Assembly: GCA_017433295.1 (NCBI GenBank)
Contig: JAFRHL010000040.1
Span: 33,023-97,022, forward strand
Direction: 5' to 3'
Source: Eubacterium sp.
Lineage (GTDB): Bacteria; Bacillota; Clostridia; Lachnospirales; Lachnospiraceae
Length of the DNA stretch: 64,000 nucleotides
Made by a program: the position numbers and the translations under genes. The notes below the pieces were generated by a model. The model ran no database searches, was not told where the DNA came from, and was given only the letters and a program-made list of their open reading frames with translations. This document shows positions 1 to 64,000 of this stretch, piece after piece; positions within the stretch are counted from its first letter, which is position 1, and each line of letters opens with the position of its first letter.

Positions 1-75
1 GCAGAAGAGTTCCAGAAGGGTTATATGTACAAGGACAGCGTGCTGCGCCACAGTATGGTCAAGGTGGCCAACTGA
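1..75 (+). CDS. grpE: Nucleotide exchange factor GrpE, C-terminal end
   Basis: Frame 1 is open from the window edge to a TGA at 73-75 and encodes 24 residues ending in RHSMVKVAN. This matches the conserved C-terminal end of GrpE (usually ..RPSMVKVAN), the nucleotide exchange factor of DnaK. The gene is cut by the window start, so only the last part of the beta domain is visible. It sits 106 bp upstream of dnaK, the usual hrcA-grpE-dnaK-dnaJ order of Firmicutes. No terminator or new promoter is obvious between them. Confidence 0.85.
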   Translation, partial: AEEFQKGYMYKDSVLRHSMVKVAN

Positions 76-169
76 TCGGGGATTTTCCGAATCTCCCCGA
101 GATTCGTTTATCTTATAAAAATGAATATTTTCTGAGGATTTTAAAAATCCTGAAGATTGAAATAATTAA

Positions 170-2047
<1,878 letters not shown>

Positions 2048-2060
2048 AAAGGTGACAGGG

Positions 2061-2094
2061 AGGAGACAGGGGATTTATTTGCCTGTCCCCTTCC
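2061..2094. repeat. GACAGGGGA palindromic repeat, divergent copy 1
   Basis: The short dnaK-dnaJ gap holds GGAGACAGGGGA and, after about 10 bases, GCCTGTCCCC, giving a GGACAGG/CCTGTCC-type hairpin. It shares the GAGACAGGGGA half with the better copies at 14537, 28714 and 30618 but its other arm differs. I treat it as a degenerate member of the same dispersed family. It lies inside the chaperone operon, so it may fold in the transcript between the two genes. Confidence 0.55.
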
Positions 2095-2133
2095 TCTTGC
2101 TATGTCAGACATCAGGTTTTTCCGGAGGAGTTT

Positions 2134-3306
2134 ATGGCGGATAAGAGAGATTATTATGAAGTCCTGGGTGTCGGTAAGGATGCCTCGGAAGCAGAGATAA
2201 AACGTGCCTACCGTAAGGTTGCCAAGAAATATCACCCTGATATCAATCCAGGCAACAAGGAGGCAGAAGAGAAATTTAAAGAAGCTGCAGAGGCTTATGA
2301 GGTCTTAAGTGATTCGGAAAAGAGAGCCCGCTATGACCAGTTCGGTCATGCTGCCTTTGAACAGGGCGGAGCCGGGGCCGGCGGTTTCGGCGGCTTTGAT
2401 TTCGGCGGCGGCGATATGGGAGACATTTTCGGGGATATCTTCGGAGATTTCTTCGGCGGCGGCAGCCGGGGTGGAAATGCCAGGAGAAACGGTCCCAGAC
2501 AGGGAGCCAACCTCCGGGCGGCAGTCCGCATTACATTTGATGAGGCCATCCGCGGCGTAGAAAAACAGCTTGAGATCACCTTAAAGGAGACCTGTTCCAC
2601 CTGTGGCGGCAACGGCTGCAAGCCGGGTACCAGTCCCGAGACCTGTTCCAAGTGTAACGGAACCGGCCAGGTGGTTTACACCCAGCAGTCCATGTTCGGC
2701 ATGGTCAGGAATGTCCAGCCCTGTCCGGACTGTAACGGCAGCGGCCAGATCATCCGAAATAAGTGCAGCGACTGTGCCGGTACCGGTTACATTAAGGTGC
2801 GCAAGAAGATCAAGGTCCCGATTCCTGCGGGTATAGATAACGGTCAGAGCGTGCGCATTCGTGAAAAGGGAGAGCCCGGTATCAACGGTGGACCCAGAGG
2901 AGATCTTCTGGTCAACGTCAATGTGTCCAGACATCCCAAGTTCCAGAGACAGGAATATGATATATTCTCCACTGAGCCCATCAGTTTTGCCCAGGCAGCC
3001 CTGGGGGCAACGATCAAGATCGATACGGTGGACGGACCTTATGAATATACCATCAAGCCGGGCACCCAGACGGATACCAGGGTGCGCCTGAAGAACAAAG
3101 GTGTTCCCAGCCTGAGAAACAAGAATCTCAGAGGAAACCATTTCGTGACCTTTGTGGTACAGGTGCCCAGTCATATGACGGAAGCCCAGAAGGAAGCCCT
3201 GCGCAATTTCCAGGAGGCCATGGGGGAGATCCCGCCCAGAGACCAAGAGGAGAAGAGCACCGAGAAGACTGAGAAGAAGGGCTTTTTCGGGAAAAAGAAA
3301 AAATAA
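2134..3306 (+). CDS. dnaJ: Co-chaperone DnaJ (Hsp40)
   Basis: The 390-residue protein stimulates the DnaK ATPase and delivers unfolded substrates. The J domain (about 1-70) has the diagnostic HPD in [11 protein letters not shown] Gly/Phe-rich linker follows (about 75-110). The central zinc domain has four CXXCXGXG-type repeats ([32 protein letters not shown]), then the C-terminal substrate-binding domains. The tail ends in a Lys-rich [10 protein letters not shown]. The start follows CCGGAGGAG. It is a type I DnaJ of normal size, 86 bp downstream of dnaK. Confidence 0.98.
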
Positions 3307-3363
3307 AAAAGTTAACAAAAATTTAATAATTTAATTTTTCGGATAGTATATCATCTGATTATC

Positions 3364-3458
3364 AGGCTGATTACTAATCAAAACCCGGCCTTTAAAGGAC
3401 CGGTTTGCTAATCTTTTTTTGATTAGCAAGAAGGGTGATTTTGATTAGTAATCAGCCT
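3364..3458. promoter_or_regulatory. 20-bp inverted repeat carrying two TGATTAGTAATCA operator-like palindromes
   Basis: A perfect 20-bp inverted repeat (3364-3383 and 3439-3458) flanks 55 bases. Each arm contains the 13-bp palindrome TGATTA-N-TAATCA, at 3368-3380 and 3442-3454. The same 13-mer occurs at 8018-8030 over the promoter of the LacI-family gene at 6860-7942. Between the arms lie a CCGG..TTTAAA..CCGG hairpin (3386-3403), which could end dnaJ transcription, and a TTGCTAATC/GATTAGCAA hairpin with a T7 loop. The downstream arm ends 13 bp before the -35 box of araM. I infer paired operators allowing looping; no binding is shown. Confidence 0.6.
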
Positions 3459-3470
3459 TTTCTGGGTGGA

Positions 3471-3500
3471 TTGACATTATAAAAAACTTTCAGCTATAAT
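3471..3500 (+). promoter_or_regulatory. Sigma-A promoter of araM-araB
   Basis: TTGACA at 3471-3476 and TATAAT at 3495-3500 are both perfect consensus boxes with an 18-bp spacer. The promoter lies just downstream of the operator-like palindrome ending at 3454 and about 120 bp before the araM start. Perfect boxes imply a strong promoter that would need repression, which fits the adjacent palindromes. Confidence 0.75.
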
Positions 3501-3532
3501 GGCATTACAGTAAAGAGAAACACGAAAAACAA

Positions 3533-3577
3533 GGCACCGGAAGACACGGCATCGGAAGACGCGACATCGGAAAACAT
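3533..3577 (+). repeat. Three tandem 15-bp units in the araM leader
   Basis: GGCACCGGAAGACAC, GGCATCGGAAGACGC and GACATCGGAAAACAT follow each other without a gap, and GGCAT begins a partial fourth unit. They sit in the predicted 5' untranslated leader, about 40 bp before the araM ribosome-binding site. No start codon with a ribosome-binding site reads through them, so they do not appear to encode a leader peptide. Confidence 0.7.
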
Positions 3578-3618
3578 GGCATTTAGAGAAATGCGGCGTA
3601 AAAAGGAGGTTGATCGCC

Positions 3619-4965
3619 ATGGCAGGTTCATTAGACTTAAATTCATATCTCGGCAGAGAGATTGAATGCAGCTGCGGCCACAGGCATTATTCTGCAGTGA
3701 AGAAGATTGATATTGACAAAGGGGCTGTGAAAAGGCTGCCGGACCATATTAAAGGCTTTGGTTACCAGAAGATTTTCATGGTAGCTGATAAGAATACCTG
3801 GAAGGCGGCAGGGACCGATGCGGCCAAGGCCCTTGATGCGGCTGGAATTGTGTTTGACAAGATCATTCTGGATTACGATGAGGTGATACCGGACGAGCAT
3901 GTGATCGGCGAGATCCTGGCTGCGGTGGTTCCCGGAACTGACCTGATCCTGGCAGTGGGATCCGGAACCATCAATGACCTCTGTAAGCTGATCAGCTTCC
4001 GTATGGGACTTGACTACATCATTTACGCAACGGCACCTTCCATGGACGGCTTCGTATCCATCGGTTCCGCCGTGATATTAAAGCATGTAAAAACTACCCT
4101 GGATTGTCACGGACCTGTGGCTGTCATCGGGGATGTGGATGTTCTTTCCCAGGCTCCCATGAGACTGATCGCCGCCGGACTTGGCGACACTCTGGGGAAA
4201 TATACCTGTCTCTTTGACTGGAAGCTTTCCCGCATCATCAATGATGAATATTACTGTGAAGAGGTTGTGGAGATGGTTGAGACAGCCATCAGCACCGTGA
4301 TGAAATACAGCAATGAGGTCCAGAACAGGAAGCCCGAGGCGGTCAAAGCGGTGACAGAAGCTCTGGTACTGACCGGAATTGCCATGAGCTTTGTGGGAAA
4401 TTCCAGACCGGCTTCCGGCTGCGAGCATCATTTCTCTCATTTCTGGGAGATGAAGGCCTTCATGCACGGGAAATTCCCTGCCCTCCACGGCACCCAGGTA
4501 GGTGTGGGCACCATCATCGCCTTATATCTTTACCATATGCTGGAAGGGGAAGAGGTTGATTTTGCCGCAGTAAAGGCTTCCGGCTTTGATAAGGCCGCCT
4601 GGGAGAAGGAGATCAGAGAGGTTTATGAGATAGCTGCCGACGGCATCATGGCTGTAGAGGAGAAGTCTCAGAAGAACAATGTGGAACAGAGAAACGTAAG
4701 ACTTGATGTGATCGGGAAAAATTGGGATAAGATCCGGAAAATGATCCATGACGACCTGCCCAAAGTAAAGGATATGGAAGAACTCTTCGCCGGCCTTGAT
4801 GCCCCCGTAAATCCCACGCAGATCGATGTCAGCCTGGAAGAGCTTTACCAGAGTGTGATCTATGCCAAAGAGGTTCGCCCAAGGTATACAGTTCTTCAGC
4901 TGATCTGGGATCTGGGACTTTCCAGGAAATACGCGGAAAAGACCAGGGAGTATTTTACAGTATAA
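3619..4965 (+). CDS. araM: AraM-type sn-glycerol-1-phosphate dehydrogenase family protein
   Basis: This 448-residue protein belongs to the iron-alcohol-dehydrogenase-like glycerol-1-phosphate dehydrogenase family. Bacillus AraM reduces dihydroxyacetone phosphate to glycerol-1-phosphate and lies in the arabinose operon. The dinucleotide-binding segment shows LILAVGSGTINDLCKL and ATAPSMDGFVS; the metal site likely uses the Asp in AAGLGDTLGK and the His residues of SGCEHHFSHFWE and ALHGTQVGVG. ATG at 3619 is chosen over an in-frame TTG at 3610 because AAGGAGG (3602-3608) is correctly spaced only from the ATG. It is followed 76 bp later by the ribulokinase gene. The exact substrate here is not proven by sequence. 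Confidence 0.85.
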   Translation: MAGSLDLNSYLGREIECSCGHRHYSAVKKIDIDKGAVKRLPDHIKGFGYQKIFMVADKNTWKAAGTDAAKALDAAGIVFDKIILDYDEVIPDEHVIGEILAAVVPGTDLILAVGSGTINDLCKLISFRMGLDYIIYATAPSMDGFVSIGSAVILKHVKTTLDCHGPVAVIGDVDVLSQAPMRLIAAGLGDTLGKYTCLFDWKLSRIINDEYYCEEVVEMVETAISTVMKYSNEVQNRKPEAVKAVTEALVLTGIAMSFVGNSRPASGCEHHFSHFWEMKAFMHGKFPALHGTQVGVGTIIALYLYHMLEGEEVDFAAVKASGFDKAAWEKEIREVYEIAADGIMAVEEKSQKNNVEQRNVRLDVIGKNWDKIRKMIHDDLPKVKDMEELFAGLDAPVNPTQIDVSLEELYQSVIYAKEVRPRYTVLQLIWDLGLSRKYAEKTREYFTV

Positions 4966-5041
4966 AGATAACGGAAAAAGACAATTAAATGGTTTGATAA
5001 CATCAGATAACAAAAAACATGAATTATAAAAGGAGGTCACT

Positions 5042-6706
5042 ATGAAAAAATATGCAATCGGTCTTGATTTTGGTACATTATCTGTTAGGGCGCTTCTCGT
5101 GGATATTGAGAACGGCAATGAGATTGCCCAGAGCGTGTATGAGTATCCCCATGCGGTAATGGAAACCCACATTCCTACCGGTGAAAGTCTTCCTCCCGCA
5201 TGGGCCCTGCAGGATCCCGGCGACTACATGGAAGGTCTGATCACAGTAGTTCGCGGAGTAATGAAGGAGAGCAAGGTCCTTCCCACAGAAGTGATCGGTA
5301 TCGGTGTGGACTTTACATCTGCTACGATCATGCCGGTGGCCGCTGATAAGACACCACTCAGCATGACGGAGGAATTCTCCCACGAAAAGCATGCCTATGT
5401 AAAACTGTGGAAGCATCATGGCGCAGAAAAGGAAGCTGCTTTTATCGATCAGGTTGCCAGAGAGCGTAATGAGTCCTGGCTTTCCATGTACGGCGGAAAG
5501 ATTTCCAGTGAGTGGACCATTCCCAAGATCCTTGAGACCCTCCATGAAGCACCGGCTGTTTATGAGAAGGCAGACTATTTCCTGGAGGCCCTGGACTGGA
5601 TCATCTGGGAGATGACAGACAAGCTGACCACATCTGCATGTACTGCAGGTTATAAGATGTTCTATCATCATGAAACAGGCTTCCCGTCCAAGGATTTCTT
5701 TAAGGCCCTCGACCCGAAGATGGAAAACTTTGTGGAAGAGAAGTTCAATATGCCGGTTCTTCCCATCGGTGCCTGCGCTGGTCATCTGTGCGGTTCTATG
5801 GCCAAGGAGCTGGGCCTTCTGGAAGGAACTCCTGTTGGAACAGGAATCATTGACGCCCACTGTTCTGTTCCCGGAGGCGGTGTAAGCAAACCTGGCGAGC
5901 TGATGATCATCATGGGTACCTCATCCTGCCACCTGATGCTGACAGACCACAATGCTTCCATCGAAGGCATCCAGGGAATCGTAAAGGACGGAATCATGCC
6001 CGGCAGCTTTGGAATCGAAGCCGGCCAGTGCTGCGTGGGAGACCACTTCGCCTGGTTTGTTGATAACTGTGTACCGGAAGAGTATACCCGTCAGGCTAAG
6101 GCAAAGGGAATCAGTGTACATCAGCTGCTTTCAGAGAAGCTTCAAGGCTATAAGGCCGGTGCAAGCGGACTTCTGGCCCTCGACTGGTTCAACGGTGTTC
6201 GTTCTCCATTGATGGATTTCGATCTGAACGGTCTGATCATCGGCATGAACCTTCTGACCAAACCGGAGGATATCTATCTGGCCCTGATTGAGGCAACAGC
6301 CTACGGCACCAGAGCCATCGTAGAAAGCTTTGAGAAGGCCGGTGTTCCGGTAGACAGCGTGGTGCTTTCCGGCGGAATCCCCTCCAAGAATCCTCTGATC
6401 GTACAGATTTACACCGATATCCTTAATCGTGAGATCAAGATTTGTGCTTCCGACCAGGCCTGTGCCCTGGGAGCCGCTGTTCTCGGAACCGCTGCTGCAC
6501 CGGAGAGTGTAACAGGTTATAAAGATGCCAACGAGATTGCCGCAAAATTCGCAAGGCTTCAGGAGAAGACCTTTGTTCCGGATCCCGAGAAGGTAGCTGT
6601 ATATGATAAGCTGTATGCGGAGTACAATACACTTCTTGACTATTTCGGCAGAGGCGGAAATGATGTGATGAAACGCCTCAACAGGATCCGGGAAGAGAAT
6701 AAATAA
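5042..6706 (+). CDS. araB: L-ribulokinase (FGGY family)
   Basis: The 554-residue protein is an FGGY carbohydrate kinase of the ribulokinase type, converting L-ribulose to L-ribulose-5-phosphate with ATP. The N-terminal lobe begins YAIGLDFGTLSVRALLVD, the phosphate-binding loop. Further family features are GIGVDFTSATI, GIIDAHCSVPGGGV, IMGTSSCHLML and the C-terminal VVLSGGIPSKNPLIVQIYTDIL. Length agrees with bacterial AraB. AAGGAGG precedes the ATG. It forms a two-gene unit with araM. No araA, araD or transporter is in view, so the rest of the pathway must be elsewhere. Confidence 0.9.
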   Translation: MKKYAIGLDFGTLSVRALLVDIENGNEIAQSVYEYPHAVMETHIPTGESLPPAWALQDPGDYMEGLITVVRGVMKESKVLPTEVIGIGVDFTSATIMPVAADKTPLSMTEEFSHEKHAYVKLWKHHGAEKEAAFIDQVARERNESWLSMYGGKISSEWTIPKILETLHEAPAVYEKADYFLEALDWIIWEMTDKLTTSACTAGYKMFYHHETGFPSKDFFKALDPKMENFVEEKFNMPVLPIGACAGHLCGSMAKELGLLEGTPVGTGIIDAHCSVPGGGVSKPGELMIIMGTSSCHLMLTDHNASIEGIQGIVKDGIMPGSFGIEAGQCCVGDHFAWFVDNCVPEEYTRQAKAKGISVHQLLSEKLQGYKAGASGLLALDWFNGVRSPLMDFDLNGLIIGMNLLTKPEDIYLALIEATAYGTRAIVESFEKAGVPVDSVVLSGGIPSKNPLIVQIYTDILNREIKICASDQACALGAAVLGTAAAPESVTGYKDANEIAAKFARLQEKTFVPDPEKVAVYDKLYAEYNTLLDYFGRGGNDVMKRLNRIREENK

Positions 6707-6810
6707 ATATTATTTCATATTAATTCATTTCGGTGTCTGCTGACAGACTTTAGTGGACTTTAAACAGTCTCCGGCAGTCTTTAGAAGTCTTTAGCAGATG
6801 CCGGGAGAAT

Positions 6811-6840
6811 CAGTCGAAATCGCCGGGGCGATTTCGACTG
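6811..6840. terminator. Perfect 14-bp hairpin between convergent araB and lacI-family gene
   Basis: CAGTCGAAATCGCC and its exact complement are separated by two G residues. The hairpin lies between the 3' ends of araB (plus) and the regulator gene (minus). No T tract follows on the plus strand, so it is not a textbook intrinsic terminator. Its place between convergent genes suggests a bidirectional transcription stop. Confidence 0.5.
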
Positions 6841-6859
6841 ATTAAACAGGAATACTGGG

Positions 6860-7942
6860 TTAACCGGGACAGGGACCGGTGGAAGAACGGATCATCAGTT
6901 CCGGCTCATATTCCAGGCGCAGCAGGGCTGACTTGCGGTCTTCCGGATTTTTTCGGGAGGCATGGCTGTTTTGCAGCATTCTTATGGCGGCATCTCCTTT
7001 GTCTTCGATGGAATGATCAATAGAAGTCAGGGATATTCTCTCAAAGGAAGCCGCAAGGGTGTTGTCAAAGCCGCATACAGAGTAATCCCCAGGGATGGAG
7101 AAGCCCATTTTCTGCAGCCCGTCCATGATGCCGAAAGAGATCTGGTCATTGGTGCCCACGAAGGCTGTGGCAGGATGTTCAGGCCTCTTCATATATTGGG
7201 TGATCAGCTGGTAGCCTGCGTCATAATAACGGTTGCCGAGAAGATAATAGTCCCACTGTTCCTGGGTAAGGGCCGCCACCTCCACCTGATCAGGATCTAA
7301 GGATGCCTCGATAAAGGCTTCTTTCAGGCCTTCCAGACGCCGGCGCCTGGGAAGCTCCAGAGGGTCAAGGGGAGTTGACATGTAAGCGATATGCTTATGC
7401 CCCAGGGAAATAAGGTGTTCGCCGATCAGCTTGCCGGATTTTTTGCTGTCAAGCTCGATAAGAGGGACCCGGAGTTTCTCATTATAATCATTGATCAGAA
7501 CAAACTGCAGTGTGTGCCTGAGCTGATTGATCATGTCCACAGCCTGGGGCGCATATGTGTAGATTACTCCGTAGAACCCGGAATTTTGTGCTGTCTGCAG
7601 AAAGGCCTCTTCCGACTTCTTTTCCCGCATGGTGTAGGTAGTCATGGTATACAGACCTTTTGCGGCAGCACTTTTTGTGATGCTGCGGACCAGGGTGGTA
7701 TAGTACTCGGTGGAAAGGGAAGGACACATGATAAGAATTGTTTTATTAAGGGAATCGACCGGCTTCGGGCTTCGCTTTTTATAGACATAGCCCATGGCAG
7801 TGGCAGTATGAAGTACCTTATCGATGGTCTCCTGTTTAAAGCGAATATCCTCTCTGCCGCTTAAGATCATGGATACGGCGGTCTGGGAAAGCTGGCATTT
7901 TTTTGCAATATCACGGGTGGTGACTTTAGTTTTTTTAGGCAT
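6860..7942 (-). CDS. LacI-family transcriptional regulator
   Basis: The 360-residue protein has an N-terminal LacI helix-turn-helix (TTRDIAKKCQLSQTAVSMILSGREDIRFKQETIDKVLHTATAMGY) and a periplasmic-binding-protein-like effector domain, with GYQLITQ, AFVGTNDQISFGIMDGLQKMG and the terminal SLTSIDHSIEDKGDAAIRML segment. It lies convergent to araB. The palindrome TGATTAGTAATCA overlaps its promoter (8018-8030) and appears twice before araM, so I infer it represses both itself and araM-araB, with a pentose or derivative as inducer. It is not the GntR-LacI hybrid AraR of Bacillus, because its DNA-binding domain is of the LacI type. Confidence 0.88.
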   Translation of the reverse strand: MPKKTKVTTRDIAKKCQLSQTAVSMILSGREDIRFKQETIDKVLHTATAMGYVYKKRSPKPVDSLNKTILIMCPSLSTEYYTTLVRSITKSAAAKGLYTMTTYTMREKKSEEAFLQTAQNSGFYGVIYTYAPQAVDMINQLRHTLQFVLINDYNEKLRVPLIELDSKKSGKLIGEHLISLGHKHIAYMSTPLDPLELPRRRRLEGLKEAFIEASLDPDQVEVAALTQEQWDYYLLGNRYYDAGYQLITQYMKRPEHPATAFVGTNDQISFGIMDGLQKMGFSIPGDYSVCGFDNTLAASFERISLTSIDHSIEDKGDAAIRMLQNSHASRKNPEDRKSALLRLEYEPELMIRSSTGPCPG

Positions 7943-8002
7943 ATACGGTTTCTCCCATCTGCATTAGAAAAGTGACTGAAGCTGAAGAAATATTCCTTTT
8001 TA

Positions 8003-8031
8003 AGTATATAATAAATATGATTAGTAATCAA
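8003..8031 (-). promoter_or_regulatory. Promoter and overlapping operator of the LacI-family gene
   Basis: Read on the minus strand, TTGATT (8026-8031) and TATACT (8003-8008) are 17 bp apart. The 13-bp palindrome TGATTAGTAATCA at 8018-8030 covers most of the -35 box and part of the spacer. A repressor bound there would block RNA polymerase, which fits autoregulation. The same palindrome occurs twice upstream of araM. Confidence 0.65.
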
Positions 8032-8100
8032 TGAGGAGTTGTGAGCAGATATATTTACAAGTTAACTGATTTTATCTGCCCAGAGCCGATGAACAGCAGT

Positions 8101-8124
8101 GGGGAAGGGGTATACCCCTTCCCC
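8101..8124. repeat. Perfect 24-bp palindrome upstream of pncB
   Basis: GGGGAAGGGG, TATA and the exact complement of the first ten bases make a self-complementary 24-mer. It lies in the 282-bp divergent gap between the LacI-family gene and pncB, about 40 bp before the pncB -35 box. There is no T tract. It could be a hairpin in a longer transcript or a protein-binding site; I cannot tell which. Confidence 0.55.
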
Positions 8125-8162
8125 CGTACTAAGCGAACTTCCATCAACCTACACAAAAAACC

Positions 8163-8191
8163 TTGAGATTTACCTTAAATTCTAGTAAAAT
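8163..8191 (+). promoter_or_regulatory. Sigma-A promoter of pncB
   Basis: TTGAGA at 8163-8168 and TAAAAT at 8186-8191 are 17 bp apart. They are 33 bp before the pncB ATG, which follows the ribosome-binding site GGGAGAGGA. This would drive the pncB-radical SAM-Cys-rich protein transcript. Confidence 0.65.
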
Positions 8192-8224
8192 TACAGTCAA
8201 ATAGTAAAGGGAGAGGATAAACAT

Positions 8225-9448
8225 ATGGAACCGATTATTAAGAGTTTATTAGAGACAGATGCCTATAAGTTTTCTATGGGACAGGCCATATATCATCAGT
8301 TCAGTGATTACAAGACGACCTGGACCTTCAAGTGCCGCAATGAGGATGTTCGCTTTACTCCGGAGATGATCGAGGAGATCAAGCGCCAGATCAGGCTCTA
8401 TTGTGATCTGAGGTTTACGGAGGAGGAGCTGGAGTATCTGGACAGGATCAAATGGATCAAGGGATCCTACTGTGATTTCCTGCGGCTCTGGGAACCCCGG
8501 TACGATGATTTTACATTCGGGACGGATGCCCCCTGCGGTCTGTCCATCGAGACACGGGGAACCTGGCTTAATACTTCCATGTACGAGATTCCCGTCCTGG
8601 CCATCGTCAATGAAGTGTATTTCCGCATGAAATATGATTATGACCGGCTGATGGAGAGCTTTAAGGAAAGGCTTGATGAGAAGGTGGCAAAGATTGAAAG
8701 CGGCCAGTATAATATCGGTGCCTTTTCCGAGTTTGGTCTGAGACGGAGGCTTTCGGAGGAAGCCCAGGAGCTGGCGGTGAAAACCTTAAAGGATCATTCC
8801 TATCCGGATTCCGTCTTTGTGGGTACTTCAAATGTATATCTGGCCAGAAAGTACGGACTCAGGCCCATTGGCACCATGGCCCATGAGTGGATCATGTGTG
8901 TGGGCCAGGGCAATCATAAGCATAATCCGGCCTACTCTAACTGGTATGCCCTTGATGCCTGGGTAAAGGAATATGGTGTCTTAAACGGAACTGCCCTGAC
9001 GGATGCCATCACCACCAACTGTTTCCTGGAGGATTTCCAGCTTACCTATGCCACCCTTTTCAGTGGGGTAAGGCATGACAGCGGGGATCCCTGTGAATGG
9101 GGTGACAAGATGATAGAACATTATAAGTTCCTGGATATTGACCCCACCGGCAAAACACTTCTTTTTAGTGACAGCCTGAATTTTGAGAAAGCAGATGCCA
9201 TAAAGAAATATTTTGACGGCCGTGCCAAAGTTGCCTTCGGGATTGGTACCTATATTTCCAATGATACCGAGGTGAAAGCCCTTAATATCGTTATGAAGAC
9301 CACCGCCTGCAACGGCATGGATGTGGCCAAGATCTCTGATACCGAGGGGAAAGGCATGTGTAAGAATCCTGCCTATGTGAAATATTTACAGAGATGTATC
9401 AACTGGAGAATGGAAAACCGCAGCGCTAAGAAATCTTTCAGGGTATGA
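8225..9448 (+). CDS. pncB: Nicotinate phosphoribosyltransferase
   Basis: The 407-residue enzyme makes nicotinate mononucleotide from nicotinate and phosphoribosyl pyrophosphate in the Preiss-Handler NAD salvage route. Diagnostic segments are the N-terminal LLETDAYKFSMGQAIYHQF, AFSEFGLRRRLS, FVGTSNVYLARKYGLRPIGTMAHEWIM with the conserved HEW, LFSGVRHDSGDP and LLFSDSLNFEKA. Length is that of the shorter PncB group. It starts 13 bp upstream of the radical SAM gene and probably shares its transcript, but no functional link between NAD salvage and that pair is obvious. Confidence 0.95.
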   Translation: MEPIIKSLLETDAYKFSMGQAIYHQFSDYKTTWTFKCRNEDVRFTPEMIEEIKRQIRLYCDLRFTEEELEYLDRIKWIKGSYCDFLRLWEPRYDDFTFGTDAPCGLSIETRGTWLNTSMYEIPVLAIVNEVYFRMKYDYDRLMESFKERLDEKVAKIESGQYNIGAFSEFGLRRRLSEEAQELAVKTLKDHSYPDSVFVGTSNVYLARKYGLRPIGTMAHEWIMCVGQGNHKHNPAYSNWYALDAWVKEYGVLNGTALTDAITTNCFLEDFQLTYATLFSGVRHDSGDPCEWGDKMIEHYKFLDIDPTGKTLLFSDSLNFEKADAIKKYFDGRAKVAFGIGTYISNDTEVKALNIVMKTTACNGMDVAKISDTEGKGMCKNPAYVKYLQRCINWRMENRSAKKSFRV

Positions 9449-9461
9449 TCCGGAGGACCAA

Positions 9462-10862
9462 ATGATTCCTGTGCCAAAATTATTCAGAAAAACAAAAACT
9501 GTTAAGGGGATCAACGCCTATATGGATACCACATTTCATGAGGTCCTGCATACGACTTTGAACCCTGACGGACCGGGTGCTATCCGCATTCATCTGATTC
9601 CTCCGAAGAAGGAGGAGAATGCGCTGAACCCCAGCATTGCGATCATTAACGGGGCAGATATCGTTCCGGTCAACTTTGTCTGGGCGGTGATGCTGGCAGA
9701 AATGATCCGCGAGACCAACCAGTATGACGGCAGGGAGATCGGTGAGGAGGAGATACAGTCTATTCTTGACCGGACAGCAGAAAATGTGAAACAGATCATT
9801 CCTGTCCTTTCAAGAAAACGCATTAAGGGTGACATCCGGACTATCTACCAGACCATAAAGCAGATCGCCTACCGGGAAGAGGTGACGACGGATGTCCATT
9901 ATATGAGTATCGGTGACTATGCTGAGTACATGAATGCACCCCACCGTATGGACCTGATGGTAAGTGCCATGACAAAGAAGGGGAAATGGCACTGTAATCA
10001 GAAATGTGTCCACTGTTACGCGGCGGACCAGGTCCTTGCCGAGGAGGAGGAGATCTCCACCGGGGAATGGAAGGCAATACTGGACAAATGCCGTGCTGTG
10101 GGTATTCCCCAGGTGACATTCACCGGCGGTGAACCGACCATGAGGGACGATCTTTTTGATCTCATAAAACATGCCAGGTGGTTTATCTCCCGCCTTAACA
10201 CAAATGGTATAAAGCTGACACAGGAGTACTGCCGCGGGCTTCGCCGGACAGAGCTTGACAGTGTTCAGATCACCTTTTATTCCTGGGACCGGCAAGTACA
10301 TAACCGGCTGGTGGGAGCAGACCAGTATGAGAATACGGTCAGGGGAATTGATAATGCTCTGGCGGAGGGACTTTCCGTCAGCATAAACACCCCCCTTTGC
10401 ACCTTGAATAAGGACTATGTAAAGACCCTTGAATTTCTTCATGAAAAGGGTGTGATCTATGTGACCTGCTCCGGCCTGATCACCACCGGAAATGCGGTCC
10501 GTGAAGCCTCAGAGCAGCTGCAGCTGACAAGTGGGGAGCTTGAAAGCATCCTGCGGGCGTCAGTGGCCTACTGTAATGAGAACGGTATGGAGCTCGCATT
10601 TACTTCCCCGGGATGGATCGGGCAGGAGGTCTTTGACGAACTGAATATTCCGTCACCTTCCTGCGGCGCTTGTTTATCCAATATGGCCATCACCCCGGGA
10701 GGAAATGTCGTTCCCTGTCAGAGCTGGCTTTCTGATGAACCTCTGGGAAACATGCTGAAAGCTGACTGGGAAACCATCTGGGAGTGCCCGGCCTGTGCCG
10801 ACAAGAGGAACTATTCATCCGAAATGACGGGTGAGTGCCCTTTGAGGAGGTATTGCCCATGA
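9462..10862 (+). CDS. Radical SAM/SPASM protein paired with a Cys-rich membrane protein
   Basis: This 466-residue protein has a radical SAM core with CX3CX2C cysteines at residues 178, 182 and 185 (HCNQKCVHCYAADQ) and VTFTGGEPTMRDDL nearby. An N-terminal region of about 160 residues precedes the core. The C-terminal SPASM-type domain shows CGACLSNMAITPGGNVVPCQSW and later CPAC and CPLRRYCP, cysteines that usually bind one or two auxiliary 4Fe-4S clusters. SPASM enzymes typically modify peptides or proteins. Its stop codon overlaps the start of the next gene (ATGA, 10859-10862), so the two are translationally coupled. I infer the neighbour's Cys-rich tail as substrate. The reaction is unknown. 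Confidence 0.85.
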   Translation: MIPVPKLFRKTKTVKGINAYMDTTFHEVLHTTLNPDGPGAIRIHLIPPKKEENALNPSIAIINGADIVPVNFVWAVMLAEMIRETNQYDGREIGEEEIQSILDRTAENVKQIIPVLSRKRIKGDIRTIYQTIKQIAYREEVTTDVHYMSIGDYAEYMNAPHRMDLMVSAMTKKGKWHCNQKCVHCYAADQVLAEEEEISTGEWKAILDKCRAVGIPQVTFTGGEPTMRDDLFDLIKHARWFISRLNTNGIKLTQEYCRGLRRTELDSVQITFYSWDRQVHNRLVGADQYENTVRGIDNALAEGLSVSINTPLCTLNKDYVKTLEFLHEKGVIYVTCSGLITTGNAVREASEQLQLTSGELESILRASVAYCNENGMELAFTSPGWIGQEVFDELNIPSPSCGACLSNMAITPGGNVVPCQSWLSDEPLGNMLKADWETIWECPACADKRNYSSEMTGECPLRRYCP

Positions 10863-12157
10863 TTCGTATAAAGAAAGAAACCAGCAGATTTATACTATTT
10901 GCGGCGGTCCTTCTGGTGATGTTCTTTCTTCCTGCCATCGGGGCCCGGGCCAAAGCCACCGATGAGATAGAGGACATGACGATCACCGTGGATGTCAGTG
11001 AGGATGCGTCCCTTAAGATGACATATCACATTGACTGGAAGGTCCTTGATGATTCCATCGGCAAGCTGGAATGGATCGACCTGGGTGTTCCCAACAGATA
11101 CCACGAAAACATCACTCCCTTAAGCAAGACGGTCGATCATATCAATGATAAGGGCAGCACCCTGGCCATATATCTTGACCGGGCTTATGGCGAGGGTGAG
11201 ACGGTGGGAATAGATTTTTCCATGACCCAGGACCATATGTATCAGATTGATAAATGGGTTAAGGGTGAGACAGTCTATACATTTACACCCGCCTGGTTTG
11301 ACTCCATGGAGGTCAAACAGCTGACCATCCGCTGGAATGAGGAAAATGCCGGGGCCTGGCAGCCGGACTGCCTGAATGAAGCCGGATACCTGACCTTTAA
11401 AACATCCCTTCCGGAAGGCGGAAAGTACACCATTTCTGTCACCTATCCCAATGATGCCTTTGCTTTCGCTGCGGACCGGCAGGCGGGCAGCGGGGACAGC
11501 AGTGGAAGTAATTCGGAAGGAGACAATGATTTAAGTGCCGGCGACTGGATACTCGGCATTCTGGGCCTGTTCATTTTCCTGGGGATCATTGCCTCTCCCT
11601 TTATCCTTATTTACAAGTTTATAAGATGGATTCTGGAGGGTATAGGTTTCGGATCAAAGCAGGAGACAAAGAAGAAGATCACCCGTACCAAGATCGAGTA
11701 CTATGAAAGCTGTCCCGGCTGCGGGGCCGCCAGAGAGGAAGGCAAGGACAGCTGTCCCTACTGCGGACGGTCCATGATCAAGAGTAAGGAAGTCGTAGAG
11801 GAAAACCAGATAGATAATCCGGAGAATTACACGAAAAAGGGTACCTACCGTTACGGGGATTCAGGGAATACCTATATCCGCGTGAATGTGATCAATGTGC
11901 CGGTCAGCCGGCCCCGGCCATCCTCCCGTTCTTCCCGCTCCGGCAGATCCTCTCACCATTCCTCCTGCGCATCATCCTGCGCATGTGTATCATCCTGCGC
12001 CTGCGCGTCCTCCTGTGCCTGCGCCTGTGCCTGTGCCTCGTCGGGCCGTGCGGGATGCTCGGTAAAGGATTTCTTTAAGGACAGCATCCATAAAAGACGC
12101 ATCAGGATCGAGAGCAGGGAGACAGAGAACCGTCCCCTGTCTCCTCCTGTCTCCTGA
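10859..12157 (+). CDS. Membrane protein with zinc ribbon and Cys-Ala-repeat tail
   Basis: I know no characterised member. ATG 10859 is chosen over an upstream in-frame start because GAGGAGG sits 10 bp before it; the product has 432 residues. Visible parts: a signal peptide or anchor (FILFAAVLLVMFFLPAIGARA), an extracellular beta-rich domain to about residue 200, a transmembrane helix near 229-260 (WILGILGLFIFLGIIASPF), a CPGCG..CPYCG zinc ribbon near 285-303, and a Ser/Arg/His-rich stretch followed by repeated SCAC units ending SCACACACASSGRAGCS (about 370-402). The last 13 residues (RETENRPLSPPVS) are encoded by a dispersed repeat. It overlaps the radical SAM gene, so its tail is the likely modification target. 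Confidence 0.8.
   Translation: MIRIKKETSRFILFAAVLLVMFFLPAIGARAKATDEIEDMTITVDVSEDASLKMTYHIDWKVLDDSIGKLEWIDLGVPNRYHENITPLSKTVDHINDKGSTLAIYLDRAYGEGETVGIDFSMTQDHMYQIDKWVKGETVYTFTPAWFDSMEVKQLTIRWNEENAGAWQPDCLNEAGYLTFKTSLPEGGKYTISVTYPNDAFAFAADRQAGSGDSSGSNSEGDNDLSAGDWILGILGLFIFLGIIASPFILIYKFIRWILEGIGFGSKQETKKKITRTKIEYYESCPGCGAAREEGKDSCPYCGRSMIKSKEVVEENQIDNPENYTKKGTYRYGDSGNTYIRVNVINVPVSRPRPSSRSSRSGRSSHHSSCASSCACVSSCACASSCACACACASSGRAGCSVKDFFKDSIHKRRIRIESRETENRPLSPPVS
12118..12144 (-). repeat. GACAGGGGACGG palindromic repeat, copy 2 (inside a coding end)
   Basis: This 27-mer is the exact reverse complement of the copy at 14537-14563. It lies in frame at the 3' end of the Cys-rich membrane protein gene, where it supplies the last residues and brings a second CCTGTCTCC before the TGA. 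Insertion of the repeat appears to have replaced or extended the original C-terminus, since the family-like GRAGCSVKDFF block ends well before it. Confidence 0.85.
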
Positions 12158-12173
12158 AAGGTGGAACAGTAAT

Positions 12174-12863
12174 ATGCTGACAGAAGAAATCAGAAATGAG
12201 CTGTTTAACAGCCAGGACCTGAAATATCGTGACTTTCAGGCCAGACTCATTCCGACAGTAAATATTGATACCATGATCGGTGTGAGAACCCCGGAACTTC
12301 GGAAATATGCCGGACAGTTATCCAGGAGGGAAGATATTTCTGAATTCCTGGATGATCTTCCCCACCGGTATTTTGATGAAAACCAGTTACATGCCTTTAT
12401 AATATCAGGGATAAAGGATTATGAAAGTTGTATAGAGGAAGTGGAAGGCTTTCTGCCCTATATAGACAACTGGGCCACCTGTGACCAGATGTCCCCGAAG
12501 GTCTTTAAAAAACACAGGCAGGAGCTGCTTTCCTGTATTAAGCGCTGGATCCGGTCGGATGAGACCTACACCATTCGATTTGGCATCGGGATGCTGATGG
12601 AGCATTTTCTTGATGCAGATTTTGAGTCAGTTTACCCTGAAATGGTGGCAGGGATCCGGTCGGAGGAGTATTATGTCAATATGATGTCCGCCTGGTATTT
12701 CGCGACGGCTCTGGCTAAGCAGTATGACGCGGTACTGCCGTTTGTTGAGAGCAGGAGACTGGACGCCTGGACTCATAATAAAGCCATTCAGAAAGCGGTA
12801 GAAAGCAGGCGTATTTCAAAAGAGCAGAAGGACTATCTGAGAAGTCTTAAAGTGAAGAAGTGA
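12174..12863 (+). CDS. AlkD-like DNA alkylation repair protein
   Basis: The 229-residue protein resembles the AlkC/AlkD HEAT-repeat DNA glycosylase family, which removes alkylated purines. Family-like segments are IGVRTPELRKYAGQL near residue 38, YIDNWATCDQMSPKVFKK near 100, and RFGIGMLMEHFLD and NMMSAWYFATALAKQ later; it is all-helical as expected. The start follows AAAGGTGG. It lies 16 bp after the Cys-rich gene and ends 23 bp before the small membrane protein gene. Catalytic ability is not shown by sequence alone. Confidence 0.75.
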   Translation: MLTEEIRNELFNSQDLKYRDFQARLIPTVNIDTMIGVRTPELRKYAGQLSRREDISEFLDDLPHRYFDENQLHAFIISGIKDYESCIEEVEGFLPYIDNWATCDQMSPKVFKKHRQELLSCIKRWIRSDETYTIRFGIGMLMEHFLDADFESVYPEMVAGIRSEEYYVNMMSAWYFATALAKQYDAVLPFVESRRLDAWTHNKAIQKAVESRRISKEQKDYLRSLKVKK

Positions 12864-12886
12864 ACCACAAGGAAGGAGGCCATATT

Positions 12887-13129
12887 ATGTGTTGTGTAGA
12901 ATATTTAAAAAAACTTTTAGAGCTTGGTGACCGTTATATAAAGAACTGCAATTGGAAGGATTTTTCTCTTCTGAAGGTATGCCTTTTTTCTATGGGGTTA
13001 ATAGCAGGGACCCAGGTGCCGGAGAAACATAAAAAAACGATTATTAAGATTTCGGCGGTTCTTTTTGTCGTGGCATATATTCCCCTTGTAGCGAAGTTGC
13101 TTTTTATTGCCATGGAAAAAGACCAGTGA
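12887..13129 (+). CDS. Small conserved membrane protein, unknown function
   Basis: This 80-residue protein begins MCCVEYLKKLLELGDRYIKNCNW, with ATG 12887 placed after AAGGAGG. It has two probable hydrophobic segments (FSLLKVCLFSMGLIAG and IKISAVLFVVAYIPLVAKLLF) separated by PEKHKK. Similar short proteins in Clostridia are sometimes named phosphate ABC transporter permease, but it is far too small for a permease and I assign no function. It overlaps the next reading frame's upstream region and probably lies in the same operon. Confidence 0.7.
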   Translation: MCCVEYLKKLLELGDRYIKNCNWKDFSLLKVCLFSMGLIAGTQVPEKHKKTIIKISAVLFVVAYIPLVAKLLFIAMEKDQ

Positions 13130-13143
13130 TGGAAAGGATTGAA

Positions 13144-13983
13144 ATGACGAAAGAAAAACTGTTATTTTTTGATATAGATGGAACTCTGGTCGGATTCGAT
13201 GGTATAATACCTGACTCCACCTGGAAAGCTCTTGATCTGGCCCGGGAAAACGGCCATCTCCTTTTTATCTGTACAGGAAGAAGCCGTCACCAGATCCACC
13301 AGGTCCTGCTGGACTACGGATTTGACGGTATTGTGGCTTCAGCCGGCGGCTATGTGGAGTACAAAAACCAGGTGCTTTTCCATCAGCATTTCGGAAAGGA
13401 ACGGATGAAAAGTGTAGTTGACTGTTTCAAGGGTACCGGCACCGGCCTGATTCTTGAGATGAAAGAAGCGTGTGTTTCTTCGGCTTCCTCTGAAGAACAG
13501 TTCCTTACTTTGTTTCAGTTAGCGGTAGATACCACGGACCTGAAAGAACTGGTGGCTTTTTCAAAGCTGATAAATGATGAAGATTTTCTTTCCTATCCCG
13601 ATAAGTATGCGGACACAGACAGCATTCTCTACTGCAATTCGCCTTTTGATACAGAAGAAGTGCGCCGGAGGCTGTCCGGAGACATTCATGTGGAGCTGGC
13701 AAGCTTTACAGATCCGGAGCCCTATTCCGGCGAAATTACGATGGCCGGTATTACCAAGCAGACCGGTATACAGAGGGTGCTTGAATTCCTGGGGAAAGCC
13801 CGGGAGGATGTGATCGGCTTTGGGGATGGGGCAAATGATATCCAGATGCTTGACTATGCAGGAACAGCCGTCGTCATGGGAACCGCAGAGGAAGAAATCA
13901 GAAAACATGCAGACTATGTAACGGACCCCGTCTATGAAGATGGTTTATATAATGCCATGAAATATCTGGGGCTGATAGGATAA
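13144..13983 (+). CDS. Cof-type HAD-superfamily phosphatase
   Basis: The 279-residue protein has the HAD motif I in LFFDIDGTLVGFDG, motif II in FICTGRS, and motif III/IV in DVIGFGDGANDIQMLDYAG, with a type IIB cap domain between. Such enzymes dephosphorylate sugar phosphates, flavin or other small metabolites; the substrate cannot be read from the sequence. ATG 13144 is chosen because AAGGA lies correctly before it, although in-frame GTG/ATG codons occur at 13126-13131. It is 2 bp from the acetyltransferase gene. Confidence 0.88.
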   Translation: MTKEKLLFFDIDGTLVGFDGIIPDSTWKALDLARENGHLLFICTGRSRHQIHQVLLDYGFDGIVASAGGYVEYKNQVLFHQHFGKERMKSVVDCFKGTGTGLILEMKEACVSSASSEEQFLTLFQLAVDTTDLKELVAFSKLINDEDFLSYPDKYADTDSILYCNSPFDTEEVRRRLSGDIHVELASFTDPEPYSGEITMAGITKQTGIQRVLEFLGKAREDVIGFGDGANDIQMLDYAGTAVVMGTAEEEIRKHADYVTDPVYEDGLYNAMKYLGLIG

Positions 13984-13985
13984 GT

Positions 13986-14531
13986 ATGGAATATTTTAAA
14001 GCATTTAAATTGAAAGACGGCAGAACCTGTATCCTTCGAAACGGGACAGAGGAAGACGGACAGGCTGCACTGGAGAATTTTAAACTGACTCATGAACAGA
14101 CAGACTGGCTGCTGACCTATCCCGAAGAGAGTACATTTACTGTGGAGCAGGAAAAGCAGTATCTGCAGGAGAAAACAAAGAGCCCGGATGAGATCGAGAT
14201 ACTGGCGGAAGTAGACGGTAAGGTCATCGGAATGGCCGGGATCGACAGAATCGGACGGGCCTATAAAGTAAAGCACCGGGCCGGTTTCGGAATCAGCATC
14301 GATAAAGCTTACTGGGGACTTGGTATCGGACGGGAACTGACAAGAGCATGTATCAGGTGCGCAAGAGAAGCAGGTTATGCCCAGTTGGAACTGGATGTGG
14401 CAGGGGAGAACGAGAGGGCGATCGCCCTTTATAAAAGCGAAGGTTTTGTTGTTTTTGGCAGGAATCCGAAAGGCTTTCGTTCCCGCCTGACCGGCTGGCA
14501 GGAAATGGTGCTCATGCGGCTGGAATTATAA
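13986..14531 (+). CDS. GNAT-family N-acetyltransferase
   Basis: The 181-residue protein has the GNAT fold. The acetyl-CoA binding motif is visible as GISIDKAYWGLGIGRELTRACIRCAREAGY, and AGENERAIALYKSEGFVVFGRNPKGF is the usual C-terminal block. It follows the HAD gene by 2 bp and is the last gene of this run. The acceptor is unknown; the sequence is closest in style to ribosomal-protein or small-amine acetyltransferases without a decisive motif. Confidence 0.85.
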   Translation: MEYFKAFKLKDGRTCILRNGTEEDGQAALENFKLTHEQTDWLLTYPEESTFTVEQEKQYLQEKTKSPDEIEILAEVDGKVIGMAGIDRIGRAYKVKHRAGFGISIDKAYWGLGIGRELTRACIRCAREAGYAQLELDVAGENERAIALYKSEGFVVFGRNPKGFRSRLTGWQEMVLMRLEL

Positions 14532-14536
14532 AGAGA

Positions 14537-14563
14537 GGAGACAGGGGACGGTTCTCTGTCTCC
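14537..14563 (+). repeat. GACAGGGGACGG palindromic repeat, copy 3 (reference copy)
   Basis: GGAGACAGGGGACGG followed by TTCTCTGTCTCC forms a 27-bp imperfect palindrome: GGAGACAG pairs with CTGTCTCC around a short loop. It is immediately followed by TCCCCGTCTCC, an extra half arm. It lies between convergent genes (acetyltransferase and ABC permease) and could act as a stop signal for both. Copy 2 at 12118 is its exact inverse. Confidence 0.85.
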
Positions 14564-14582
14564 TCCCCGTCTCCTTTCCCGG

Positions 14583-16754
14583 TCAGTTATTCTGCCCGTA
14601 CTTCAACAGCTTTTTAGTTGTTTTTTTATTTGTCCTCATGCTGGTAGTCCATGTATCTGAGCCTCTGCTGTAATTTAAGTAAAGGGTCAGTTTGCTGTCA
14701 AGATCCCAGGTCCGGACAGCCGTCAGTCCGCTTTTTTCCACATTAGCTAAAGACTCGGGAATCTGATGGTCTGAGAACTTCTTCTTCATGACTTCCACAT
14801 CGTTTTTGCCGGGCAATGGTGCGGCTCCTGCCAGCTCATCGGGTATAAGATCCGGTATCAGCCCATTTATCAGACTGGTATCGCTGATGGTAAAGGTCTG
14901 TTCCGGTTCATCATTCTCATTTTCGTAATAGTAGACTTCCAGATTCTGGACTTTATAACCCTTCCAGGGATCGATACCGGGATAGCCCTTGTCTTTTAAC
15001 CAGGCGGCGGTCCGGTAGAATGAGGGGTAAATATAATATTCAGGCCAGCTGGTCTGTCCGGATTCCTGGCTTCCCTGATTTTCCTGACTTACGGATATGC
15101 TGATCCTGCCGGAGGGTACATAGTTCATGATCTCGGTATAGGTCAGTTCTGAATAATCTGCCAGATAGGCATCAAGAAAAGTCCCGGCATCAGCATCATC
15201 TACCTCCAGGGGGTCCAGATCGTAGGGAACGCCCACATTATATATGGTGCAGGTCATGTCGACGGTGGACGGATCCTTTATGCCATAGAGCAGACAATTG
15301 TCCTTTTTGAAGCTCTTTGAACCGGCTATGGCATCCATACCTTCCAGATAATCCACCAAAGGAATTCGATAGATCCTTTTCTTCAGACTTCCGTTCTTCA
15401 TCCTCCAGGTGACCTGGATTTCACGAAGATATCCGGTATTATCTTTCTTTTTATAATCTTCATTTTCCACAAACTGCCCGATTACTTTTCTGGCAGTCTC
15501 AGCATCTGCTCCGGTCAGTCCTTCCGGCTTGTCATTATAAATGTCCTGCTCCGAAAGATTCAGCAGCTGGTTATCCCGGATGACAACGGATTCTGCCTGG
15601 CCCTCTTTTGGGATCCACCTGTCATAACCGGTGACGTCAAAATAAAAGACCAATGCGATGCCCAGTGCCGCCAGAGTTGCGGCAGCCATCTGGCGCCTGT
15701 GGGACCAGATGCCTTTGATATCCATCTGGTAAATGGCTTCGATCACTCCGTGGCCAAAGGCGCTTCCGATCAGGATGCCCACTGCCATCCAGAACAGAGA
15801 GTTCTTTAAAGTGATCTGGTAGAGGGCCCAGCCTGAAAACAGGGCTGCCGGTATTACCAGAAGGAATCTTAAGGGCATTTCCATCCGCGGAAATGCCATG
15901 GCTCTTCCCGCCATTTCTCCTTTTCTGATAATAAAGAGAAAACGGGTCAGCATAAGCAGTATTATGATCCAGAGGATGGCAGCGGCCAGGTACAGGCTGT
16001 CAAATGTAAAATGTTCTCCGGCCAGCTTTCCCAGGAACAGGAAACCCTCTCCATCATGGATCATTCCGGCGGTGATGGTCATGGGAGAGAATACATATAA
16101 AAATCTGGGGTTAAAGCCGGCTGCGTCATATGTGTGATAGAAAGTACCCGCATAGGTGGGCAGCACACCGTAAAGCAGGAGGGGAGCGTAAAAGGCAAAT
16201 ACACAGCCTCCTAAAAAACCGGTGGCAATATGTCCGGTAAGGACCATGGCCAGTACCTGTACCAGATAACAAAGGACAAAAGCCAGGGCATAGGCTATAA
16301 AGGCCAGTCCCGCAGTCTGCAAAAATGGAACGGTCATCACGCCCGCCGCCGCGCAGATAATAGTCTCTATTACAAGGCCTGCGGCTGTCGGAACCATAAA
16401 AATGATCAGGCTGCTGATAAGGATCACCTTGTACATTTCGCTCCTCTTTGCCGGAAGAGAGAAATAGAAATCGCTCTTTGTTCTTGAATGCAGGAAGGCA
16501 AAGGAGGTAATGCCGATCACTGCGCCAAGCATACCGACAAGGATCATGGTAAAGGCGTTGGGGGTGATACTTTCGACAACAGAGGTCAGTAGTTTCTTCC
16601 TGTCTGTTAGGGAACCATCCCCCAGCAGATTCTGCAGGCTGATGACAAAGCCCATCAGATGGACAAACACAAAGAAAATCACCATCATAAGCTCTGCCAA
16701 ATGATGTCCCATGTATTCTTTCATTCTTTCAGATAATGAGACTCTTGATGTCAT
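14583..16754 (-). CDS. ABC transporter permease with large C-terminal soluble domain
   Basis: The 723-residue protein begins MTSRVSLSERMKEYMGHHLAEL; ATG 16754 follows GGAGGTG and overlaps the end of the ATPase gene by 26 bp. The first 430 or so residues hold about ten hydrophobic helices, including IFFVFVHLMGFVISL and MILVGMLGAVIGITSFAF with FYFSLPAKRSEMY between helices, typical of YtrC/YtrD-like permeases. A C-terminal region of about 280 residues (from about FYFDVTGYDRW) is predicted extracytoplasmic. It forms the membrane part of the exporter encoded with the upstream ATPase. The substrate is unknown; such systems often answer cell-envelope stress. Confidence 0.82.
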   Translation of the reverse strand: MTSRVSLSERMKEYMGHHLAELMMVIFFVFVHLMGFVISLQNLLGDGSLTDRKKLLTSVVESITPNAFTMILVGMLGAVIGITSFAFLHSRTKSDFYFSLPAKRSEMYKVILISSLIIFMVPTAAGLVIETIICAAAGVMTVPFLQTAGLAFIAYALAFVLCYLVQVLAMVLTGHIATGFLGGCVFAFYAPLLLYGVLPTYAGTFYHTYDAAGFNPRFLYVFSPMTITAGMIHDGEGFLFLGKLAGEHFTFDSLYLAAAILWIIILLMLTRFLFIIRKGEMAGRAMAFPRMEMPLRFLLVIPAALFSGWALYQITLKNSLFWMAVGILIGSAFGHGVIEAIYQMDIKGIWSHRRQMAAATLAALGIALVFYFDVTGYDRWIPKEGQAESVVIRDNQLLNLSEQDIYNDKPEGLTGADAETARKVIGQFVENEDYKKKDNTGYLREIQVTWRMKNGSLKKRIYRIPLVDYLEGMDAIAGSKSFKKDNCLLYGIKDPSTVDMTCTIYNVGVPYDLDPLEVDDADAGTFLDAYLADYSELTYTEIMNYVPSGRISISVSQENQGSQESGQTSWPEYYIYPSFYRTAAWLKDKGYPGIDPWKGYKVQNLEVYYYENENDEPEQTFTISDTSLINGLIPDLIPDELAGAAPLPGKNDVEVMKKKFSDHQIPESLANVEKSGLTAVRTWDLDSKLTLYLNYSRGSDTWTTSMRTNKKTTKKLLKYGQNN

Positions 16755-17628
16755 ATCCGGCCACCTCCGTTTCACTGATAAAGATTTCCTCCAGAGAGAG
16801 TGGTAATGCTTCGATAAATACAGGCCCGTATGCGGACAGCTCCTTAAGGACAGCTTCTGCCTGTCCCCGGGCCGTGAGGGTAAGAAGCCTGCCCCGCCGT
16901 TCCATCCGGAGAATAGTGAGCTTTTGGCGTACTTCATCGTCAAGTTCAGGAGGAAGGACACACTGGACCCTGGTGAGATCACCCTTTAATGCTTCCAGAT
17001 CTTTGGAAAGCAGTACGCCGCCCTTGTGGAGCAGACCAATGTGATCGCAGATATCCTCCAGCTCCCGCAGGTTGTGGGAAGCAATCACCGGGGTTAACCC
17101 CTTTTCATCTATTTCAGATGCAAACAGGCTCTTGATTCCCTGGCGCATCACCGGATCCAGCCCGTCAAATGTCTCATCACAAAGCAGATATGCGGCACCA
17201 CTGCTGATTCCCAGGATAATGGACAGCTGCTTCTTCATACCCTTTGAAAAACGGGCGATCTTCCTGTCCGCCTCCAGATTAAAGATCTTAAGCAGTTCCA
17301 GGAAGCGATCCATGTCGAAGCTCCGGTAATACTTCTGATAAAATGTTGCCATTCCTTTCGGAGTGCTGTTGGAAAAATAATACTGGTCATCAGAAATATA
17401 AAATATTTTTTCCTTAAGTTCCGGCCTGTCCCATATGAATTCATCGTCAATGTAGATTTCTCCCTCATCGGGCCGGATCACGCCGGACATCATACGAAGC
17501 AGGGTGCTCTTTCCCGCGCCATTGGTGCCCAGGAGACCAAAAACACGCCCGTCCTCTATGGTCAGGCTGGTATCCTTAACCGCCTTAATATCTTCAAATG
17601 ATTTACTGACATTCTTTATGTTAATCAT
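16729..17628 (-). CDS. ABC transporter ATP-binding protein
   Basis: This 299-residue nucleotide-binding subunit has Walker A GLLGTNGAGKSTLLRM, the signature FSKGMKKQLSIILGISSG, Walker B YLLCDETFDGLD and the H-loop IASHNLREL. ATG 17628 follows GGGAGGT and overlaps the GntR stop as ATGA, showing translational coupling. It powers the downstream 723-residue permease. The signature reads SKGMKKQ instead of LSGGQ, which is common in YtrB/EcsA-like exporters. Confidence 0.92.
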   Translation of the reverse strand: MINIKNVSKSFEDIKAVKDTSLTIEDGRVFGLLGTNGAGKSTLLRMMSGVIRPDEGEIYIDDEFIWDRPELKEKIFYISDDQYYFSNSTPKGMATFYQKYYRSFDMDRFLELLKIFNLEADRKIARFSKGMKKQLSIILGISSGAAYLLCDETFDGLDPVMRQGIKSLFASEIDEKGLTPVIASHNLRELEDICDHIGLLHKGGVLLSKDLEALKGDLTRVQCVLPPELDDEVRQKLTILRMERRGRLLTLTARGQAEAVLKELSAYGPVFIEALPLSLEEIFISETEVAGYDIKSLII

Positions 17629-17996
17629 TCTGACACCTCCCCGTAAACAGCATTGATACATCGGATCAGTTCTTTATGAGGGATTTTCAGGTCCCGGCAG
17701 GCAGCAGCATGCATCCGTACTTCATCAAGGAGCTTCTTCTGGCGGCGGGCAAGGAAATGCTCATCCATCCGGACAAAATTCCCGCGACCCTTTACCGAAT
17801 AGATGAAGCCCTCCCGTTCCAGCTCGCTGTAGGCACGTTGAATGGTGTTGGGATTGATGGAAAGATCCACAGCCAGGGCCCGGACAGAGGGCAGCTTCTC
17901 ATCCGGCTCCAGGACACCGCTTAATATAAGCGTCTGCATCCGGTCCACGATCTGCTCATAGATTGGGCGTTTATCTCTGTAATCCAGGACAATCAT
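17625..17996 (-). CDS. GntR-family regulator, YtrA subfamily
   Basis: The 123-residue protein is a short GntR regulator: a winged helix (RPIYEQIVDRMQTLILSGVLEPDEKLPSVRALAVDLSINPNTIQRAYSELEREGFIYSVKGRGNFV) followed by only a short helical tail, the YtrA pattern. ATG 17996 is chosen because homologues start shortly before RPIYEQIV; the GGAAGGAGG lies 13 bases upstream, a little far. It is the first gene of a regulator-ATPase-permease operon and its promoter carries a 23-bp near-perfect palindrome, so autorepression relieved by a signal is likely. Confidence 0.88.
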   Translation of the reverse strand: MIVLDYRDKRPIYEQIVDRMQTLILSGVLEPDEKLPSVRALAVDLSINPNTIQRAYSELEREGFIYSVKGRGNFVRMDEHFLARRQKKLLDEVRMHAAACRDLKIPHKELIRCINAVYGEVSE

Positions 17997-18067
17997 ATAA
18001 AGCTTCAAACCTCCTTCCGATTTATATATTTCTCCCGATTGAAGAGGAAAATCCAGGCCAATCAAAA

Positions 18068-18121
18068 GTGTATTAATACTATTAGTACACATAATATATT
18101 GCAGAAAGCACGGGATGTCAA
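18068..18121 (-). promoter_or_regulatory. Promoter and palindromic operator of the GntR-ABC operon
   Basis: On the minus strand TTGACA (18116-18121) and TATATT (18093-18098) are 17 bp apart. Directly downstream, 18068-18090 holds a 23-bp palindrome with half-sites GTGTAYTAATA, one mismatch, around a single central base. Position over the start site fits a repressor operator for the YtrA-type protein encoded next. Confidence 0.72.
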
Positions 18122-18222
18122 GTATTATTCTATGTCTTCTTTCTAAATTCGCATTTTTGTGTTAGAATACCCTTTGACCCCATCATCATTATTATAGTAA
18201 AAGAATAAAGATTTGATAAAAG

Positions 18223-19119
18223 ATGCTAAAAATAAATGTTGATAATTTCAGCCTGGATCAGATCCTTCGGTCCGGCCAGTGTTTCCGGATGGAAAAGCTT
18301 TCGGAAAATGAATATGAAGAAGTATATGAGATCATAGCAGGGAACCGCTATTTAAAAGCCGGCCAGATGGAAAATACCCTCTGCCTGTATTGCGAAGAAG
18401 ATGAATATGAATTCTGGCTGCAGTACTTTGACCTGAATCATGATTACAGAATATATATCGATCAGATCAATCCCCGGGATACCTATCTGCTTGAGGCTGC
18501 CCGCTGCGCCTGCGGTGTCCGGATCCTGCGTCAGGATCTCTGGGAGATGATCGTAACATTTCTCGTCTCCCAGCAGAATCATATAAGAAGAATCAGGAGA
18601 TGTATCGCCCTGCTCTGTGAGAAATATGGGGAATTTATTCCTTTTTCGGACACTTTAACCGACCAGGAAAAGCTGTCAGCAGATATGCCGGATCATCAGG
18701 AGGGAATCAGTCCTTCAGATGCCGGAAATCAGAAAAAGGGTTATTATACATTTCCCGCCCCGGAAGTCTTTGCCGGACTCCCGGAGGATGCCCTGATGGA
18801 ATGTAGCCTGGGCTACCGCAGTAAATATGTAGTCCGTTCAGCGAAACAGATCGTCTCGGGAGAAGTCAATCTTGACAGGATCATGAATCTGCCTTATAAA
18901 GAAGCAAAGCAGGAGCTTTTACGGCTCTTTGGGGTGGGAGAAAAGGTGGCCGACTGTATCTGTCTGTTCTCAAGACACGATCTGGATGCCTTTCCGGTGG
19001 ATACCCATATCAGACAGGCCCTTGATGCCCATTATAAAAGAGGATTCCCAAACCGCAGGTATAAGGGGTTCAGGGGTGTGATCCAGCAGTATATATTTTG
19101 TTATGAGTTATGGGGGTGA
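18223..19119 (+). CDS. 8-oxoguanine DNA glycosylase (OGG1-type)
   Basis: The 298-residue protein has an N-terminal OGG domain (FSLDQILRSGQCFRME, the usual opening) and a helix-hairpin-helix glycosylase domain. The catalytic lysine is in LFGVGEKVADCICLFSRHD and the catalytic aspartate in AFPVDTHIRQAL. It excises oxidised guanine and nicks the strand by beta-elimination. Residues about 150-180 form an insert with little family resemblance (DQEKLSADMPDHQEG). No recognisable ribosome-binding site precedes ATG 18223; an internal start is unlikely because the conserved N-terminus begins here. Confidence 0.88.
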   Translation: MLKINVDNFSLDQILRSGQCFRMEKLSENEYEEVYEIIAGNRYLKAGQMENTLCLYCEEDEYEFWLQYFDLNHDYRIYIDQINPRDTYLLEAARCACGVRILRQDLWEMIVTFLVSQQNHIRRIRRCIALLCEKYGEFIPFSDTLTDQEKLSADMPDHQEGISPSDAGNQKKGYYTFPAPEVFAGLPEDALMECSLGYRSKYVVRSAKQIVSGEVNLDRIMNLPYKEAKQELLRLFGVGEKVADCICLFSRHDLDAFPVDTHIRQALDAHYKRGFPNRRYKGFRGVIQQYIFCYELWG

Positions 19120-19156
19120 AACTTTACAGGCTGCTGATTTGCGGGGGTGATTTTGA

Positions 19157-19316
19157 TTTTGTCAGGTAAACGCAGCAGAGGAGGGGTATATGTCTGCAAG
19201 TTCCGTTCCTCCTCGGAAATAGAAGATATATGGCGGTTGCTGTTTTTGATTTCCTGCGGTGCAAAGTCACTTTCAGACATATACCCCTCCTCTGCTGCTG
19301 TTTATGGCTGACAAAG
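19157..19316. repeat. 160-bp element with 25-bp perfect inverted repeats
   Basis: The arms at 19172-19196 and 19274-19298 are perfect 25-bp complements (GCAGCAGAGGAGGGG.. and its inverse). Looser pairing continues outward: TTTTGTCAG..AAAC against GTTTA..CTGACAAAG, so the element spans about 19157-19316. The loop of about 77 bases has no start codon with a ribosome-binding site. The 416-bp gap between the glycosylase gene and prmA otherwise shows no gene. It may be a MITE-like insertion or a structured RNA. No T tract follows. Confidence 0.7.
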
Positions 19317-19535
19317 GAAAACCAGCCCGATTTTTTGTTTTTATCTGCCTTTAGCCGATAATAGGGCGAATTCAGAAAAAGATATAACCGGGGTTTTTGC
19401 TTTTCTATCCATTATACAGCCGGGAGGGACCTGTATGTAGAAAAATAAAAAACTGTCCCCGCAAATCGACACTTGCAACTGCCGAAAAACAGCACATTAT
19501 AAATAGAAACCCTATCCTGGAAGGAGGAATAACCC

Positions 19536-20507
19536 ATGCGATGGAATAAACTTACCATAGAAACAACAACCCAGGCCGAAGACATGTTAAGCTGGGAGCT
19601 TAACGAGATGGGCATCAGCGGGGTGGAGATCGAGGACCATGTTCCTCTTACCGAAGAGGAAAGAAAGATCATGTATGTGGACCTGCTGCCCGATGAGATC
19701 GCCCCGGATGACGGGAAAGCTTTGATCTCCTGTTATGTGGAGGAGTCGGAGGACCTGCAGACAGTCATCGCAAAAATCAAGAATAAACTGGAGGAGCTGT
19801 CTGCTTATCTGCCCGTGGGCAGCGGCAGGATTACTTTGGATATCACGGAGGAAGAGGACTGGATCAACAACTGGAAGGTATTTTTTAAGCCCTTCCGGCT
19901 GGATGATAATATCGTGATCAAACCGACCTGGGAGACACTGACCGACAAAAAGGATGACGACATTGTGGTGGAGATCGACCCGGGGACTGCCTTTGGGAGC
20001 GGATCCCATGAGACTACGAAGCTGTGTATTTCTCAGTTAAAGAAATATGTAACTCCCGAGACGGAGATCCTGGATGTGGGAACCGGCAGCGGGATCCTTT
20101 CCATCATCGGCCTCAAGCTGGGGGCGGGATTTGCCATGGCTACAGATATAGATCCCAATGCTATCCGGGCTACGGAAGAGAACTTCGAGATCAATGGTGT
20201 GGCTGACGGACAGGCAGTGGTTCAGCGGGTAAATATCCTGGATCCGGAGGAAGGGAAGGCTTTTTATGAAAGAAACGGGGGCAGGAAATATGATGTGGTG
20301 GTGGCCAATATCCTGGCCGATGTGATCATCCCCCTGTCTGCCCTTGTTACACCTCTTATGAAAGAGACTGGGGTCTTCATTACTTCCGGCATTATAAATA
20401 CCATGGAGGAAGAAGTGAAGGAAGCCATGCTGGAGAACCATTTTGAGATCATTGAGATCAATCATATGAAGGACTGGGTGAGCATCACCGCAAAACCGGT
20501 TAAATGA
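19536..20507 (+). CDS. prmA: Ribosomal protein L11 methyltransferase
   Basis: The 323-residue protein methylates ribosomal protein L11 using S-adenosylmethionine. The N-terminal substrate domain begins RWNKLTIETTTQAEDMLSWELNEMGISGVEIED. The class I methyltransferase part shows DPGTAFGSGSHETTKLC, ILDVGTGSGILSIIGLKLG, DIDPNAIRATEENFEIN and VVANILADVI, all PrmA hallmarks. Start follows AAGGAGGAATAACCC. It is the first of a prmA-rsmE-aroC-tgt run. Confidence 0.96.
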   Translation: MRWNKLTIETTTQAEDMLSWELNEMGISGVEIEDHVPLTEEERKIMYVDLLPDEIAPDDGKALISCYVEESEDLQTVIAKIKNKLEELSAYLPVGSGRITLDITEEEDWINNWKVFFKPFRLDDNIVIKPTWETLTDKKDDDIVVEIDPGTAFGSGSHETTKLCISQLKKYVTPETEILDVGTGSGILSIIGLKLGAGFAMATDIDPNAIRATEENFEINGVADGQAVVQRVNILDPEEGKAFYERNGGRKYDVVVANILADVIIPLSALVTPLMKETGVFITSGIINTMEEEVKEAMLENHFEIIEINHMKDWVSITAKPVK

Positions 20508-20546
20508 TGACTGCGGTCTTTGTCTGTAGGGCTTGTGAGGAGAATT

Positions 20547-21293
20547 ATGTATCAGTTCTTTATTAGAAAAGAAAATATCAGGAGTTCAGAGATCCTTCTC
20601 AATAAACCGGAGGACATAAATCATATAAAAAATGTTCTCCGCATGCGCCCGGGGGAACAGGTATGCTTCTGCTGTGAAGAGACAGGGAAGGATTATATCT
20701 GCCGGCTGTCAGACGTAGGGAGTGAGGAGATCCGGGCCGCCATTGAGGACATAGAAGGCGCGTCGGGAGAGCTTCCTGTCCGCCTGGTGCTCTTTCAGGG
20801 GCTGCCAAAGTCCGATAAAATGGATCTGATCATACAGAAGGCTGTGGAACTGGGGGCCTTTGAGATCGTGCCTGTGGCCATGAAGCGATGCGTGGTCAGG
20901 CTGGATTCCAAAAAGGCAGCAAAAAAGGTGCAGAGGTGGAATGAGATCGCAAAAAGTGCCGCGAAGCAGTCAAAACGAAGCCATATCCCGGAGGTGAAGG
21001 AAGTCATGACATTTCCGGAAGCGGTTTCCTATGCTGAAAAGCTTGATTTGGTACTGCTTCCCTATGAGGATGCAGAAGGAATCAGCCATTCCAGACAGGT
21101 GCTTTCATCGGTAAAAGGCAAAAAGAGTGCCGGCATATTTATCGGGCCGGAGGGGGGCTTTGATGAAGGAGAAGTGAGCCGGGCCGTGGAAGCCGGGGCC
21201 CACCCCATTACCCTGGGACACCGGATCCTGAGGACGGAGACCGCCGGAATGGCAGTATTGTCCATATTGATGTTTATGCTGGAAGAGGATTAA
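20547..21293 (+). CDS. rsmE: 16S rRNA m3U1498 methyltransferase
   Basis: The 248-residue SPOUT-class enzyme methylates U1498 of 16S rRNA. A PUA-like N-terminal part (YQFFIRKENIRSSEILLNKPEDINHIKNVLRMRPGEQV) precedes the knotted methyltransferase domain with KSDKMDLIIQKAVELGAFEIVPV, RWNEIAKSAAKQSKRSHIPEV, IFIGPEGGFDEGEV and LGHRILRTETAGMAVL. ATG 20547 follows GAGGAGAATT; an earlier in-frame codon at 20520 has no good ribosome-binding site. It lies 39 bp after prmA, the usual partner order. Confidence 0.95.
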   Translation: MYQFFIRKENIRSSEILLNKPEDINHIKNVLRMRPGEQVCFCCEETGKDYICRLSDVGSEEIRAAIEDIEGASGELPVRLVLFQGLPKSDKMDLIIQKAVELGAFEIVPVAMKRCVVRLDSKKAAKKVQRWNEIAKSAAKQSKRSHIPEVKEVMTFPEAVSYAEKLDLVLLPYEDAEGISHSRQVLSSVKGKKSAGIFIGPEGGFDEGEVSRAVEAGAHPITLGHRILRTETAGMAVLSILMFMLEED

Positions 21294-21351
21294 TCTAAAC
21301 TACGAAAATAAGTACATTACGAATAAATAACAAGTCATAGGAGGAATTAAG

Positions 21352-22464
21352 ATGGCCGGATCATCCATGGGAACCCTATTCCGCATCACCACCTGGGGTG
21401 AGACCCACGGAAAAGGGGTCGGCGTCGTGGTGGACGGCTGCCCGGCGGGACTGGCTTTATGTGAGGAAGATATACAGAAATATCTGGACAGGAGGAAACC
21501 GGGACAGTCAAAATATACTACCAGGAGGCAGGAAGGCGATCGGGTAGAGATCCTGTCCGGCCTTTTTGAAGGGCGGACCACGGGAACGCCCATTTCCATG
21601 ATTATTTATAATAAAGACCAGAGATCAAAGGATTATTCGGCCATCAAAGATATCTACAGGCCGGGACATGCGGATTACACCTTTGATATGAAATACGGAT
21701 TCAGAGATTACCGGGGGGGAGGAAGGTCTTCCGGAAGGGAGACCATAGGAAGAACAGCGGCAGGCGCCATTGCGGCCAAAGTATTAGCTGAGCTGGGAAT
21801 ACAGGTATTTGCCTATAGCAGATCCATAGGCCCCGTTACGGTTGACCCCCAAAGATTTGACAAAAAGGTCCGGGACGAGAATGCCCTTTATATGCCTGAT
21901 GCAAAGGCGGCAGAGGAAGCCGGAAAATATCTTGAGAAGATGATACAGGAGCAGGATTCTGCCGGAGGCGTGGTGGAATGTATTATTACAGGTGTGCCTG
22001 CGGGTGTGGGGGAGCCTGTGTTTGACAAGCTTTCCGCCAGCCTGGGAAAGGCGGTCCTGTCAATCGGAGCGGTAAAGGGTTTCGAGATCGGAGATGGATT
22101 TTCGGCAGCCAGGTCTTCCGGGTCTTTAAATAATGATCCCTTTATGATGGAAGGGGATAAGATCGTAAAAAAGACCAACCATTCCGGAGGCCTGCTCGGT
22201 GGGATGAGTGACGGTTCGGATATCCTGTTCAGGGCAGCATTTAAGCCGACTCCTTCCATAGGCCGCCCCCAGCACACAGTGACCCGGGAGGGCAGGGATA
22301 CGGTGACACAGATCGGCGGACGTCATGATCCTATTATAGTTCCCCGGGCAGTGGTCGTGGTGGAGACCATGGCTGCGGTCACCCTGCTGGACCTGCTCCT
22401 GGTAAATATGAGCAGCAGGATGGAAAATGTAAAGAATTATTTCGCAGGAATCGCTGAAAAATAG
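21352..22464 (+). CDS. aroC: Chorismate synthase
   Basis: The 370-residue FMN-dependent enzyme makes chorismate from 5-enolpyruvylshikimate-3-phosphate, the last shikimate step. Signatures are GNxxR-type start MAGSSMGTLFRITTWGETHGKGVGVVVDGCPAG, the arginine-rich RGGGRSSGRETIGRTAAGAIAAK, NHSGGLLGGMSDGSDI and GRHDPIIVPRAVVVVE. Length is normal. The start follows AGGAGGAATTAAG. It sits between rsmE and tgt with short gaps. Confidence 0.97.
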   Translation: MAGSSMGTLFRITTWGETHGKGVGVVVDGCPAGLALCEEDIQKYLDRRKPGQSKYTTRRQEGDRVEILSGLFEGRTTGTPISMIIYNKDQRSKDYSAIKDIYRPGHADYTFDMKYGFRDYRGGGRSSGRETIGRTAAGAIAAKVLAELGIQVFAYSRSIGPVTVDPQRFDKKVRDENALYMPDAKAAEEAGKYLEKMIQEQDSAGGVVECIITGVPAGVGEPVFDKLSASLGKAVLSIGAVKGFEIGDGFSAARSSGSLNNDPFMMEGDKIVKKTNHSGGLLGGMSDGSDILFRAAFKPTPSIGRPQHTVTREGRDTVTQIGGRHDPIIVPRAVVVVETMAAVTLLDLLLVNMSSRMENVKNYFAGIAEK

Positions 22465-22545
22465 TCTCGACAAAGCATTTCCTTTGTGATAGAATGGTCT
22501 GCGTATGCAAATAGCGGACTTATACAATACAGAGCTGGTAATATT

Positions 22546-23679
22546 ATGTATTCATTATTGACACGGGACGGCCTGGCCAAGAGAGGCCGCCTTTTGACAG
22601 TTCACGGCACGGTGGAGACCCCGGTATTTATGAATGTGGGTACTGTGGGAGCCATAAAGGGTGCTGTGAGTACCGATGACCTGAAGCTGATCGGTACCCA
22701 GGTGGAACTGTCCAACACCTATCATCTTCATGTCAGGACCGGAGATAAGCTGATCAAGGAGTACGGCGGCCTGCACAAGTTCATGTCCTGGGACAGGCCC
22801 ATTCTCACGGATTCCGGCGGATTTCAGGTGTTTTCTCTGGCAGGGCTTCGGAAGATCAGGGAGGAAGGGGTCACCTTCCAGTCCCATATAGATGGTCATT
22901 ATATTTTCATGGGGCCCGAGGAGAGTATGCAGATCCAGTCCAATCTGGGGTCCACCATTGCCATGGCCTTTGATGAATGCCCGTCCAGCGTGGCGGAGAA
23001 GAGCTATATTAAGGAGTCAGTGGACCGGACCACCAGATGGCTTGAACGCTGTAAGGTGAAGATGGAAGAACTGAACAGGCTGCCGGATACGGTGAATCCC
23101 CACCAGATGCTTTTCGGTATCAACCAGGGCGGCGTTTATGCAGACATCCGTATTGAACATGCAAAACGGATCGCGGAGCTTAACCTTAGCGGTTATGCCG
23201 TGGGTGGTCTTGCCGTCGGTGAGACCCATGAGGAGATGTATCATATTCTGGATGAAACAGTCCCCTATCTGCCCGTGGATAAACCGGTCTACCTGATGGG
23301 CGTCGGTACCCCGGCCAACATTATCGAGGCCGTAGACCGGGGCGTGGACTTCTTCGACTGCGTATATCCTTCCCGTAACGGCAGGCATGGACATGTTTAC
23401 ACCCACCATGGAAAGCTCAACATGTTTAATAAAAAGCATGAGCTTGACCACCGTCCTATAGAGGAGGGATGCGGATGCCCCGCCTGCAGGAGCTACAGCA
23501 GGGCATATATCAGGCACCTGCTTAAAGCAAACGAGATGCTGGGCATGAGGCTGTGCGTGCTGCATAACCTGTACTTCTACAACCACCTGATGGAGGAGAT
23601 CCGGCAGGCGATAGAAGAACACCGCTATAAAGAATTTAAGAGATCCACCCTGGAGGGTTTTCGTACTCCGGAGGATTAA
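22546..23679 (+). CDS. tgt: Queuine tRNA-ribosyltransferase
   Basis: The 377-residue enzyme exchanges guanine at tRNA wobble position 34 for preQ1. Motifs: VHGTVETPVFMNVGTVGAIKG, SNTYHLHVRTG, LTDSGGFQVFSL with the catalytic Asp region, AFDECPSS, GINQGGVYADIR, GGLAVGE, DFFDCVYPSRNGRHG with the catalytic Asp, and the zinc ligands C..CRSY..H in GCGCPACRSYSRAYIRHL. ATG 22546 gives the family start; upstream in-frame residues from 22486 are not conserved and the ribosome-binding site here is weak. Confidence 0.96.
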   Translation: MYSLLTRDGLAKRGRLLTVHGTVETPVFMNVGTVGAIKGAVSTDDLKLIGTQVELSNTYHLHVRTGDKLIKEYGGLHKFMSWDRPILTDSGGFQVFSLAGLRKIREEGVTFQSHIDGHYIFMGPEESMQIQSNLGSTIAMAFDECPSSVAEKSYIKESVDRTTRWLERCKVKMEELNRLPDTVNPHQMLFGINQGGVYADIRIEHAKRIAELNLSGYAVGGLAVGETHEEMYHILDETVPYLPVDKPVYLMGVGTPANIIEAVDRGVDFFDCVYPSRNGRHGHVYTHHGKLNMFNKKHELDHRPIEEGCGCPACRSYSRAYIRHLLKANEMLGMRLCVLHNLYFYNHLMEEIRQAIEEHRYKEFKRSTLEGFRTPED

Positions 23680-23780
23680 ATATACTGCTGATCAGATGTC
23701 TGCCGCGGATAAAAATTTTATTCCGGGATACATTTATTAGCACAGAGCAACGATTAATAAACAGTAATTGGAGGTTGATT

Positions 23781-24095
23781 ATGTTATTAAGTGCCGGTAA
23801 TCAGGGACAGTTGATGATGATTGTTTTCTATATCGTGATTTTCGGAGGAATTCTTTATTTCATGACGATCCGTCCCCAGAGGAAACAGCAGAAGGCAGCC
23901 GAGGAGCTTCATGCATCCATGCAGCCGGGAGACAGCGTTCTCACCACAAGCGGTTTCTATGGAGTCATCATCGATATCATGGATAACACTGTTATCGTAG
24001 AGTTCGGAAACAACAGGAACTGCCGTATCCCCATGCAGAAGGATTCCATCGCGGCAGTAGAAAAGCCGAACCTGACTAAAACAGAGGAAGAATAA
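23781..24095 (+). CDS. yajC: Preprotein translocase subunit YajC
   Basis: The 104-residue protein is the small accessory subunit of the SecDF-YajC complex. It has one N-terminal membrane helix (LMMIVFYIVIFGGILYFMTIRPQRKQQK) followed by the conserved soluble part (MQPGDSVLTTSGFYGVIIDIMDNTVIVEFGNNRNCRIPMQKDSIAAV). The ATG at 23781 follows GGAGGTTGATT. Its partners secD and secF are fused in one gene 2.4 kb downstream, separated by the SCIFF locus. Confidence 0.95.
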   Translation: MLLSAGNQGQLMMIVFYIVIFGGILYFMTIRPQRKQQKAAEELHASMQPGDSVLTTSGFYGVIIDIMDNTVIVEFGNNRNCRIPMQKDSIAAVEKPNLTKTEEE

Positions 24096-24109
24096 TAAGG
24101 AATTGCCGT

Positions 24110-24154
24110 GCCGCTCCGGAGAGTTTTCATCTTTGGGAGCGGCCTTTTTGTTTT
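24110..24154 (+). terminator. Intrinsic terminator after yajC
   Basis: GCCGCTCC and GGGAGCGGC pair around a 17-base loop and are followed by CTTTTTGTTTT. It begins about 15 bp after the yajC stop codon and should end the prmA-to-yajC transcript. Confidence 0.85.
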
Positions 24155-24278
24155 ATCATAGGATATTGCGCTCTCCTTATGATTCCGGGACCGGGGAAAT
24201 TGATATCCCCTTGGGGACTTTGTTCTAAATCATATCAGCAGGGGCATATACTGTTAAAAAAGTACAGGGATGATCCTA

Positions 24279-24659
24279 TTGAAAACATCAGTAAATAAAC
24301 AGGTTCTGGCTTACGGTATCAACATTTTCCTGTCTGTTCTCTTTTCTGTCCTGATCACAGCTGTCTTTATAGCCCTGACTGCCTGGCTTATGCTTAAGGG
24401 AAAGGTATCTGCCGGAGCGGAAAGAATTATCCTGAATGCCATACGAATACTTTCCTGTATAGCAGGCGGCTATCTGTGCGGAAAAAGGAATAAGATAAGA
24501 GGATTTTTGTGGGGACTGCTGGTGGGTGCTTTATACTGCGGTATCCTGCTTATGGTCAGAAAAACCACCGGTTCCCCTCTGCCCTTAAAGCCGGTGAGCA
24601 CCATAACCTCTGTCATTTCCTGCCTTGCCGGAGGGATGCTGGGAGGCATGCTGAGCTGA
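24279..24659 (+). CDS. TIGR04086-like small membrane protein
   Basis: The product, 126 residues from TTG 24279 (AGGGA 8 bp upstream) or 129 from ATG 24270, has four hydrophobic segments: YGINIFLSVLFSVLITAVFIALTAWLML, AIRILSCIAGGYLCGKRNKIRG, FLWGLLVGALYCGILLMV and SVISCLAGGMLGGML. The GGYLCGKRNKIRGFLWGLLVGALY block is what I associate with the TIGR04086 membrane family, which is commonly encoded beside the SCIFF locus in Clostridia. The function is unknown. The start is uncertain. Confidence 0.8.
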   Translation: MKTSVNKQVLAYGINIFLSVLFSVLITAVFIALTAWLMLKGKVSAGAERIILNAIRILSCIAGGYLCGKRNKIRGFLWGLLVGALYCGILLMVRKTTGSPLPLKPVSTITSVISCLAGGMLGGMLS

Positions 24660-24725
24660 CAGCCGGGCAATTCTGTTTCAGATGAAAAAGAAGTTGAAAA
24701 AAAACTTTTCTTTAAGATTCCTTTA

Positions 24726-24734
24726 TGATATACT
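24726..24734 (+). promoter_or_regulatory. Extended -10 promoter of scfA
   Basis: TGATATACT contains the TGn extension and the -10 box TATACT (24729-24734). The -35 region 17 bp upstream (TTTTCT) is poor, as expected for extended -10 promoters. The site is 80 bp before the scfA start and gives the peptide gene its own promoter. Confidence 0.6.
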
Positions 24735-24813
24735 AGGCAGAGGAATGTCGATTTCCATACCGGTACATACCGGATTCGGTATTCCTGAAGAAAATATGCA
24801 AGGAGGCACTGTT

Positions 24814-24960
24814 ATGAAACGTGTTAAGACACTTACCGGTAAGAAGACATACGCAGGCAGCATGTGTAAGGGCGGCTGCGGTGAATGCCAGACATCCTGC
24901 CAGTCAGCCTGCAAGACATCCTGTACAGTAGGCAACCAGACCTGTGAGAATAATAAATAA
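24814..24960 (+). CDS. scfA: SCIFF peptide precursor (six cysteines in forty-five), 7-Cys variant
   Basis: This 48-residue peptide starts at ATG 24814, 8 bp after AAGGAGG. It ends CQTSCQSACKTSCTVGNQTC plus a short tail, the near-invariant core of the SCIFF ribosomal peptides of Clostridia. Cysteines lie at 18, 22, 25, 29, 33, 37 and 44; the usual peptide has six, so C18 in SMCKGGCGEC is extra. The neighbouring radical SAM enzyme makes a Cys-to-Thr thioether (sactipeptide) bond in studied homologues; by analogy C33-T38 is the likely pair. The biological role of SCIFF is unknown. A longer in-frame start at 24682 has no suitable ribosome-binding site. Confidence 0.95.
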   Translation: MKRVKTLTGKKTYAGSMCKGGCGECQTSCQSACKTSCTVGNQTCENNK

Positions 24961-24980
24961 TTAGAATAATGCTTATTTAA

Positions 24981-25027
24981 GATAGGGTGAACAGATACCT
25001 GTTCACCCTATCTGTTGTGCGTTTTTT
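24981..25027 (+). terminator. Terminator/attenuator between scfA and scfB
   Basis: GATAGGGTGAACAG and its exact complement form a 14-bp stem with an ATAC loop (24981-25012). A run of seven T residues follows after 10 bases (25022-25028). It starts 20 bp after scfA and lies before scfB, so partial readthrough would give much more peptide transcript than maturase transcript. Confidence 0.75.
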
Positions 25028-25098
25028 TACACGTCTGAAGAGGATCCTGCTTCCGAGATTCATAAAAGGGATTCTCACTTAGCTGAAAGGATAGTATT

Positions 25099-26460
25099 GT
25101 GGTACACCAGTATAAGAACAATGGATTTAACATCGTCATGGACGTATGCAGCGGAGCCATCCATGTGGTGGATGATGTGACCTATGATGTGATCGGGCTT
25201 TTTGAGAAGCTGGGTCCGGATGAAATAAAGCAGCAGCTGTCCTTCGATGATCATGAGATAGAGGAGGCTTATCAGGAGGTCCTTCAGTTAAAAGAAGAAG
25301 GACTTTTGTTTACGGAGGACATCTACGAGGATTATATTGATGAGGTAAAAAACAGGAAGACGGTGGTCAAGGCACTTTGTCTTCATATTGCCCATGACTG
25401 TAATCTTGCCTGCCGCTACTGCTTTGCCGGAGAAGGAGAGTATAAAGGCGACCGTTCCCTCATGAGTGAGGAAGTGGGACGGGCTGCTCTGGATTTTCTG
25501 GTGGCCCATTCCGGAAACCGTCATAACCTGGAGGTGGATTTTTTCGGCGGCGAGCCCACCATGAACTTTGATGTGGTAAAGGAAATCGTCCGCTACGGAA
25601 GAAGCCTGGAGAAAAAGCATGACAAGCATTTCCGCTTCACCCTGACCACCAACGGGGTCCTTCTGAATGACGAGATCATGGATTTCGCCAATAAAGAGAT
25701 GGACAATGTGGTCATGAGCATCGACGGCCGGAAAGAGGTCAATGACTACATGCGGCCCACCAGGAACGGCAAGTCCAGCTATGACATCATCATGCCGAAG
25801 TTCATCCGCTTCGCCAAATCAAGGAATCAGCAGAAGTATTATGTAAGAGGTACATTTACCAGGAAGAATCTTGATTTTTCCGAGGATGTCATCCATCTGG
25901 CGGATGCCGGGTTTGAGCAGATTTCCATGGAGCCTGTGGTAGGCTGCCCGGAGGAGCCCTATGCCTTAAGGGAGGAGGATCTGCCGCAGATTTTTAAAGA
26001 GTATGACAAACTGGCCAGGGAGATGGTCAGGCGGCATAAAGAAGGAAAATGGTTTAATTTCTTCCATTTTATGATCGATCTGACCGGCGGCCCCTGTGTG
26101 GCCAAGCGGCTTTCGGGCTGTGGCAGCGGCACGGAGTACCTGGCCGTAACACCCTGGGGAGATCTTTATCCCTGCCACCAGTTCGTAGGGGAGACGGAGT
26201 TTCTTCTGGGAAATGTTTTTGAAGGCATTCAGCGCACTGATATCTGTGATGAATTCCGTGCCTGTAATGTTTATACCAGAGAGAAATGCAGGGACTGCTT
26301 TGCCAGATTCTACTGCAGCGGCGGCTGTGCCGCCAATTCATATAAATTTCACGGCGGGATCAATGATACTTATGATCTGAGCTGTGAGATGGAAAGAAAG
26401 AGAGTGGAGTGCGCCATCATGATCAAGGCGGCTCTTGCCCAGGAAGGAGAAGAAGAGTAA
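25099..26460 (+). CDS. scfB: SCIFF radical SAM maturase
   Basis: The 453-residue SPASM radical SAM enzyme modifies ScfA. The N-terminal about 100 residues form a peptide-recognition element (VHQYKNNGFNIVMDVCSGAIHVVDDVTYDVIG). The SAM cluster motif is HDCNLACRYCFAGEGEYKGDRSLM. The auxiliary cluster region includes GGPCVAKRLSGCGSGTEYLAVTPWGDLYPCHQFVG and CRDCFARFYCSGGCAANSY. It starts with GTG, 5 bp after AAAGGATA. Gene order scfA-scfB-secDF is the conserved SCIFF context. Confidence 0.96.
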   Translation: MVHQYKNNGFNIVMDVCSGAIHVVDDVTYDVIGLFEKLGPDEIKQQLSFDDHEIEEAYQEVLQLKEEGLLFTEDIYEDYIDEVKNRKTVVKALCLHIAHDCNLACRYCFAGEGEYKGDRSLMSEEVGRAALDFLVAHSGNRHNLEVDFFGGEPTMNFDVVKEIVRYGRSLEKKHDKHFRFTLTTNGVLLNDEIMDFANKEMDNVVMSIDGRKEVNDYMRPTRNGKSSYDIIMPKFIRFAKSRNQQKYYVRGTFTRKNLDFSEDVIHLADAGFEQISMEPVVGCPEEPYALREEDLPQIFKEYDKLAREMVRRHKEGKWFNFFHFMIDLTGGPCVAKRLSGCGSGTEYLAVTPWGDLYPCHQFVGETEFLLGNVFEGIQRTDICDEFRACNVYTREKCRDCFARFYCSGGCAANSYKFHGGINDTYDLSCEMERKRVECAIMIKAALAQEGEEE

Positions 26461-26461
26461 C

Positions 26462-28681
26462 ATGGCGACAAATAAGAAAAGAAAGGCTGATCCCAGACAG
26501 AGTGCGATCATGACGATGCTTGTCATCGCAGTCCTGGCGGCAGTGTGTGTATATACTGTGCTGGTCGGCCTTGGCAAGCAGCATAAGGGTTCAGCAAAGA
26601 ACATCGAGTTAGGTCTGGATCTGGCGGGTGGTGTCAGTATCACCTATGAAGTGACGGACAAAAACCCCAGCGATAAGGATATTGAAGATACCATCTACCG
26701 TCTGCAGAAGCGTGTGGAAGGCTATAGTACCGAGTCTGAGGTTTATAAGGAGGGCTCCAACCGTATCACAGTTGAGATCCCCGGAGTCACAGATGCCAAC
26801 ACCATTCTGGAGGAGCTGGGTAAACCCGGTGACCTTTCCTTCAAGCTGGAGGATGGGACAGAGGTCCTGACCGGTGCCAATATCAAGAGCGCGGAAGCAG
26901 GAACCCAGACAGAAAACGGCATGAAGAATTATGTGGTTCAGCTTTCCATGGACGCCACCGGCGCAGAGGCCTTTGCAACAGCCACAGCTGCCAATATCAA
27001 CAAGCCTATATACATTTACTATAATGGTGAGGTGGTCAGTGCTCCCACTGTCAAGTCCGCCATTACAAACGGTGAATGTGTCATTGAGAACATGGAGAGC
27101 TATGAGAAGGCGGAAGAACTGGCCACCACCATCCGGATCGGTGCCCTTCCCCTGACCTTAAAGGAAATGCGGTCCCAGGTAGTAGGGGCCAAGCTGGGAC
27201 AGAATGCCATCCAGTCCAGCTTACGTGCCGGTCTCATCGGCCTGATCGTCATTTTCCTCTTTATGACCATTATTTACCGTTTTCCGGGATTCCTTGCCGG
27301 CGTCGCCCTGTTTGGATACGCTGTTCTTGACCTGCTGGCCATCAACGGTTTTAATGCCACCATGACCTTCCCGGGTATCGCCGGTGTGCTTTTATCCATC
27401 GGTATGGCGGTAGACGCCAATGTTATTATATTTACCCGTATCAAAGAAGAGATATCTTCCGGCAAGAGTGTATTAAATGCCATCTATGCCGGATATGATA
27501 AGGCCTTATCCGCCATCCTTGACGGCAACATTACGACCCTGATCGCGGCAGCGGTTCTGTGGGTAAAAGGTTCCGGTACTGTTAAAGGTTTCGCCCAGAC
27601 ACTGGCCATCGGTATCATTTTATCCATGTTCACAGCACTTTTCCTGACCAAGAAGCTGATGCTGGCCTTCTACGAGTTCGGCGTGCAGGACGAGAAATTC
27701 TACGGCAGGGCAAAGCCCTTCAAGGTGATGAACTATATCAAAGCCAGCAAGTTCTGTATTGCGGCTTCTCTGGTTGTGATCATTATCGGCTTTGTCATGA
27801 TGCCCATTAATAAAGGAAAATTCGGCGAGCCTTTGAACTATGACCTGGAGTTCTCCGGCGGTACAGCCGTCACCATGACCCTGGATCAGGAGCTGACCAA
27901 CGAGCTGGATGCCCAGATCTGCCAGACAGTGAAGGAGGCGGTCAATGTCAAGACCGTCCAGAGCCAGAAGGTCCTTAACTCCAACCAGCTGGTTGTTAAG
28001 ACCAACGAGCTTACCGTGGCAGAACGTGAGACCCTGGAGAAAGCTTTGAAGGATACTTATAAGATCTCCGATTACCAGACTCAGGAGATCACCGCCAGTG
28101 TATCTGCCGAGATGAAGAATGACGCCATCGTGGCCGTAGTAGTTGCCACCATCTTCATGCTGATCTATATCGCTATCCGGTTTAAGGATGTGAAGTTTGG
28201 CGCCAGTGCGGTAATTGCACTTCTTCATGACGTATTTGTGGTATTTACGGTTTACTCTGTGGTAAGGCTCTCTGTGGGCAATACCTTCATTGCCTGCATG
28301 CTGACCATCCTCGGATACTCTATCAATGCCACCATCATCATTTTTGACCGTATCCGTGAGAACATGAAGAACAACCAGATGATGAAGGAAGGGCTTGACT
28401 TCGTGGTGAATTCCAGTATCAGCCAGACCCTGACCAGGACAGTGAATTCCTCACTGACATCCTTTATCACAGTGTTTATCCTTTATCTGATCGGCCCGGC
28501 CTCCATTAAGGAGTTTACTCTGACTCTGATGTGTGGCCTGGTATGCGGTGCCTATTCTTCAGTATGCATCACCGGACCTTTCTGGTATATGATGTCTAAG
28601 ACAAGCCAGAAGAACAAGGCCAAAAAGATTGAAGAGGCCAGGGAAACCCGCAAAAAATCCAAAAAGAAGAAAAAGAAATAA
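26462..28681 (+). CDS. secDF: Fused protein translocase SecDF
   Basis: The 739-residue protein joins SecD and SecF, the proton-driven partners of SecYEG for protein export. The SecD half has an N-terminal helix, the LGLDLAGGVSITYEV motif, an extracytoplasmic domain and helices from GLIGLIVIFLFMTIIY through GIAGVLLSIGMAVDANVIIFTRIKEE. The SecF half begins about residue 425 with NYDLEFSGGTAVTM, and has FVVFTVYSVVRLSVG and LTILGYSINATIIIFDRIREN, ending in a Lys-rich cytoplasmic tail. The ATG at 26462 is 1 bp after the scfB stop, so the two may be coupled. Confidence 0.95.
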   Translation: MATNKKRKADPRQSAIMTMLVIAVLAAVCVYTVLVGLGKQHKGSAKNIELGLDLAGGVSITYEVTDKNPSDKDIEDTIYRLQKRVEGYSTESEVYKEGSNRITVEIPGVTDANTILEELGKPGDLSFKLEDGTEVLTGANIKSAEAGTQTENGMKNYVVQLSMDATGAEAFATATAANINKPIYIYYNGEVVSAPTVKSAITNGECVIENMESYEKAEELATTIRIGALPLTLKEMRSQVVGAKLGQNAIQSSLRAGLIGLIVIFLFMTIIYRFPGFLAGVALFGYAVLDLLAINGFNATMTFPGIAGVLLSIGMAVDANVIIFTRIKEEISSGKSVLNAIYAGYDKALSAILDGNITTLIAAAVLWVKGSGTVKGFAQTLAIGIILSMFTALFLTKKLMLAFYEFGVQDEKFYGRAKPFKVMNYIKASKFCIAASLVVIIIGFVMMPINKGKFGEPLNYDLEFSGGTAVTMTLDQELTNELDAQICQTVKEAVNVKTVQSQKVLNSNQLVVKTNELTVAERETLEKALKDTYKISDYQTQEITASVSAEMKNDAIVAVVVATIFMLIYIAIRFKDVKFGASAVIALLHDVFVVFTVYSVVRLSVGNTFIACMLTILGYSINATIIIFDRIRENMKNNQMMKEGLDFVVNSSISQTLTRTVNSSLTSFITVFILYLIGPASIKEFTLTLMCGLVCGAYSSVCITGPFWYMMSKTSQKNKAKKIEEARETRKKSKKKKKK

Positions 28682-28692
28682 AGTAGATAAAA

Positions 28693-28740
28693 GGAGACAG
28701 GGGACTTTCTCGAGGAGACAGGGGACGGTTCTCCGTCTCC
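28693..28740 (+). repeat. GACAGGGGACGG palindromic repeat, copy 4 (tandem half plus full copy)
   Basis: A half copy (GGAGACAGGGGAC, 28693-28705) is followed by a full 27-bp copy at 28714-28740 that differs from the 14537 copy at one base. The pair occupies nearly all of the 84-bp gap between secDF and the class B sortase gene and could act as a transcript boundary. Confidence 0.85.
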
Positions 28741-28765
28741 TTTTGTCTCTCTGGAGGATCAGCAC

Positions 28766-29560
28766 ATGAAAGATAAACGATCATTATTCTTTATTATTCC
28801 CGCTTTTATTCTGATAGTTATTTTGTGTTATGCCCTCATCAGGGCCATGCTGATCTACATTCCTCTGCGCCGGGAAAAAAATGATTTTAACAGATTAAGA
28901 GAGGCCATCCATATCACGGCTGATGATCAGAAAGCTAATAAGGGAGACAAGGGACAGGATAGCAAAAACAATTCTTCTGATCAGGCTTTATCCCCATTTA
29001 AGGAACTGGCTGAAGAGAACAGTGATTTTACCGGCTGGTTAAGTATTGCCGACACAGAGATCGACTATCCCGTGATGAAGTCAGCAGAAGATGATCCTGA
29101 ATACTATTTACACCGTGATTTCAAAGGGGAGAAATCATATTCAGGCTGCTTATTTATAGGCGGGGGGTGTCATGAGGACAGCCTGTCTTTCATTATTTAC
29201 GGACATAACATGAGCAACGAAACCATGTTTGGCGGTCTGGATAAATATGGTGATTATGAGTATGCGGTCAGTCACAAAGACATCCGTTTTATAACTCCTG
29301 AGGAGAAACGCGTCTATCGTGTATTTGCTGCTTTTCAGACTAAAGTCAATGCCGACCGGGATGATGTCTTTAAATACTACGAAGAGATCGGAGATCTCAG
29401 CCAGGAGGAATATGAGGATACGGTGGAAAGCATCAGGCGTATGTCAGTGATCAGTACTCCCTCTGCTCCCCAATACCCTGCCCAGTTGCTTTTACTTTCC
29501 ACCTGCAGCTATCATACAGAAGACGGGCGATTTGTAGTGGCCGCATATAGAATAAAATAG
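28766..29560 (+). CDS. Class B sortase
   Basis: This 264-residue cysteine transpeptidase has an N-terminal membrane anchor (LFFIIPAFILIVILCYALIRAML), a low-complexity linker and a sortase B domain. The domain shows FTGWLSIADTEIDYPVMKSAEDDPEYYLHRDFKG, the catalytic His in FIIYGHNMSNETMFGGLDKY and the catalytic Cys in LLLLSTCSYHTEDGRFVVAAYR with the following Arg. It attaches exported proteins to the wall or builds pili. It is separated from the pilus operon by the deacetylase gene, so it may be the housekeeping or anchoring sortase, distinct from the pilus polymerase at 32701. Confidence 0.92.
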   Translation: MKDKRSLFFIIPAFILIVILCYALIRAMLIYIPLRREKNDFNRLREAIHITADDQKANKGDKGQDSKNNSSDQALSPFKELAEENSDFTGWLSIADTEIDYPVMKSAEDDPEYYLHRDFKGEKSYSGCLFIGGGCHEDSLSFIIYGHNMSNETMFGGLDKYGDYEYAVSHKDIRFITPEEKRVYRVFAAFQTKVNADRDDVFKYYEEIGDLSQEEYEDTVESIRRMSVISTPSAPQYPAQLLLLSTCSYHTEDGRFVVAAYRIK

Positions 29561-29569
29561 TATTTATGC

Positions 29570-29616
29570 ATAAGTCCAGTCGCAATGCAGAGCACGGAGC
29601 CGTGCGGGGGACTTAT
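29570..29616 (+). promoter_or_regulatory. Structured intergenic hairpin, unclassified
   Basis: ATAAGTCC (29570-29577) pairs with GGACTTAT (29609-29616), and inside lies a second perfect stem, GCACGG-AG-CCGTGC (29592-29605). A further small TGCC/GGCA stem follows before the ribosome-binding site of the deacetylase. There is no T tract. I compared it mentally with cyclic-di-GMP, preQ1, THF and SAM riboswitch consensus and found no match. It could be a leader element of the deacetylase gene. Confidence 0.45.
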
Positions 29617-29672
29617 AAACTCTTGTGGTGCCAGAAGACCCGGCATGGGATTTATTAAGAAGGAGGTAATGT

Positions 29673-30605
29673 ATGATTAATGTAACTATTATGTCAAAAA
29701 AGATAATCGGGTGTATTCTATTGGCAGCCTTGTTCTGCCTTCTGATATCGACAGTATCTTTTGCGGAGGACGACCCGGACCAGAACCAATATGCGGCAGT
29801 AAGCAAAAACTGCAGGCTGGCCGTGATAAAAAACAAAGCCGGTATTTATCTCCAGGATGAGACAGAGGCAGAAATTCTTGAGAAAGTGGGCTTTGGGAAA
29901 AAGCTGGTTCCTCAGGGCCGGCGCGGCGACTGGTATCAGATCAGTTATAAAGAACAAACTGCCTATATCCGCCAGGAGGACGTGGTTTGCTACAACAGAA
30001 AGAAGAAACATATTGCCCTTACCTACGATGATGGACCCAGAACGGTAAGCACCGGAAAAATTCTGGATGTACTGGAGAAGTATAATTTCAGAGCTACTTT
30101 TTTTGTGGTTGGGGAAAACGTCGGAAAGAAGACGGCAAAAGTACTGAAAAGGGAAAAAGCCCTGGGATGTGAGATCGGCAACCATTCATACAGTCATCCC
30201 AAATATACTGGAATCTCTGACAGCAGTATCAGAAAACAGCTTTCTGACACTGACAGCAGGGTAAAGAAGATTACCGGAGGAAAACCTTCTCTGGGCAGGG
30301 CACCCTATGGTGCTGTCAGCAGTCGTGTGCTCCGGGTCATGAAAAGACCCAATATCATGTGGACTGTAGATACTCTGGACTGGAAATACAGGAATAAAAG
30401 CCGGCTGGTCAGGGTTGTTAAGGCAGATGCCGGGGACGGGAAGATCGTTCTCATGCATGATATTCATGATTCCACTGCCGCAGCGGCAGAAAAGATCTGC
30501 AAGAATCTGAAAAAGGCAGGATATGAAGCGGTGACAGTGACAGAACTGGCAGCCATAAAAGGAAAAAGCCTTAAGGGGAAGCAATCCTATAACAGTTTCA
30601 GATAA
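29673..30605 (+). CDS. Secreted polysaccharide deacetylase with SH3-like domain
   Basis: The 310-residue protein has a signal peptide (KIIGCILLAALFCLLISTVSFA), an SH3-like segment (KAGIYLQDETEAEILEKVGFGKKLVPQGRRGDWYQISYKEQTAYIRQEDV, about 50-105) and a NodB-type deacetylase domain. The latter has the metal-binding ALTYDDGPRT, the NHSYSHPK His motif, GRAPYGAVS and the VLMHDIHD ending. It probably removes acetyl groups from peptidoglycan or another wall glycan. AAGGAGG lies 6 bp before ATG 29673. It lies between two sortase-related regions, which fits a wall-modifying role. Confidence 0.9.
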   Translation: MINVTIMSKKIIGCILLAALFCLLISTVSFAEDDPDQNQYAAVSKNCRLAVIKNKAGIYLQDETEAEILEKVGFGKKLVPQGRRGDWYQISYKEQTAYIRQEDVVCYNRKKKHIALTYDDGPRTVSTGKILDVLEKYNFRATFFVVGENVGKKTAKVLKREKALGCEIGNHSYSHPKYTGISDSSIRKQLSDTDSRVKKITGGKPSLGRAPYGAVSSRVLRVMKRPNIMWTVDTLDWKYRNKSRLVRVVKADAGDGKIVLMHDIHDSTAAAAEKICKNLKKAGYEAVTVTELAAIKGKSLKGKQSYNSFR

Positions 30606-30617
30606 GAGATAAAAAAA

Positions 30618-30650
30618 AGAGACAGGGGACGGTCCTTTGTCTCTTTTTTC
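30618..30650 (+). terminator. GACAGGGGACGG repeat copy 5 acting as a terminator
   Basis: AAGAGACAGGGGACGG and TCCTTTGTCTCTTTTTT form a hairpin with a GAGACA/TGTCTC stem and a following run of six T residues. It is a member of the dispersed repeat family whose flanks make it a plausible intrinsic terminator for the deacetylase gene, 12 bp after the stop codon. Confidence 0.7.
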
Positions 30651-30773
30651 TTGTGTTAACAGGTTGAATATGTTATCCTGTATCTGACTATTATTTAAAG
30701 GGCATGGAACTGATTACTATGACAGCATTATTTAGGGCAGACAGGAGTCAGGAATTTTATCGGAGGAGCTTTT

Positions 30774-31412
30774 ATGGCAGATTATATGGAATCATCCCCT
30801 GAGAATACTGTCCCTGGAACTCAGGATAAGTCCTATGTTCCCCAAAAGGCTAAAGGTGCATCCGATAAAATATCAGAAAGAGACAAAGAACCGTCCCCTG
30901 TCTCCCGAAAACCCGGCAGAAGAAGCAGCGGCCAGCTGTTTGTGGCATTATTATTAAAACTCATAGTAATAGCCGTGTCCGTCTGGGCCATGCTGACTTT
31001 TGTCCTGGGACTCACCATCCATTATGGCAACAACATGTTTCCTGCCATTAAGGATGGCGACCTGGTCATCAGCCTGCGGGTCCATCGCCCCTATCTGAAT
31101 GCCGCAGTACTCTATAAGCAGGACGGAAAGCTGTGTACAGGCAGGGTCATCGGCATGCCGGGCATGGAGATCAATATCACCAAAGAGGGAGCGCTGACTG
31201 TAAACGGCATTGCCCCGGCTGAGGAAGTATTCTATCCCACCCGCCCGGCAGAGGACTCGGGCATATCCTATCCCTGCACAGTGGGGGAGGGTCAGGTTTT
31301 TATCCTCAATGATTTCCGGTCCGATACCAATGACAGCCGGACCTTTGGCGGTATTGACATAAAAGACGTAAAGGGACCTGTCCTGCTGATTATACGCAGG
31401 AGGGGCTTCTGA
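30774..31412 (+). CDS. sipA: SipA-like signal peptidase homologue lacking the catalytic dyad (pilus chaperone)
   Basis: The 212-residue protein has a type I signal peptidase fold: cytoplasmic N-terminus, one membrane helix (LFVALLLKLIVIAVSVWAMLTFVLGL), then box B as YGNNMFPAIKDGD and box D as GRVIGMPGMEI. The catalytic Ser just before Met of box B is Asn87 and the catalytic Lys before RVIG is Gly123, so it should be inactive. Streptococcal SipA of FCT pilus loci lost the same two residues (to Asp and Gly) and is needed for pilus assembly. Position directly before the pilin gene matches. Residues about 35-45 are encoded by a dispersed repeat. ATG follows GGAGGAG. Confidence 0.85.
   Translation: MADYMESSPENTVPGTQDKSYVPQKAKGASDKISERDKEPSPVSRKPGRRSSGQLFVALLLKLIVIAVSVWAMLTFVLGLTIHYGNNMFPAIKDGDLVISLRVHRPYLNAAVLYKQDGKLCTGRVIGMPGMEINITKEGALTVNGIAPAEEVFYPTRPAEDSGISYPCTVGEGQVFILNDFRSDTNDSRTFGGIDIKDVKGPVLLIIRRRGF
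30880..30904 (-). repeat. GACAGGGGACGG palindromic repeat, copy 6 (inside sipA)
   Basis: A 25-bp copy in inverse orientation (GAGACAAAGAACCG then TCCCCTGTCTC) lies in frame in the cytoplasmic N-terminal tail of the SipA-like protein and is translated as part of RDKEPSPVSRK. The region is low-complexity and precedes the membrane helix, so the insertion is tolerated. Confidence 0.8.
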
Positions 31413-31531
31413 AGGCTCCGGCGGATCGCAGAGCCCGGCAAAGGAAGGCAGCAGTATACTTATGAACCTGAATTGAGATGACTTGTCTCGTAACTATTAA
31501 TAAACTTTTTTTATCTTAAGGAGGACACACG

Positions 31532-32656
31532 ATGAAAAGGATTTCTTCAATTATTATGACGGTGGCTTTGATGCTGGGAATGGTTATAGCCCTGGGCGGA
31601 CCGCCGGTGGAGGCGGCAACAACTTATACACACATAGGAGGATCAACCACAATTACAAAGAATCTGGTGGTGAATAGTGATGCAAATATACCGGATATTA
31701 CATTTGGTTATACAATAACCAGAGGAACTCCGGTGGCTGCGACAGCATCAACCATTGAGATTCTGGCCAGTGATATCACAGCAACCATCGGGAATGCGGT
31801 ATTTACAAATTCGGATACTGCAAATACAAGGCTTGGTTTGCCGACTGATGCGGATCCGACCAGCCCGACTGGCGGGAAAAAATATGTTCAAAAAAATGTC
31901 ACTGTAGATTTTCCAGTTAATTCTTTTACTAAACCAGGAGTCTACCGGTATGTGATCAACGAGACTAATGGAGGAAAGCCGGGTGTTACATATGATGAAA
32001 CTCCTCGTTTTCTGGACGTTTTTGTTGTGGCTGATCCCAGTACAAATACATTAAGTGTTGATAGTTATGTACTTCGTAATGCTCAAACAAACATCGGTAC
32101 TAACGGAGTATATGAAACTGAACCTAATGTAAAGAGTGCAGACTTTACAAACACCATTACTCAGTGTGATTTTGAGTTTAAAAAGGAAATCACCGGTAAC
32201 CAGGGGGATAAAGATAAAAGATTTACTTTTACCCTGTCCATCGCCAATGCGATTCCCGGTGATTATCCAATTGTAGCGACTAAGGTTACCAACAATCCGA
32301 CTGCTATCACTGTTGCTTCAGATGGAACTTTTACAGGCACCTATGATCTGACAGATGGTAGTTCATTAAAGGTTCAGGGACTTAACAAAGATGCAACCTG
32401 TACCGTATCAGAGGATGCCCAGGACTATACGGCCACACATGTCGTTGACTCCGGGAGCTCTGTAAGCGGAAGCAGTTACGGCCCAATCACACTGGCTGAT
32501 GCCGATCATTCTGTTGCTTTTACCAACACCCGTAACGGCATCATACCCACCGGCATCATCTTCACCATCGCCCCCTTCGCCATCGGCATGCTGCTCTTTG
32601 GCGCTCTCGGAATCACCCTGATAGCCAGAGGGAACCAGAGAAGATACGATCTTTAA
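31532..32656 (+). CDS. fctA: Major pilin, FctA/Spy0128-like, with IPTG sorting signal
   Basis: The 374-residue protein has a signal peptide (ISSIIMTVALMLGMVIAL..VEA), then two Ig-like pilin domains. The first has VDFPVNSFTKPGVYRYVINETNGGKPGVTYDETPRFLDVFV, the FctA pattern with a Glu that catalyses an intramolecular isopeptide bond. The second begins FEFKKEITGNQGDKDKRFTFTLSIA and ends FTNTRN. The wall-sorting signal is IIPTG, then a hydrophobic segment and RGNQRRYDL. IPTG/VPTG motifs are used by class B pilus sortases. The start follows AAGGAGG. The gene is visibly more A+T-rich than housekeeping neighbours. Confidence 0.9.
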   Translation: MKRISSIIMTVALMLGMVIALGGPPVEAATTYTHIGGSTTITKNLVVNSDANIPDITFGYTITRGTPVAATASTIEILASDITATIGNAVFTNSDTANTRLGLPTDADPTSPTGGKKYVQKNVTVDFPVNSFTKPGVYRYVINETNGGKPGVTYDETPRFLDVFVVADPSTNTLSVDSYVLRNAQTNIGTNGVYETEPNVKSADFTNTITQCDFEFKKEITGNQGDKDKRFTFTLSIANAIPGDYPIVATKVTNNPTAITVASDGTFTGTYDLTDGSSLKVQGLNKDATCTVSEDAQDYTATHVVDSGSSVSGSSYGPITLADADHSVAFTNTRNGIIPTGIIFTIAPFAIGMLLFGALGITLIARGNQRRYDL

Positions 32657-32700
32657 TAACCAACCACCTTTAAGATAATTACAGGAGAGGAGGCATAGGC

Positions 32701-33423
32701 ATGCTGCGCAAAACAATCCAGCTGATTGACACCACCGTCAACCGGGTTGTCGCATTCCTCTGCCTCATTCTCTTTCTGATCTGTTTCTATGCCATGGTGG
32801 ATGCCGTAAATGTCTATCTGAACGCAAATGATACCAGCATCCTGAAATACAAGCCCGACCTTGACAAGGGGACAGATCCCCTTAAGGAACTGTCGCCGGA
32901 TTGTGTGGCCTGGCTGACTGTGGAGAATACCAGGATCGATTATCCCGTGATGCAGGGGAAAACCAACGATACCTATATAAACAAGGATCCCTACGGCGAC
33001 TTTTCTCTGTCAGGTTCTATCTTTCTTGACAGCAGAAACAGTTCGGATTTTTCCGATGACTATTCCATGGTTTATGGTCATCATATGGAATATGGGGCCA
33101 TGTTCGGTGTGCTGGATGAGTATATTGATCCTGTTTTTTTCAGGAACCACCGAAAAGGAACTCTGATAACCACTTCCGGAAAGAACTATTCCATTAATAT
33201 TTTTGCCTGCGCTAAGGCGCCGGCCAGTGATACTTTGATCTTCAACCCAACAGAGACAAAGAAAGAGGAGTTACTGGCTTATCTGGAACAAAATGCGACC
33301 ATCTATGAACCGGAGGAGGCCCAGGGAAACGACTCCATTCTGGCCCTCTCTACCTGCCAGTCCGCCGATGACATAGAGAGAATGATCGTGTTTGGTACAT
33401 TAAGTGATATTTCTCACAAATAG
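32701..33423 (+). CDS. Class B pilus sortase
   Basis: The 240-residue protein has an N-terminal anchor (VAFLCLILFLICFYAMVDAVNVYL), then SPDCVAWLTVENTRIDYPVMQGKTNDTYINKDPYGDFSLSGSIFLD, the sortase B core. Catalytic His is in SMVYGHHMEYGAMFGVLDEY, Cys in ILALSTCQSADDIERMIVFG with the nearby Arg. It lies between the major and minor pilin genes, the position of the pilus polymerase SrtC/SrtB in FCT loci, so I infer that it links pilin subunits. Its stop lies 37 bp before the next start. Confidence 0.92.
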   Translation: MLRKTIQLIDTTVNRVVAFLCLILFLICFYAMVDAVNVYLNANDTSILKYKPDLDKGTDPLKELSPDCVAWLTVENTRIDYPVMQGKTNDTYINKDPYGDFSLSGSIFLDSRNSSDFSDDYSMVYGHHMEYGAMFGVLDEYIDPVFFRNHRKGTLITTSGKNYSINIFACAKAPASDTLIFNPTETKKEELLAYLEQNATIYEPEEAQGNDSILALSTCQSADDIERMIVFGTLSDISHK

Positions 33424-33460
33424 GGAGCTTAAAAAGATTTCCCGGATAAGGATGATTACT

Positions 33461-34315
33461 ATGAAATGGTTTCCTGCCTTTGGAATCAGTTTTATATTTG
33501 TACTGCTGTTTCTGCTGCAAGTGGATTGTTTTGCAGCTTATGTACCTGTCAGTGCGGATATCTGGATAGACATTCAGAATGGCGGAACAGCTGTGATTTC
33601 CGGGGAAGAAAACTGTCCCCAGCCGCAGCAAAGCAAGCTGACGCTCAAGGATGGGGGATCGGATGCCTTTCATATTGTCTTTGACCATGTGGGTGAGTTC
33701 ACCTATTCGGTAAAGATCGAACCGGATGGGAGAGACATCCAGTATGATTCAACAGTTTATGATGTGAAAATCTATGTAACCGATGACAATGGAGAGCTTC
33801 GCACCAGCCTTGTGGTGTATAATCCGGAAAATGGAGAAAAATATGCTCCATCTGACACTGATCCCGGCTCTGATCAAGATACCCAATCTGTCAGGAGGTG
33901 CCGGTTAAGCTTCAGGAATATGGGAGACCATTCCGGAGAAGATACATCCTCGTCATCAGCAACAATCCCCGGGGAGTCTGAAGGGACAACGACCGAATCA
34001 TCCGGGGGACAAACACAAGAGGGGACTACAGGGGCCCAGGAAGGCACCACAGGGTCCACAGATACAGAAGAAGGCTCCAAAAAATCTTCTAAAAAGAAAT
34101 CAAAAGGAACTTCCGGACGTTCCGGATCAGGTAAGGATGATGACAGCGATTCCGATAAAGATAATGAATCCGGACATCAGCCAAAAACCAGCGATGATAC
34201 CAGACTGGACTGGTATCTCTTTATAGCCATTCTTGCGTCAGCGGGACTGTTTATGTTGTCAATATTTAATTATATTTCTGTGGACAGGGTAATAAAATCA
34301 AAAATTAACAAGTAA
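33461..34315 (+). CDS. Minor pilin, FctB-like, with PKTSD sorting signal
   Basis: The 284-residue protein starts at ATG 33461, 8 bp after AAGGA. It has a signal peptide (WFPAFGISFIFVLLFLLQVDCFA), one pilin domain of about 110 residues (LTLKDGGSDAFHIVFDHVGEFTYSVKIEPDGRDIQYDSTVYDVKIYVTDDNGELRTSLVVY), and a Ser/Thr/Gly-rich stalk of about 110 residues. The sorting signal QPKTSDD is followed by a membrane helix and a basic tail. PKTSD differs from the pilin's IPTG, so a different sortase may act on it. In FCT loci FctB is the base subunit joined to the wall, which fits its position here. Confidence 0.8.
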   Translation: MKWFPAFGISFIFVLLFLLQVDCFAAYVPVSADIWIDIQNGGTAVISGEENCPQPQQSKLTLKDGGSDAFHIVFDHVGEFTYSVKIEPDGRDIQYDSTVYDVKIYVTDDNGELRTSLVVYNPENGEKYAPSDTDPGSDQDTQSVRRCRLSFRNMGDHSGEDTSSSSATIPGESEGTTTESSGGQTQEGTTGAQEGTTGSTDTEEGSKKSSKKKSKGTSGRSGSGKDDDSDSDKDNESGHQPKTSDDTRLDWYLFIAILASAGLFMLSIFNYISVDRVIKSKINK

Positions 34316-34348
34316 CAAAAAATACACGAAAGGGAAGGAGTTTATGTT

Positions 34349-37300
34349 ATGCCTGAATTAAAGAGAATAATCGCAGTGCTGGTCGCTGTATTATTGCTGT
34401 TTACATCGACTCCTGTTACTGCAGTGGATGAAAAGACAGGTCCTGCGGATAAATTTCAGATCAGCAGTGCAGCAGAATCTTCACCTGAAGAATCAACTGA
34501 AAAAGATTCTGTCAATAATAAGAAGGAGGATTCTTCCCAGGAGGAAGATAGCTCATCTTCAAAGGAAGATAACAAAGAAAAGGATTCTGAGGAGGAAGCT
34601 GATCAAAAAGAAGAAAGCAAAAATGATAGCGAAAAAAAAGAAAAGGATGATCCCACTTCTGTAAAAGAGGAAGGCAGTAGTCAGGCCGACCAGGATTCAT
34701 CTGGGGAAAAAGCTTCCGACCAAAAAACTGATAAAGATAATACACAGGACAAAAACATTGATAATAATGAAAGTAATAAGGGTAAGGAATCTGTAAATAA
34801 GGAAGAAGACTCTTCCTCATCCGATAAATCAGAGTCCGGCAATGATAGGTCTGCTGCCAAATCAGAGTCTGCTACTGAAGAAAAGCCAGCATCCGAATAC
34901 ATTGAGCAGACGGAAGAAACTACAGCCCGGAAAACCCTTTTTGAATATAAAGATAAAACAATGGCTGTTGAGGCCCGGATCAGCCCGGATAGCCGCTTTA
35001 TTGTAGATGATTCACCGGCAGACAGCACAGAGCTTCATCTGGAAGGAGATACCAGGGATAAGAAGCTTTTTTCCGAACTTATAAAAGATTATGAGGGGGA
35101 AGTGCGCACTGTTGACCTGAGTTTTTGTGACAAAGAAGGAGAAACAGCCGAGCAGGTGGAAGGTAATACCTCCCTGACCCTGACCATAAAAGAAAAGGAT
35201 AAAAATGCCGTCATTAATAACGTTGAGGTGTTCAGCTGCTCCAAAAAAACAGACGGTGATGATCTGATTGAACGGATCGACGATATTGAAATTGATGAAA
35301 AGAAACGCACAGTAGAATTTGATGCCGGAGAGCTTTGCTCTTATGCGGTACGCTATACAGTGGATTATTATTATGAAGGTAAGGAATATCACATGCCCGG
35401 TGGTTCCACCATGCTTCTTTCTGAGCTGTTTAATCAGCTTTCCATTAAGAGGGATGCCGCGGATGTGGAGCGTATTGATTTTACAAATGATAGTCTGATC
35501 TCTTTTTCCCGTTATGATGATGAGACGGATTGGGTCATTAAGAGTCTGAAACCATTTAACAGCACAGAGAAGATGACCATCACTTTTAATGATGGTTATA
35601 AAATGGTGATCGAGATCACCGATGATCAGAACGTTTCGGTATCGTCCGATCTGGAGGATTTTCTTTCAAACTGGAAGATTACAGTTGGAGATACAGTTTT
35701 TTCAGATGATACAGTAGATGACGATACAGTCATTGAATTTAAAGCAGGGATGCAATATTCCCTGGAGCTGAACTTTGCAGAAAGGTCGGGATTACAATTT
35801 GATACGCCGGAAACGAATCCTCCGGATATGCTCTTTCAGCTGCCTGATGCATTTGTGGTTCCATCTGATTTTCAAATGGCCCTGAATGTAAACCTTGGAC
35901 GAAAAGGCGTATTGGCCGACAACATAGTTTCCGTCATTCAGGATACCGGCGCTGATGGAAAGACTCATTCTTTCCTCAAACTGGTCTGGAACTGGCAGGA
36001 CACTACCCATTGGGCTTTTTTCCGTGATTCATCTCAGGCAAAACTGAAGATTACCATCAATGGTGTTTTTAGCGACGAGGAGCCACATGTGCTTTCTATC
36101 AACGGAAAAGACGTTGCTATCCGTAAGGAAGATCTGCATAATGCAAAAGTCAATAAGGAGGGCAGCTATGACAAAGATACCGGTATTATTGATTATACTG
36201 TCACAGTAACTTCTGATGGTACCACCAGTGATATTACCCTGACTGATACAATGGGCAGTGCTCTGACCTATCTGGTAGATGGATCCCATAATGGTGGAAT
36301 TGTTTTTGAGGCCGCGAATTCCATCAACAGTGCCGGAACTACGCCTCAGATTACCCAGAAGACCGGCAACAGCTTTAATGTAGTCATTCCGGCCATGAAT
36401 GACGGCGATTGTCTGGTGTTTAAATATTCAGCAAGCGTAGATTATGCCCAAATTGCCATTAGCGGTAACCCATCTTTTGAGGAGACTGGTAATACTGCAC
36501 AAATTTACGGTGACAGTTATAGACTGGACAATACTGCCATATATCATGAAACTAATATTGAATTTTCAGATCTGGAGAAAAATGTCATTAATAAACGAAG
36601 GGAGACGATTAACGGCAACTACAGTTACATACTGACCTGGGAAGTTGAAACCAATAAACGGGCTCAGTACCCGCTTGCTGATACCGATATTACTGATACA
36701 ATTTCTCCTTCGATTCAGTCGTTTTCCAGATATTATGGGGATGGTGTCCTTGTCAGGTGTTATACAGCTGACAACATATTACAGGAGACTCGTCAGCTTA
36801 GCTGGGAGGACTTGAGGGTAGATCTGGCCAACGATGTTACCTGGACATATCATATCCCTGAGACGGATCCTCTATATCGTTATGTATTGACTTATGACAC
36901 AATTGTCTATATGGACAACCAGACAGAGACCGTAGTCGCTGAGAATACAGCTGAAGGCAAGGGCGGCGTTGACAGTGACCGCGCAGTATTACCGATCCCC
37001 GGAAACTCTGGGATCGGCGTCACAAAAAAGGCCACAAATGTAGATTCCACCCATGTGACCTGGGAAATAACACTGACTGTTTCAGGAGCCTCCCTGAACT
37101 ATCAAAGACTTGTTTTGCATGAGCACTCAGGTACAAAAACAGTTAATAATGTCCCAACCTGGTACAGCGATAGCCTGCCGGGTAAGTGGATCAACAATTC
37201 CGCCGGATCCGGAGCCTGGTACAAAGAAAGCCTGCAAAAGGTCGAAGTTGTTGGTCTGGAGGAAAATGAGACTTTTCTGGTAAAATATGGACGTACTGGG

Positions 37301-40300
37301 GACAGTTATCCCAAAACTTCTTTTTATCCGGATCAACCAGGGGATTGTGTTCTCGAAAGGAACTTTGCAGATGCCACCTCTCAATGGGGATCCGATTATT
37401 TCACTCTGGAGTTTTTTAAAGATCCTGACCGCACCCAGGGAGGTTTGTGTAATCCGGGCGGAGACTCCCCATCCAGAACCATCACTGTCAGACTGTCGAC
37501 CGAGTTTCCTGAATCATGGGCTGCTAAAGCCAGGGAGTACACTCTCTCAACATCAAAAATGGACAGCAGCATTTTTTCTCATGTCAACTGGATAGCTGTT
37601 GAAACTCCGGACAGTAATGGGAACCTGGTGACCAGAGCCTTTGATACAGATAAATTTGAACCCATGCCGCCTTGTGTTTATAAAACTGTGCTGGAAACAG
37701 CAGACACGACGACGGTTCAATACGACTATAAGAAAAAATGGCCTTTGAATTATCCTGATTGCAAGGTAAAATCTTCCAGTTCGTCTGACACGGGTGCTAT
37801 GCCGGAATATCAGGATTTGCCTTTGTTCCCCTGTTTCCGATATCAGGTTTTAGTCACTGGTATCAAATATGACGAACCTCTGGTTATTGAGGAAAATTTT
37901 GACACCTCTTTAATGACTTTAATGACTTCCGATGACTTTCAAGGTGGAAAAAAAGTGATGACATATAATTCCAATACATGGTCACACACTTTTTTTCCCA
38001 AAGTATTTGGTACGAAGAATTACGGCTGGATCAGTTCAGGTCAAAGCAATTATAATGGAACTGAGCCAAACTATGCCACTTATGGTTTTGGATATGATAA
38101 CAGAAATTATTATAGAAAGGCTGAAGATAATGGATGTACCTTAGAAAAAACCGAGACAGGTTTTCGAGTAACGATTAACTCTCTTTTCAAGGATCCGGAT
38201 GGAAATCTTTTCCCATATTACGGAATTGACTACTATCTGGTCCCGAAGAATCTTGCGGCCCTCAGACAGATTGAAGAGATGGCCCGGGCAAATGGCCAGG
38301 CCGGTAAAGAGCCGAAAGTTAATATCAAAAACACTGCTTCTGCACGTGGCATTTCTGCTTCCGCTAATGTGAAGATTGGAATCACTAACGATTTTATGCC
38401 TATCGATAAAACATCAGAGACATATCTGGATCTTTTAGATGGCAACCGTATCCAACTTCAGGATGCCACCGTTGGGAGTCAGACCGTGAGAGATACCCCC
38501 GATAATGTATCTGCTGAGAATATTCAGCGTTATGTGATGAAATACCGTGTAGTGCTGAACAAAGGTGGAGAGCGTCTCAACGATGGAAATGATATCACTG
38601 CAGAGGATGAATACAGTTCCAATCTGTCAGTTGATTTTACCAGTATCCGGATTACCACCGAGCCTGAAGAAGCAGCGTCCAGAGTTTCTTATGACTACAG
38701 TGGTAATATAGGTTATTTTACTATACCTGATGAAACCAAGGTGGTCATCGAGTACGAGGCAACTGTTTTACAGTCTACAGCCGCTTTGGTACCTGTTTCT
38801 AATGAGGTCCGGATGCTGCAGTATAAGAAAGCAGTGGAGGATTATGTGGAGCATGGAGGGGCAGGGGGATCTTCTGCCAATACTCCCGGTATTTTTATTA
38901 AAAAATACGGATCCGGTCATATGGAAAAAGGTTTGAATGGTGCAACATTTCAGTTATATGAGTATAAAAATAGTTCATATGAAAGAGGGGATTCGAATAC
39001 CGAAGCTGACTGGGAACCTGTCATTTTGACAAAGCCTGATACACATAATGCGGTCTTTACAACTCATGATCTTACCATCGGAAATACACATTATGGTAAT
39101 GGTTATGCAGAAATTCAGTTAACCGAGACAAAAGACGGTATGAATCTGGAAAAAGGAAAAGTTTACGGTCTTCGCGAGATCACAACTCCTGTAGGAAAAG
39201 CGACAAATGGTGATGATATTAATTACCAGAATCCACATAGTGATAATTTCTACTGTTATGTGTTCAGTATTTGTCAGGATAATGAAACGGCTGATTATTC
39301 AAATTATATATTCTTGCAGGATGATACTATGACAGTACGAAATACACCTGAAAGTATTTCTTTGCGTCTTAGCAAGGAGATTAATGGAAATTGTTCACTA
39401 AGCGATACAGAGAAGAACTATTTACATTATCAGGTATTCCGTAAAGATACATTGCAAGAAAATCAACCAGCCATATATATGCCGATCATGACTGAGGAGA
39501 CCGATCAGGCGACAGGCCAAAGTACAAAGGTCATAGATGCACGTTTCACAGGAATCACATATGCACAGGTAAGCATGAATAATGGTGTGGAGATAACCGG
39601 GCTTACGGTTGCCAATGGTGCGACAGCCGGCGAATACCTGCTGGTGGAATACGGTAACGAGAATATTATGGATAACCACCCTGACTGGTCCTGGCGTGGC
39701 AATTATGAATGGGCTGATGGAGCTTCGGGCAACTTCACAAATTCATCATTTACAGTCTATGATGAAAACGGAGAAAATCCTCAGACAGTTAAAGGTGTAG
39801 AATTTACCGTCACCTCCCAGGAAATCAGGGATGGAGAAAGCAAATCGGTTAGCCTTACCAATGCCTATAACCGTGATACCATAAACCTTACCGCCAATAA
39901 ACGGTGGACAGCTCCGTCGGGTTCAACAGTTTCCTGGCCATCTGGGAAAAACGTTGTTTTTCAGCTGGGTACCCTGGATGCCAATAACTTCTTTATTCCA
40001 TTGCAGGGTATGACAATTACACTGGATAATACAAAGGATGCGCATGGAGAAGATGTTGCGGGAAGTGCGGTATTTAAAAATCTCCCCAAAAAGGAGATTA
40101 TCACAGATCCGGATAGTGGAAAAGTAACTGTAAATGACATTCGCTATGCTGTTATGGAGATTGACTCTGTCCAAGGATATGACACCATTTACCCCGGATC
40201 CGCAGGAAACGGGAATGCTTCCTTTGGCAGCGGTACCAGCCTGACCATCAAGAATCAGGTGAAATCAACCTCCATCAGTGTTTCCAAGGTCTGGGACGGG

Positions 40301-41524
40301 GCTACAATTCCCGATGGTGCTTCAGCCACCTTCCGTCTCTATTCGTATATCGGAAATGATTCGTCTGCGGCCACCTGGGTCAACAATGTCAACGACATTG
40401 TCCTTGATGGTATACCAGATGAGGGAGAAGGGACATTCGGAGAAAAAATGGCATGGCAGGCTGATTTTACAGGCCTTCCGGAATATGACGGTAATGGTGT
40501 TTTACTGCATTATCTTGTTAAGGAAATCAGCTGTACACCTGCAGGCTATGAACCGGAGCAGGATTTTGCCGCCCCCAATGGCACTATTACCAACAAACCA
40601 GCTACTACTGTATTTACTGTGACCAAGAGATGGTCAGGTACGTCGGGTAACACATGGCCGGATGGAGAGAAAATCACTTTGCACCTGGCTCGTAAAACCA
40701 GAGCCGGTGTTATTGACAACAGCTTTTCTGCTGATTACACAATTACGGCATCCGAAATCCAAACACAGGAACCTGTTATTGATGTATACGGTGTATCCCG
40801 TCAGGCAGGATCATGGTCAAATGGAACACTGACCGTGAGTGATCTTCCTAAATATGACGGCAGTGGAAACGAATGGCTCTATTATGTGACTGAGAGTGAG
40901 ATAAAGGATTCAACTAATAATGAAGATCTTTCCGGAAACTATGATATAGTTTACCGCGATAAGAATAACTATAGACAAACTGGATTAACTTATTCCGGAG
41001 GCTCTGTGACCAACACCCGTTCAACTAAACAGCTGACTTTGTCTAAGACAGTATCCGGTAATATGGGTGACAGAACGAAAGCATTTGTTTTTACAATTGC
41101 CTTAAGAAATTCTGAGTCCTCGGTTTATAATGGAGGTGTTGCCTGTATCTTTACAGATCAGGATGACACTGCCAGTGAAAGCACGCTGACTTTTGTTGCC
41201 GGAACTTCTAATGTCACCCTCAAACATGGTGAGTCCATCACCCTTAAGGATCTGCCCGGCAATCTGCAGTATACCATAACGGAAAACGGGACAGATGCAG
41301 CCGGCTATCAGACGACATATAAGGTCAATAACGGAACGGAAGAGACAGGAACAACTGCCACAGGCGGATTGTCCTCAAATCCTGATATAGCATTCACCAA
41401 TACCAGACAGGTGGCCATCTTCACAGGAGTAAATAATCCTCTGTTGGTATTTGCGGCGGCAATACCCATATTGCTGATGGGTATAATCCTGTTTTTGAGA
41501 AGAAGACCGGACGATACTGAATAG
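34349..41524 (+). CDS. Giant multidomain surface adhesin, Cpa-like pilus tip protein
   Basis: This 2391-residue secreted protein has a signal peptide (IIAVLVAVLLLFTSTPVTA), a Ser/Asp/Glu/Lys low-complexity linker (about 30-190), then several beta-rich domains to about 1500, including DUF11-like ones (IDYTVTVTSDGTTSDITLTDTMG). From about 1510 come prealbumin-like Cna_B-type domains: near 1510 (IFIKKYGSGHMEKGLNGATFQLYE), 1845 (INLTANKRWTAPSG), 1973 (ISVSKVWDG) and 2085 (FTVTKRWSG). An FctA-like domain near 2226 (LTLSKTVSGNMGDRTKAFVFTI) ends in the sorting signal AIFTG, a hydrophobic helix and LRRRPDDTE. It is probably the tip adhesin joined by the pilus sortase. AAGGAG precedes ATG 34349. Confidence 0.85.
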   Translation: MPELKRIIAVLVAVLLLFTSTPVTAVDEKTGPADKFQISSAAESSPEESTEKDSVNNKKEDSSQEEDSSSSKEDNKEKDSEEEADQKEESKNDSEKKEKDDPTSVKEEGSSQADQDSSGEKASDQKTDKDNTQDKNIDNNESNKGKESVNKEEDSSSSDKSESGNDRSAAKSESATEEKPASEYIEQTEETTARKTLFEYKDKTMAVEARISPDSRFIVDDSPADSTELHLEGDTRDKKLFSELIKDYEGEVRTVDLSFCDKEGETAEQVEGNTSLTLTIKEKDKNAVINNVEVFSCSKKTDGDDLIERIDDIEIDEKKRTVEFDAGELCSYAVRYTVDYYYEGKEYHMPGGSTMLLSELFNQLSIKRDAADVERIDFTNDSLISFSRYDDETDWVIKSLKPFNSTEKMTITFNDGYKMVIEITDDQNVSVSSDLEDFLSNWKITVGDTVFSDDTVDDDTVIEFKAGMQYSLELNFAERSGLQFDTPETNPPDMLFQLPDAFVVPSDFQMALNVNLGRKGVLADNIVSVIQDTGADGKTHSFLKLVWNWQDTTHWAFFRDSSQAKLKITINGVFSDEEPHVLSINGKDVAIRKEDLHNAKVNKEGSYDKDTGIIDYTVTVTSDGTTSDITLTDTMGSALTYLVDGSHNGGIVFEAANSINSAGTTPQITQKTGNSFNVVIPAMNDGDCLVFKYSASVDYAQIAISGNPSFEETGNTAQIYGDSYRLDNTAIYHETNIEFSDLEKNVINKRRETINGNYSYILTWEVETNKRAQYPLADTDITDTISPSIQSFSRYYGDGVLVRCYTADNILQETRQLSWEDLRVDLANDVTWTYHIPETDPLYRYVLTYDTIVYMDNQTETVVAENTAEGKGGVDSDRAVLPIPGNSGIGVTKKATNVDSTHVTWEITLTVSGASLNYQRLVLHEHSGTKTVNNVPTWYSDSLPGKWINNSAGSGAWYKESLQKVEVVGLEENETFLVKYGRTGDSYPKTSFYPDQPGDCVLERNFADATSQWGSDYFTLEFFKDPDRTQGGLCNPGGDSPSRTITVRLSTEFPESWAAKAREYTLSTSKMDSSIFSHVNWIAVETPDSNGNLVTRAFDTDKFEPMPPCVYKTVLETADTTTVQYDYKKKWPLNYPDCKVKSSSSSDTGAMPEYQDLPLFPCFRYQVLVTGIKYDEPLVIEENFDTSLMTLMTSDDFQGGKKVMTYNSNTWSHTFFPKVFGTKNYGWISSGQSNYNGTEPNYATYGFGYDNRNYYRKAEDNGCTLEKTETGFRVTINSLFKDPDGNLFPYYGIDYYLVPKNLAALRQIEEMARANGQAGKEPKVNIKNTASARGISASANVKIGITNDFMPIDKTSETYLDLLDGNRIQLQDATVGSQTVRDTPDNVSAENIQRYVMKYRVVLNKGGERLNDGNDITAEDEYSSNLSVDFTSIRITTEPEEAASRVSYDYSGNIGYFTIPDETKVVIEYEATVLQSTAALVPVSNEVRMLQYKKAVEDYVEHGGAGGSSANTPGIFIKKYGSGHMEKGLNGATFQLYEYKNSSYERGDSNTEADWEPVILTKPDTHNAVFTTHDLTIGNTHYGNGYAEIQLTETKDGMNLEKGKVYGLREITTPVGKATNGDDINYQNPHSDNFYCYVFSICQDNETADYSNYIFLQDDTMTVRNTPESISLRLSKEINGNCSLSDTEKNYLHYQVFRKDTLQENQPAIYMPIMTEETDQATGQSTKVIDARFTGITYAQVSMNNGVEITGLTVANGATAGEYLLVEYGNENIMDNHPDWSWRGNYEWADGASGNFTNSSFTVYDENGENPQTVKGVEFTVTSQEIRDGESKSVSLTNAYNRDTINLTANKRWTAPSGSTVSWPSGKNVVFQLGTLDANNFFIPLQGMTITLDNTKDAHGEDVAGSAVFKNLPKKEIITDPDSGKVTVNDIRYAVMEIDSVQGYDTIYPGSAGNGNASFGSGTSLTIKNQVKSTSISVSKVWDGATIPDGASATFRLYSYIGNDSSAATWVNNVNDIVLDGIPDEGEGTFGEKMAWQADFTGLPEYDGNGVLLHYLVKEISCTPAGYEPEQDFAAPNGTITNKPATTVFTVTKRWSGTSGNTWPDGEKITLHLARKTRAGVIDNSFSADYTITASEIQTQEPVIDVYGVSRQAGSWSNGTLTVSDLPKYDGSGNEWLYYVTESEIKDSTNNEDLSGNYDIVYRDKNNYRQTGLTYSGGSVTNTRSTKQLTLSKTVSGNMGDRTKAFVFTIALRNSESSVYNGGVACIFTDQDDTASESTLTFVAGTSNVTLKHGESITLKDLPGNLQYTITENGTDAAGYQTTYKVNNGTEETGTTATGGLSSNPDIAFTNTRQVAIFTGVNNPLLVFAAAIPILLMGIILFLRRRPDDTE

Positions 41525-41526
41525 AA

Positions 41527-41661
41527 AAGGGAGCGTCGCAAACTGCTCTTGCCCATTCAGGTTTGAATGGGCATATTGTTATATTAAAATGGCCGGGATT
41601 CCATGGAAACATACATGAAATCCCGGCCATCAGGTGATAACTGTTTATGCGACAGCTCCTT
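41527..41661. repeat. MITE-like element A with nested hairpins
   Basis: Ends AAGGGAGCGTCGCA (41527-41540) and TGCGACAGCTCCTT (41648-41661) are near-perfect inverted repeats. Inside are two perfect hairpins: TGCCCATTCA/TGAATGGGCA (41550-41573) and ATGGCCGGGATT/AATCCCGGCCAT (41589-41630), the latter with CCATG..CATG in its loop. All these parts recur in the element at 62000-62211. It starts two bases after the adhesin stop and lies between convergent genes, where it may stop transcription from both sides. Confidence 0.8.
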
Positions 41662-41669
41662 CGTTTACT

Positions 41670-42026
41670 TTATTTCGGGCATGGCCCATACTGGTTGTCA
41701 CCGGGATCGCTGTCCCTGAAGTACCACACGAGGAGAAGAATCCACCCAACGATCGGTACAAGTGCGATGAATAGCCATCCGCCGGATTTCCCGATGTCGT
41801 GAAGCCTTCTAACGCCTACAGCCAGACCGGGGATAAGTGTGGCCAGGGAAAAGATTCCGGCCAGACCGGTAATCAAGGCTATATTGCTGTTCTGCCCTAT
41901 GGTTGTAAGAATAGAATTGATCACAGAAACAGCAAGTGTCCAGTACCAGTACTCACTTCTCCGGGCTCTGCCGGAAAAATTGGCATAATTATGAAGTACA
42001 GAGCTAATTGCTTCGGTAATACTCAT
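41670..42026 (-). CDS. DUF805 membrane protein
   Basis: The 118-residue protein begins MSITEAISSVLHNYANFSGRARRSEYWYW at ATG 42026, after AAAGGAGTG. The NFSGRARRSEYWYW start, GLAVGVRRLHDIGKSGGWLFIALVPIVGWILLLVWYF and the PGDNQYGP-type end are DUF805 hallmarks. Three to four membrane helices are predicted. The family function is unknown. Upstream codons in frame lack a ribosome-binding site. Confidence 0.92.
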   Translation of the reverse strand: MSITEAISSVLHNYANFSGRARRSEYWYWTLAVSVINSILTTIGQNSNIALITGLAGIFSLATLIPGLAVGVRRLHDIGKSGGWLFIALVPIVGWILLLVWYFRDSDPGDNQYGPCPK

Positions 42027-42132
42027 ATTTTTCACTCCTTTCTTTTTCATCATTATAATTGAACGCAATATAAATGTCAAATCCTAAAATATTTTGTTCC
42101 CTTTTGTAAAAGAGGAAAAAGCATGGTATACT

Positions 42133-42154
42133 GGGAGAACCGTCCCCTGTCTCC
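42133..42154 (-). repeat. GACAGGGGACGG palindromic repeat, copy 7 (partial)
   Basis: GGGAGAACCG followed by TCCCCTGTCTCC is the inverse-orientation repeat lacking part of the first arm. It lies 13 bp upstream of recJ, directly before its ribosome-binding site AAGGAG, in the divergent gap with the DUF805 gene. Confidence 0.75.
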
Positions 42155-42166
42155 TAAGGAGTTTAT

Positions 42167-44050
42167 ATGAAAAAAGAACAATGGATGATTGCTGCCAAAC
42201 GGGCAGATTTTAACGCTCTTTCCAGAGAACTGAATATCAGTCCCGTTCTGGCCCGGCTTATTAGAAACAGAGATATTATGGATGCTGACGGGATGAGGGA
42301 ATATCTGCATGGAAGTCTTAAAGATATACCCGATCCTTTTCTGTTAAAGGATGTCAAGAAGGGAGCGGAGACCATCAGGAGTAAGATAGAGTCCGGGAGG
42401 AAAATCCGGATCATCTCCGACTATGATGTGGATGGGGTTTCCTCAAATTATATTCTGTATCTGGGATTGAAACGTTGTGGTGCTGATGTGGATTATCGTA
42501 TTCCTGACCGGGTGGAGGACGGATATGGCATCAATGAGCATCTGATCAGTCAGGCCTTCGAGGAGGGAGTTGACACCATCATTACCTGTGATAACGGGAT
42601 TGCTGCCGGCCCCCAGATTGCCCTGGGAAATGAAATGGGAATGACTTTTGTTATCACAGATCATCACGATGTTCCCTATGAGGAGCTTGCTGATGAAGAG
42701 GGGAATATGAAAAAGAAAGAACTTCTGCCGGAGGCGGCAGCTGTGATCAACCCCAAGCAGGAAGCCTGTTCTTATCCTCACAAGAACATTTGCGGGGCTG
42801 TGGTTGCCCTGAAGTTTATCCAGGTGCTCTATAGTACTTTCGGGATCAGTATGCAGGAAGCAGAGGACTTTCTTGAGATTGCCGCTCTTGCCACAGTCTG
42901 TGATGTTATGCCCCTGACCGGAGAGAACAGGATCATCGTTAAAGAAGGCCTGAGGCGAATGAATTCCGGTCGTGGAGGGAGAGATTTTTCTATGAGAAGT
43001 TCCTGGGGGCAAGACCGGCAGGAAGGCCCTCAGAGAAACCGGCAGGGGACACAGACCGATCCGATCCCCGGTCTGCAGGCACTCATAGAGGGAAATCATC
43101 TGGAGGATAAGGAGATAAAGGCCTGGCATCTAGGCTTTATCATCGGTCCCTGTATTAACGCTTCCGGCAGACTTTCTACAGCCAGGCTGGCCCTGGAGCT
43201 TCTTTTATGCCGGGACCCGGTTCGCTGCAGAGAAATGGCGGAAAAACTGATCGCTTTAAATACAGAAAGAAAAGAAATGACAAAAAAAGGCGAAGAGGAT
43301 GCCAGGGCATGGCTGGAGGAATCCGGGCATGATAAGGATAAGGTGCTGGTCGTCTATCTTCCCGAATGTCATGAGAGTATTGCGGGCATCATAGCCGGAA
43401 GGATCCGGGAAGAGTATAATAAACCCGTATTTGTACTGACCAGAACTCTGAAAGGGGTGAAGGGATCCGGACGTTCCATAGAAGCCTACCACATGTTTGA
43501 CGAGATGACAAAGGTCAGAGAATGCTTCGACCAGTATGGAGGCCATCCCATGGCGGCGGGCCTGTCCATGCAGGAAGACCGCATTGAAGAACTGAGGGAA
43601 AAGCTCAACAGCAATACAAGTCTCACAGAGGAGGATTTCATAGAAAAGGTACATATCGATATTGCCCTCCCCGTGAATTATCTAAGTGAGGCACTCATTT
43701 TTGAGCTTGACCGTATGGAACCCTTCGGCACAGAAAACAGGAAACCCCTTTTCGCCCAGAAGGGTCTTTATATAGCAGGATTGCGGGAGGCAGGGACCAG
43801 CGGCCGGGTAATAAGGCTGTACCTTAAGGACGCAGAAGGCTATCCTGTGGAAGCAGTCTATTTCGGGGACGCGGGAGAGTTCTGCAGGCAGGTCGAGAAA
43901 ATCTGCGGTTCCCGGGAGTATTTAAAAATGCGGGAAGGTCAAAAGCATCATGTGCTGATGGACTGTACCTATTATCCTGAGATCAATGTATGGAAAGACC
44001 GGAGAAACATTCAGATCATAATAAAGAATTACAGGTTTCGGCTGAAATAA
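42167..44050 (+). CDS. recJ: Single-stranded-DNA-specific exonuclease RecJ family
   Basis: The 627-residue protein belongs to the DHH phosphoesterase superfamily of RecJ nucleases, which digest 5' single-strand ends in recombination and repair. Motifs: IRIISDYDVDGVSSNYILYLGL (motif I), ITCDNGIAAGPQ, VITDHHDVPYEE (the DHH) and the DHHA1 part with GRSIEAYHMFDEM and FDQYGGHPMAAGLSM. About 25 residues of low conservation near 270-295 (RSSWGQDRQEGPQRNRQGTQ) interrupt the core. The start follows AAGGAG. Confidence 0.92.
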   Translation: MKKEQWMIAAKRADFNALSRELNISPVLARLIRNRDIMDADGMREYLHGSLKDIPDPFLLKDVKKGAETIRSKIESGRKIRIISDYDVDGVSSNYILYLGLKRCGADVDYRIPDRVEDGYGINEHLISQAFEEGVDTIITCDNGIAAGPQIALGNEMGMTFVITDHHDVPYEELADEEGNMKKKELLPEAAAVINPKQEACSYPHKNICGAVVALKFIQVLYSTFGISMQEAEDFLEIAALATVCDVMPLTGENRIIVKEGLRRMNSGRGGRDFSMRSSWGQDRQEGPQRNRQGTQTDPIPGLQALIEGNHLEDKEIKAWHLGFIIGPCINASGRLSTARLALELLLCRDPVRCREMAEKLIALNTERKEMTKKGEEDARAWLEESGHDKDKVLVVYLPECHESIAGIIAGRIREEYNKPVFVLTRTLKGVKGSGRSIEAYHMFDEMTKVRECFDQYGGHPMAAGLSMQEDRIEELREKLNSNTSLTEEDFIEKVHIDIALPVNYLSEALIFELDRMEPFGTENRKPLFAQKGLYIAGLREAGTSGRVIRLYLKDAEGYPVEAVYFGDAGEFCRQVEKICGSREYLKMREGQKHHVLMDCTYYPEINVWKDRRNIQIIIKNYRFRLK

Positions 44051-44141
44051 TACCGGAAGCTTTGCTATATGGATCAAGGATCTTTAAAGTATTTTTCCGG
44101 GCAGCTCAGCAGGAAAAGAGTCTGAATCAGGAGAAACTTAT

Positions 44142-45044
44142 ATGGAAACAAATAAAAAATACGATATTCGTCTTATCGGCCTTGACCTTGATGGAACGGT
44201 GCTGACCACAGACAAAATACTTACAGCCCATACCAAGAGTATTCTGGAGTCCTGTCTGGCCCGGGGAATACAGATCCTCCCCGCCACCGGCCGGGCCAGG
44301 GCTGCCATCCCGGATTATCTCAGGGAAATCAAGGGGCTTCGTTATATGCTCCTCTCCAATGGGGCCAGTATTTATGACCTGAAAGAGGATAAGGAGATAT
44401 ACAGCAACTGTATCCCCTGGGAAAGGGCAATGGAATTGATTGAATATCTGGATCAGTTTGGCACTTATTATGATTTCTATGCCCTGGGCAGGGGATGGAG
44501 CGAGGCAAGGTTTTATGATCATACGGAAGATTATAATATTGAGCCTCATATCAAAAAGCTTGTTTTAAGCTCCCGGACCAGGATAGACAGTATGCGGCAG
44601 TGGATGGAGATAAACAGGGCTCCGGTGGAAAAAATCAATATGTTTTTTGCCTCCCTGGAAAGAAGAAAAGAGGTTTATGAAGAATTACTGACTGTTCCTG
44701 ACCTGGCTCCCACCAATTCCCTTTCCAATAATATTGAGATCAATTATTATACCTGCTCTAAAGGAGACGCCCTTATGAGCCTTGCAAAAATCCTGGGACT
44801 CGCACCCCATCAGGTCATGGCCTGTGGAGATGGCAACAATGATCTTTCCATGATAAAGGCAGCCGGTATCGGAGTCGCCATGGCAAATGGAGAGGACTGC
44901 GTGAAAGAGGCGGCGGATTATATTACAAAAACAAATGATGAGGAAGGAGTCGCCTGTGCGATAGAGCATTTCATAGATTTGAGGGGCAGTGGGGTAAATA
45001 TGTGCGGAAATGTCAATGTCAGGGCCGGTATTTTGTCAAAGTAG
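44142..45044 (+). CDS. Cof-type HAD-superfamily phosphatase
   Basis: The 300-residue protein shows HAD motif I in IRLIGLDLDGTVLTTDKILT, motif II in LPATGRARA, and motif III/IV in VMACGDGNNDLSMIKAAGIGVAMANGEDCVKEAADYIT, with the IIB cap between. It likely acts on a sugar phosphate or similar small phosphoester. It follows recJ by 91 bp. It is distinct from the HAD protein at 13144, sharing only family features. Confidence 0.9.
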   Translation: METNKKYDIRLIGLDLDGTVLTTDKILTAHTKSILESCLARGIQILPATGRARAAIPDYLREIKGLRYMLLSNGASIYDLKEDKEIYSNCIPWERAMELIEYLDQFGTYYDFYALGRGWSEARFYDHTEDYNIEPHIKKLVLSSRTRIDSMRQWMEINRAPVEKINMFFASLERRKEVYEELLTVPDLAPTNSLSNNIEINYYTCSKGDALMSLAKILGLAPHQVMACGDGNNDLSMIKAAGIGVAMANGEDCVKEAADYITKTNDEEGVACAIEHFIDLRGSGVNMCGNVNVRAGILSK

Positions 45045-45226
45045 ACAGAAACTTCGGTTTTTCTTTTGTTTTTTATAAATTTATACTGTTAAAATCAGGA
45101 GATTTCTGTTATACTGATGATGATATGAGCATGAAGTTATGCAGGAAAGTCCATATGAGTCCTGCATGGTGACGTATTCTGAAGCGCAGATCTTTTAAAA
45201 GATTATGAAACGAGAGGGTGAATACT

Positions 45227-45751
45227 TTGAGAAAGCTTGATGATTATGTAAAGACGATTCCTGATTATCCGCATCCGGGTATTATGTTCCGTGATGTCAC
45301 TTCCGTTCTCCAGGATCCGGAAGGCCTCAAACTCAGTATCCATGAGATGATGCATCTTCTTGAAGGTGTGGAATTTGACGTGGTCGTTGGAACTGAGGCG
45401 AGAGGGTTCCTGTTTGGAATGCCCATTGCATATAATAAGCACAAAGGCTTTGTTCCTGTCCGCAAGAAAGGCAAGCTCCCCAGAGAGACTGTAAGCAAGA
45501 AGTATGACCTTGAATACGGTAAAGCGGAGATCGAGGTACATAAGGATGCCATTTTCCCCGGACAGAGGGTGGTGCTGGTGGATGATTTACTTGCCACAGG
45601 CGGAACCTCCAGGGCAGCAGTAGATCTCATAGAGGAACTTGGCGGCAAGGTTGTAAAGATCATCTTTCTTATGGAACTGGCAGGCCTGCATGGCCGGGAT
45701 AAACTGGCAGGTTATGATGTGGAGGCTGCCCTTGTCTATCCGGGCAAGTAA
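45227..45751 (+). CDS. apt: Adenine phosphoribosyltransferase
   Basis: The 174-residue purine salvage enzyme makes AMP from adenine and phosphoribosyl pyrophosphate. Motifs: YVKTIPDYPHPGIMFRDVTSVL, VVGTEARGFLFGMPIAY, FVPVRKKGKLP and the PRPP loop VVLVDDLLATGGTSRAAVDLI. TTG 45227 is preferred over GTG 45218 because GAGAGGG is correctly placed before the TTG and the product then begins like other Apt proteins. The 182-bp leader contains an ATGCAGGA/TCCTGCAT hairpin (about 45138-45166) but no recognised riboswitch. Confidence 0.95.
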   Translation: MRKLDDYVKTIPDYPHPGIMFRDVTSVLQDPEGLKLSIHEMMHLLEGVEFDVVVGTEARGFLFGMPIAYNKHKGFVPVRKKGKLPRETVSKKYDLEYGKAEIEVHKDAIFPGQRVVLVDDLLATGGTSRAAVDLIEELGGKVVKIIFLMELAGLHGRDKLAGYDVEAALVYPGK

Positions 45752-45782
45752 CACAGTATCTGATTTTCGATGCAGGATTTCT

Positions 45783-45871
45783 GCGATTTCCGATCACCGG
45801 AAATCGCATGACCCCGAGTATGAGATTGATATATGATATGCAGCCCCTGCACTGACTTTAAAGTGCAGGGG
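45783..45871 (+). terminator. Two stem-loops after apt
   Basis: The first, GCGATTTCCG/CGGAAATCGC (45783-45807), lacks a T tract. The second, CCCCTGCACT/AGTGCAGGGG (45844-45871), is followed by TTTATAT and is the better terminator. A third possible stem, AAAGGGAAGG/CCTTCCCTTT, follows at about 45891-45916, just before the regulator gene. Confidence 0.65.
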
Positions 45872-45941
45872 TTTATATGCATTACGAAAAAAAGGGAAGG
45901 TTTACCCCTTCCCTTTCCGATTGTAAAAAGAGGAGCAGAAT

Positions 45942-46811
45942 TTGGAACAGTTGAATTTATTACAGAGAATTGAAAAGAAGAGTCCGGACTTCAGTAAAGG
46001 ACAGAGAAGACTGGCAGAATATATTAAAGATAATTATGATATTGCGGCATACCTTACTGCCTCCAAGCTTGGAAATGAGGCGGGGGTCAGTGAATCGACG
46101 GTGGTTCGTTTTGCGTATCAGCTGGAGTACGATGGATATCCGGAATTGCAGAAGGCGATCCAGGTGATCGTCAAGACAAATTCAAACTCTGTCCAGCGGC
46201 TTTCTTTATCCTCAAAAAGATATCAGGAGAAGGGTGTACTGAAGAGTGTGATGTACACGGACGCTGACCGCCTTCGTGATACGATACAGAATGGTATTGA
46301 CGAGGAAGAATTTAAAAAGGCAGTCAGTTACATTAATGAATGCCAGAGACTGTTTATCCTGGGTGCAAGAAGCGCGGCCTACCTTTCCGGCCTGCTGGGA
46401 TATTATCTGAAAATGATGTTTGATAATGTATTTATCGTTGATGCCAACAGCACTTCCGAGACACTGGAGCAGATCTATAATATCGGGGAAAACGACGTCA
46501 TGTTCGGTGTGACATTTCCCAGATACTCCAAAAGGACCATATATGCCCTTCAGTATGCCAAAAACCATGGGGCCAGGACCATTGCCCTGACGGATAATTA
46601 CCAGTCACCCATTGTGGAATACGCCAACTGTACTTTGATCGCAAAGAGCGATGTTATGACCATCGTGGATTCCATGGTGGGACCCTTAAGCGTAGTAAAC
46701 GCACTGGTGACAGCCATTGCTCTTCTCCGCAAGGAGGACGTGGAGAAACGACTGATGGCCCTGGAGGAGCTGTGGAATGAATATGACGTTTACAACAGGA
46801 GCTCCCAGTAA
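45942..46811 (+). CDS. MurR/RpiR-family transcriptional regulator
   Basis: The 289-residue protein has an N-terminal RpiR helix-turn-helix domain (FSKGQRRLAEYIKDNYDIAAYLTASKLGNEAGVSESTVVRFAYQLEYDGYPELQKAIQ) and a C-terminal SIS sugar-phosphate-binding domain (RLFILGARSAAYLSGLLGYYLKMMF..DVMFGVTFPRYSKRTIYALQYAKNHGARTIALTD). It senses a phosphosugar and controls sugar or amino-sugar genes. The TTG start is 6 bp after AGGAG. It is 8 bp upstream of the flavoprotein gene, so both are likely co-transcribed; the regulated genes are not evident. Confidence 0.92.
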   Translation: MEQLNLLQRIEKKSPDFSKGQRRLAEYIKDNYDIAAYLTASKLGNEAGVSESTVVRFAYQLEYDGYPELQKAIQVIVKTNSNSVQRLSLSSKRYQEKGVLKSVMYTDADRLRDTIQNGIDEEEFKKAVSYINECQRLFILGARSAAYLSGLLGYYLKMMFDNVFIVDANSTSETLEQIYNIGENDVMFGVTFPRYSKRTIYALQYAKNHGARTIALTDNYQSPIVEYANCTLIAKSDVMTIVDSMVGPLSVVNALVTAIALLRKEDVEKRLMALEELWNEYDVYNRSSQ

Positions 46812-46819
46812 GGATTGAA

Positions 46820-48091
46820 ATGAAGAAGATTATTGTGGTCGGGGGCGGTGCGGCAGGTATGATGGCCGCGATTTCCGCCTCCTCGAAAAATAACCAGGTA
46901 CTTTTGTTTGAAAAGAATGAAAAACCGGGTAAGAAGCTTTTCATAACCGGGAAGGGCCGTTGTAATGTGACCAATGCCTGTCCCATGGACGAGCTGCATA
47001 CCCATGTAATTACCAACCCGAAGTTTTTATATAGCGCCTTTCACAGTTTTACCAACCGGGATATGATTTCTTTCCTTGAAAAGGAAGGAGTCAGGACCAA
47101 GGTGGAGCGGGGTCAGCGGGTGTTTCCGGTATCGGATCATTCCTCGGATATTATCCGGGCCCTGAAAGCAGCCTGCGTCAGGGCCGGGGTGGAGATCTGC
47201 TGCTATACTGAGGTGACAGGGATAGAAACAGAAAGGAATAAAGAAGATATTCCCTGCTTTAAAGGGGTCAGACTTAAAGATGGAAGAATGATCGCGGGTC
47301 ATTCCCTGATCATTGCCACGGGAGGGTATTCTTACCGGTCCACCGGTTCCACCGGAGACGGCTACCGTTTTGCCCGTGACCTGGGGCATTCCGTAAAAGA
47401 ACCCGAGCCTTCTCTGGTACCCTTTGTCATGAAAGAAGCCTGGTGCAAAGATCTGATGGGGCTTTCCCTGAAAAATGTGGCCATACAGATAAAAGATGGA
47501 AAAAAGAAGATATACGAGGGTTTTGGAGAATTCCTTTTTACCCATTTCGGGGTCAGCGGGCCTCTGGTTTTAACTGCCAGCACCCGGCTGGGAACAGCTA
47601 AGGCGGCCAAGGCCCTTAAGCAGGGCAGCCTTAAGCTGCTGCTGGACTTAAAGCCGGCTCTCGATGAGGAACAGCTGGAGAAAAGATTCCTGCGGGAATT
47701 TGATACCTGGCGGAATAAAAACATTTCCAATGTATTGGACCAGATGCTTCCCCGTAAGATGGTGCCCGTTTTTCTCGGCCTTGCCGAGATCCCTGCGGAT
47801 AAAAAAGTCCGGGATATAAGCCGGCAGGAGAGAAGGCGGATGGAAGGACTCATGAAATCGGTCCCCATGCATATTACAGGGGTCAGGGGATTTGATGAGG
47901 CCATTATTACCCGGGGCGGTGTCAGCGTCCGGGAGATCGATCCTGGGACCATGGAGTCGAAAAGGGTCAGGAATGTATATTTTGCCGGAGAAGTTCTGGA
48001 TGTGGATGCGGAAACCGGAGGTTATAATCTCCAGATCGCCTGGTCCACAGGGTATACAGCCGGAGTCAGCGCGGGACGGGAATCATTATAA
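46820..48091 (+). CDS. HI0933-family NAD(P)/FAD-dependent oxidoreductase
   Basis: The 423-residue flavoprotein has an N-terminal FAD site (KKIIVVGGGAAGMMAAISASSKNNQVLLFEKN), then KKLFITGKGRCNVTNACPMDE, the HI0933/BaiN signature, an internal GGYSYRSTGSTGDGY and a C-terminal VYFAGEVLDVDAETGGYNLQIAWSTGYTAG. Members were linked to reduction of bile-acid intermediates (BaiN) in one clostridial study, but most are uncharacterised, so I give no symbol. Length is typical. Confidence 0.9.
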   Translation: MKKIIVVGGGAAGMMAAISASSKNNQVLLFEKNEKPGKKLFITGKGRCNVTNACPMDELHTHVITNPKFLYSAFHSFTNRDMISFLEKEGVRTKVERGQRVFPVSDHSSDIIRALKAACVRAGVEICCYTEVTGIETERNKEDIPCFKGVRLKDGRMIAGHSLIIATGGYSYRSTGSTGDGYRFARDLGHSVKEPEPSLVPFVMKEAWCKDLMGLSLKNVAIQIKDGKKKIYEGFGEFLFTHFGVSGPLVLTASTRLGTAKAAKALKQGSLKLLLDLKPALDEEQLEKRFLREFDTWRNKNISNVLDQMLPRKMVPVFLGLAEIPADKKVRDISRQERRRMEGLMKSVPMHITGVRGFDEAIITRGGVSVREIDPGTMESKRVRNVYFAGEVLDVDAETGGYNLQIAWSTGYTAGVSAGRESL

Positions 48092-48248
48092 TTTCCTTAG
48101 AATTTTTTTAAGTTTTTCTTTTCATTTTATGCAATTTGTGTTATGATGATTGAGTGTATGCGAAACTATGTCTTGACAGTATATGATCATTTTCCCTGTC
48201 TGATTCACCGGGATCAGGGAAGCTATGATCGGACAGGAGGATGCATCT

Positions 48249-48935
48249 ATGCATTACAGCATTGCCATTGATGGACCGGCCGGGGCCGGAAAGAGTACCA
48301 TAGCAAGAAGCATAGCCGGACAGCTTGGATTTATTTACGTGGATACAGGTGCTATGTACCGTGCCATTGCCCTGCACTTTTTAAGGAAGGGGATTGACGG
48401 CCATGATACTGTTTCCATAGAAGCCGAGTGCCCCCATATCAAGGTCAGCCTTGATTATGATGAGGCAGGCGGGCAGCAGGTTCTTCTGAACGGGGAGAAT
48501 GTCACCCCCTTTATCCGAACCGAGGAAGTCGGCAACATGGCATCTGTAACCTCAGCCATACCCGCAGTCCGGGCAGCACTTCTGGATCTGCAGAGGGATA
48601 TGGCAAAGAGATCCGACGTTCTGATGGATGGCCGGGATATCGGGACCCATGTACTCCCGGATGCCTTCTTAAAGATTTATCTCACCGCCTCTTCCCGGGT
48701 CAGAGCCGAGAGGAGATATAAGGAACTGAAAGAAAAGGGTCTTGCCTGTCATTTGGAAGATATCGAGAGGGATATCATTTTAAGGGACAGGCAGGATATG
48801 AGCAGGGAGATCGCTCCCCTTCGTCAGGCGGAGGATGCCGTGCTGGTGGATTCGTCAGATATGTCCATAGAAGAAGTTATTGACACAGTAGTAGCAGAAT
48901 TTAATAAGAAAAAGCAGCATACTACCATCCTGTGA
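48249..48935 (+). CDS. cmk: Cytidylate kinase
   Basis: The 228-residue kinase phosphorylates CMP and dCMP. The P-loop is IAIDGPAGAGKSTIARSIAGQLGFIYVDTGAMYRAIALH, followed by the substrate segments GRDIGTHVLPDAFLKIYLTAS and RDRQDMSREIAPLRQAEDAVLVDSSDMSIEEV. ATG 48249 follows AGGAGG; an in-frame ATG at 48225 lacks a spaced site. The gene precedes ispH-S1, a standard clostridial arrangement. Confidence 0.96.
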   Translation: MHYSIAIDGPAGAGKSTIARSIAGQLGFIYVDTGAMYRAIALHFLRKGIDGHDTVSIEAECPHIKVSLDYDEAGGQQVLLNGENVTPFIRTEEVGNMASVTSAIPAVRAALLDLQRDMAKRSDVLMDGRDIGTHVLPDAFLKIYLTASSRVRAERRYKELKEKGLACHLEDIERDIILRDRQDMSREIAPLRQAEDAVLVDSSDMSIEEVIDTVVAEFNKKKQHTTIL

Positions 48936-49015
48936 CCTGTCTGTCCGGATCCTGGTCAGGAACCGGCTTACAGTAAGTGATGATACAGGCTGCTGATTTG
49001 TTGCCGGAGTTAACT

Positions 49016-50914
49016 ATGAAGATTACAGTAGCAAAGTCTGCGGGTTTTTGCTTCGGGGTCAGGCGGGCGGTTGATACCGTGTACCGTGAGGCGCAGAAGG
49101 ATAACGTCTATACCTTTGGTCCCATTATTCATAATGATGAAGTGGTGGCCGACCTGGAAAGTCATGGTGTAATGGTTATCCATTCAGAGGATGATATATC
49201 CTCCCTGACGTCCGGGACGGTGATCATACGGTCCCATGGTGTGCCCAGAAGTATCTATGATAAAATCAGGCAGGCTGGTTTGTCCCTGGTCGATGCGACC
49301 TGCCCTTTTGTGAAGAAGATCCACCGGATTGCCTGTCAGGAAAGCAGTGACGGACGTACTGTTGTTATCATTGGCAATCATCATCATCCTGAAGTTGAAG
49401 GTATTATGGGCTGGTGTACAACGAAGCCCCTTGTGATCGAGGATCATGAGCAGGCAAGAAATATCAGTCCCCAGGAGGGAAAAGGACTGTCCATCGTGTC
49501 CCAGACCACATTTAATTACAAGAAGTTTCAGGAATTAGTTGAAATTATCTCGGAAAAGGGTTATGATATAAAAGTCTTTAATACGATATGTAATGCCACT
49601 GAGGAGCGGCAGACGGAAACCAGACAACTGGCCAGACACTCAGATGCCATGATCGTGATTGGCGGCAGACACAGCTCGAACACGCAGAAGCTTTTCGAGA
49701 TAAGTAAAAAAGAATGTAGTAATACTATATATATACAAACTGTTTCAGATTTGAATATGGAGGATTTTCGTAATATCGAAAGACTCGGTATTACTGCAGG
49801 GGCATCAACCCCGAACAATATAATCAAGGAGGTTCATGAAAGCATGGCAGAAATGAGTTTTGACCAGATGCTGGAGGAAAGTTTTAAGACGATCAGGAAT
49901 GGAGAGATCGTCAAAGGTACTATTATTGATGTAAAAGAGGATGAGATCATCTTAAATATCGGATATAAGACAGATGGAATTATCACCAGACAGGAATATT
50001 CCAATGACCAGAATCTTGACCTTACCACAGTTGCCAATGTTGGCGACGAGATGGAGGCCAAGGTCCTTAAGGTAAACGATGGCGAGGGTCAGCTTCTCTT
50101 AAGCTACAGAAGATTAAAGGCTGAGAAGGTTAACCAGAGACTGCAGGAAGCCTTTGAAAACAAGGAAGTATTAAAGGCTACAGTAGCTAAAGTTCTTGAC
50201 GGCGGTCTGAGTGTAGTAGTGGAAGATACCAGAGTATTTATCCCTGCCAGCCTGGTTTCAGATACCTATGAGAAGAACTTAAAGAAGTATGACGGCCAGG
50301 AGATCGAGTTCGTTATTACCGAGTGTAATCCGCGTCGCAGAAGAATCATCGGTGACCGTAAGCAGCTTCTTGTGGCTGAAAAGAAGAAAAAACAGGAAGA
50401 GCTTTTCGCAAGGATCGAACCCGGCATGACCGTAGAAGGTACAGTTAAGAATGTTACAGACTTTGGTGCCTTTGTAGATCTCGGCGGAGCAGACGGACTC
50501 CTTCATATCTCAGAGATGAGCTGGGGCCGTGTTGAGAATCCCAAGAAGGTCTTCAATGTAGGAGAAACCTTAAGTGTTCTCATTAAGGAAATCAAGGGTG
50601 AGAAGATTGCCCTGTCCCTGAAGTTCCCGGAGACCAATCCCTGGCTTACCGCGGATGAGAAGTATGCAGTCGGCAACATTGTGGAAGGTAAGGTTGCCCG
50701 TATGACAGACTTCGGTGCATTTATTGAGCTGGAGCCCGGCGTTGACGCCCTTCTCCATGTATCTCAGATTTCCAGAGAGCATGTTGAGAAGCCTTCCGAT
50801 GTACTGAAGGTTGGTGAAGAGATCACAGCCAAGGTTGTTGATTTCAAGAAGGACGACCGCAAGATCAGCCTGAGCATCAAGGCTCTGGATATTCCTGCAA
50901 GGGATGAAGAGTAA
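49016..50914 (+). CDS. ispH-rpsA: Fused IspH (HMB-PP reductase) and ribosomal protein S1-like protein
   Basis: The 632-residue protein joins two activities. Residues 1-285 are 4-hydroxy-3-methylbut-2-enyl diphosphate reductase, the last step of the MEP isoprenoid path, with cluster cysteines in SAGFCFGVRRAV, VDATCPFVKKIH and FNTICNATEERQ and the GNHHHPEVEG and SQTTF motifs. After a linker come four S1 RNA-binding domains beginning near 296, 383, 470 and 551 (for example VTDFGAFVDLGGADGLLHISEMSWG). This fusion is known in Clostridia. ATG 49016 follows CCGGAG; an earlier in-frame ATG at 48977 is less likely because IspH proteins begin near MKITVAKSAGFCFG. Confidence 0.95.
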   Translation: MKITVAKSAGFCFGVRRAVDTVYREAQKDNVYTFGPIIHNDEVVADLESHGVMVIHSEDDISSLTSGTVIIRSHGVPRSIYDKIRQAGLSLVDATCPFVKKIHRIACQESSDGRTVVIIGNHHHPEVEGIMGWCTTKPLVIEDHEQARNISPQEGKGLSIVSQTTFNYKKFQELVEIISEKGYDIKVFNTICNATEERQTETRQLARHSDAMIVIGGRHSSNTQKLFEISKKECSNTIYIQTVSDLNMEDFRNIERLGITAGASTPNNIIKEVHESMAEMSFDQMLEESFKTIRNGEIVKGTIIDVKEDEIILNIGYKTDGIITRQEYSNDQNLDLTTVANVGDEMEAKVLKVNDGEGQLLLSYRRLKAEKVNQRLQEAFENKEVLKATVAKVLDGGLSVVVEDTRVFIPASLVSDTYEKNLKKYDGQEIEFVITECNPRRRRIIGDRKQLLVAEKKKKQEELFARIEPGMTVEGTVKNVTDFGAFVDLGGADGLLHISEMSWGRVENPKKVFNVGETLSVLIKEIKGEKIALSLKFPETNPWLTADEKYAVGNIVEGKVARMTDFGAFIELEPGVDALLHVSQISREHVEKPSDVLKVGEEITAKVVDFKKDDRKISLSIKALDIPARDEE

Positions 50915-50937
50915 TCAGAATAATTGTCCATAATTCA

Positions 50938-50976
50938 GGGGACGCTGACATTAACTGTTGGCGTCCCCTTTTGTTT
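50938..50976 (+). terminator. Intrinsic terminator after ispH-rpsA
   Basis: GGGGACGC and GCGTCCCC pair around a 15-base loop (50938-50968), followed by TTTTGTTT. It ends the cmk-ispH-rpsA transcript and lies before the convergent PAP2 gene. Confidence 0.85.
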
Positions 50977-51048
50977 GGTTATTGCGAACGTTGTACCAGG
51001 ATCTCCGGCGCCGCAAGATCCGGCGCAAAAAGATCCGGAGACATAAGA

Positions 51049-51555
51049 CTAAATAAACGTAAGAATCCAGTGGGTGAAAAGTGCCGCCCCTATCCCGGCC
51101 ACAGCTCCCCAGACCACATCTCTGATAAAATGAATTCCGCCAAGGACCCGGATCAGAGCAAGCCCGATGGCGCATATCAGCATGAATACCCCGACGGCCG
51201 GATTGCAGAATAACCAGAGGACTGAGATTAAAAAGATAGAGAAAACATGTCGGCTGGGGAAGGATTCTCCCTTTTTTTCTTTTCCGATCAGAGGATGAAT
51301 GGGATAAATCTCATAGGGTCTTTGCCTGTTGGCACATTTCCTGTAGACTGATATAAAAGTAAAAGCAAGCCCCGGCAGCAGGATGTGGATCGCCAGGGAG
51401 GCAAAAGAATCAGTATAATAAATAAAGACCAGGAGAGCAGGATACATAATCAGACCGGTCGATGTAAAAAGAATATTAAGCAAGCGGATCAGCATAAGAA
51501 GCCCGGGCAGGCCTCTGACAGAATCCGCAAATCTGTCATAGTGGGAATAATTCAT
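51049..51555 (-). CDS. PAP2-family membrane phosphatase
   Basis: The 168-residue protein has five or so membrane helices and the three phosphatidic acid phosphatase motifs: KCANRQRPYE (KX6RP), FPSRH (PSGH-type) and RVLGGIHFIRDVVWG (SRX5HX3D-type). It may act on undecaprenyl diphosphate or other lipid phosphates. ATG 51555 follows AAAGGTGATACC; longer in-frame starts up to 51723 would add a non-conserved, poorly hydrophobic N-terminus. Confidence 0.9.
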   Translation of the reverse strand: MNYSHYDRFADSVRGLPGLLMLIRLLNILFTSTGLIMYPALLVFIYYTDSFASLAIHILLPGLAFTFISVYRKCANRQRPYEIYPIHPLIGKEKKGESFPSRHVFSIFLISVLWLFCNPAVGVFMLICAIGLALIRVLGGIHFIRDVVWGAVAGIGAALFTHWILTFI

Positions 51556-51733
51556 GGTATCACCTTTTTTCTTATTGTGATTAAGCAGCATACTTAAGAA
51601 AGGGTTCCCGGCCCTTCTGAGTATAGTATTATAGCTTATATGGGGATATTGTGCAAATGTTTTCATCAGGAGTGTAATTGTAATCCCTCGCGGAGGATGG
51701 GGCACTTTTCTTCTTTTAACCATTAAATTAACA

Positions 51734-51762
51734 TTTACTTTAAGGGAAAAAAGTGCTATAAT
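51734..51762 (+). promoter_or_regulatory. Sigma-A promoter of the yerC-iorAB operon
   Basis: TTTACT (51734-51739) and TATAAT (51757-51762) are 17 bp apart, 45 bp before the yerC-like start. This likely drives the repressor gene and iorAB behind it. Confidence 0.65.
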
Positions 51763-51807
51763 AGCATTGTTGCTTAATCTTTTTTTCAGGAAATACAGGG
51801 GGTTACC

Positions 51808-52116
51808 ATGGCTAAAAATGTTCCGAAAGAGCGAAAAATAGGTTTATACAAAGCTGTTCTTGAGCTTGAGACACTTGAAGAGTGCTGTGATTTTTTTGAA
51901 GATATCTGTGCCATGACGGAGCTTCGTTCCATGGAACAGCGGTACGAAGTGGCTAAGATGCTCTATGAAAATAATGTCTATACTGAGATCATGCAGAAGA
52001 CCAATGCCAGTTCTGCCACCATCAGCCGTGTAAATCGTATGCTGAATTATGGTACCGGCTGCCTGTCCCGTCTCTTTGACCGTCTGAAGAGTAAAGAAGA
52101 GCAGGCGGTCAGGTAA
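51808..52116 (+). CDS. yerC: TrpR-like repressor, YerC/YecD family
   Basis: The 102-residue protein is a TrpR-fold DNA-binding protein of the YerC/YecD group: TLEECCDFFEDICAMTELRSMEQRYEVAKMLYENNVYTEIMQKTNASSATISRVNRMLNYGTG, with the helix-turn-helix in TNASSATISRVNRML. The start follows GGGGG with an ATG 8 bp away. It is 43 bp upstream of iorA. Being beside an aromatic keto-acid enzyme, a link to aromatic amino acid levels is plausible but not shown. Confidence 0.9.
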   Translation: MAKNVPKERKIGLYKAVLELETLEECCDFFEDICAMTELRSMEQRYEVAKMLYENNVYTEIMQKTNASSATISRVNRMLNYGTGCLSRLFDRLKSKEEQAVR

Positions 52117-52159
52117 CAGGCGGTGGCAAAAAGAGGATGGACATAGAAAGGAAGTATAT

Positions 52160-53899
52160 ATGAAACAACTGATGTTAGGAAACAAGGCTTTTGCCAGAGG
52201 TTTATACGAAGCCGGCTGCATGCTGGTGTCCAGTTATCCCGGAACCCCGAGTACGGAGGTAACAGAGGAAGCGGCTAAGTATGATGAGATATACTGTGAG
52301 TGGGCTCCCAATGAGAAGGTTGCCATGGAAGTGGCCTTCGGTGCCTGCCTTGCGGGAAAGAGGAGCTTTTGCGGTATGAAGCACGTGGGGCTTAATGTGG
52401 CCGCCGACCCTCTTTATACCTGTTCCTATACCGGAGTGAACGCAGGTATGGTGATCTGTGTCGCCGATGACGCGGGAATGCATTCTTCCCAGAATGAGCA
52501 GGATTCCAGGCACCACGCCATTGCTGCCAAGGTGCCCATGCTTGAGCCCTCTGATTCCGGGGAAGCTTATGAATTTGCCAAAAAGGCTTATGAACTTTCT
52601 GAAGAGTATGATACTCCGGTCATCATAAAGATGTGTACCCGGGTAGCACATTCCCAGAGCATTGTGGATCCCGGTGATAGGGTCATGCCGGAACCCAGAC
52701 CCTATCAGAAGAATATTGCCAAGTATGTTATGATGCCGGGAAATGCCATTCGCCGTCATCCTGTAGTGGAAGAAAGAACCCGCCGTCTCATCCAGTTGGC
52801 TGAAAACTGTGAGTTTAACCGTGTGGAGATGGGAGATACTTCTTTAGGTATTATAACATCCTCTACAAGTTACCAATATGCCAAAGAGGTATTTGGGGAT
52901 AAGGCCAGTATCCTGAAACTGGGCCTCATTAATCCCCTTCCGGAGAAACTGATCCTTAATTTTGCCGCCAAAGTGGAGAAGCTGGTGATCATTGAGGAGC
53001 TTGACCCCATCATTGAGAACCATTGCAGAAAACTGGGTCTTACAGTAACAGGCAAGGATGTGCTTCCCATAGAGGGAGAGTTCTCCCAGAACCTGATCGC
53101 CGAAAAGCTTGGCATGGAGATTCCGGCCCATAAGACCCTTGATGAGCAGCTGCCCGGAAGGCCGCCTGTGATGTGTGCCGGATGTCCCCACAGAGGACTC
53201 TTTTATACCTTGAACCGCAACAAATGTACGGTACTGGGAGACATTGGATGTTATACCCTGGGCGCAGTTGCCCCCCTTTCTTCCATAGAGATGACCCTCT
53301 GTATGGGTGCATCCATCAGTGCCACCCACGGTTTTAATAAAGCATTGGGAAAAGAAAGCGAAGGTAAGACCGTTGCCGTGATCGGTGATTCCACCTTTAT
53401 GCATTCCGGTATGACCGGTCTTGCCAATATTGCCTATAACCAGAGCAACTCCACTGTGATCATTCTGGATAACTCCATCACAGGTATGACCGGCCACCAG
53501 CAGAATCCCACTACAGGTTATAATATCAAAGGAGATCCTGCGGGAAAGATAGACCTGGAAAGCCTCTGCCGTTCCATGGGCTTTAACAGGGTGGCAGTGG
53601 TCGATCCCTATAATCTGGCGGAATGTGACAGGGTCCTTAAGGAGGAGCTGGCCGCGGAGGAACCCTCTGTTATCATCAGCAGGCGTCCCTGTGCCCTCTT
53701 AAAGTATGTGAAGCATAATCCTCCACTGACTGTGGCCCAGGATAAATGTGTGGGCTGCAAGTCCTGCATGAGACTTGGCTGCCCGGCTATTGCCATGAAG
53801 GATGGAAAGGCGGCAGTGGACCAGACCTTATGTGTAGGCTGCGGAGTCTGTCAGCAGTTATGCCGTTTTGATGCATTAGAGTCCCGGGGAGGTAATTGA
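52160..53899 (+). CDS. iorA: Indolepyruvate:ferredoxin oxidoreductase, alpha subunit
   Basis: The 579-residue subunit oxidatively decarboxylates aryl pyruvates from aromatic amino acids to aryl-acetyl-CoA with ferredoxin. The pyrimidine-binding part is at the N-terminus (LMLGNKAFARGLYEAGCMLVSSYPGTPSTEV). The thiamine diphosphate part is central, with PPVMCAGCPHRGLFYTLNRNK, GDIGCYTLG, AVIGDSTFMHSGMTGLANIAYN and ILDNSITGMTGHQQNP. Two 4Fe-4S motifs close the protein: CVGCKSCMRLGCPAI and CVGCGVCQQLC. Length is normal. It begins 6 bp after AAAGGAAG. Confidence 0.96.
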   Translation: MKQLMLGNKAFARGLYEAGCMLVSSYPGTPSTEVTEEAAKYDEIYCEWAPNEKVAMEVAFGACLAGKRSFCGMKHVGLNVAADPLYTCSYTGVNAGMVICVADDAGMHSSQNEQDSRHHAIAAKVPMLEPSDSGEAYEFAKKAYELSEEYDTPVIIKMCTRVAHSQSIVDPGDRVMPEPRPYQKNIAKYVMMPGNAIRRHPVVEERTRRLIQLAENCEFNRVEMGDTSLGIITSSTSYQYAKEVFGDKASILKLGLINPLPEKLILNFAAKVEKLVIIEELDPIIENHCRKLGLTVTGKDVLPIEGEFSQNLIAEKLGMEIPAHKTLDEQLPGRPPVMCAGCPHRGLFYTLNRNKCTVLGDIGCYTLGAVAPLSSIEMTLCMGASISATHGFNKALGKESEGKTVAVIGDSTFMHSGMTGLANIAYNQSNSTVIILDNSITGMTGHQQNPTTGYNIKGDPAGKIDLESLCRSMGFNRVAVVDPYNLAECDRVLKEELAAEEPSVIISRRPCALLKYVKHNPPLTVAQDKCVGCKSCMRLGCPAIAMKDGKAAVDQTLCVGCGVCQQLCRFDALESRGGN

Positions 53900-53900
53900 T

Positions 53901-54470
53901 ATGACAAAGAATATTATGATCGTAGGCGTCGGGGGACAGGGATCTTTGCTTGCCAGCAAGCTTTTAGGCCATCTTCTGCTGACAGAAGGCTATGATGTAA
54001 AGGTTTCCGAAGTTCACGGTATGAGCCAGCGAGGCGGAAGTGTAGTGACCTATGTACGATTTGGAGAGAAGGTCTTTTCTCCTATTATAGATAAGGGTGA
54101 AGCGGATTATATTGTGTCCTTTGAGAAGCTGGAAGCAGCCCGCTATGTGGAGTATCTCAGAGAAGGCGGCCGTATTGTGGTCAATACCCAGGAGATCGAT
54201 CCCATGCCGGTGATCACCGGCGCAGCCACTTATCCGGAAGACCTGATCGCAAAGATGAAGGGACTGGGGATTCAGGTGGATGCCATGGACTGTCTTGCCC
54301 TGGCAAATGAAGCCGGTTCCTCTAAGGCGGTGAATATTGTCCTCATGGGAAGACTGTCAAAATATTTTGATATTCCTGAGGAGAAATGGCAGCAGGCAAT
54401 TAAGGACTGTGTTCCTCCAAAATTTCTTGAGTTGAATCTGAAAGCATTTGAATTGGGACGTAATAGTTAA
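53901..54470 (+). CDS. iorB: Indolepyruvate:ferredoxin oxidoreductase, beta subunit
   Basis: The 189-residue gamma-like subunit carries KNIMIVGVGGQGSLLASKLLGHLLLTEGYDVKVSEVHGMSQRGGSVVTYVRFGEKVFSPII, the standard start of IorB, and SFEKLEAARYVEYLREGG later. It starts 1 bp after the iorA stop, so the two are coupled. A frame that looks like a decayed gene begins immediately after its TAA. Confidence 0.95.
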   Translation: MTKNIMIVGVGGQGSLLASKLLGHLLLTEGYDVKVSEVHGMSQRGGSVVTYVRFGEKVFSPIIDKGEADYIVSFEKLEAARYVEYLREGGRIVVNTQEIDPMPVITGAATYPEDLIAKMKGLGIQVDAMDCLALANEAGSSKAVNIVLMGRLSKYFDIPEEKWQQAIKDCVPPKFLELNLKAFELGRNS

Positions 54471-54474
54471 ACAG

Positions 54475-55175
54475 ATGAAAAGAAAGATATATTTCTTAAG
54501 TTTTCTTTTCCCTATGCCAGCGGAAATGATATCACCTACAATCCCGATACAGGACTTCTTTATCTGGCATATAATATGAAGTACCCATTTCGTATTACCA
54601 AGATAAATCCGAATACTTTAAAGCCCTGCGGTATCGTAAATGTCAGGCTTCCCAGGATAGTTACGACCACCCTTTCCGGGAGAAGTCTGCCGGGATCTTC
54701 CCGACAGAAAAAGGGCTCTTCAAAGAAGATAATCAGGAGCTTATCCTGGGATCTTCCGGGAATGACACTGGCCCGCAGAATGAAGATAAGCGGGATAGCC
54801 GGTATTACTTATAACTCCAGGACACACCAGTATGCCTTGAGAATGAGGAGACAGCATGATATTCTGATCACGGATGAGTCATTCAAACCTGTCAGATATA
54901 TACATATTGCAAAAACGTCCAGATTAAGGCATCAGTCTATTGACAGTGATGAGGAGCATATCTATGAGTGCCTGGATCATAAAAGGCACTATAATATCAT
55001 TATGGTTTATAACTGGGAAGGGAAATATCTGTACACGGTGAAGATACCTCTGAAGTATGAGGCAGAAGGACTTTATCACATAGGAAACAAGACATACCTC
55101 TCATTTTATTATGGGAGAAATGTAAATAATAAATTTGTCCGCTCCAGTTATACTTACAGACTGTTTATGCCATGA
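54475..55175 (+). pseudogene. Decayed gene for a secreted repeat (propeller-like) protein
   Basis: Right after iorB, ATG 54475 reads MKRKIYFLSFLFP, which looks like the start of a signal peptide, but it runs out of frame at 54576 or earlier. In the next frame the sequence is open from the iorB stop to 55175, with no start before 54576, and reads as protein: FPYASGNDITYNPDTGLLYLAYN, then KYPFRITKINPNTLKPCG and later HIYECLDHKRHYNIIMVYNWEGKYLYTVKIPLKYEAEGLYHIGNKTYLSFYYG. These aromatic beta-strand repeats resemble propeller blades. I infer internal deletion and a frameshift. No family could be named. Confidence 0.6.
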
Positions 55176-55190
55176 TTCTGATAAACACAT

Positions 55191-55235
55191 AATAACCCAA
55201 AAAGGGCTGTCAGCGACAGCCCTTTTTGGGTTATT
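55191..55235. terminator. Perfect 21-bp bidirectional terminator
   Basis: AATAACCCAAAAAGGGCTGTC and its exact complement surround a three-base loop. The stem carries A runs on one side and T runs on the other, so it can terminate on both strands. It lies between the decayed gene and the convergent degV gene. Confidence 0.85.
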
Positions 55236-55301
55236 ATCTACAGTAATAAGAAACCGGGGATGTATTGTACCCCATCAAAGCCTGCTTTATGATATATGGG
55301 A

Positions 55302-56132
55302 TCAGGCTTCAAATCCCACCAGGATAGAACCCGGCTCGGCGTAATAACTGTCAAGACCGCCGCATCTGTGTACATAGCCATTGAAAGAACCGAATGTATT
55401 CTCAATAGCCTTCTTCAATAACTCGGCGGTAGATGGGTTGTTATTATGGGCAATAATGATCTTCCCATCCTTATAACCGCACTTTTTCAGATGTTTTACT
55501 AGAGAGAGAACTGCTTTTTTATCCCCCCGGGCCTTGTCGATGGTCTGCAGAGTGCCTTCTTCACTGGCCTTACCGATGATCCTGATGCCCAACATACCGA
55601 TACCCCTGGCCAGCAGCGGATTGACCCGTCCGTTTCTCGCGAGATTATTCAGGGTCGTTAACGAGAAGTACAGGTGGGTATGTATCATATATAATACGAT
55701 CTTCTCAAGGATCTCATCCGGATCAAGTCCGGAGCTGATGAGTTCCTCAAGCTTCTCTAAAATCAAAGTAACTTCAGGTCCCGTGGACAGGGAATCAAGC
55801 ACATGGACCTTTCTTCCGGGATGTTCTTCTTCGTAAAGCTTCTTAGCCAGTACAGCAGAATTGTTAGAGCCTGAGAGCTGTCCCGTTATGGTAATACAGA
55901 AAACAACATCGGCATCTCCAAATGCTGCGACCCACTGAGCCGGAGCGGGGCAGGAGGTGGAAGTTTTATCCTTGTGCAGGTCAAGGGCGTTCTGCATGGT
56001 AGAGACATCCAGAGTGGCATCATCTGTAAAATCATTGTCCCCCACGATAATATGTAAAGGCACTGATTCGAAATCGGCATGTTCCAGAGTATAGATATCA
56101 CAGGAAGAATCTGCAACAATTTTTATCTTCAT
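55302..56132 (-). CDS. DegV family fatty-acid-binding protein
   Basis: The 276-residue protein begins KIKIVADSSCDIYTLEHADFESVPLHIIVGDNDFTDDATLDVSTM and has TSCPAPAQWVAAFGDADVVFCITITGQLSGSNNSAVLAKK, both DegV hallmarks, with the second domain from LVKHLKKCGYKDGKIIIAHN. DegV proteins bind a fatty acid and supply it to the FakA kinase in Firmicutes. No fakA-like gene is nearby. Length is normal. The gene is transcribed away from the amidohydrolase upstream with a 125-bp gap. Confidence 0.93.
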   Translation of the reverse strand: MKIKIVADSSCDIYTLEHADFESVPLHIIVGDNDFTDDATLDVSTMQNALDLHKDKTSTSCPAPAQWVAAFGDADVVFCITITGQLSGSNNSAVLAKKLYEEEHPGRKVHVLDSLSTGPEVTLILEKLEELISSGLDPDEILEKIVLYMIHTHLYFSLTTLNNLARNGRVNPLLARGIGMLGIRIIGKASEEGTLQTIDKARGDKKAVLSLVKHLKKCGYKDGKIIIAHNNNPSTAELLKKAIENTFGSFNGYVHRCGGLDSYYAEPGSILVGFEA

Positions 56133-56257
56133 AGTATATCCTTTCTGAGTTGATCATCCTGATATGTGTTTTTAAAAAACCTGTTATGTGGAATTATAAT
56201 CTCTATTTTGTCATCTGTCAACTACCAGAAGCCAGTATACAAGAAGATATATCTATC

Positions 56258-57106
56258 TCAAAGATCCAGCAATTTTAAAGCATTTGCTTCAAATATCTGT
56301 TTCCTCTCTGATTCGGAAAAGGGCATCTGCCGGATCCTGTCCACATAATCCTTCTGGTCCGCCCAGGGGGAATCAGTGGCAAAGAGAATATGATGGGTGC
56401 CATGTTTTCTGGCCAGGCCCACAAACTCTTCGTCTGACAGGTTGTGGAGGAGGACGGGAGGCGTGGGATCTCCCTCTGCCCTCACAAGGGGACCGATGGA
56501 AAAGGCTGTGTCGAACCATACATCAGCTCCCGCCAGATCCCTGGTCACATCATCCCATCTTGCCCACCCTCCCATGTGGGCAAGGACGAGCTTTTCGGGA
56601 TGAAGTTCTTCTATTACCTGGAGGATATGTTTAACTGATGAATAATCATGGCCAGGTATTCCGATGTCTATTCCGGCATGGACCAGTACGGTCATTCCAA
56701 GTTCGGTGGCAGCATCAATGATACGCATATTCTTTATATCATTCAGGTCGGTCTCCTGATAGGCAGGGTGCAGCTTGATCCCGGCTATTCCGTGCTCTTT
56801 AAGAAAAACCAGCTCTCTGCGGCAGTTATCATAGTCAGGATGCATACAGCCCAGGGTAAGAATACCCTGTGCTTTCATCAGATCCAGTTTTTCAATTAGG
56901 CCCCGGTTGACTTTTTCCACTTGGAAGAGACTGGTGGCAACCGGAAGATTCAGAGAGTAATCTATCCCGCTTTTTCTCATGGAATCAATGAGATTGCTGA
57001 TAGTTCCATCCGTAAATGGTCTGGTGTGAGATACGGAAGACAGATGCGTTACTGCTCCGGCGGCAATTTTGTCAGGAAATGTATGGGAATGAAAATCGAT
57101 GATCAT
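56258..57106 (-). CDS. Amidohydrolase-family protein
   Basis: The 282-residue protein is a metal-dependent amidohydrolase of the amidohydrolase-2 group. It has the metal-binding HxH in MIIDFHSHTFPDKIA, GIAGIKLHPAYQ (a Lys position), VLVHAGIDIG, KLVLAHMGGWARWDD and the terminal Asp in ILFATDSPWADQKDYVD. The family includes decarboxylases and hydrolases; this member's substrate is not identifiable. It shares orientation with degV. An ATG start without a strong ribosome-binding site (only GAAGGAG farther upstream) is used. Confidence 0.85.
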   Translation of the reverse strand: MIIDFHSHTFPDKIAAGAVTHLSSVSHTRPFTDGTISNLIDSMRKSGIDYSLNLPVATSLFQVEKVNRGLIEKLDLMKAQGILTLGCMHPDYDNCRRELVFLKEHGIAGIKLHPAYQETDLNDIKNMRIIDAATELGMTVLVHAGIDIGIPGHDYSSVKHILQVIEELHPEKLVLAHMGGWARWDDVTRDLAGADVWFDTAFSIGPLVRAEGDPTPPVLLHNLSDEEFVGLARKHGTHHILFATDSPWADQKDYVDRIRQMPFSESERKQIFEANALKLLDL

Positions 57107-57243
57107 GTAAACTCCTTCGTAATATAAAACCCGTTTGCAACAGCAATATTTTATGACGTTTAAGCCGTAATGTAAAGTTTAAATTTTTTCGGATGGTTAC
57201 ATGTTTCCTATGTAACGCCTGTTTACAGATTTCCTATGAGAGG

Positions 57244-57272
57244 TTGACTATATTTGACAGCAGTGTTAAAAT
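57244..57272 (+). promoter_or_regulatory. Sigma-A promoter of the CoA-transferase gene
   Basis: TTGACT (57244-57249) and TAAAAT (57267-57272) are 17 bp apart. A second TTGACA lies within the spacer (57254-57259). The expected transcript begins about 57279, giving a leader of about 80 bases that includes the stem at 57291-57339. Confidence 0.6.
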
Positions 57273-57290
57273 AATAACAGTTCACAATAG

Positions 57291-57339
57291 TAATAGCCTC
57301 TCGGAATCTCTTTGTGAATGGCTTTCCGGGAGGCTATTA
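57291..57339 (+). promoter_or_regulatory. Stem-loop in the CoA-transferase leader
   Basis: TAATAGCCTCTCGGAA and TTCCGGGAGGCTATTA form a 16-bp stem with one G-U pair and a 17-base loop. It ends 9 bp before the AAGGAGGG ribosome-binding site. The stem lies just upstream of that site and could stabilise the messenger; I see no T tract and no alternative pairing that would hide the site. Confidence 0.6.
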
Positions 57340-57358
57340 GTAAAAAAGGAGGGACGTT

Positions 57359-58699
57359 ATGAGTTATCTTAAAGAATACGCACAGAAGATGGTAACTGCT
57401 GAGGAGGCAGTTAAGGTGATACAGTCCGGTCAGTGGATCGATTACGGCTGGACGACGGGTACACCGGTTGCCCTGGATAAGGCTCTGGCTGCAAGGGCAG
57501 AAGAACTTCATGATGTAAAGGTCCGCGGCGGAATCCTGATGTGGGAACCGGAGATCTTTAAAGTGCCGGATGTTTCCGAGCATTTCACATGGAATTCCTG
57601 GCATATGAGCGGGATCGAGAGAAAGGCAGCTGCCAAAGGCTATGCTTATTATGCTCCCGTACGTTATTCAGAGCTGCCCCGTTATTATCGTGAGAACATC
57701 GGACACCTTGATGTGGCCATGTTCCAGGTTACTCCCATGGATAAACATGGATACTTCAATTTCGGCCCGAATGCTTCTCATATGAAGGCAGTCTGTGAGA
57801 TCGCCGATATTGTTATTGTGGAAGTAAATGATAAGATGCCCAGATGTCTTGGCGGATTTGAGGAGTGCGTTCATATCTCTGATGTAGATTATATCGTGGA
57901 GGGTGACAACCCGCTGATCGCTCAGATGGGAGCCGGCGGTGCGCCCACAGAGGTGGATAAAAAAGTGGCCGAGCTTATTGTGGCCGAGATTCCTGATGGC
58001 GCCTGCCTCCAGCTGGGTATCGGCGGTATGCCCAATACCGTAGGTTCCATGATCGCCGAGTCTGACCTGAAGGATCTGGGTGTTCATACAGAGATGTATG
58101 TGGATGCCTTCGTTGACATTGCCAAAGCAGGCAAGATCAACGGGTCTAAGAAGAACCTTGACAGAGGCCGCCAGGTATATGCCTTCGGCGCAGGTACCCA
58201 GAAGATGTACGATTATCTGGATGAGAATCCGGAATGCATGAGCGCCCCGGTTGACTATACCAACGATATCGACACCATCGGAGCTCTGGATAATTTTATC
58301 TCCATTAACAACGCCGTGGATATAGACCTTTACGGTCAGATCAATGCAGAGAGTGCCGGAACCAAACAGATCAGCGGCGCAGGCGGCCAGCTTGACTTTG
58401 TCCTTGGCGCCTATAAATCCAAAGGCGGAAAGAGCTTTGTATGCTTCTCCTCCACCTTTAAGTCCAAAGACGGCCAGCTTCATTCCAGGATCCGTCCTAC
58501 TCTGGCAGAAGGCTCCACTGTAACGGATACCCGTCCCAATACTCACTATGTAGTAACAGAGTATGGCAAAGTATGCCTGAAGGGTCTTTCCCTCTGGGAG
58601 AGGGCAGAAGCCCTCATCAGCATCGCGCATCCCAATTTCAGAGATGAACTGATTGCGGAAGCAGAGAAGATGAAGATCTGGAGGAAGAGTAACAAATAA
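57359..58699 (+). CDS. but: Butyryl-CoA:acetate CoA-transferase
   Basis: The 446-residue enzyme moves CoA from butyryl-CoA to acetate, releasing butyrate, the last step in most gut butyrate producers. It resembles Roseburia/Faecalibacterium But over its whole length: [139 protein letters not shown]. The catalytic Glu is expected in [12 protein letters not shown], before the [13 protein letters not shown] motif. AAGGAGG precedes the ATG. It stands alone but next to a convergent thiolase, the first enzyme of the same pathway. Confidence 0.93.
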
Positions 58700-58735
58700 G
58701 ACAGGTTACCGGGATAATTATTATCTGAATAAACA

Positions 58736-58776
58736 GCTGCAGAGGGTGGGGGATATTATTCTCCACCCTCTGCAGC
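58736..58776. terminator. Bidirectional terminator between but and the thiolase gene
   Basis: GCTGCAGAGGGTGG (58736-58749) and CCACCCTCTGCAGC (58763-58776) form a perfect 14-bp stem around a 13-base loop, between the convergent ends of the two butyrate-pathway genes. There is little T tract on either side, so I assign it from place and stem strength. Confidence 0.7.
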
Positions 58777-58800
58777 CTGAAAACTGAACTGATTATATTA

Positions 58801-59985
58801 TTAATCTCTCTCAACGATTGCGGAGCATCCCATACCGCCGCCTACGCAAAGTGTGGCAAGACCCTTCTTGGAGTCTCTCTTCTGCATTTCGTAGAGGAGG
58901 CTTACAAGGATACGGGCACCTGAGCAGCCTACCGGATGTCCCAGGGCGATGGCGCCGCCGTTCACATTCAGCTTGTCAAGATCAAATCCCAGGTCATGTC
59001 CCACTGCTACAGACTGGGCAGCGAAAGCTTCGTTAGCCTCGATCAGATCGAAATCTTCAATCTTATAGCCGGCTTTCTTCATGGTCTTTCTGGTGGATGC
59101 CACCGGTCCGATACCCATGATGCGGGGTTCTACACCTGCCAGTTCTCCGGCAATCCAGGTGGCCATCGGTGTAACGCCAAGTTCTTTGGCTTTTTCTTCG
59201 CTCATAACGATTATGGCAGCAGCACCGTCATTGATACCGGATGCATTACCTGCTGTAACCATACCGTCTTTCTTAAAGGCCGGGCGAAGCTTTGCGAGAC
59301 CTTCAACAGTTGTTCCCGGACGCGGGCCTTCATCTGTGTCAACAATAACAGTTTTCTTTTTCAGCTTCACTTCAACCGGAACGATCTCATCTTTGAATTT
59401 GCCGGCTTCGATGGCTGCAACGGCTTTCTGCTGGCTCTTGGCGGCGAACTCATCCAGCTGTTCCCTGGTAAGTCCCCACTGCTCAGCGATATTCTCGGCA
59501 GTGATACCCATATGGATGCCTTCAAATGCATCTGTAAGGGCGTCCTTTAAGAGAGCATCTTCCAGCTTTCCGGGTCCGAGACGATATCCGTAACGTCCCT
59601 GCTGCATAAGGTAAGGTGCTCTGGACATACTCTCTGTACCGCCTGCCACAACGATATCAGCATCGCCGTTCTGAATCAGCTTTGCGGCAAGGTTTACGCA
59701 GTGAAGACCGGATCCGCATAAAACATTGATGGTAGTTGCAGGTACTTCTACAGGAATACCGGCATTTACAGCAGCCTGACGTGCTACGTTCTGTCCCTGT
59801 CCGGCCTGTACTACACAGCCCATGTATACTTCATCAACCAGGTCTGCCGAAACACCTGCACGGTTTAAAGCTTCCTTGATAACGATGGTTCCAAGATCAG
59901 CCGGGGCGATGGTAGATAAGCAGCCGCCCATGGTTCCGATGGCTGTACGGCAGGCACCTGCTAAAACAACTTTTCTTTTACTCAT
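58801..59985 (-). CDS. thlA: Acetyl-CoA acetyltransferase (thiolase)
   Basis: The 394-residue thiolase condenses two acetyl-CoA to acetoacetyl-CoA, the first carbon-chain step to butyrate. The active-site Cys90 lies in [30 protein letters not shown]-like and [18 protein letters not shown] follow, then [20 protein letters not shown] with the catalytic His, and [13 protein letters not shown] with the second Cys. Length is normal. It is preceded by AGGAG. The other butyrate genes (crotonase, dehydrogenases) are not in the window. Confidence 0.95.
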
Positions 59986-60125
59986 AATACTAACTCCTTT
60001 TCTCGTTAAATTATTAACATATTCCGTGCCTATATAATATCATATTTATCAGAAAAAACAAGAGAAAAATGAGATTTTATAAGAAGAATTTATAAGGGCC
60101 TGTCCGGTAGGTGTTTTTTATTCGA

Positions 60126-60154
60126 TTGACTTTATTGAGAAAATATGATATTCT
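60126..60154 (+). promoter_or_regulatory. Sigma-A promoter of the acyl-CoA ligase gene
   Basis: TTGACT (60126-60131) and TATTCT (60149-60154) are 17 bp apart. The leader to the ATG at 60283 is about 120 bases. The thiolase promoter lies on the other strand near 60020-60060, with TTGTTT and TATTAT about 16 bp apart, less certain. Confidence 0.55.
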
Positions 60155-60282
60155 GTCAATGTTCGCTTTAGAAGGAAAAAGTGTTGAAATTTCATGTTTT
60201 AAAGCGATACATAAACAAATCATTAAAACGACAGCCGGAATGCCGGTCAGGCAGCCCGGCAGAGGGAAAGGAAAGTTGTATT

Positions 60283-61917
60283 ATGCCTGTTACTGATTTA
60301 CTGGAAAGAAATCATAAATTATATGGTGATGAGATAGCCCTGATCGAGCTCAATCCCATGATGAAGGATCCCAGGAGAGTTTCCTGGAAGGAGTATGACC
60401 TGGTGCAGCAGACATCTCCCGATCCTTATCGGAGAGAGATCACCTGGAATGTTTTTGATGAAAAAGCCAACCGGGTTGCCAATATGCTTTTAAGCAGGGG
60501 AATCAAGAAGGGAGACCGGGTCGCCATCCTCATGTTTAATAATCTCGAGTGGCTGCCTATATATTTCGGTATCCTTAAGACCGGTGCCATCGCTGTCCCC
60601 TTTAATTTCCGTTTCGATGCCAAGGAGATCATGTACTGTGCCAACCTCGCGGAAGTCCATATGCTTTTCTTCGGGCCGGAGTTTGTAGAACGTATTGATT
60701 CTATCAAGGATGAGATCTGCAAGGGACGCCTTATGATATATGTGGGGGATAATTGTCCGAAGTTTGCCGAGAGTTACCGGGAGATGGCATCAGACTATTC
60801 CAGCAAAGCTCCTCTGGTTCGTATTGACGACGAAGATGATGCGGCCATCTACTTTTCATCAGGAACTACAGGTTTTCCCAAGGCCATCCTGCATAATCAT
60901 GAGAGCCTGATGCAGGCTGCCCAGATGGAACAGAAGCATCACGGAACAAACAGGGATGATGTGTTTTTATGTATACCGCCCCTTTACCATACAGGTGCCA
61001 AGTTCCACTGGATGGGAAGCCTGTGCGCCGGCAGCAGGGCAGTCCTCCTGAAAGGAACTACACCGGAGATTATTCTGGATGCCGTATCCAAAGAGCACTG
61101 CACCATCGTTTGGCTGCTGGTACCCTGGGCCCAGGAGATTCTTGATGCCCTGGACAGGGGAGACCTTAAGCTTGAGGACTATGAACTGGACCAGTGGAGG
61201 CTGATGCATATCGGCGCCCAGCCTGTTCCGCCGTCCCTGATCAAGCACTGGAAAACATATTTCCCCCATCATGATTATGATACCAACTACGGACTGTCTG
61301 AATCCACCGGCCCCGGATGTGTACACCTGGGCATGGAGAATGTCCACAAAGTCGGAGCCATTGGAGTTCCCGGATATCGCTGGTCCACAAAGATCGTGGA
61401 TGAGAACGGCGATGATGTAAAACAGGGAGAGGTGGGAGAGCTTTGCGTAAAAGGTCCCGGCGTTATGACCTGTTATTATAATGACCCGGCAGCCACCGCC
61501 GAAACCCTTAAGGACGGCTGGCTATTTACCGGTGATATGGCCATGCAGGACGAAGACGGCTTCATTTTCCTGGTAGACAGGAAAAAGGATGTGATCATCA
61601 GCGGTGGAGAAAACATTTATCCCGTACAGATCGAGAATTTCCTGAGTGCCTATAATAAGGTAAAGGATGTGGCGGTGATCGGCCTTCCGGATAAGCGTCT
61701 TGGAGAAATCACGGGTGCTATCATTTCCATAAAAGAAGGCATGGAATGCAGCCAGGAAGAGATCGATGAGTACTGTAAAGAACTCCCCAGGTATAAGCGT
61801 CCTAAGAAGATCATTTTTGCGGAGGTTCCCAGAAATGCCACCGGTAAGATAGAAAAGCCTGCTCTCAGAAAGAAATATGGGGCTGACCGTCTGGTAGAAC
61901 AGCAGAATAAAGGGTGA
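60283..61917 (+). CDS. AMP-forming acyl-CoA synthetase/ligase
   Basis: The 544-residue protein belongs to the ANL adenylate-forming family and joins a carboxylic acid to CoA via an acyl-AMP. The P-loop motif is AIYFSSGTTGFPKAILHNHES; later are TNYGLSESTGPGC, LFTGDMAMQDEDGFIFLVDRKKDVIISGGENIYPVQIENFL and the catalytic Lys in VPRNATGKIEKPAL. The acid is unknown; medium-chain or aromatic acids are possible. ATG 60283 follows AAAGGAAAG; earlier in-frame codons would add a non-conserved basic extension. It lies near but and the thiolase gene, but no shared transcript is evident. Confidence 0.9.
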   Translation: MPVTDLLERNHKLYGDEIALIELNPMMKDPRRVSWKEYDLVQQTSPDPYRREITWNVFDEKANRVANMLLSRGIKKGDRVAILMFNNLEWLPIYFGILKTGAIAVPFNFRFDAKEIMYCANLAEVHMLFFGPEFVERIDSIKDEICKGRLMIYVGDNCPKFAESYREMASDYSSKAPLVRIDDEDDAAIYFSSGTTGFPKAILHNHESLMQAAQMEQKHHGTNRDDVFLCIPPLYHTGAKFHWMGSLCAGSRAVLLKGTTPEIILDAVSKEHCTIVWLLVPWAQEILDALDRGDLKLEDYELDQWRLMHIGAQPVPPSLIKHWKTYFPHHDYDTNYGLSESTGPGCVHLGMENVHKVGAIGVPGYRWSTKIVDENGDDVKQGEVGELCVKGPGVMTCYYNDPAATAETLKDGWLFTGDMAMQDEDGFIFLVDRKKDVIISGGENIYPVQIENFLSAYNKVKDVAVIGLPDKRLGEITGAIISIKEGMECSQEEIDEYCKELPRYKRPKKIIFAEVPRNATGKIEKPALRKKYGADRLVEQQNKG

Positions 61918-61999
61918 TAGGAGCCTGGGCTCATTGCAATGTATCAGGCAACAGAAAAGAAATCCCGGGCTTGTAATAAGCATAAAGGAAATAATGTAT

Positions 62000-62211
62000 A
62001 AGGGGGCGTCGCAGTTATGATCTGCCCATTCAGGCTTGAATGGGCAAGAGTGTTACTGCGACGCCCCCTTTTATCCGTATAAAAAGCGTTTTCCGCCCAA
62101 GTCTTTCCATAGCCTGCTGGCCCCCTCTAACAAAGAAACCGCCAGGATTCCATGTATAATACATGAAAAAACCTGACGGTCAGGGGGCTGTTTTAGTGCG
62201 ACAGCCCCCTG
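62000..62211. repeat. MITE-like element B with nested hairpins
   Basis: The ends AAGGGGGCGTCGCA (62000-62013) and TGCGACAGCCCCCT (62197-62210) match those of element A at 41527. Inside, the left end pairs perfectly over 15 bp with 62055-62069, enclosing TGCCCATTCA/TGAATGGGCA (62023-62046), then ACCGCCAGGATT/AACCTGACGGT with a CATGTATAATACATG palindrome, and a last 11-bp stem CAGGGGGCTGT/ACAGCCCCCTG (62181-62211). About 75 extra bases separate parts that are adjacent in A. It fills most of the 306-bp gap between the convergent ligase and symporter genes. No gene is visible in this gap. Confidence 0.8.
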
Positions 62212-62223
62212 TTTAATGTAACT

Positions 62224-63756
62224 TTATTTACCCAGAGCAGTCTTCTGCGGAACCACGGTATCCTTCTCGTAGCAGGCAAAGGTCTCATCCACCAGCTGCT
62301 TATCAGGCTTTGGTGTCACCAGACTGACCACAGGTACGATGACCAGGCCTGCCAGCATGGCGATGGCGCCGCAGTTGATGGGGGAACGCATGATCTCAGG
62401 AAGAATTGCGGGAACCAGCATATCAACTATCATGAGGACAGAGCCGAATATGAAGCATACCCAGCAGGAGATCTTCGTGGTTCCCTTCCAGTACAGTGAG
62501 TAGAGGAATGGGGCCAGGAATGCTCCGGCCAGTGCTCCCCAGGAGATACCCATCAGCTGGGCGATAAAGGTAACGGCACTCTTGTACTGAATCAGCGCGA
62601 TAACAGCGGAGATAGCTATGAAAACAACAACCAGGACCCGAATCGTGAGAACCTGATGTTTTTCGTCCATGTCCTTCACGAAATTATCCTTCAGGAAATC
62701 GATGGTCAGCGTGGAGCTGGAGGCGATGACCAGTGAGGAGAGGGTGGACATGGAGGCGGACAGTACAAGGATCACGACCAGAGCGATCAGCATGGGGCTT
62801 AAGCTTTGCAGCATGGTGGGGATCACGGAGTCATATCCGTTTGCTACCACATCGACCTGATCGGAGAAAAGGCGGCCGAAGCCTCCGAGGAAATAGCATC
62901 CGCCGGCAACCACCAGGGCAAAGAAGGTGGAAATAACAGTACCCTTATGGATGGAATCTTCATCCTTGATGGCATAAAACTTCTGGACCATCTGGGGAAG
63001 ACCCCAGGTTCCCAGGGATGTCAGTATGACCACAAACAGAAGATTCAAAGGATCCGGTCCGAAGAAGGAAGCAAAGATACCCGGAGTGGAGGATACTGTT
63101 TCATCGGAAATCTGTCCCAGACCGTCCAGGGCGGCAAGAAATCCGCCGTTGCTCTTTAAAACTGCTCCTATTACGGTCACGATACCGAAAAGCATGATGA
63201 TACCCTGGATAAAATCATTGATGGCGGTTGCCATATAGCCTCCGGCGATAACATAGACTGCTGTCAGAACCGCCATAAGGATAATACAGACGGAATAATC
63301 AATGTTAAAGGCCATACCGAAAAGACGGGAAAGACCATTATATAACGAAGCGGTATAGGGGATCAGGAATATAAAGATGATCACGGAGGCAAAAATCTTT
63401 AAGGGCCGGCTTTCGTACCTTTGTCCGAAAAACTGGGGCATGGTGGCGGAATCCAGATGCTGGGTCATAATCCTGGTTCTTCTTCCCAGTACTACCCAGG
63501 CCAGAAGGGAACCGATAAAAGCATTGCCGATCCCTGCCCATGTGGCTGCTATTCCGTATTTCCATCCGAACTGGCCGGCGTAACCGACAAATACTACAGC
63601 GGAAAAATAAGAAGTACCGTAGGCGAAGGCGGTAAGCCATGGTCCAACAGACCTTCCTCCCAGAACAAAACCATTCACATCGGTTGCGTGTTTTCTGCAG
63701 TAGAGACCGATTCCGATCATAACTGCAAAGTAGATAAGCAATACTACTAATTTCAT
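62224..63756 (-). CDS. Sodium:solute symporter family (PutP-like)
   Basis: The 510-residue protein is a sodium-coupled transporter of the solute:sodium symporter family with about 13 membrane helices: VVLLIYFAVMIGIGLYCRK, AFAYGTSYFSAVVFVGYAGQFGWKYG, the SSS signature region VYVIAGGYMATAINDFIQGIIMLFGI, and LVVILVLSASMSTLSSLVIASSSTLTIDFLKD in the sodium-site helix. It resembles proline/pantothenate-type members but the substrate cannot be read. It ends near element B. Start ATG 63756 follows GAAAGGAAGAAAT. Confidence 0.9.
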   Translation of the reverse strand: MKLVVLLIYFAVMIGIGLYCRKHATDVNGFVLGGRSVGPWLTAFAYGTSYFSAVVFVGYAGQFGWKYGIAATWAGIGNAFIGSLLAWVVLGRRTRIMTQHLDSATMPQFFGQRYESRPLKIFASVIIFIFLIPYTASLYNGLSRLFGMAFNIDYSVCIILMAVLTAVYVIAGGYMATAINDFIQGIIMLFGIVTVIGAVLKSNGGFLAALDGLGQISDETVSSTPGIFASFFGPDPLNLLFVVILTSLGTWGLPQMVQKFYAIKDEDSIHKGTVISTFFALVVAGGCYFLGGFGRLFSDQVDVVANGYDSVIPTMLQSLSPMLIALVVILVLSASMSTLSSLVIASSSTLTIDFLKDNFVKDMDEKHQVLTIRVLVVVFIAISAVIALIQYKSAVTFIAQLMGISWGALAGAFLAPFLYSLYWKGTTKISCWVCFIFGSVLMIVDMLVPAILPEIMRSPINCGAIAMLAGLVIVPVVSLVTPKPDKQLVDETFACYEKDTVVPQKTALGK

Positions 63757-63825
63757 ACTTATTTCTTCCTTTCAAAAACTATTTTGCTTTAAAGGTTTTA
63801 TGCTTTAACCTGTAAAACAATATGT

Positions 63826-63854
63826 ACTTTAACACATAAAATTGAAAAAGTCAA
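63826..63854 (-). promoter_or_regulatory. Sigma-A promoter of the symporter gene
   Basis: On the minus strand TTGACT (63849-63854) and TAAAGT (63826-63831) are 17 bp apart, about 70 bp before the symporter start. The sequence between 63857 and the window end is very A+T-rich with no recognisable gene. Confidence 0.6.
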
Positions 63855-64000
63855 GTTTCAAAGATGTATAAATGATAAGTGAATGATTACTCAAATGTTA
63901 TTCATTCCTTACAATAAAATCTATAAAAAATATTATTATTTGCGAAAATAACACAAATAATAATTGAAAAATGTCAGATTATAATATAAAATAATAGATA

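Follow-up and report, generated by a model that had tools for sequence, protein, structure and literature searches.

A SPASM/Twitch radical SAM enzyme paired with a membrane protein whose Cys-Ala tail it very probably modifies

Introduction

SPASM enzymes have been studied mainly as makers of short peptide natural products, and the radical SAM enzymes that modify proteins include sulfatase-maturing enzymes, the PFL activase and QhpD, whose substrate is a dehydrogenase subunit with no membrane anchor. SkfB and SuiB are peptide cross-linking enzymes with an N-terminal recognition domain, and the link made by SuiB is carbon-carbon. The sporulation killing factor sactisynthase SkfB (PDB 6efn) has a small secreted peptide as its substrate. 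SuiB, the streptide synthase (PDB 5v1s/5v1t), has a full SPASM domain and is described as cross-linking two side chains within its peptide (PMC6231123). The ranthipeptides, among them SCIFF and freyrasin, are reported to carry Cys thioethers formed by SPASM enzymes, with several in freyrasin, and the same source describes QhpD as forming thioethers on a protein and not on a free peptide product (PMC8326336); PapB, the freyrasin enzyme, is another SPASM enzyme reported to form Cys thioethers (PMC9413430). The Asp-Cys and TVGG repeat peptides of SPASM enzymes occur in small gene sets of a radical SAM enzyme and a repeat-bearing target, and the TVGG repeats are reported to be modified, with TvgB as a precedent for modifying repeated units (PMC9062424). 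A tandem Cys repeat as presumed radical SAM target is likewise the feature of the Cys-Xaa-Xaa-Xaa repeat target family TIGR04117.

The window analyzed here is a stretch of 64,000 nucleotides from Eubacterium sp. of the Lachnospiraceae (assembly GCA_017433295.1, contig JAFRHL010000040.1, positions 33,023 to 97,022 of the forward strand), in which the gene for a radical SAM enzyme overlaps the gene for a membrane protein with a Cys-Ala tail. The locus resembles the Asp-Cys and TVGG gene sets in combining an enzyme with a repeat-bearing protein, and differs from all of these systems in what is offered to the enzyme. The partner is a 432-amino-acid membrane protein where SkfB has a small secreted peptide, the C-terminal enzyme domain is shortened in comparison with the full SPASM of SuiB, and an anchored protein replaces both the peptides with other repeat letters of the Asp-Cys and TVGG systems and the peptide substrates with other acceptors of the ranthipeptides. 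The TIGR04117 profile has 98 positions, implying a small protein without the ectodomain and anchor found here; it gives no match to the window protein (tail type A) and only 13.0 and 13.8 bits, against a cut-off of 50, for the type D tail described below.

Results

The enzyme gene (9462..10862, plus strand) encodes a 466-amino-acid protein, the putative type A tail maturase, for which Pfam Radical_SAM (PF04055, 69.6 bits) and SPASM (PF13186, 25.4 bits against a cut-off of 21.5) both score above cut-off and the structural model has a mean pLDDT of 90.5. The initial annotation had assigned it to the SPASM radical SAM proteins, and this agrees with the CX3CX2C motif of the SAM-cleaving 4Fe-4S cluster (C178/C182/C185; 9993..10016, plus strand), which is invariant in 47 of 47 homologues. 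The at least seven C-terminal cysteines that it had counted are indeed found between residues 401 and 465, but only five of them (C401, C404, C419, C445 and C459) are conserved, each in at least 41 of the 47 homologues, and on this ground the domain (10650..10859, plus strand) is a shortened, Twitch-like SPASM despite its Pfam score above cut-off. An auxiliary-cluster domain, SPASM or Twitch, is predicted at the enzyme C-terminus from the Pfam score and the five conserved cysteines.

In the model, residues 28-136 (9543..9869, plus strand) fold as an RRE-like domain of four strands followed by three helices. Structural alignment of the whole enzyme model begins at model residue 41 (chain residue 12) with SkfB and at model residue 22 or 31 (chain residue 1 or 5) with SuiB, and the alignments that take in the RRE-like domain have an rmsd of 5-6 Å. 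Sequence comparison of this domain gave no match to known RREs and no similarity between the type A and type D enzymes; a single type D N-terminal sequence gave no match to solved structures and a sub-threshold score against PqqD (13.3 against a cut-off of 23.4). SkfB is the closest solved enzyme by sequence (18 percent identity to the window enzyme in the structural alignment), by structure SkfB and SuiB rank equal, and the structural matches listed further include anSME, PqqE and the epimerase EpeE. Judged by its model, the enzyme is a three-domain SPASM/Twitch radical SAM maturase of the SkfB/SuiB kind. None of the curated families listed fits either protein more specifically than radical SAM/SPASM. 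For the window enzyme, no NCBIfam family reaches its cut-off among the best 25 of 55 matching families, and the best of the matches listed is NirJ2 (103.7 against a cut-off of 500); the NCBIfam PapB family falls below cut-off for type D and is not among the best 25 of 55 matching families for type A.

The second open reading frame (10859..12157, plus strand) starts with the ATG at 10859, directly downstream of the ribosome-site-like sequence GAGGAGG, and overlaps the enzyme frame by the four bases ATGA, as had been noted before. Its product shows an architecture shared with relatives and consistent with the predicted structure, in which a predicted signal peptide region (10859..10948; hydrophobic segment 11-29, model helix 4-26) and an all-beta ectodomain (residues 34-200; 10958..11458) are followed by a single transmembrane helix located by hydrophobicity and the model (residues 227-260, hydrophobic core 231-249; 11537..11638), a predicted cytosolic domain with a zinc ribbon (residues 268-350, with C285, C288, C299 and C302, pLDDT mostly >90; 11660..11908) and the Cys-Ala tail CASSCACVSSCACASSCACACACASSGRAGCSVKDF (residues 370-405; 11966..12073), which is predicted to be disordered (pLDDT mostly <50), all on the plus strand. 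The signal, the zinc ribbon and the SCAC tail of the initial annotation are therefore all present, and ribbon and tail do lie beyond the single internal helix, but GRAGCS is not the protein end, as 31 residues come after it. The zinc-ribbon domain is missing from some relatives, and Pfam Zn_Ribbon_1 scores 17.0 bits in the homologue L056, below the cut-off of 25. The tail is probably cytosolic, judging by the helix and the charge around it, although the C-side is the more positive in only 47 of 61 proteins.

No Pfam or NCBIfam family scores above cut-off for the membrane protein, and a search of its profile against solved structures gave no convincing match (best E 0.17). The only family hint is DUF2207 (PF09972), with 15.8 bits against a cut-off of 24.4, and a profile comparison with five DUF2207 members gave a P of 0.0012 and a probability of 19 percent. 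DUF2207 proteins likewise combine a signal peptide, an ectodomain, a helix and a low-complexity C-terminal tail; their tails are Gly-rich in four of the five looked at, in place of the Cys tails found here, and the member tested also carries DUF2207_C. An identification of the ectodomain as DUF2207 is suggestive only. A Streptococcus mutans DUF2207 protein is described as a subject of work on stress tolerance and biofilm formation (PMC10457818), with the membership of the window protein in that family falling below cut-off. One locus (L066, 116-1966) encodes a genuine DUF2207 protein, with both domains above cut-off and Gly-rich C-terminal stretches, near a Cys-tail pair.

The enzyme and the tail protein occur together or not at all in nearly every genome surveyed. 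Of 61 related genomes, 10 contain the membrane protein, and an enzyme match above 470 bits occurs in exactly those 10. The two genes adjoin on a single contig every time, counting pieces cut by a contig end, and the next enzyme match has 64.5 bits. Within the genus, 10 of 24 genomes have both genes and 14 have neither. Across 391 genomes of the class, profiles of the tail, the enzyme and the membrane protein, run separately, match the same 11 genomes, with enzyme scores of at least 637.9 bits in 10 and a 198-bit piece at a contig end in the other, the next score being 166 bits. The enzyme is present in 11 of 11 genomes with the tail and in 0 of 380 without it (Fisher p 1.4e-21 when genomes are counted and 7.5e-15 when genera are, in both cases with no correction for wider kinship), and its gene touches a membrane-protein gene in 11 of 11, counting G254 and G293, where the neighbour gene is cut by the contig end and the tail is seen only on another contig, G436, where the contig end falls inside the tail, and G376, where an insertion splits the gene.

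A wider search with a DNA codon pattern for the tail returned at least 119 stretches, from which 80 loci with 82 matches were examined; three matches (L075, L121 and L123) were rejected as not being tails. The enzyme adjoins 65 of the 79 tails in these loci, the flank is cut off in 13, each with at most 82 bases of upstream DNA, and one tail (L095) is without the enzyme. The 65 adjoining enzymes are on the same strand in 63 cases and upstream in 61, and the record titles of the pair loci name Lachnospiraceae, Oscillospiraceae, Gemmiger, Fournierella, Saccharofermentans, Acholeplasmatales, Anaeroplasma, Bacilli and Eggerthellaceae. The pairing is not a coincidence, and the genes form a dedicated two-gene unit that many gut bacteria carry. 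Close homologues of the tail protein lacking the enzyme, which if common would have marked the pairing as chance according to the initial annotation, did not turn up in the class survey; the one tail-bearing genome without an enzyme match, that of L095, lies outside it.

At L095 (3631-4437) the tail protein is truncated and, as stop codons precede the frame, without a signal peptide, possibly a decaying orphan; an enzyme match was found neither in the locus DNA nor in the genome, the genome search having no positive control. In L062 (G376, a one-contig genome; 6663-9592) some 2 kb of inserted DNA with other frames splits the tail-protein gene, and the enzyme frame beside it is still open. Three loci (L059, L070 and L072) have two tail proteins and a single enzyme gene, so that one enzyme may serve several substrates. 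In L066 (5019-5979) and L099 (6760-7068) a short frame, separate from the rest of the gene, carries the tail, through a frameshift that is either real or an assembly error. The tail pattern also matched one viral contig, with neither tail protein nor enzyme adjoining, and carriage by phage was rejected, the match being taken as chance.

When frames of at least 70 amino acids were clustered from the window's first 25 kb, 77 tail loci and 6 other loci, only two clusters recurred widely: the membrane protein, from 64 sources, and the enzyme, from 60. Next in size, at 10 sources apiece, come an ABC ATPase and apparent antisense frames, both named by eye. At this size limit, no recurrent protease, exporter, immunity gene or other third gene is found in type A loci, and no small precursor peptide recurs near the enzyme, whose partner is the 432-amino-acid membrane protein. 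A defence system was considered and rejected, the matches being only to generic viperin models at up to 55 bits. Type D loci, on the other hand, have a constant third gene in 15 of 15 (L210, L211 and L215-L227), and a unit of only two genes is therefore true of type A alone. The type D third protein has 324-360 amino acids, often begins near PGFPPPEKQ and directly follows the enzyme in L210 and L211.

Further tail types are found beside related enzymes. In type A, that of the window, 417 of 433 Cys residues among 61 proteins have Ala as the next residue, and Lys403, which lies outside the search pattern, is also invariant. Because the pattern used to select the 79 tails, and nearly all of the 61 aligned rows, itself dictates the last units of the tail, invariance within those rows is partly built in. 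The next 15 enzymes of the class (144.7-166.1 bits) are of type D, in which the membrane partner differs from that of type A in 15 of 15 and the tails, in all 15 loci, have CHSA repeats and CVSGGAR at the end, with AK at the end in one. A search of 398 genomes from the phylum gives 68 enzymes at E 1e-34 or better, including that of the window. Ten are of type B (331-361 bits), with tails such as CACVSCACACVSCACACACAGGGGAGCA read in nine, one of them cut by the locus end, and masked in one; four are of type C (204-225 bits), with CACACACACASSGGCT or CACACACACAGGGGCT at the C-terminus in all four; and three are of type D (141-150 bits), with the tail in all three. The remaining 50 have shorter open frames (328-379 amino acids) and score 121-142 bits, a range that touches that of type D, so that the two are separated by length and clade and not by score. 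Starting from the enzymes, the membrane protein lies beside 32 of 32 of types B, C and D, with a Cys-repeat tail read in 31 and masked in one. Twelve of the 50 background enzymes were examined with their loci, covering up to about 1.5 kb on each side, and none of the 12 shows a Cys-repeat tail; one of these 12 was tested and is NirJ2.

A tree was built of 83 enzymes, comprising 32 others and 51 tail enzymes (24 type A rows, three of them of the GRVGC subtype A2, 10 of B, 4 of C and 13 of the 18 of D), by a quick search without bootstrap and with a midpoint root and some long branches among the others. A single group holds all the tail enzymes (SH-aLRT 97). B, C, D and A2 are likewise one group each (99-100), as is A together with the A2 nested in it (100), and none of the tail types A2, B, C and D is spread over more than one enzyme group. 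The A2 proteins (L061, L062 and L212) end in GGGRVGCSERGYQVLHWL and not in GRAGCSxKDF, matching the enzyme subgroup, the tail being read in L061 and L062 and seen on another contig in the genome of L212. Type A and type D ectodomains alone have no significant match, and the full-length membrane-protein profiles match with a probability of 44 percent (E 2.4e-4). In the homologue alignment, a second-half Cys cluster is kept in the type B, C and D rows shown and is missing from type A.

The tail is under strong purifying selection at the protein level. Relatives contributed 19 rows, of which L010 and L102 have the same counts and appear to be a single sequence. In the tail, 640 codon comparisons yield 23 changes of amino acid and 323 synonymous ones, against 2599 and 2170 in 7176 comparisons for the rest of the membrane protein. 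These counts also led to the rejection of a low-complexity artefact.

Discussion

The data strongly support the tail as the likely target of the enzyme, which very probably modifies the Cys-Ala tail of its membrane partner chemically. That the tail is the substrate we regard as highly probable, since the pairing is dedicated, tail types match enzyme groups, and selection acts on a predicted disordered, cytosolic tail beside a RiPP-type maturase. The pair would be a stand-alone enzyme-substrate cassette, in which a cytosolic enzyme with an RRE-like domain, a radical SAM barrel and a Twitch/SPASM domain acts on the C-terminal tail of a co-translated type I membrane protein, probably recognizing the conserved tail end (putative motif GRAGC-S/T-x-K). 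Within the Cys-Ala units the enzyme would form several intramolecular cross-links, most probably thioethers from Cys to a carbon of an adjacent Ala or Ser, so that the flexible tail becomes a rigid knot that is low in thiols or binds metal. A cassette of this kind, with a maturase that cross-links the tail in general, is probable and overlaps in part with the other chemistries considered next; thioethers specifically stand at close to an even chance and are the likeliest chemistry, since no residue other than Cys recurs in the repeats of every tail type and the closest enzyme in sequence is SkfB. Among frames of at least 70 amino acids, no protease, exporter or further gene accompanies the type A pair, a point in favour of a permanent modification that would stay on the anchored protein. 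A role of the finished protein in sensing or in an envelope function via the ectodomain is a guess.

The same pair might carry out a different reaction, for example carbon-carbon cross-linking, epimerization, desaturation or oxidation of Cys to formylglycine, which we consider somewhat unlikely. The structural tie of SkfB with SuiB, which cross-links two side chains, and the matches to anSME, PqqE and EpeE would suit such a reaction, and the difference in the auxiliary-cluster domain, shortened in type A and longer in the B to D rows shown, means that a single reaction for all types is not assured; a Cys-centred reaction is nonetheless favoured by the tails, where Cys is the only residue repeated across types, with Ala nearby, and the best sequence match is to an enzyme that forms thioethers. 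Weighing against the cassette are the RRE-like domain, with no sequence match to known RREs and alignments at 5-6 Å, the tail-bearing genome of L095, where no enzyme match was obtained although its tail gene is truncated, and the resemblance of a CxC tail with nearby His to a plain metal-binding tail. The tail could be an unmodified, metallothionein-like binder of metal or iron-sulfur, with the enzyme inserting a metal centre or acting elsewhere, as the CxC repeats beside a zinc ribbon and the Cys and His of the type D CHSA repeats might suggest. This is unlikely, as the enzyme aligns over three domains with peptide-modifying enzymes and tail types A2, B, C and D each keep to one enzyme group, as expected for direct recognition; to our knowledge, a metallothionein needs no radical enzyme.

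Release of the tail as the core of a natural product, modified, cut off the membrane scaffold and exported, is very improbable: repeat cores and RRE-bearing maturases are typical of natural-product systems, but no protease, exporter or immunity gene recurs in type A loci among frames of at least 70 amino acids, a type I anchor probably places the tail in the cytosol, and both the GRAGC end and the Lys three positions further along are conserved. Coincidental neighbours or a spurious low-complexity frame, brought to mind by a tail that is a simple GC-rich repeat, can be dismissed in view of the joint presence and absence across genomes, the purifying selection and the further tail types beside the same enzyme group.

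The initial interpretation, which had joined the pair as an enzyme and a new kind of substrate, is thus partly supported as a whole. Its wording was too strong, as protein-modifying radical SAM enzymes are known, QhpD being described as one (PMC8326336); the new part appears to be the membrane-anchored Cys-Ala tail as a substrate family, and no earlier description of this pair was found among the titles and abstract openings listed from the open PMC subset. The enzyme group, among the members examined, pairs almost without exception with anchored proteins, whose tails stay nearly letter-for-letter constant within a type while the rest of the protein diverges. A tentative wider possibility is an entire SPASM/Twitch clade, distributed across gut Firmicutes and found in some Eggerthellaceae, whose task is to cross-link the Cys-Ala tails of type I membrane proteins in the cytosol. 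The tails would have evolved along with the enzymes into five or more types (A, A2, B, C and D), and the finished tail, a knot with many cross-links that is perhaps metal-loaded, would pass signals or electrons from the ectodomain; radical SAM chemistry would here serve a permanent structural modification of membrane proteins and not a natural-product pathway. If the tails are cross-linked, this would be a new modification of membrane proteins in common gut bacteria, with a readily testable substrate of two genes and one tail, and five natural tail designs from which recognition and the cross-link pattern may be read.
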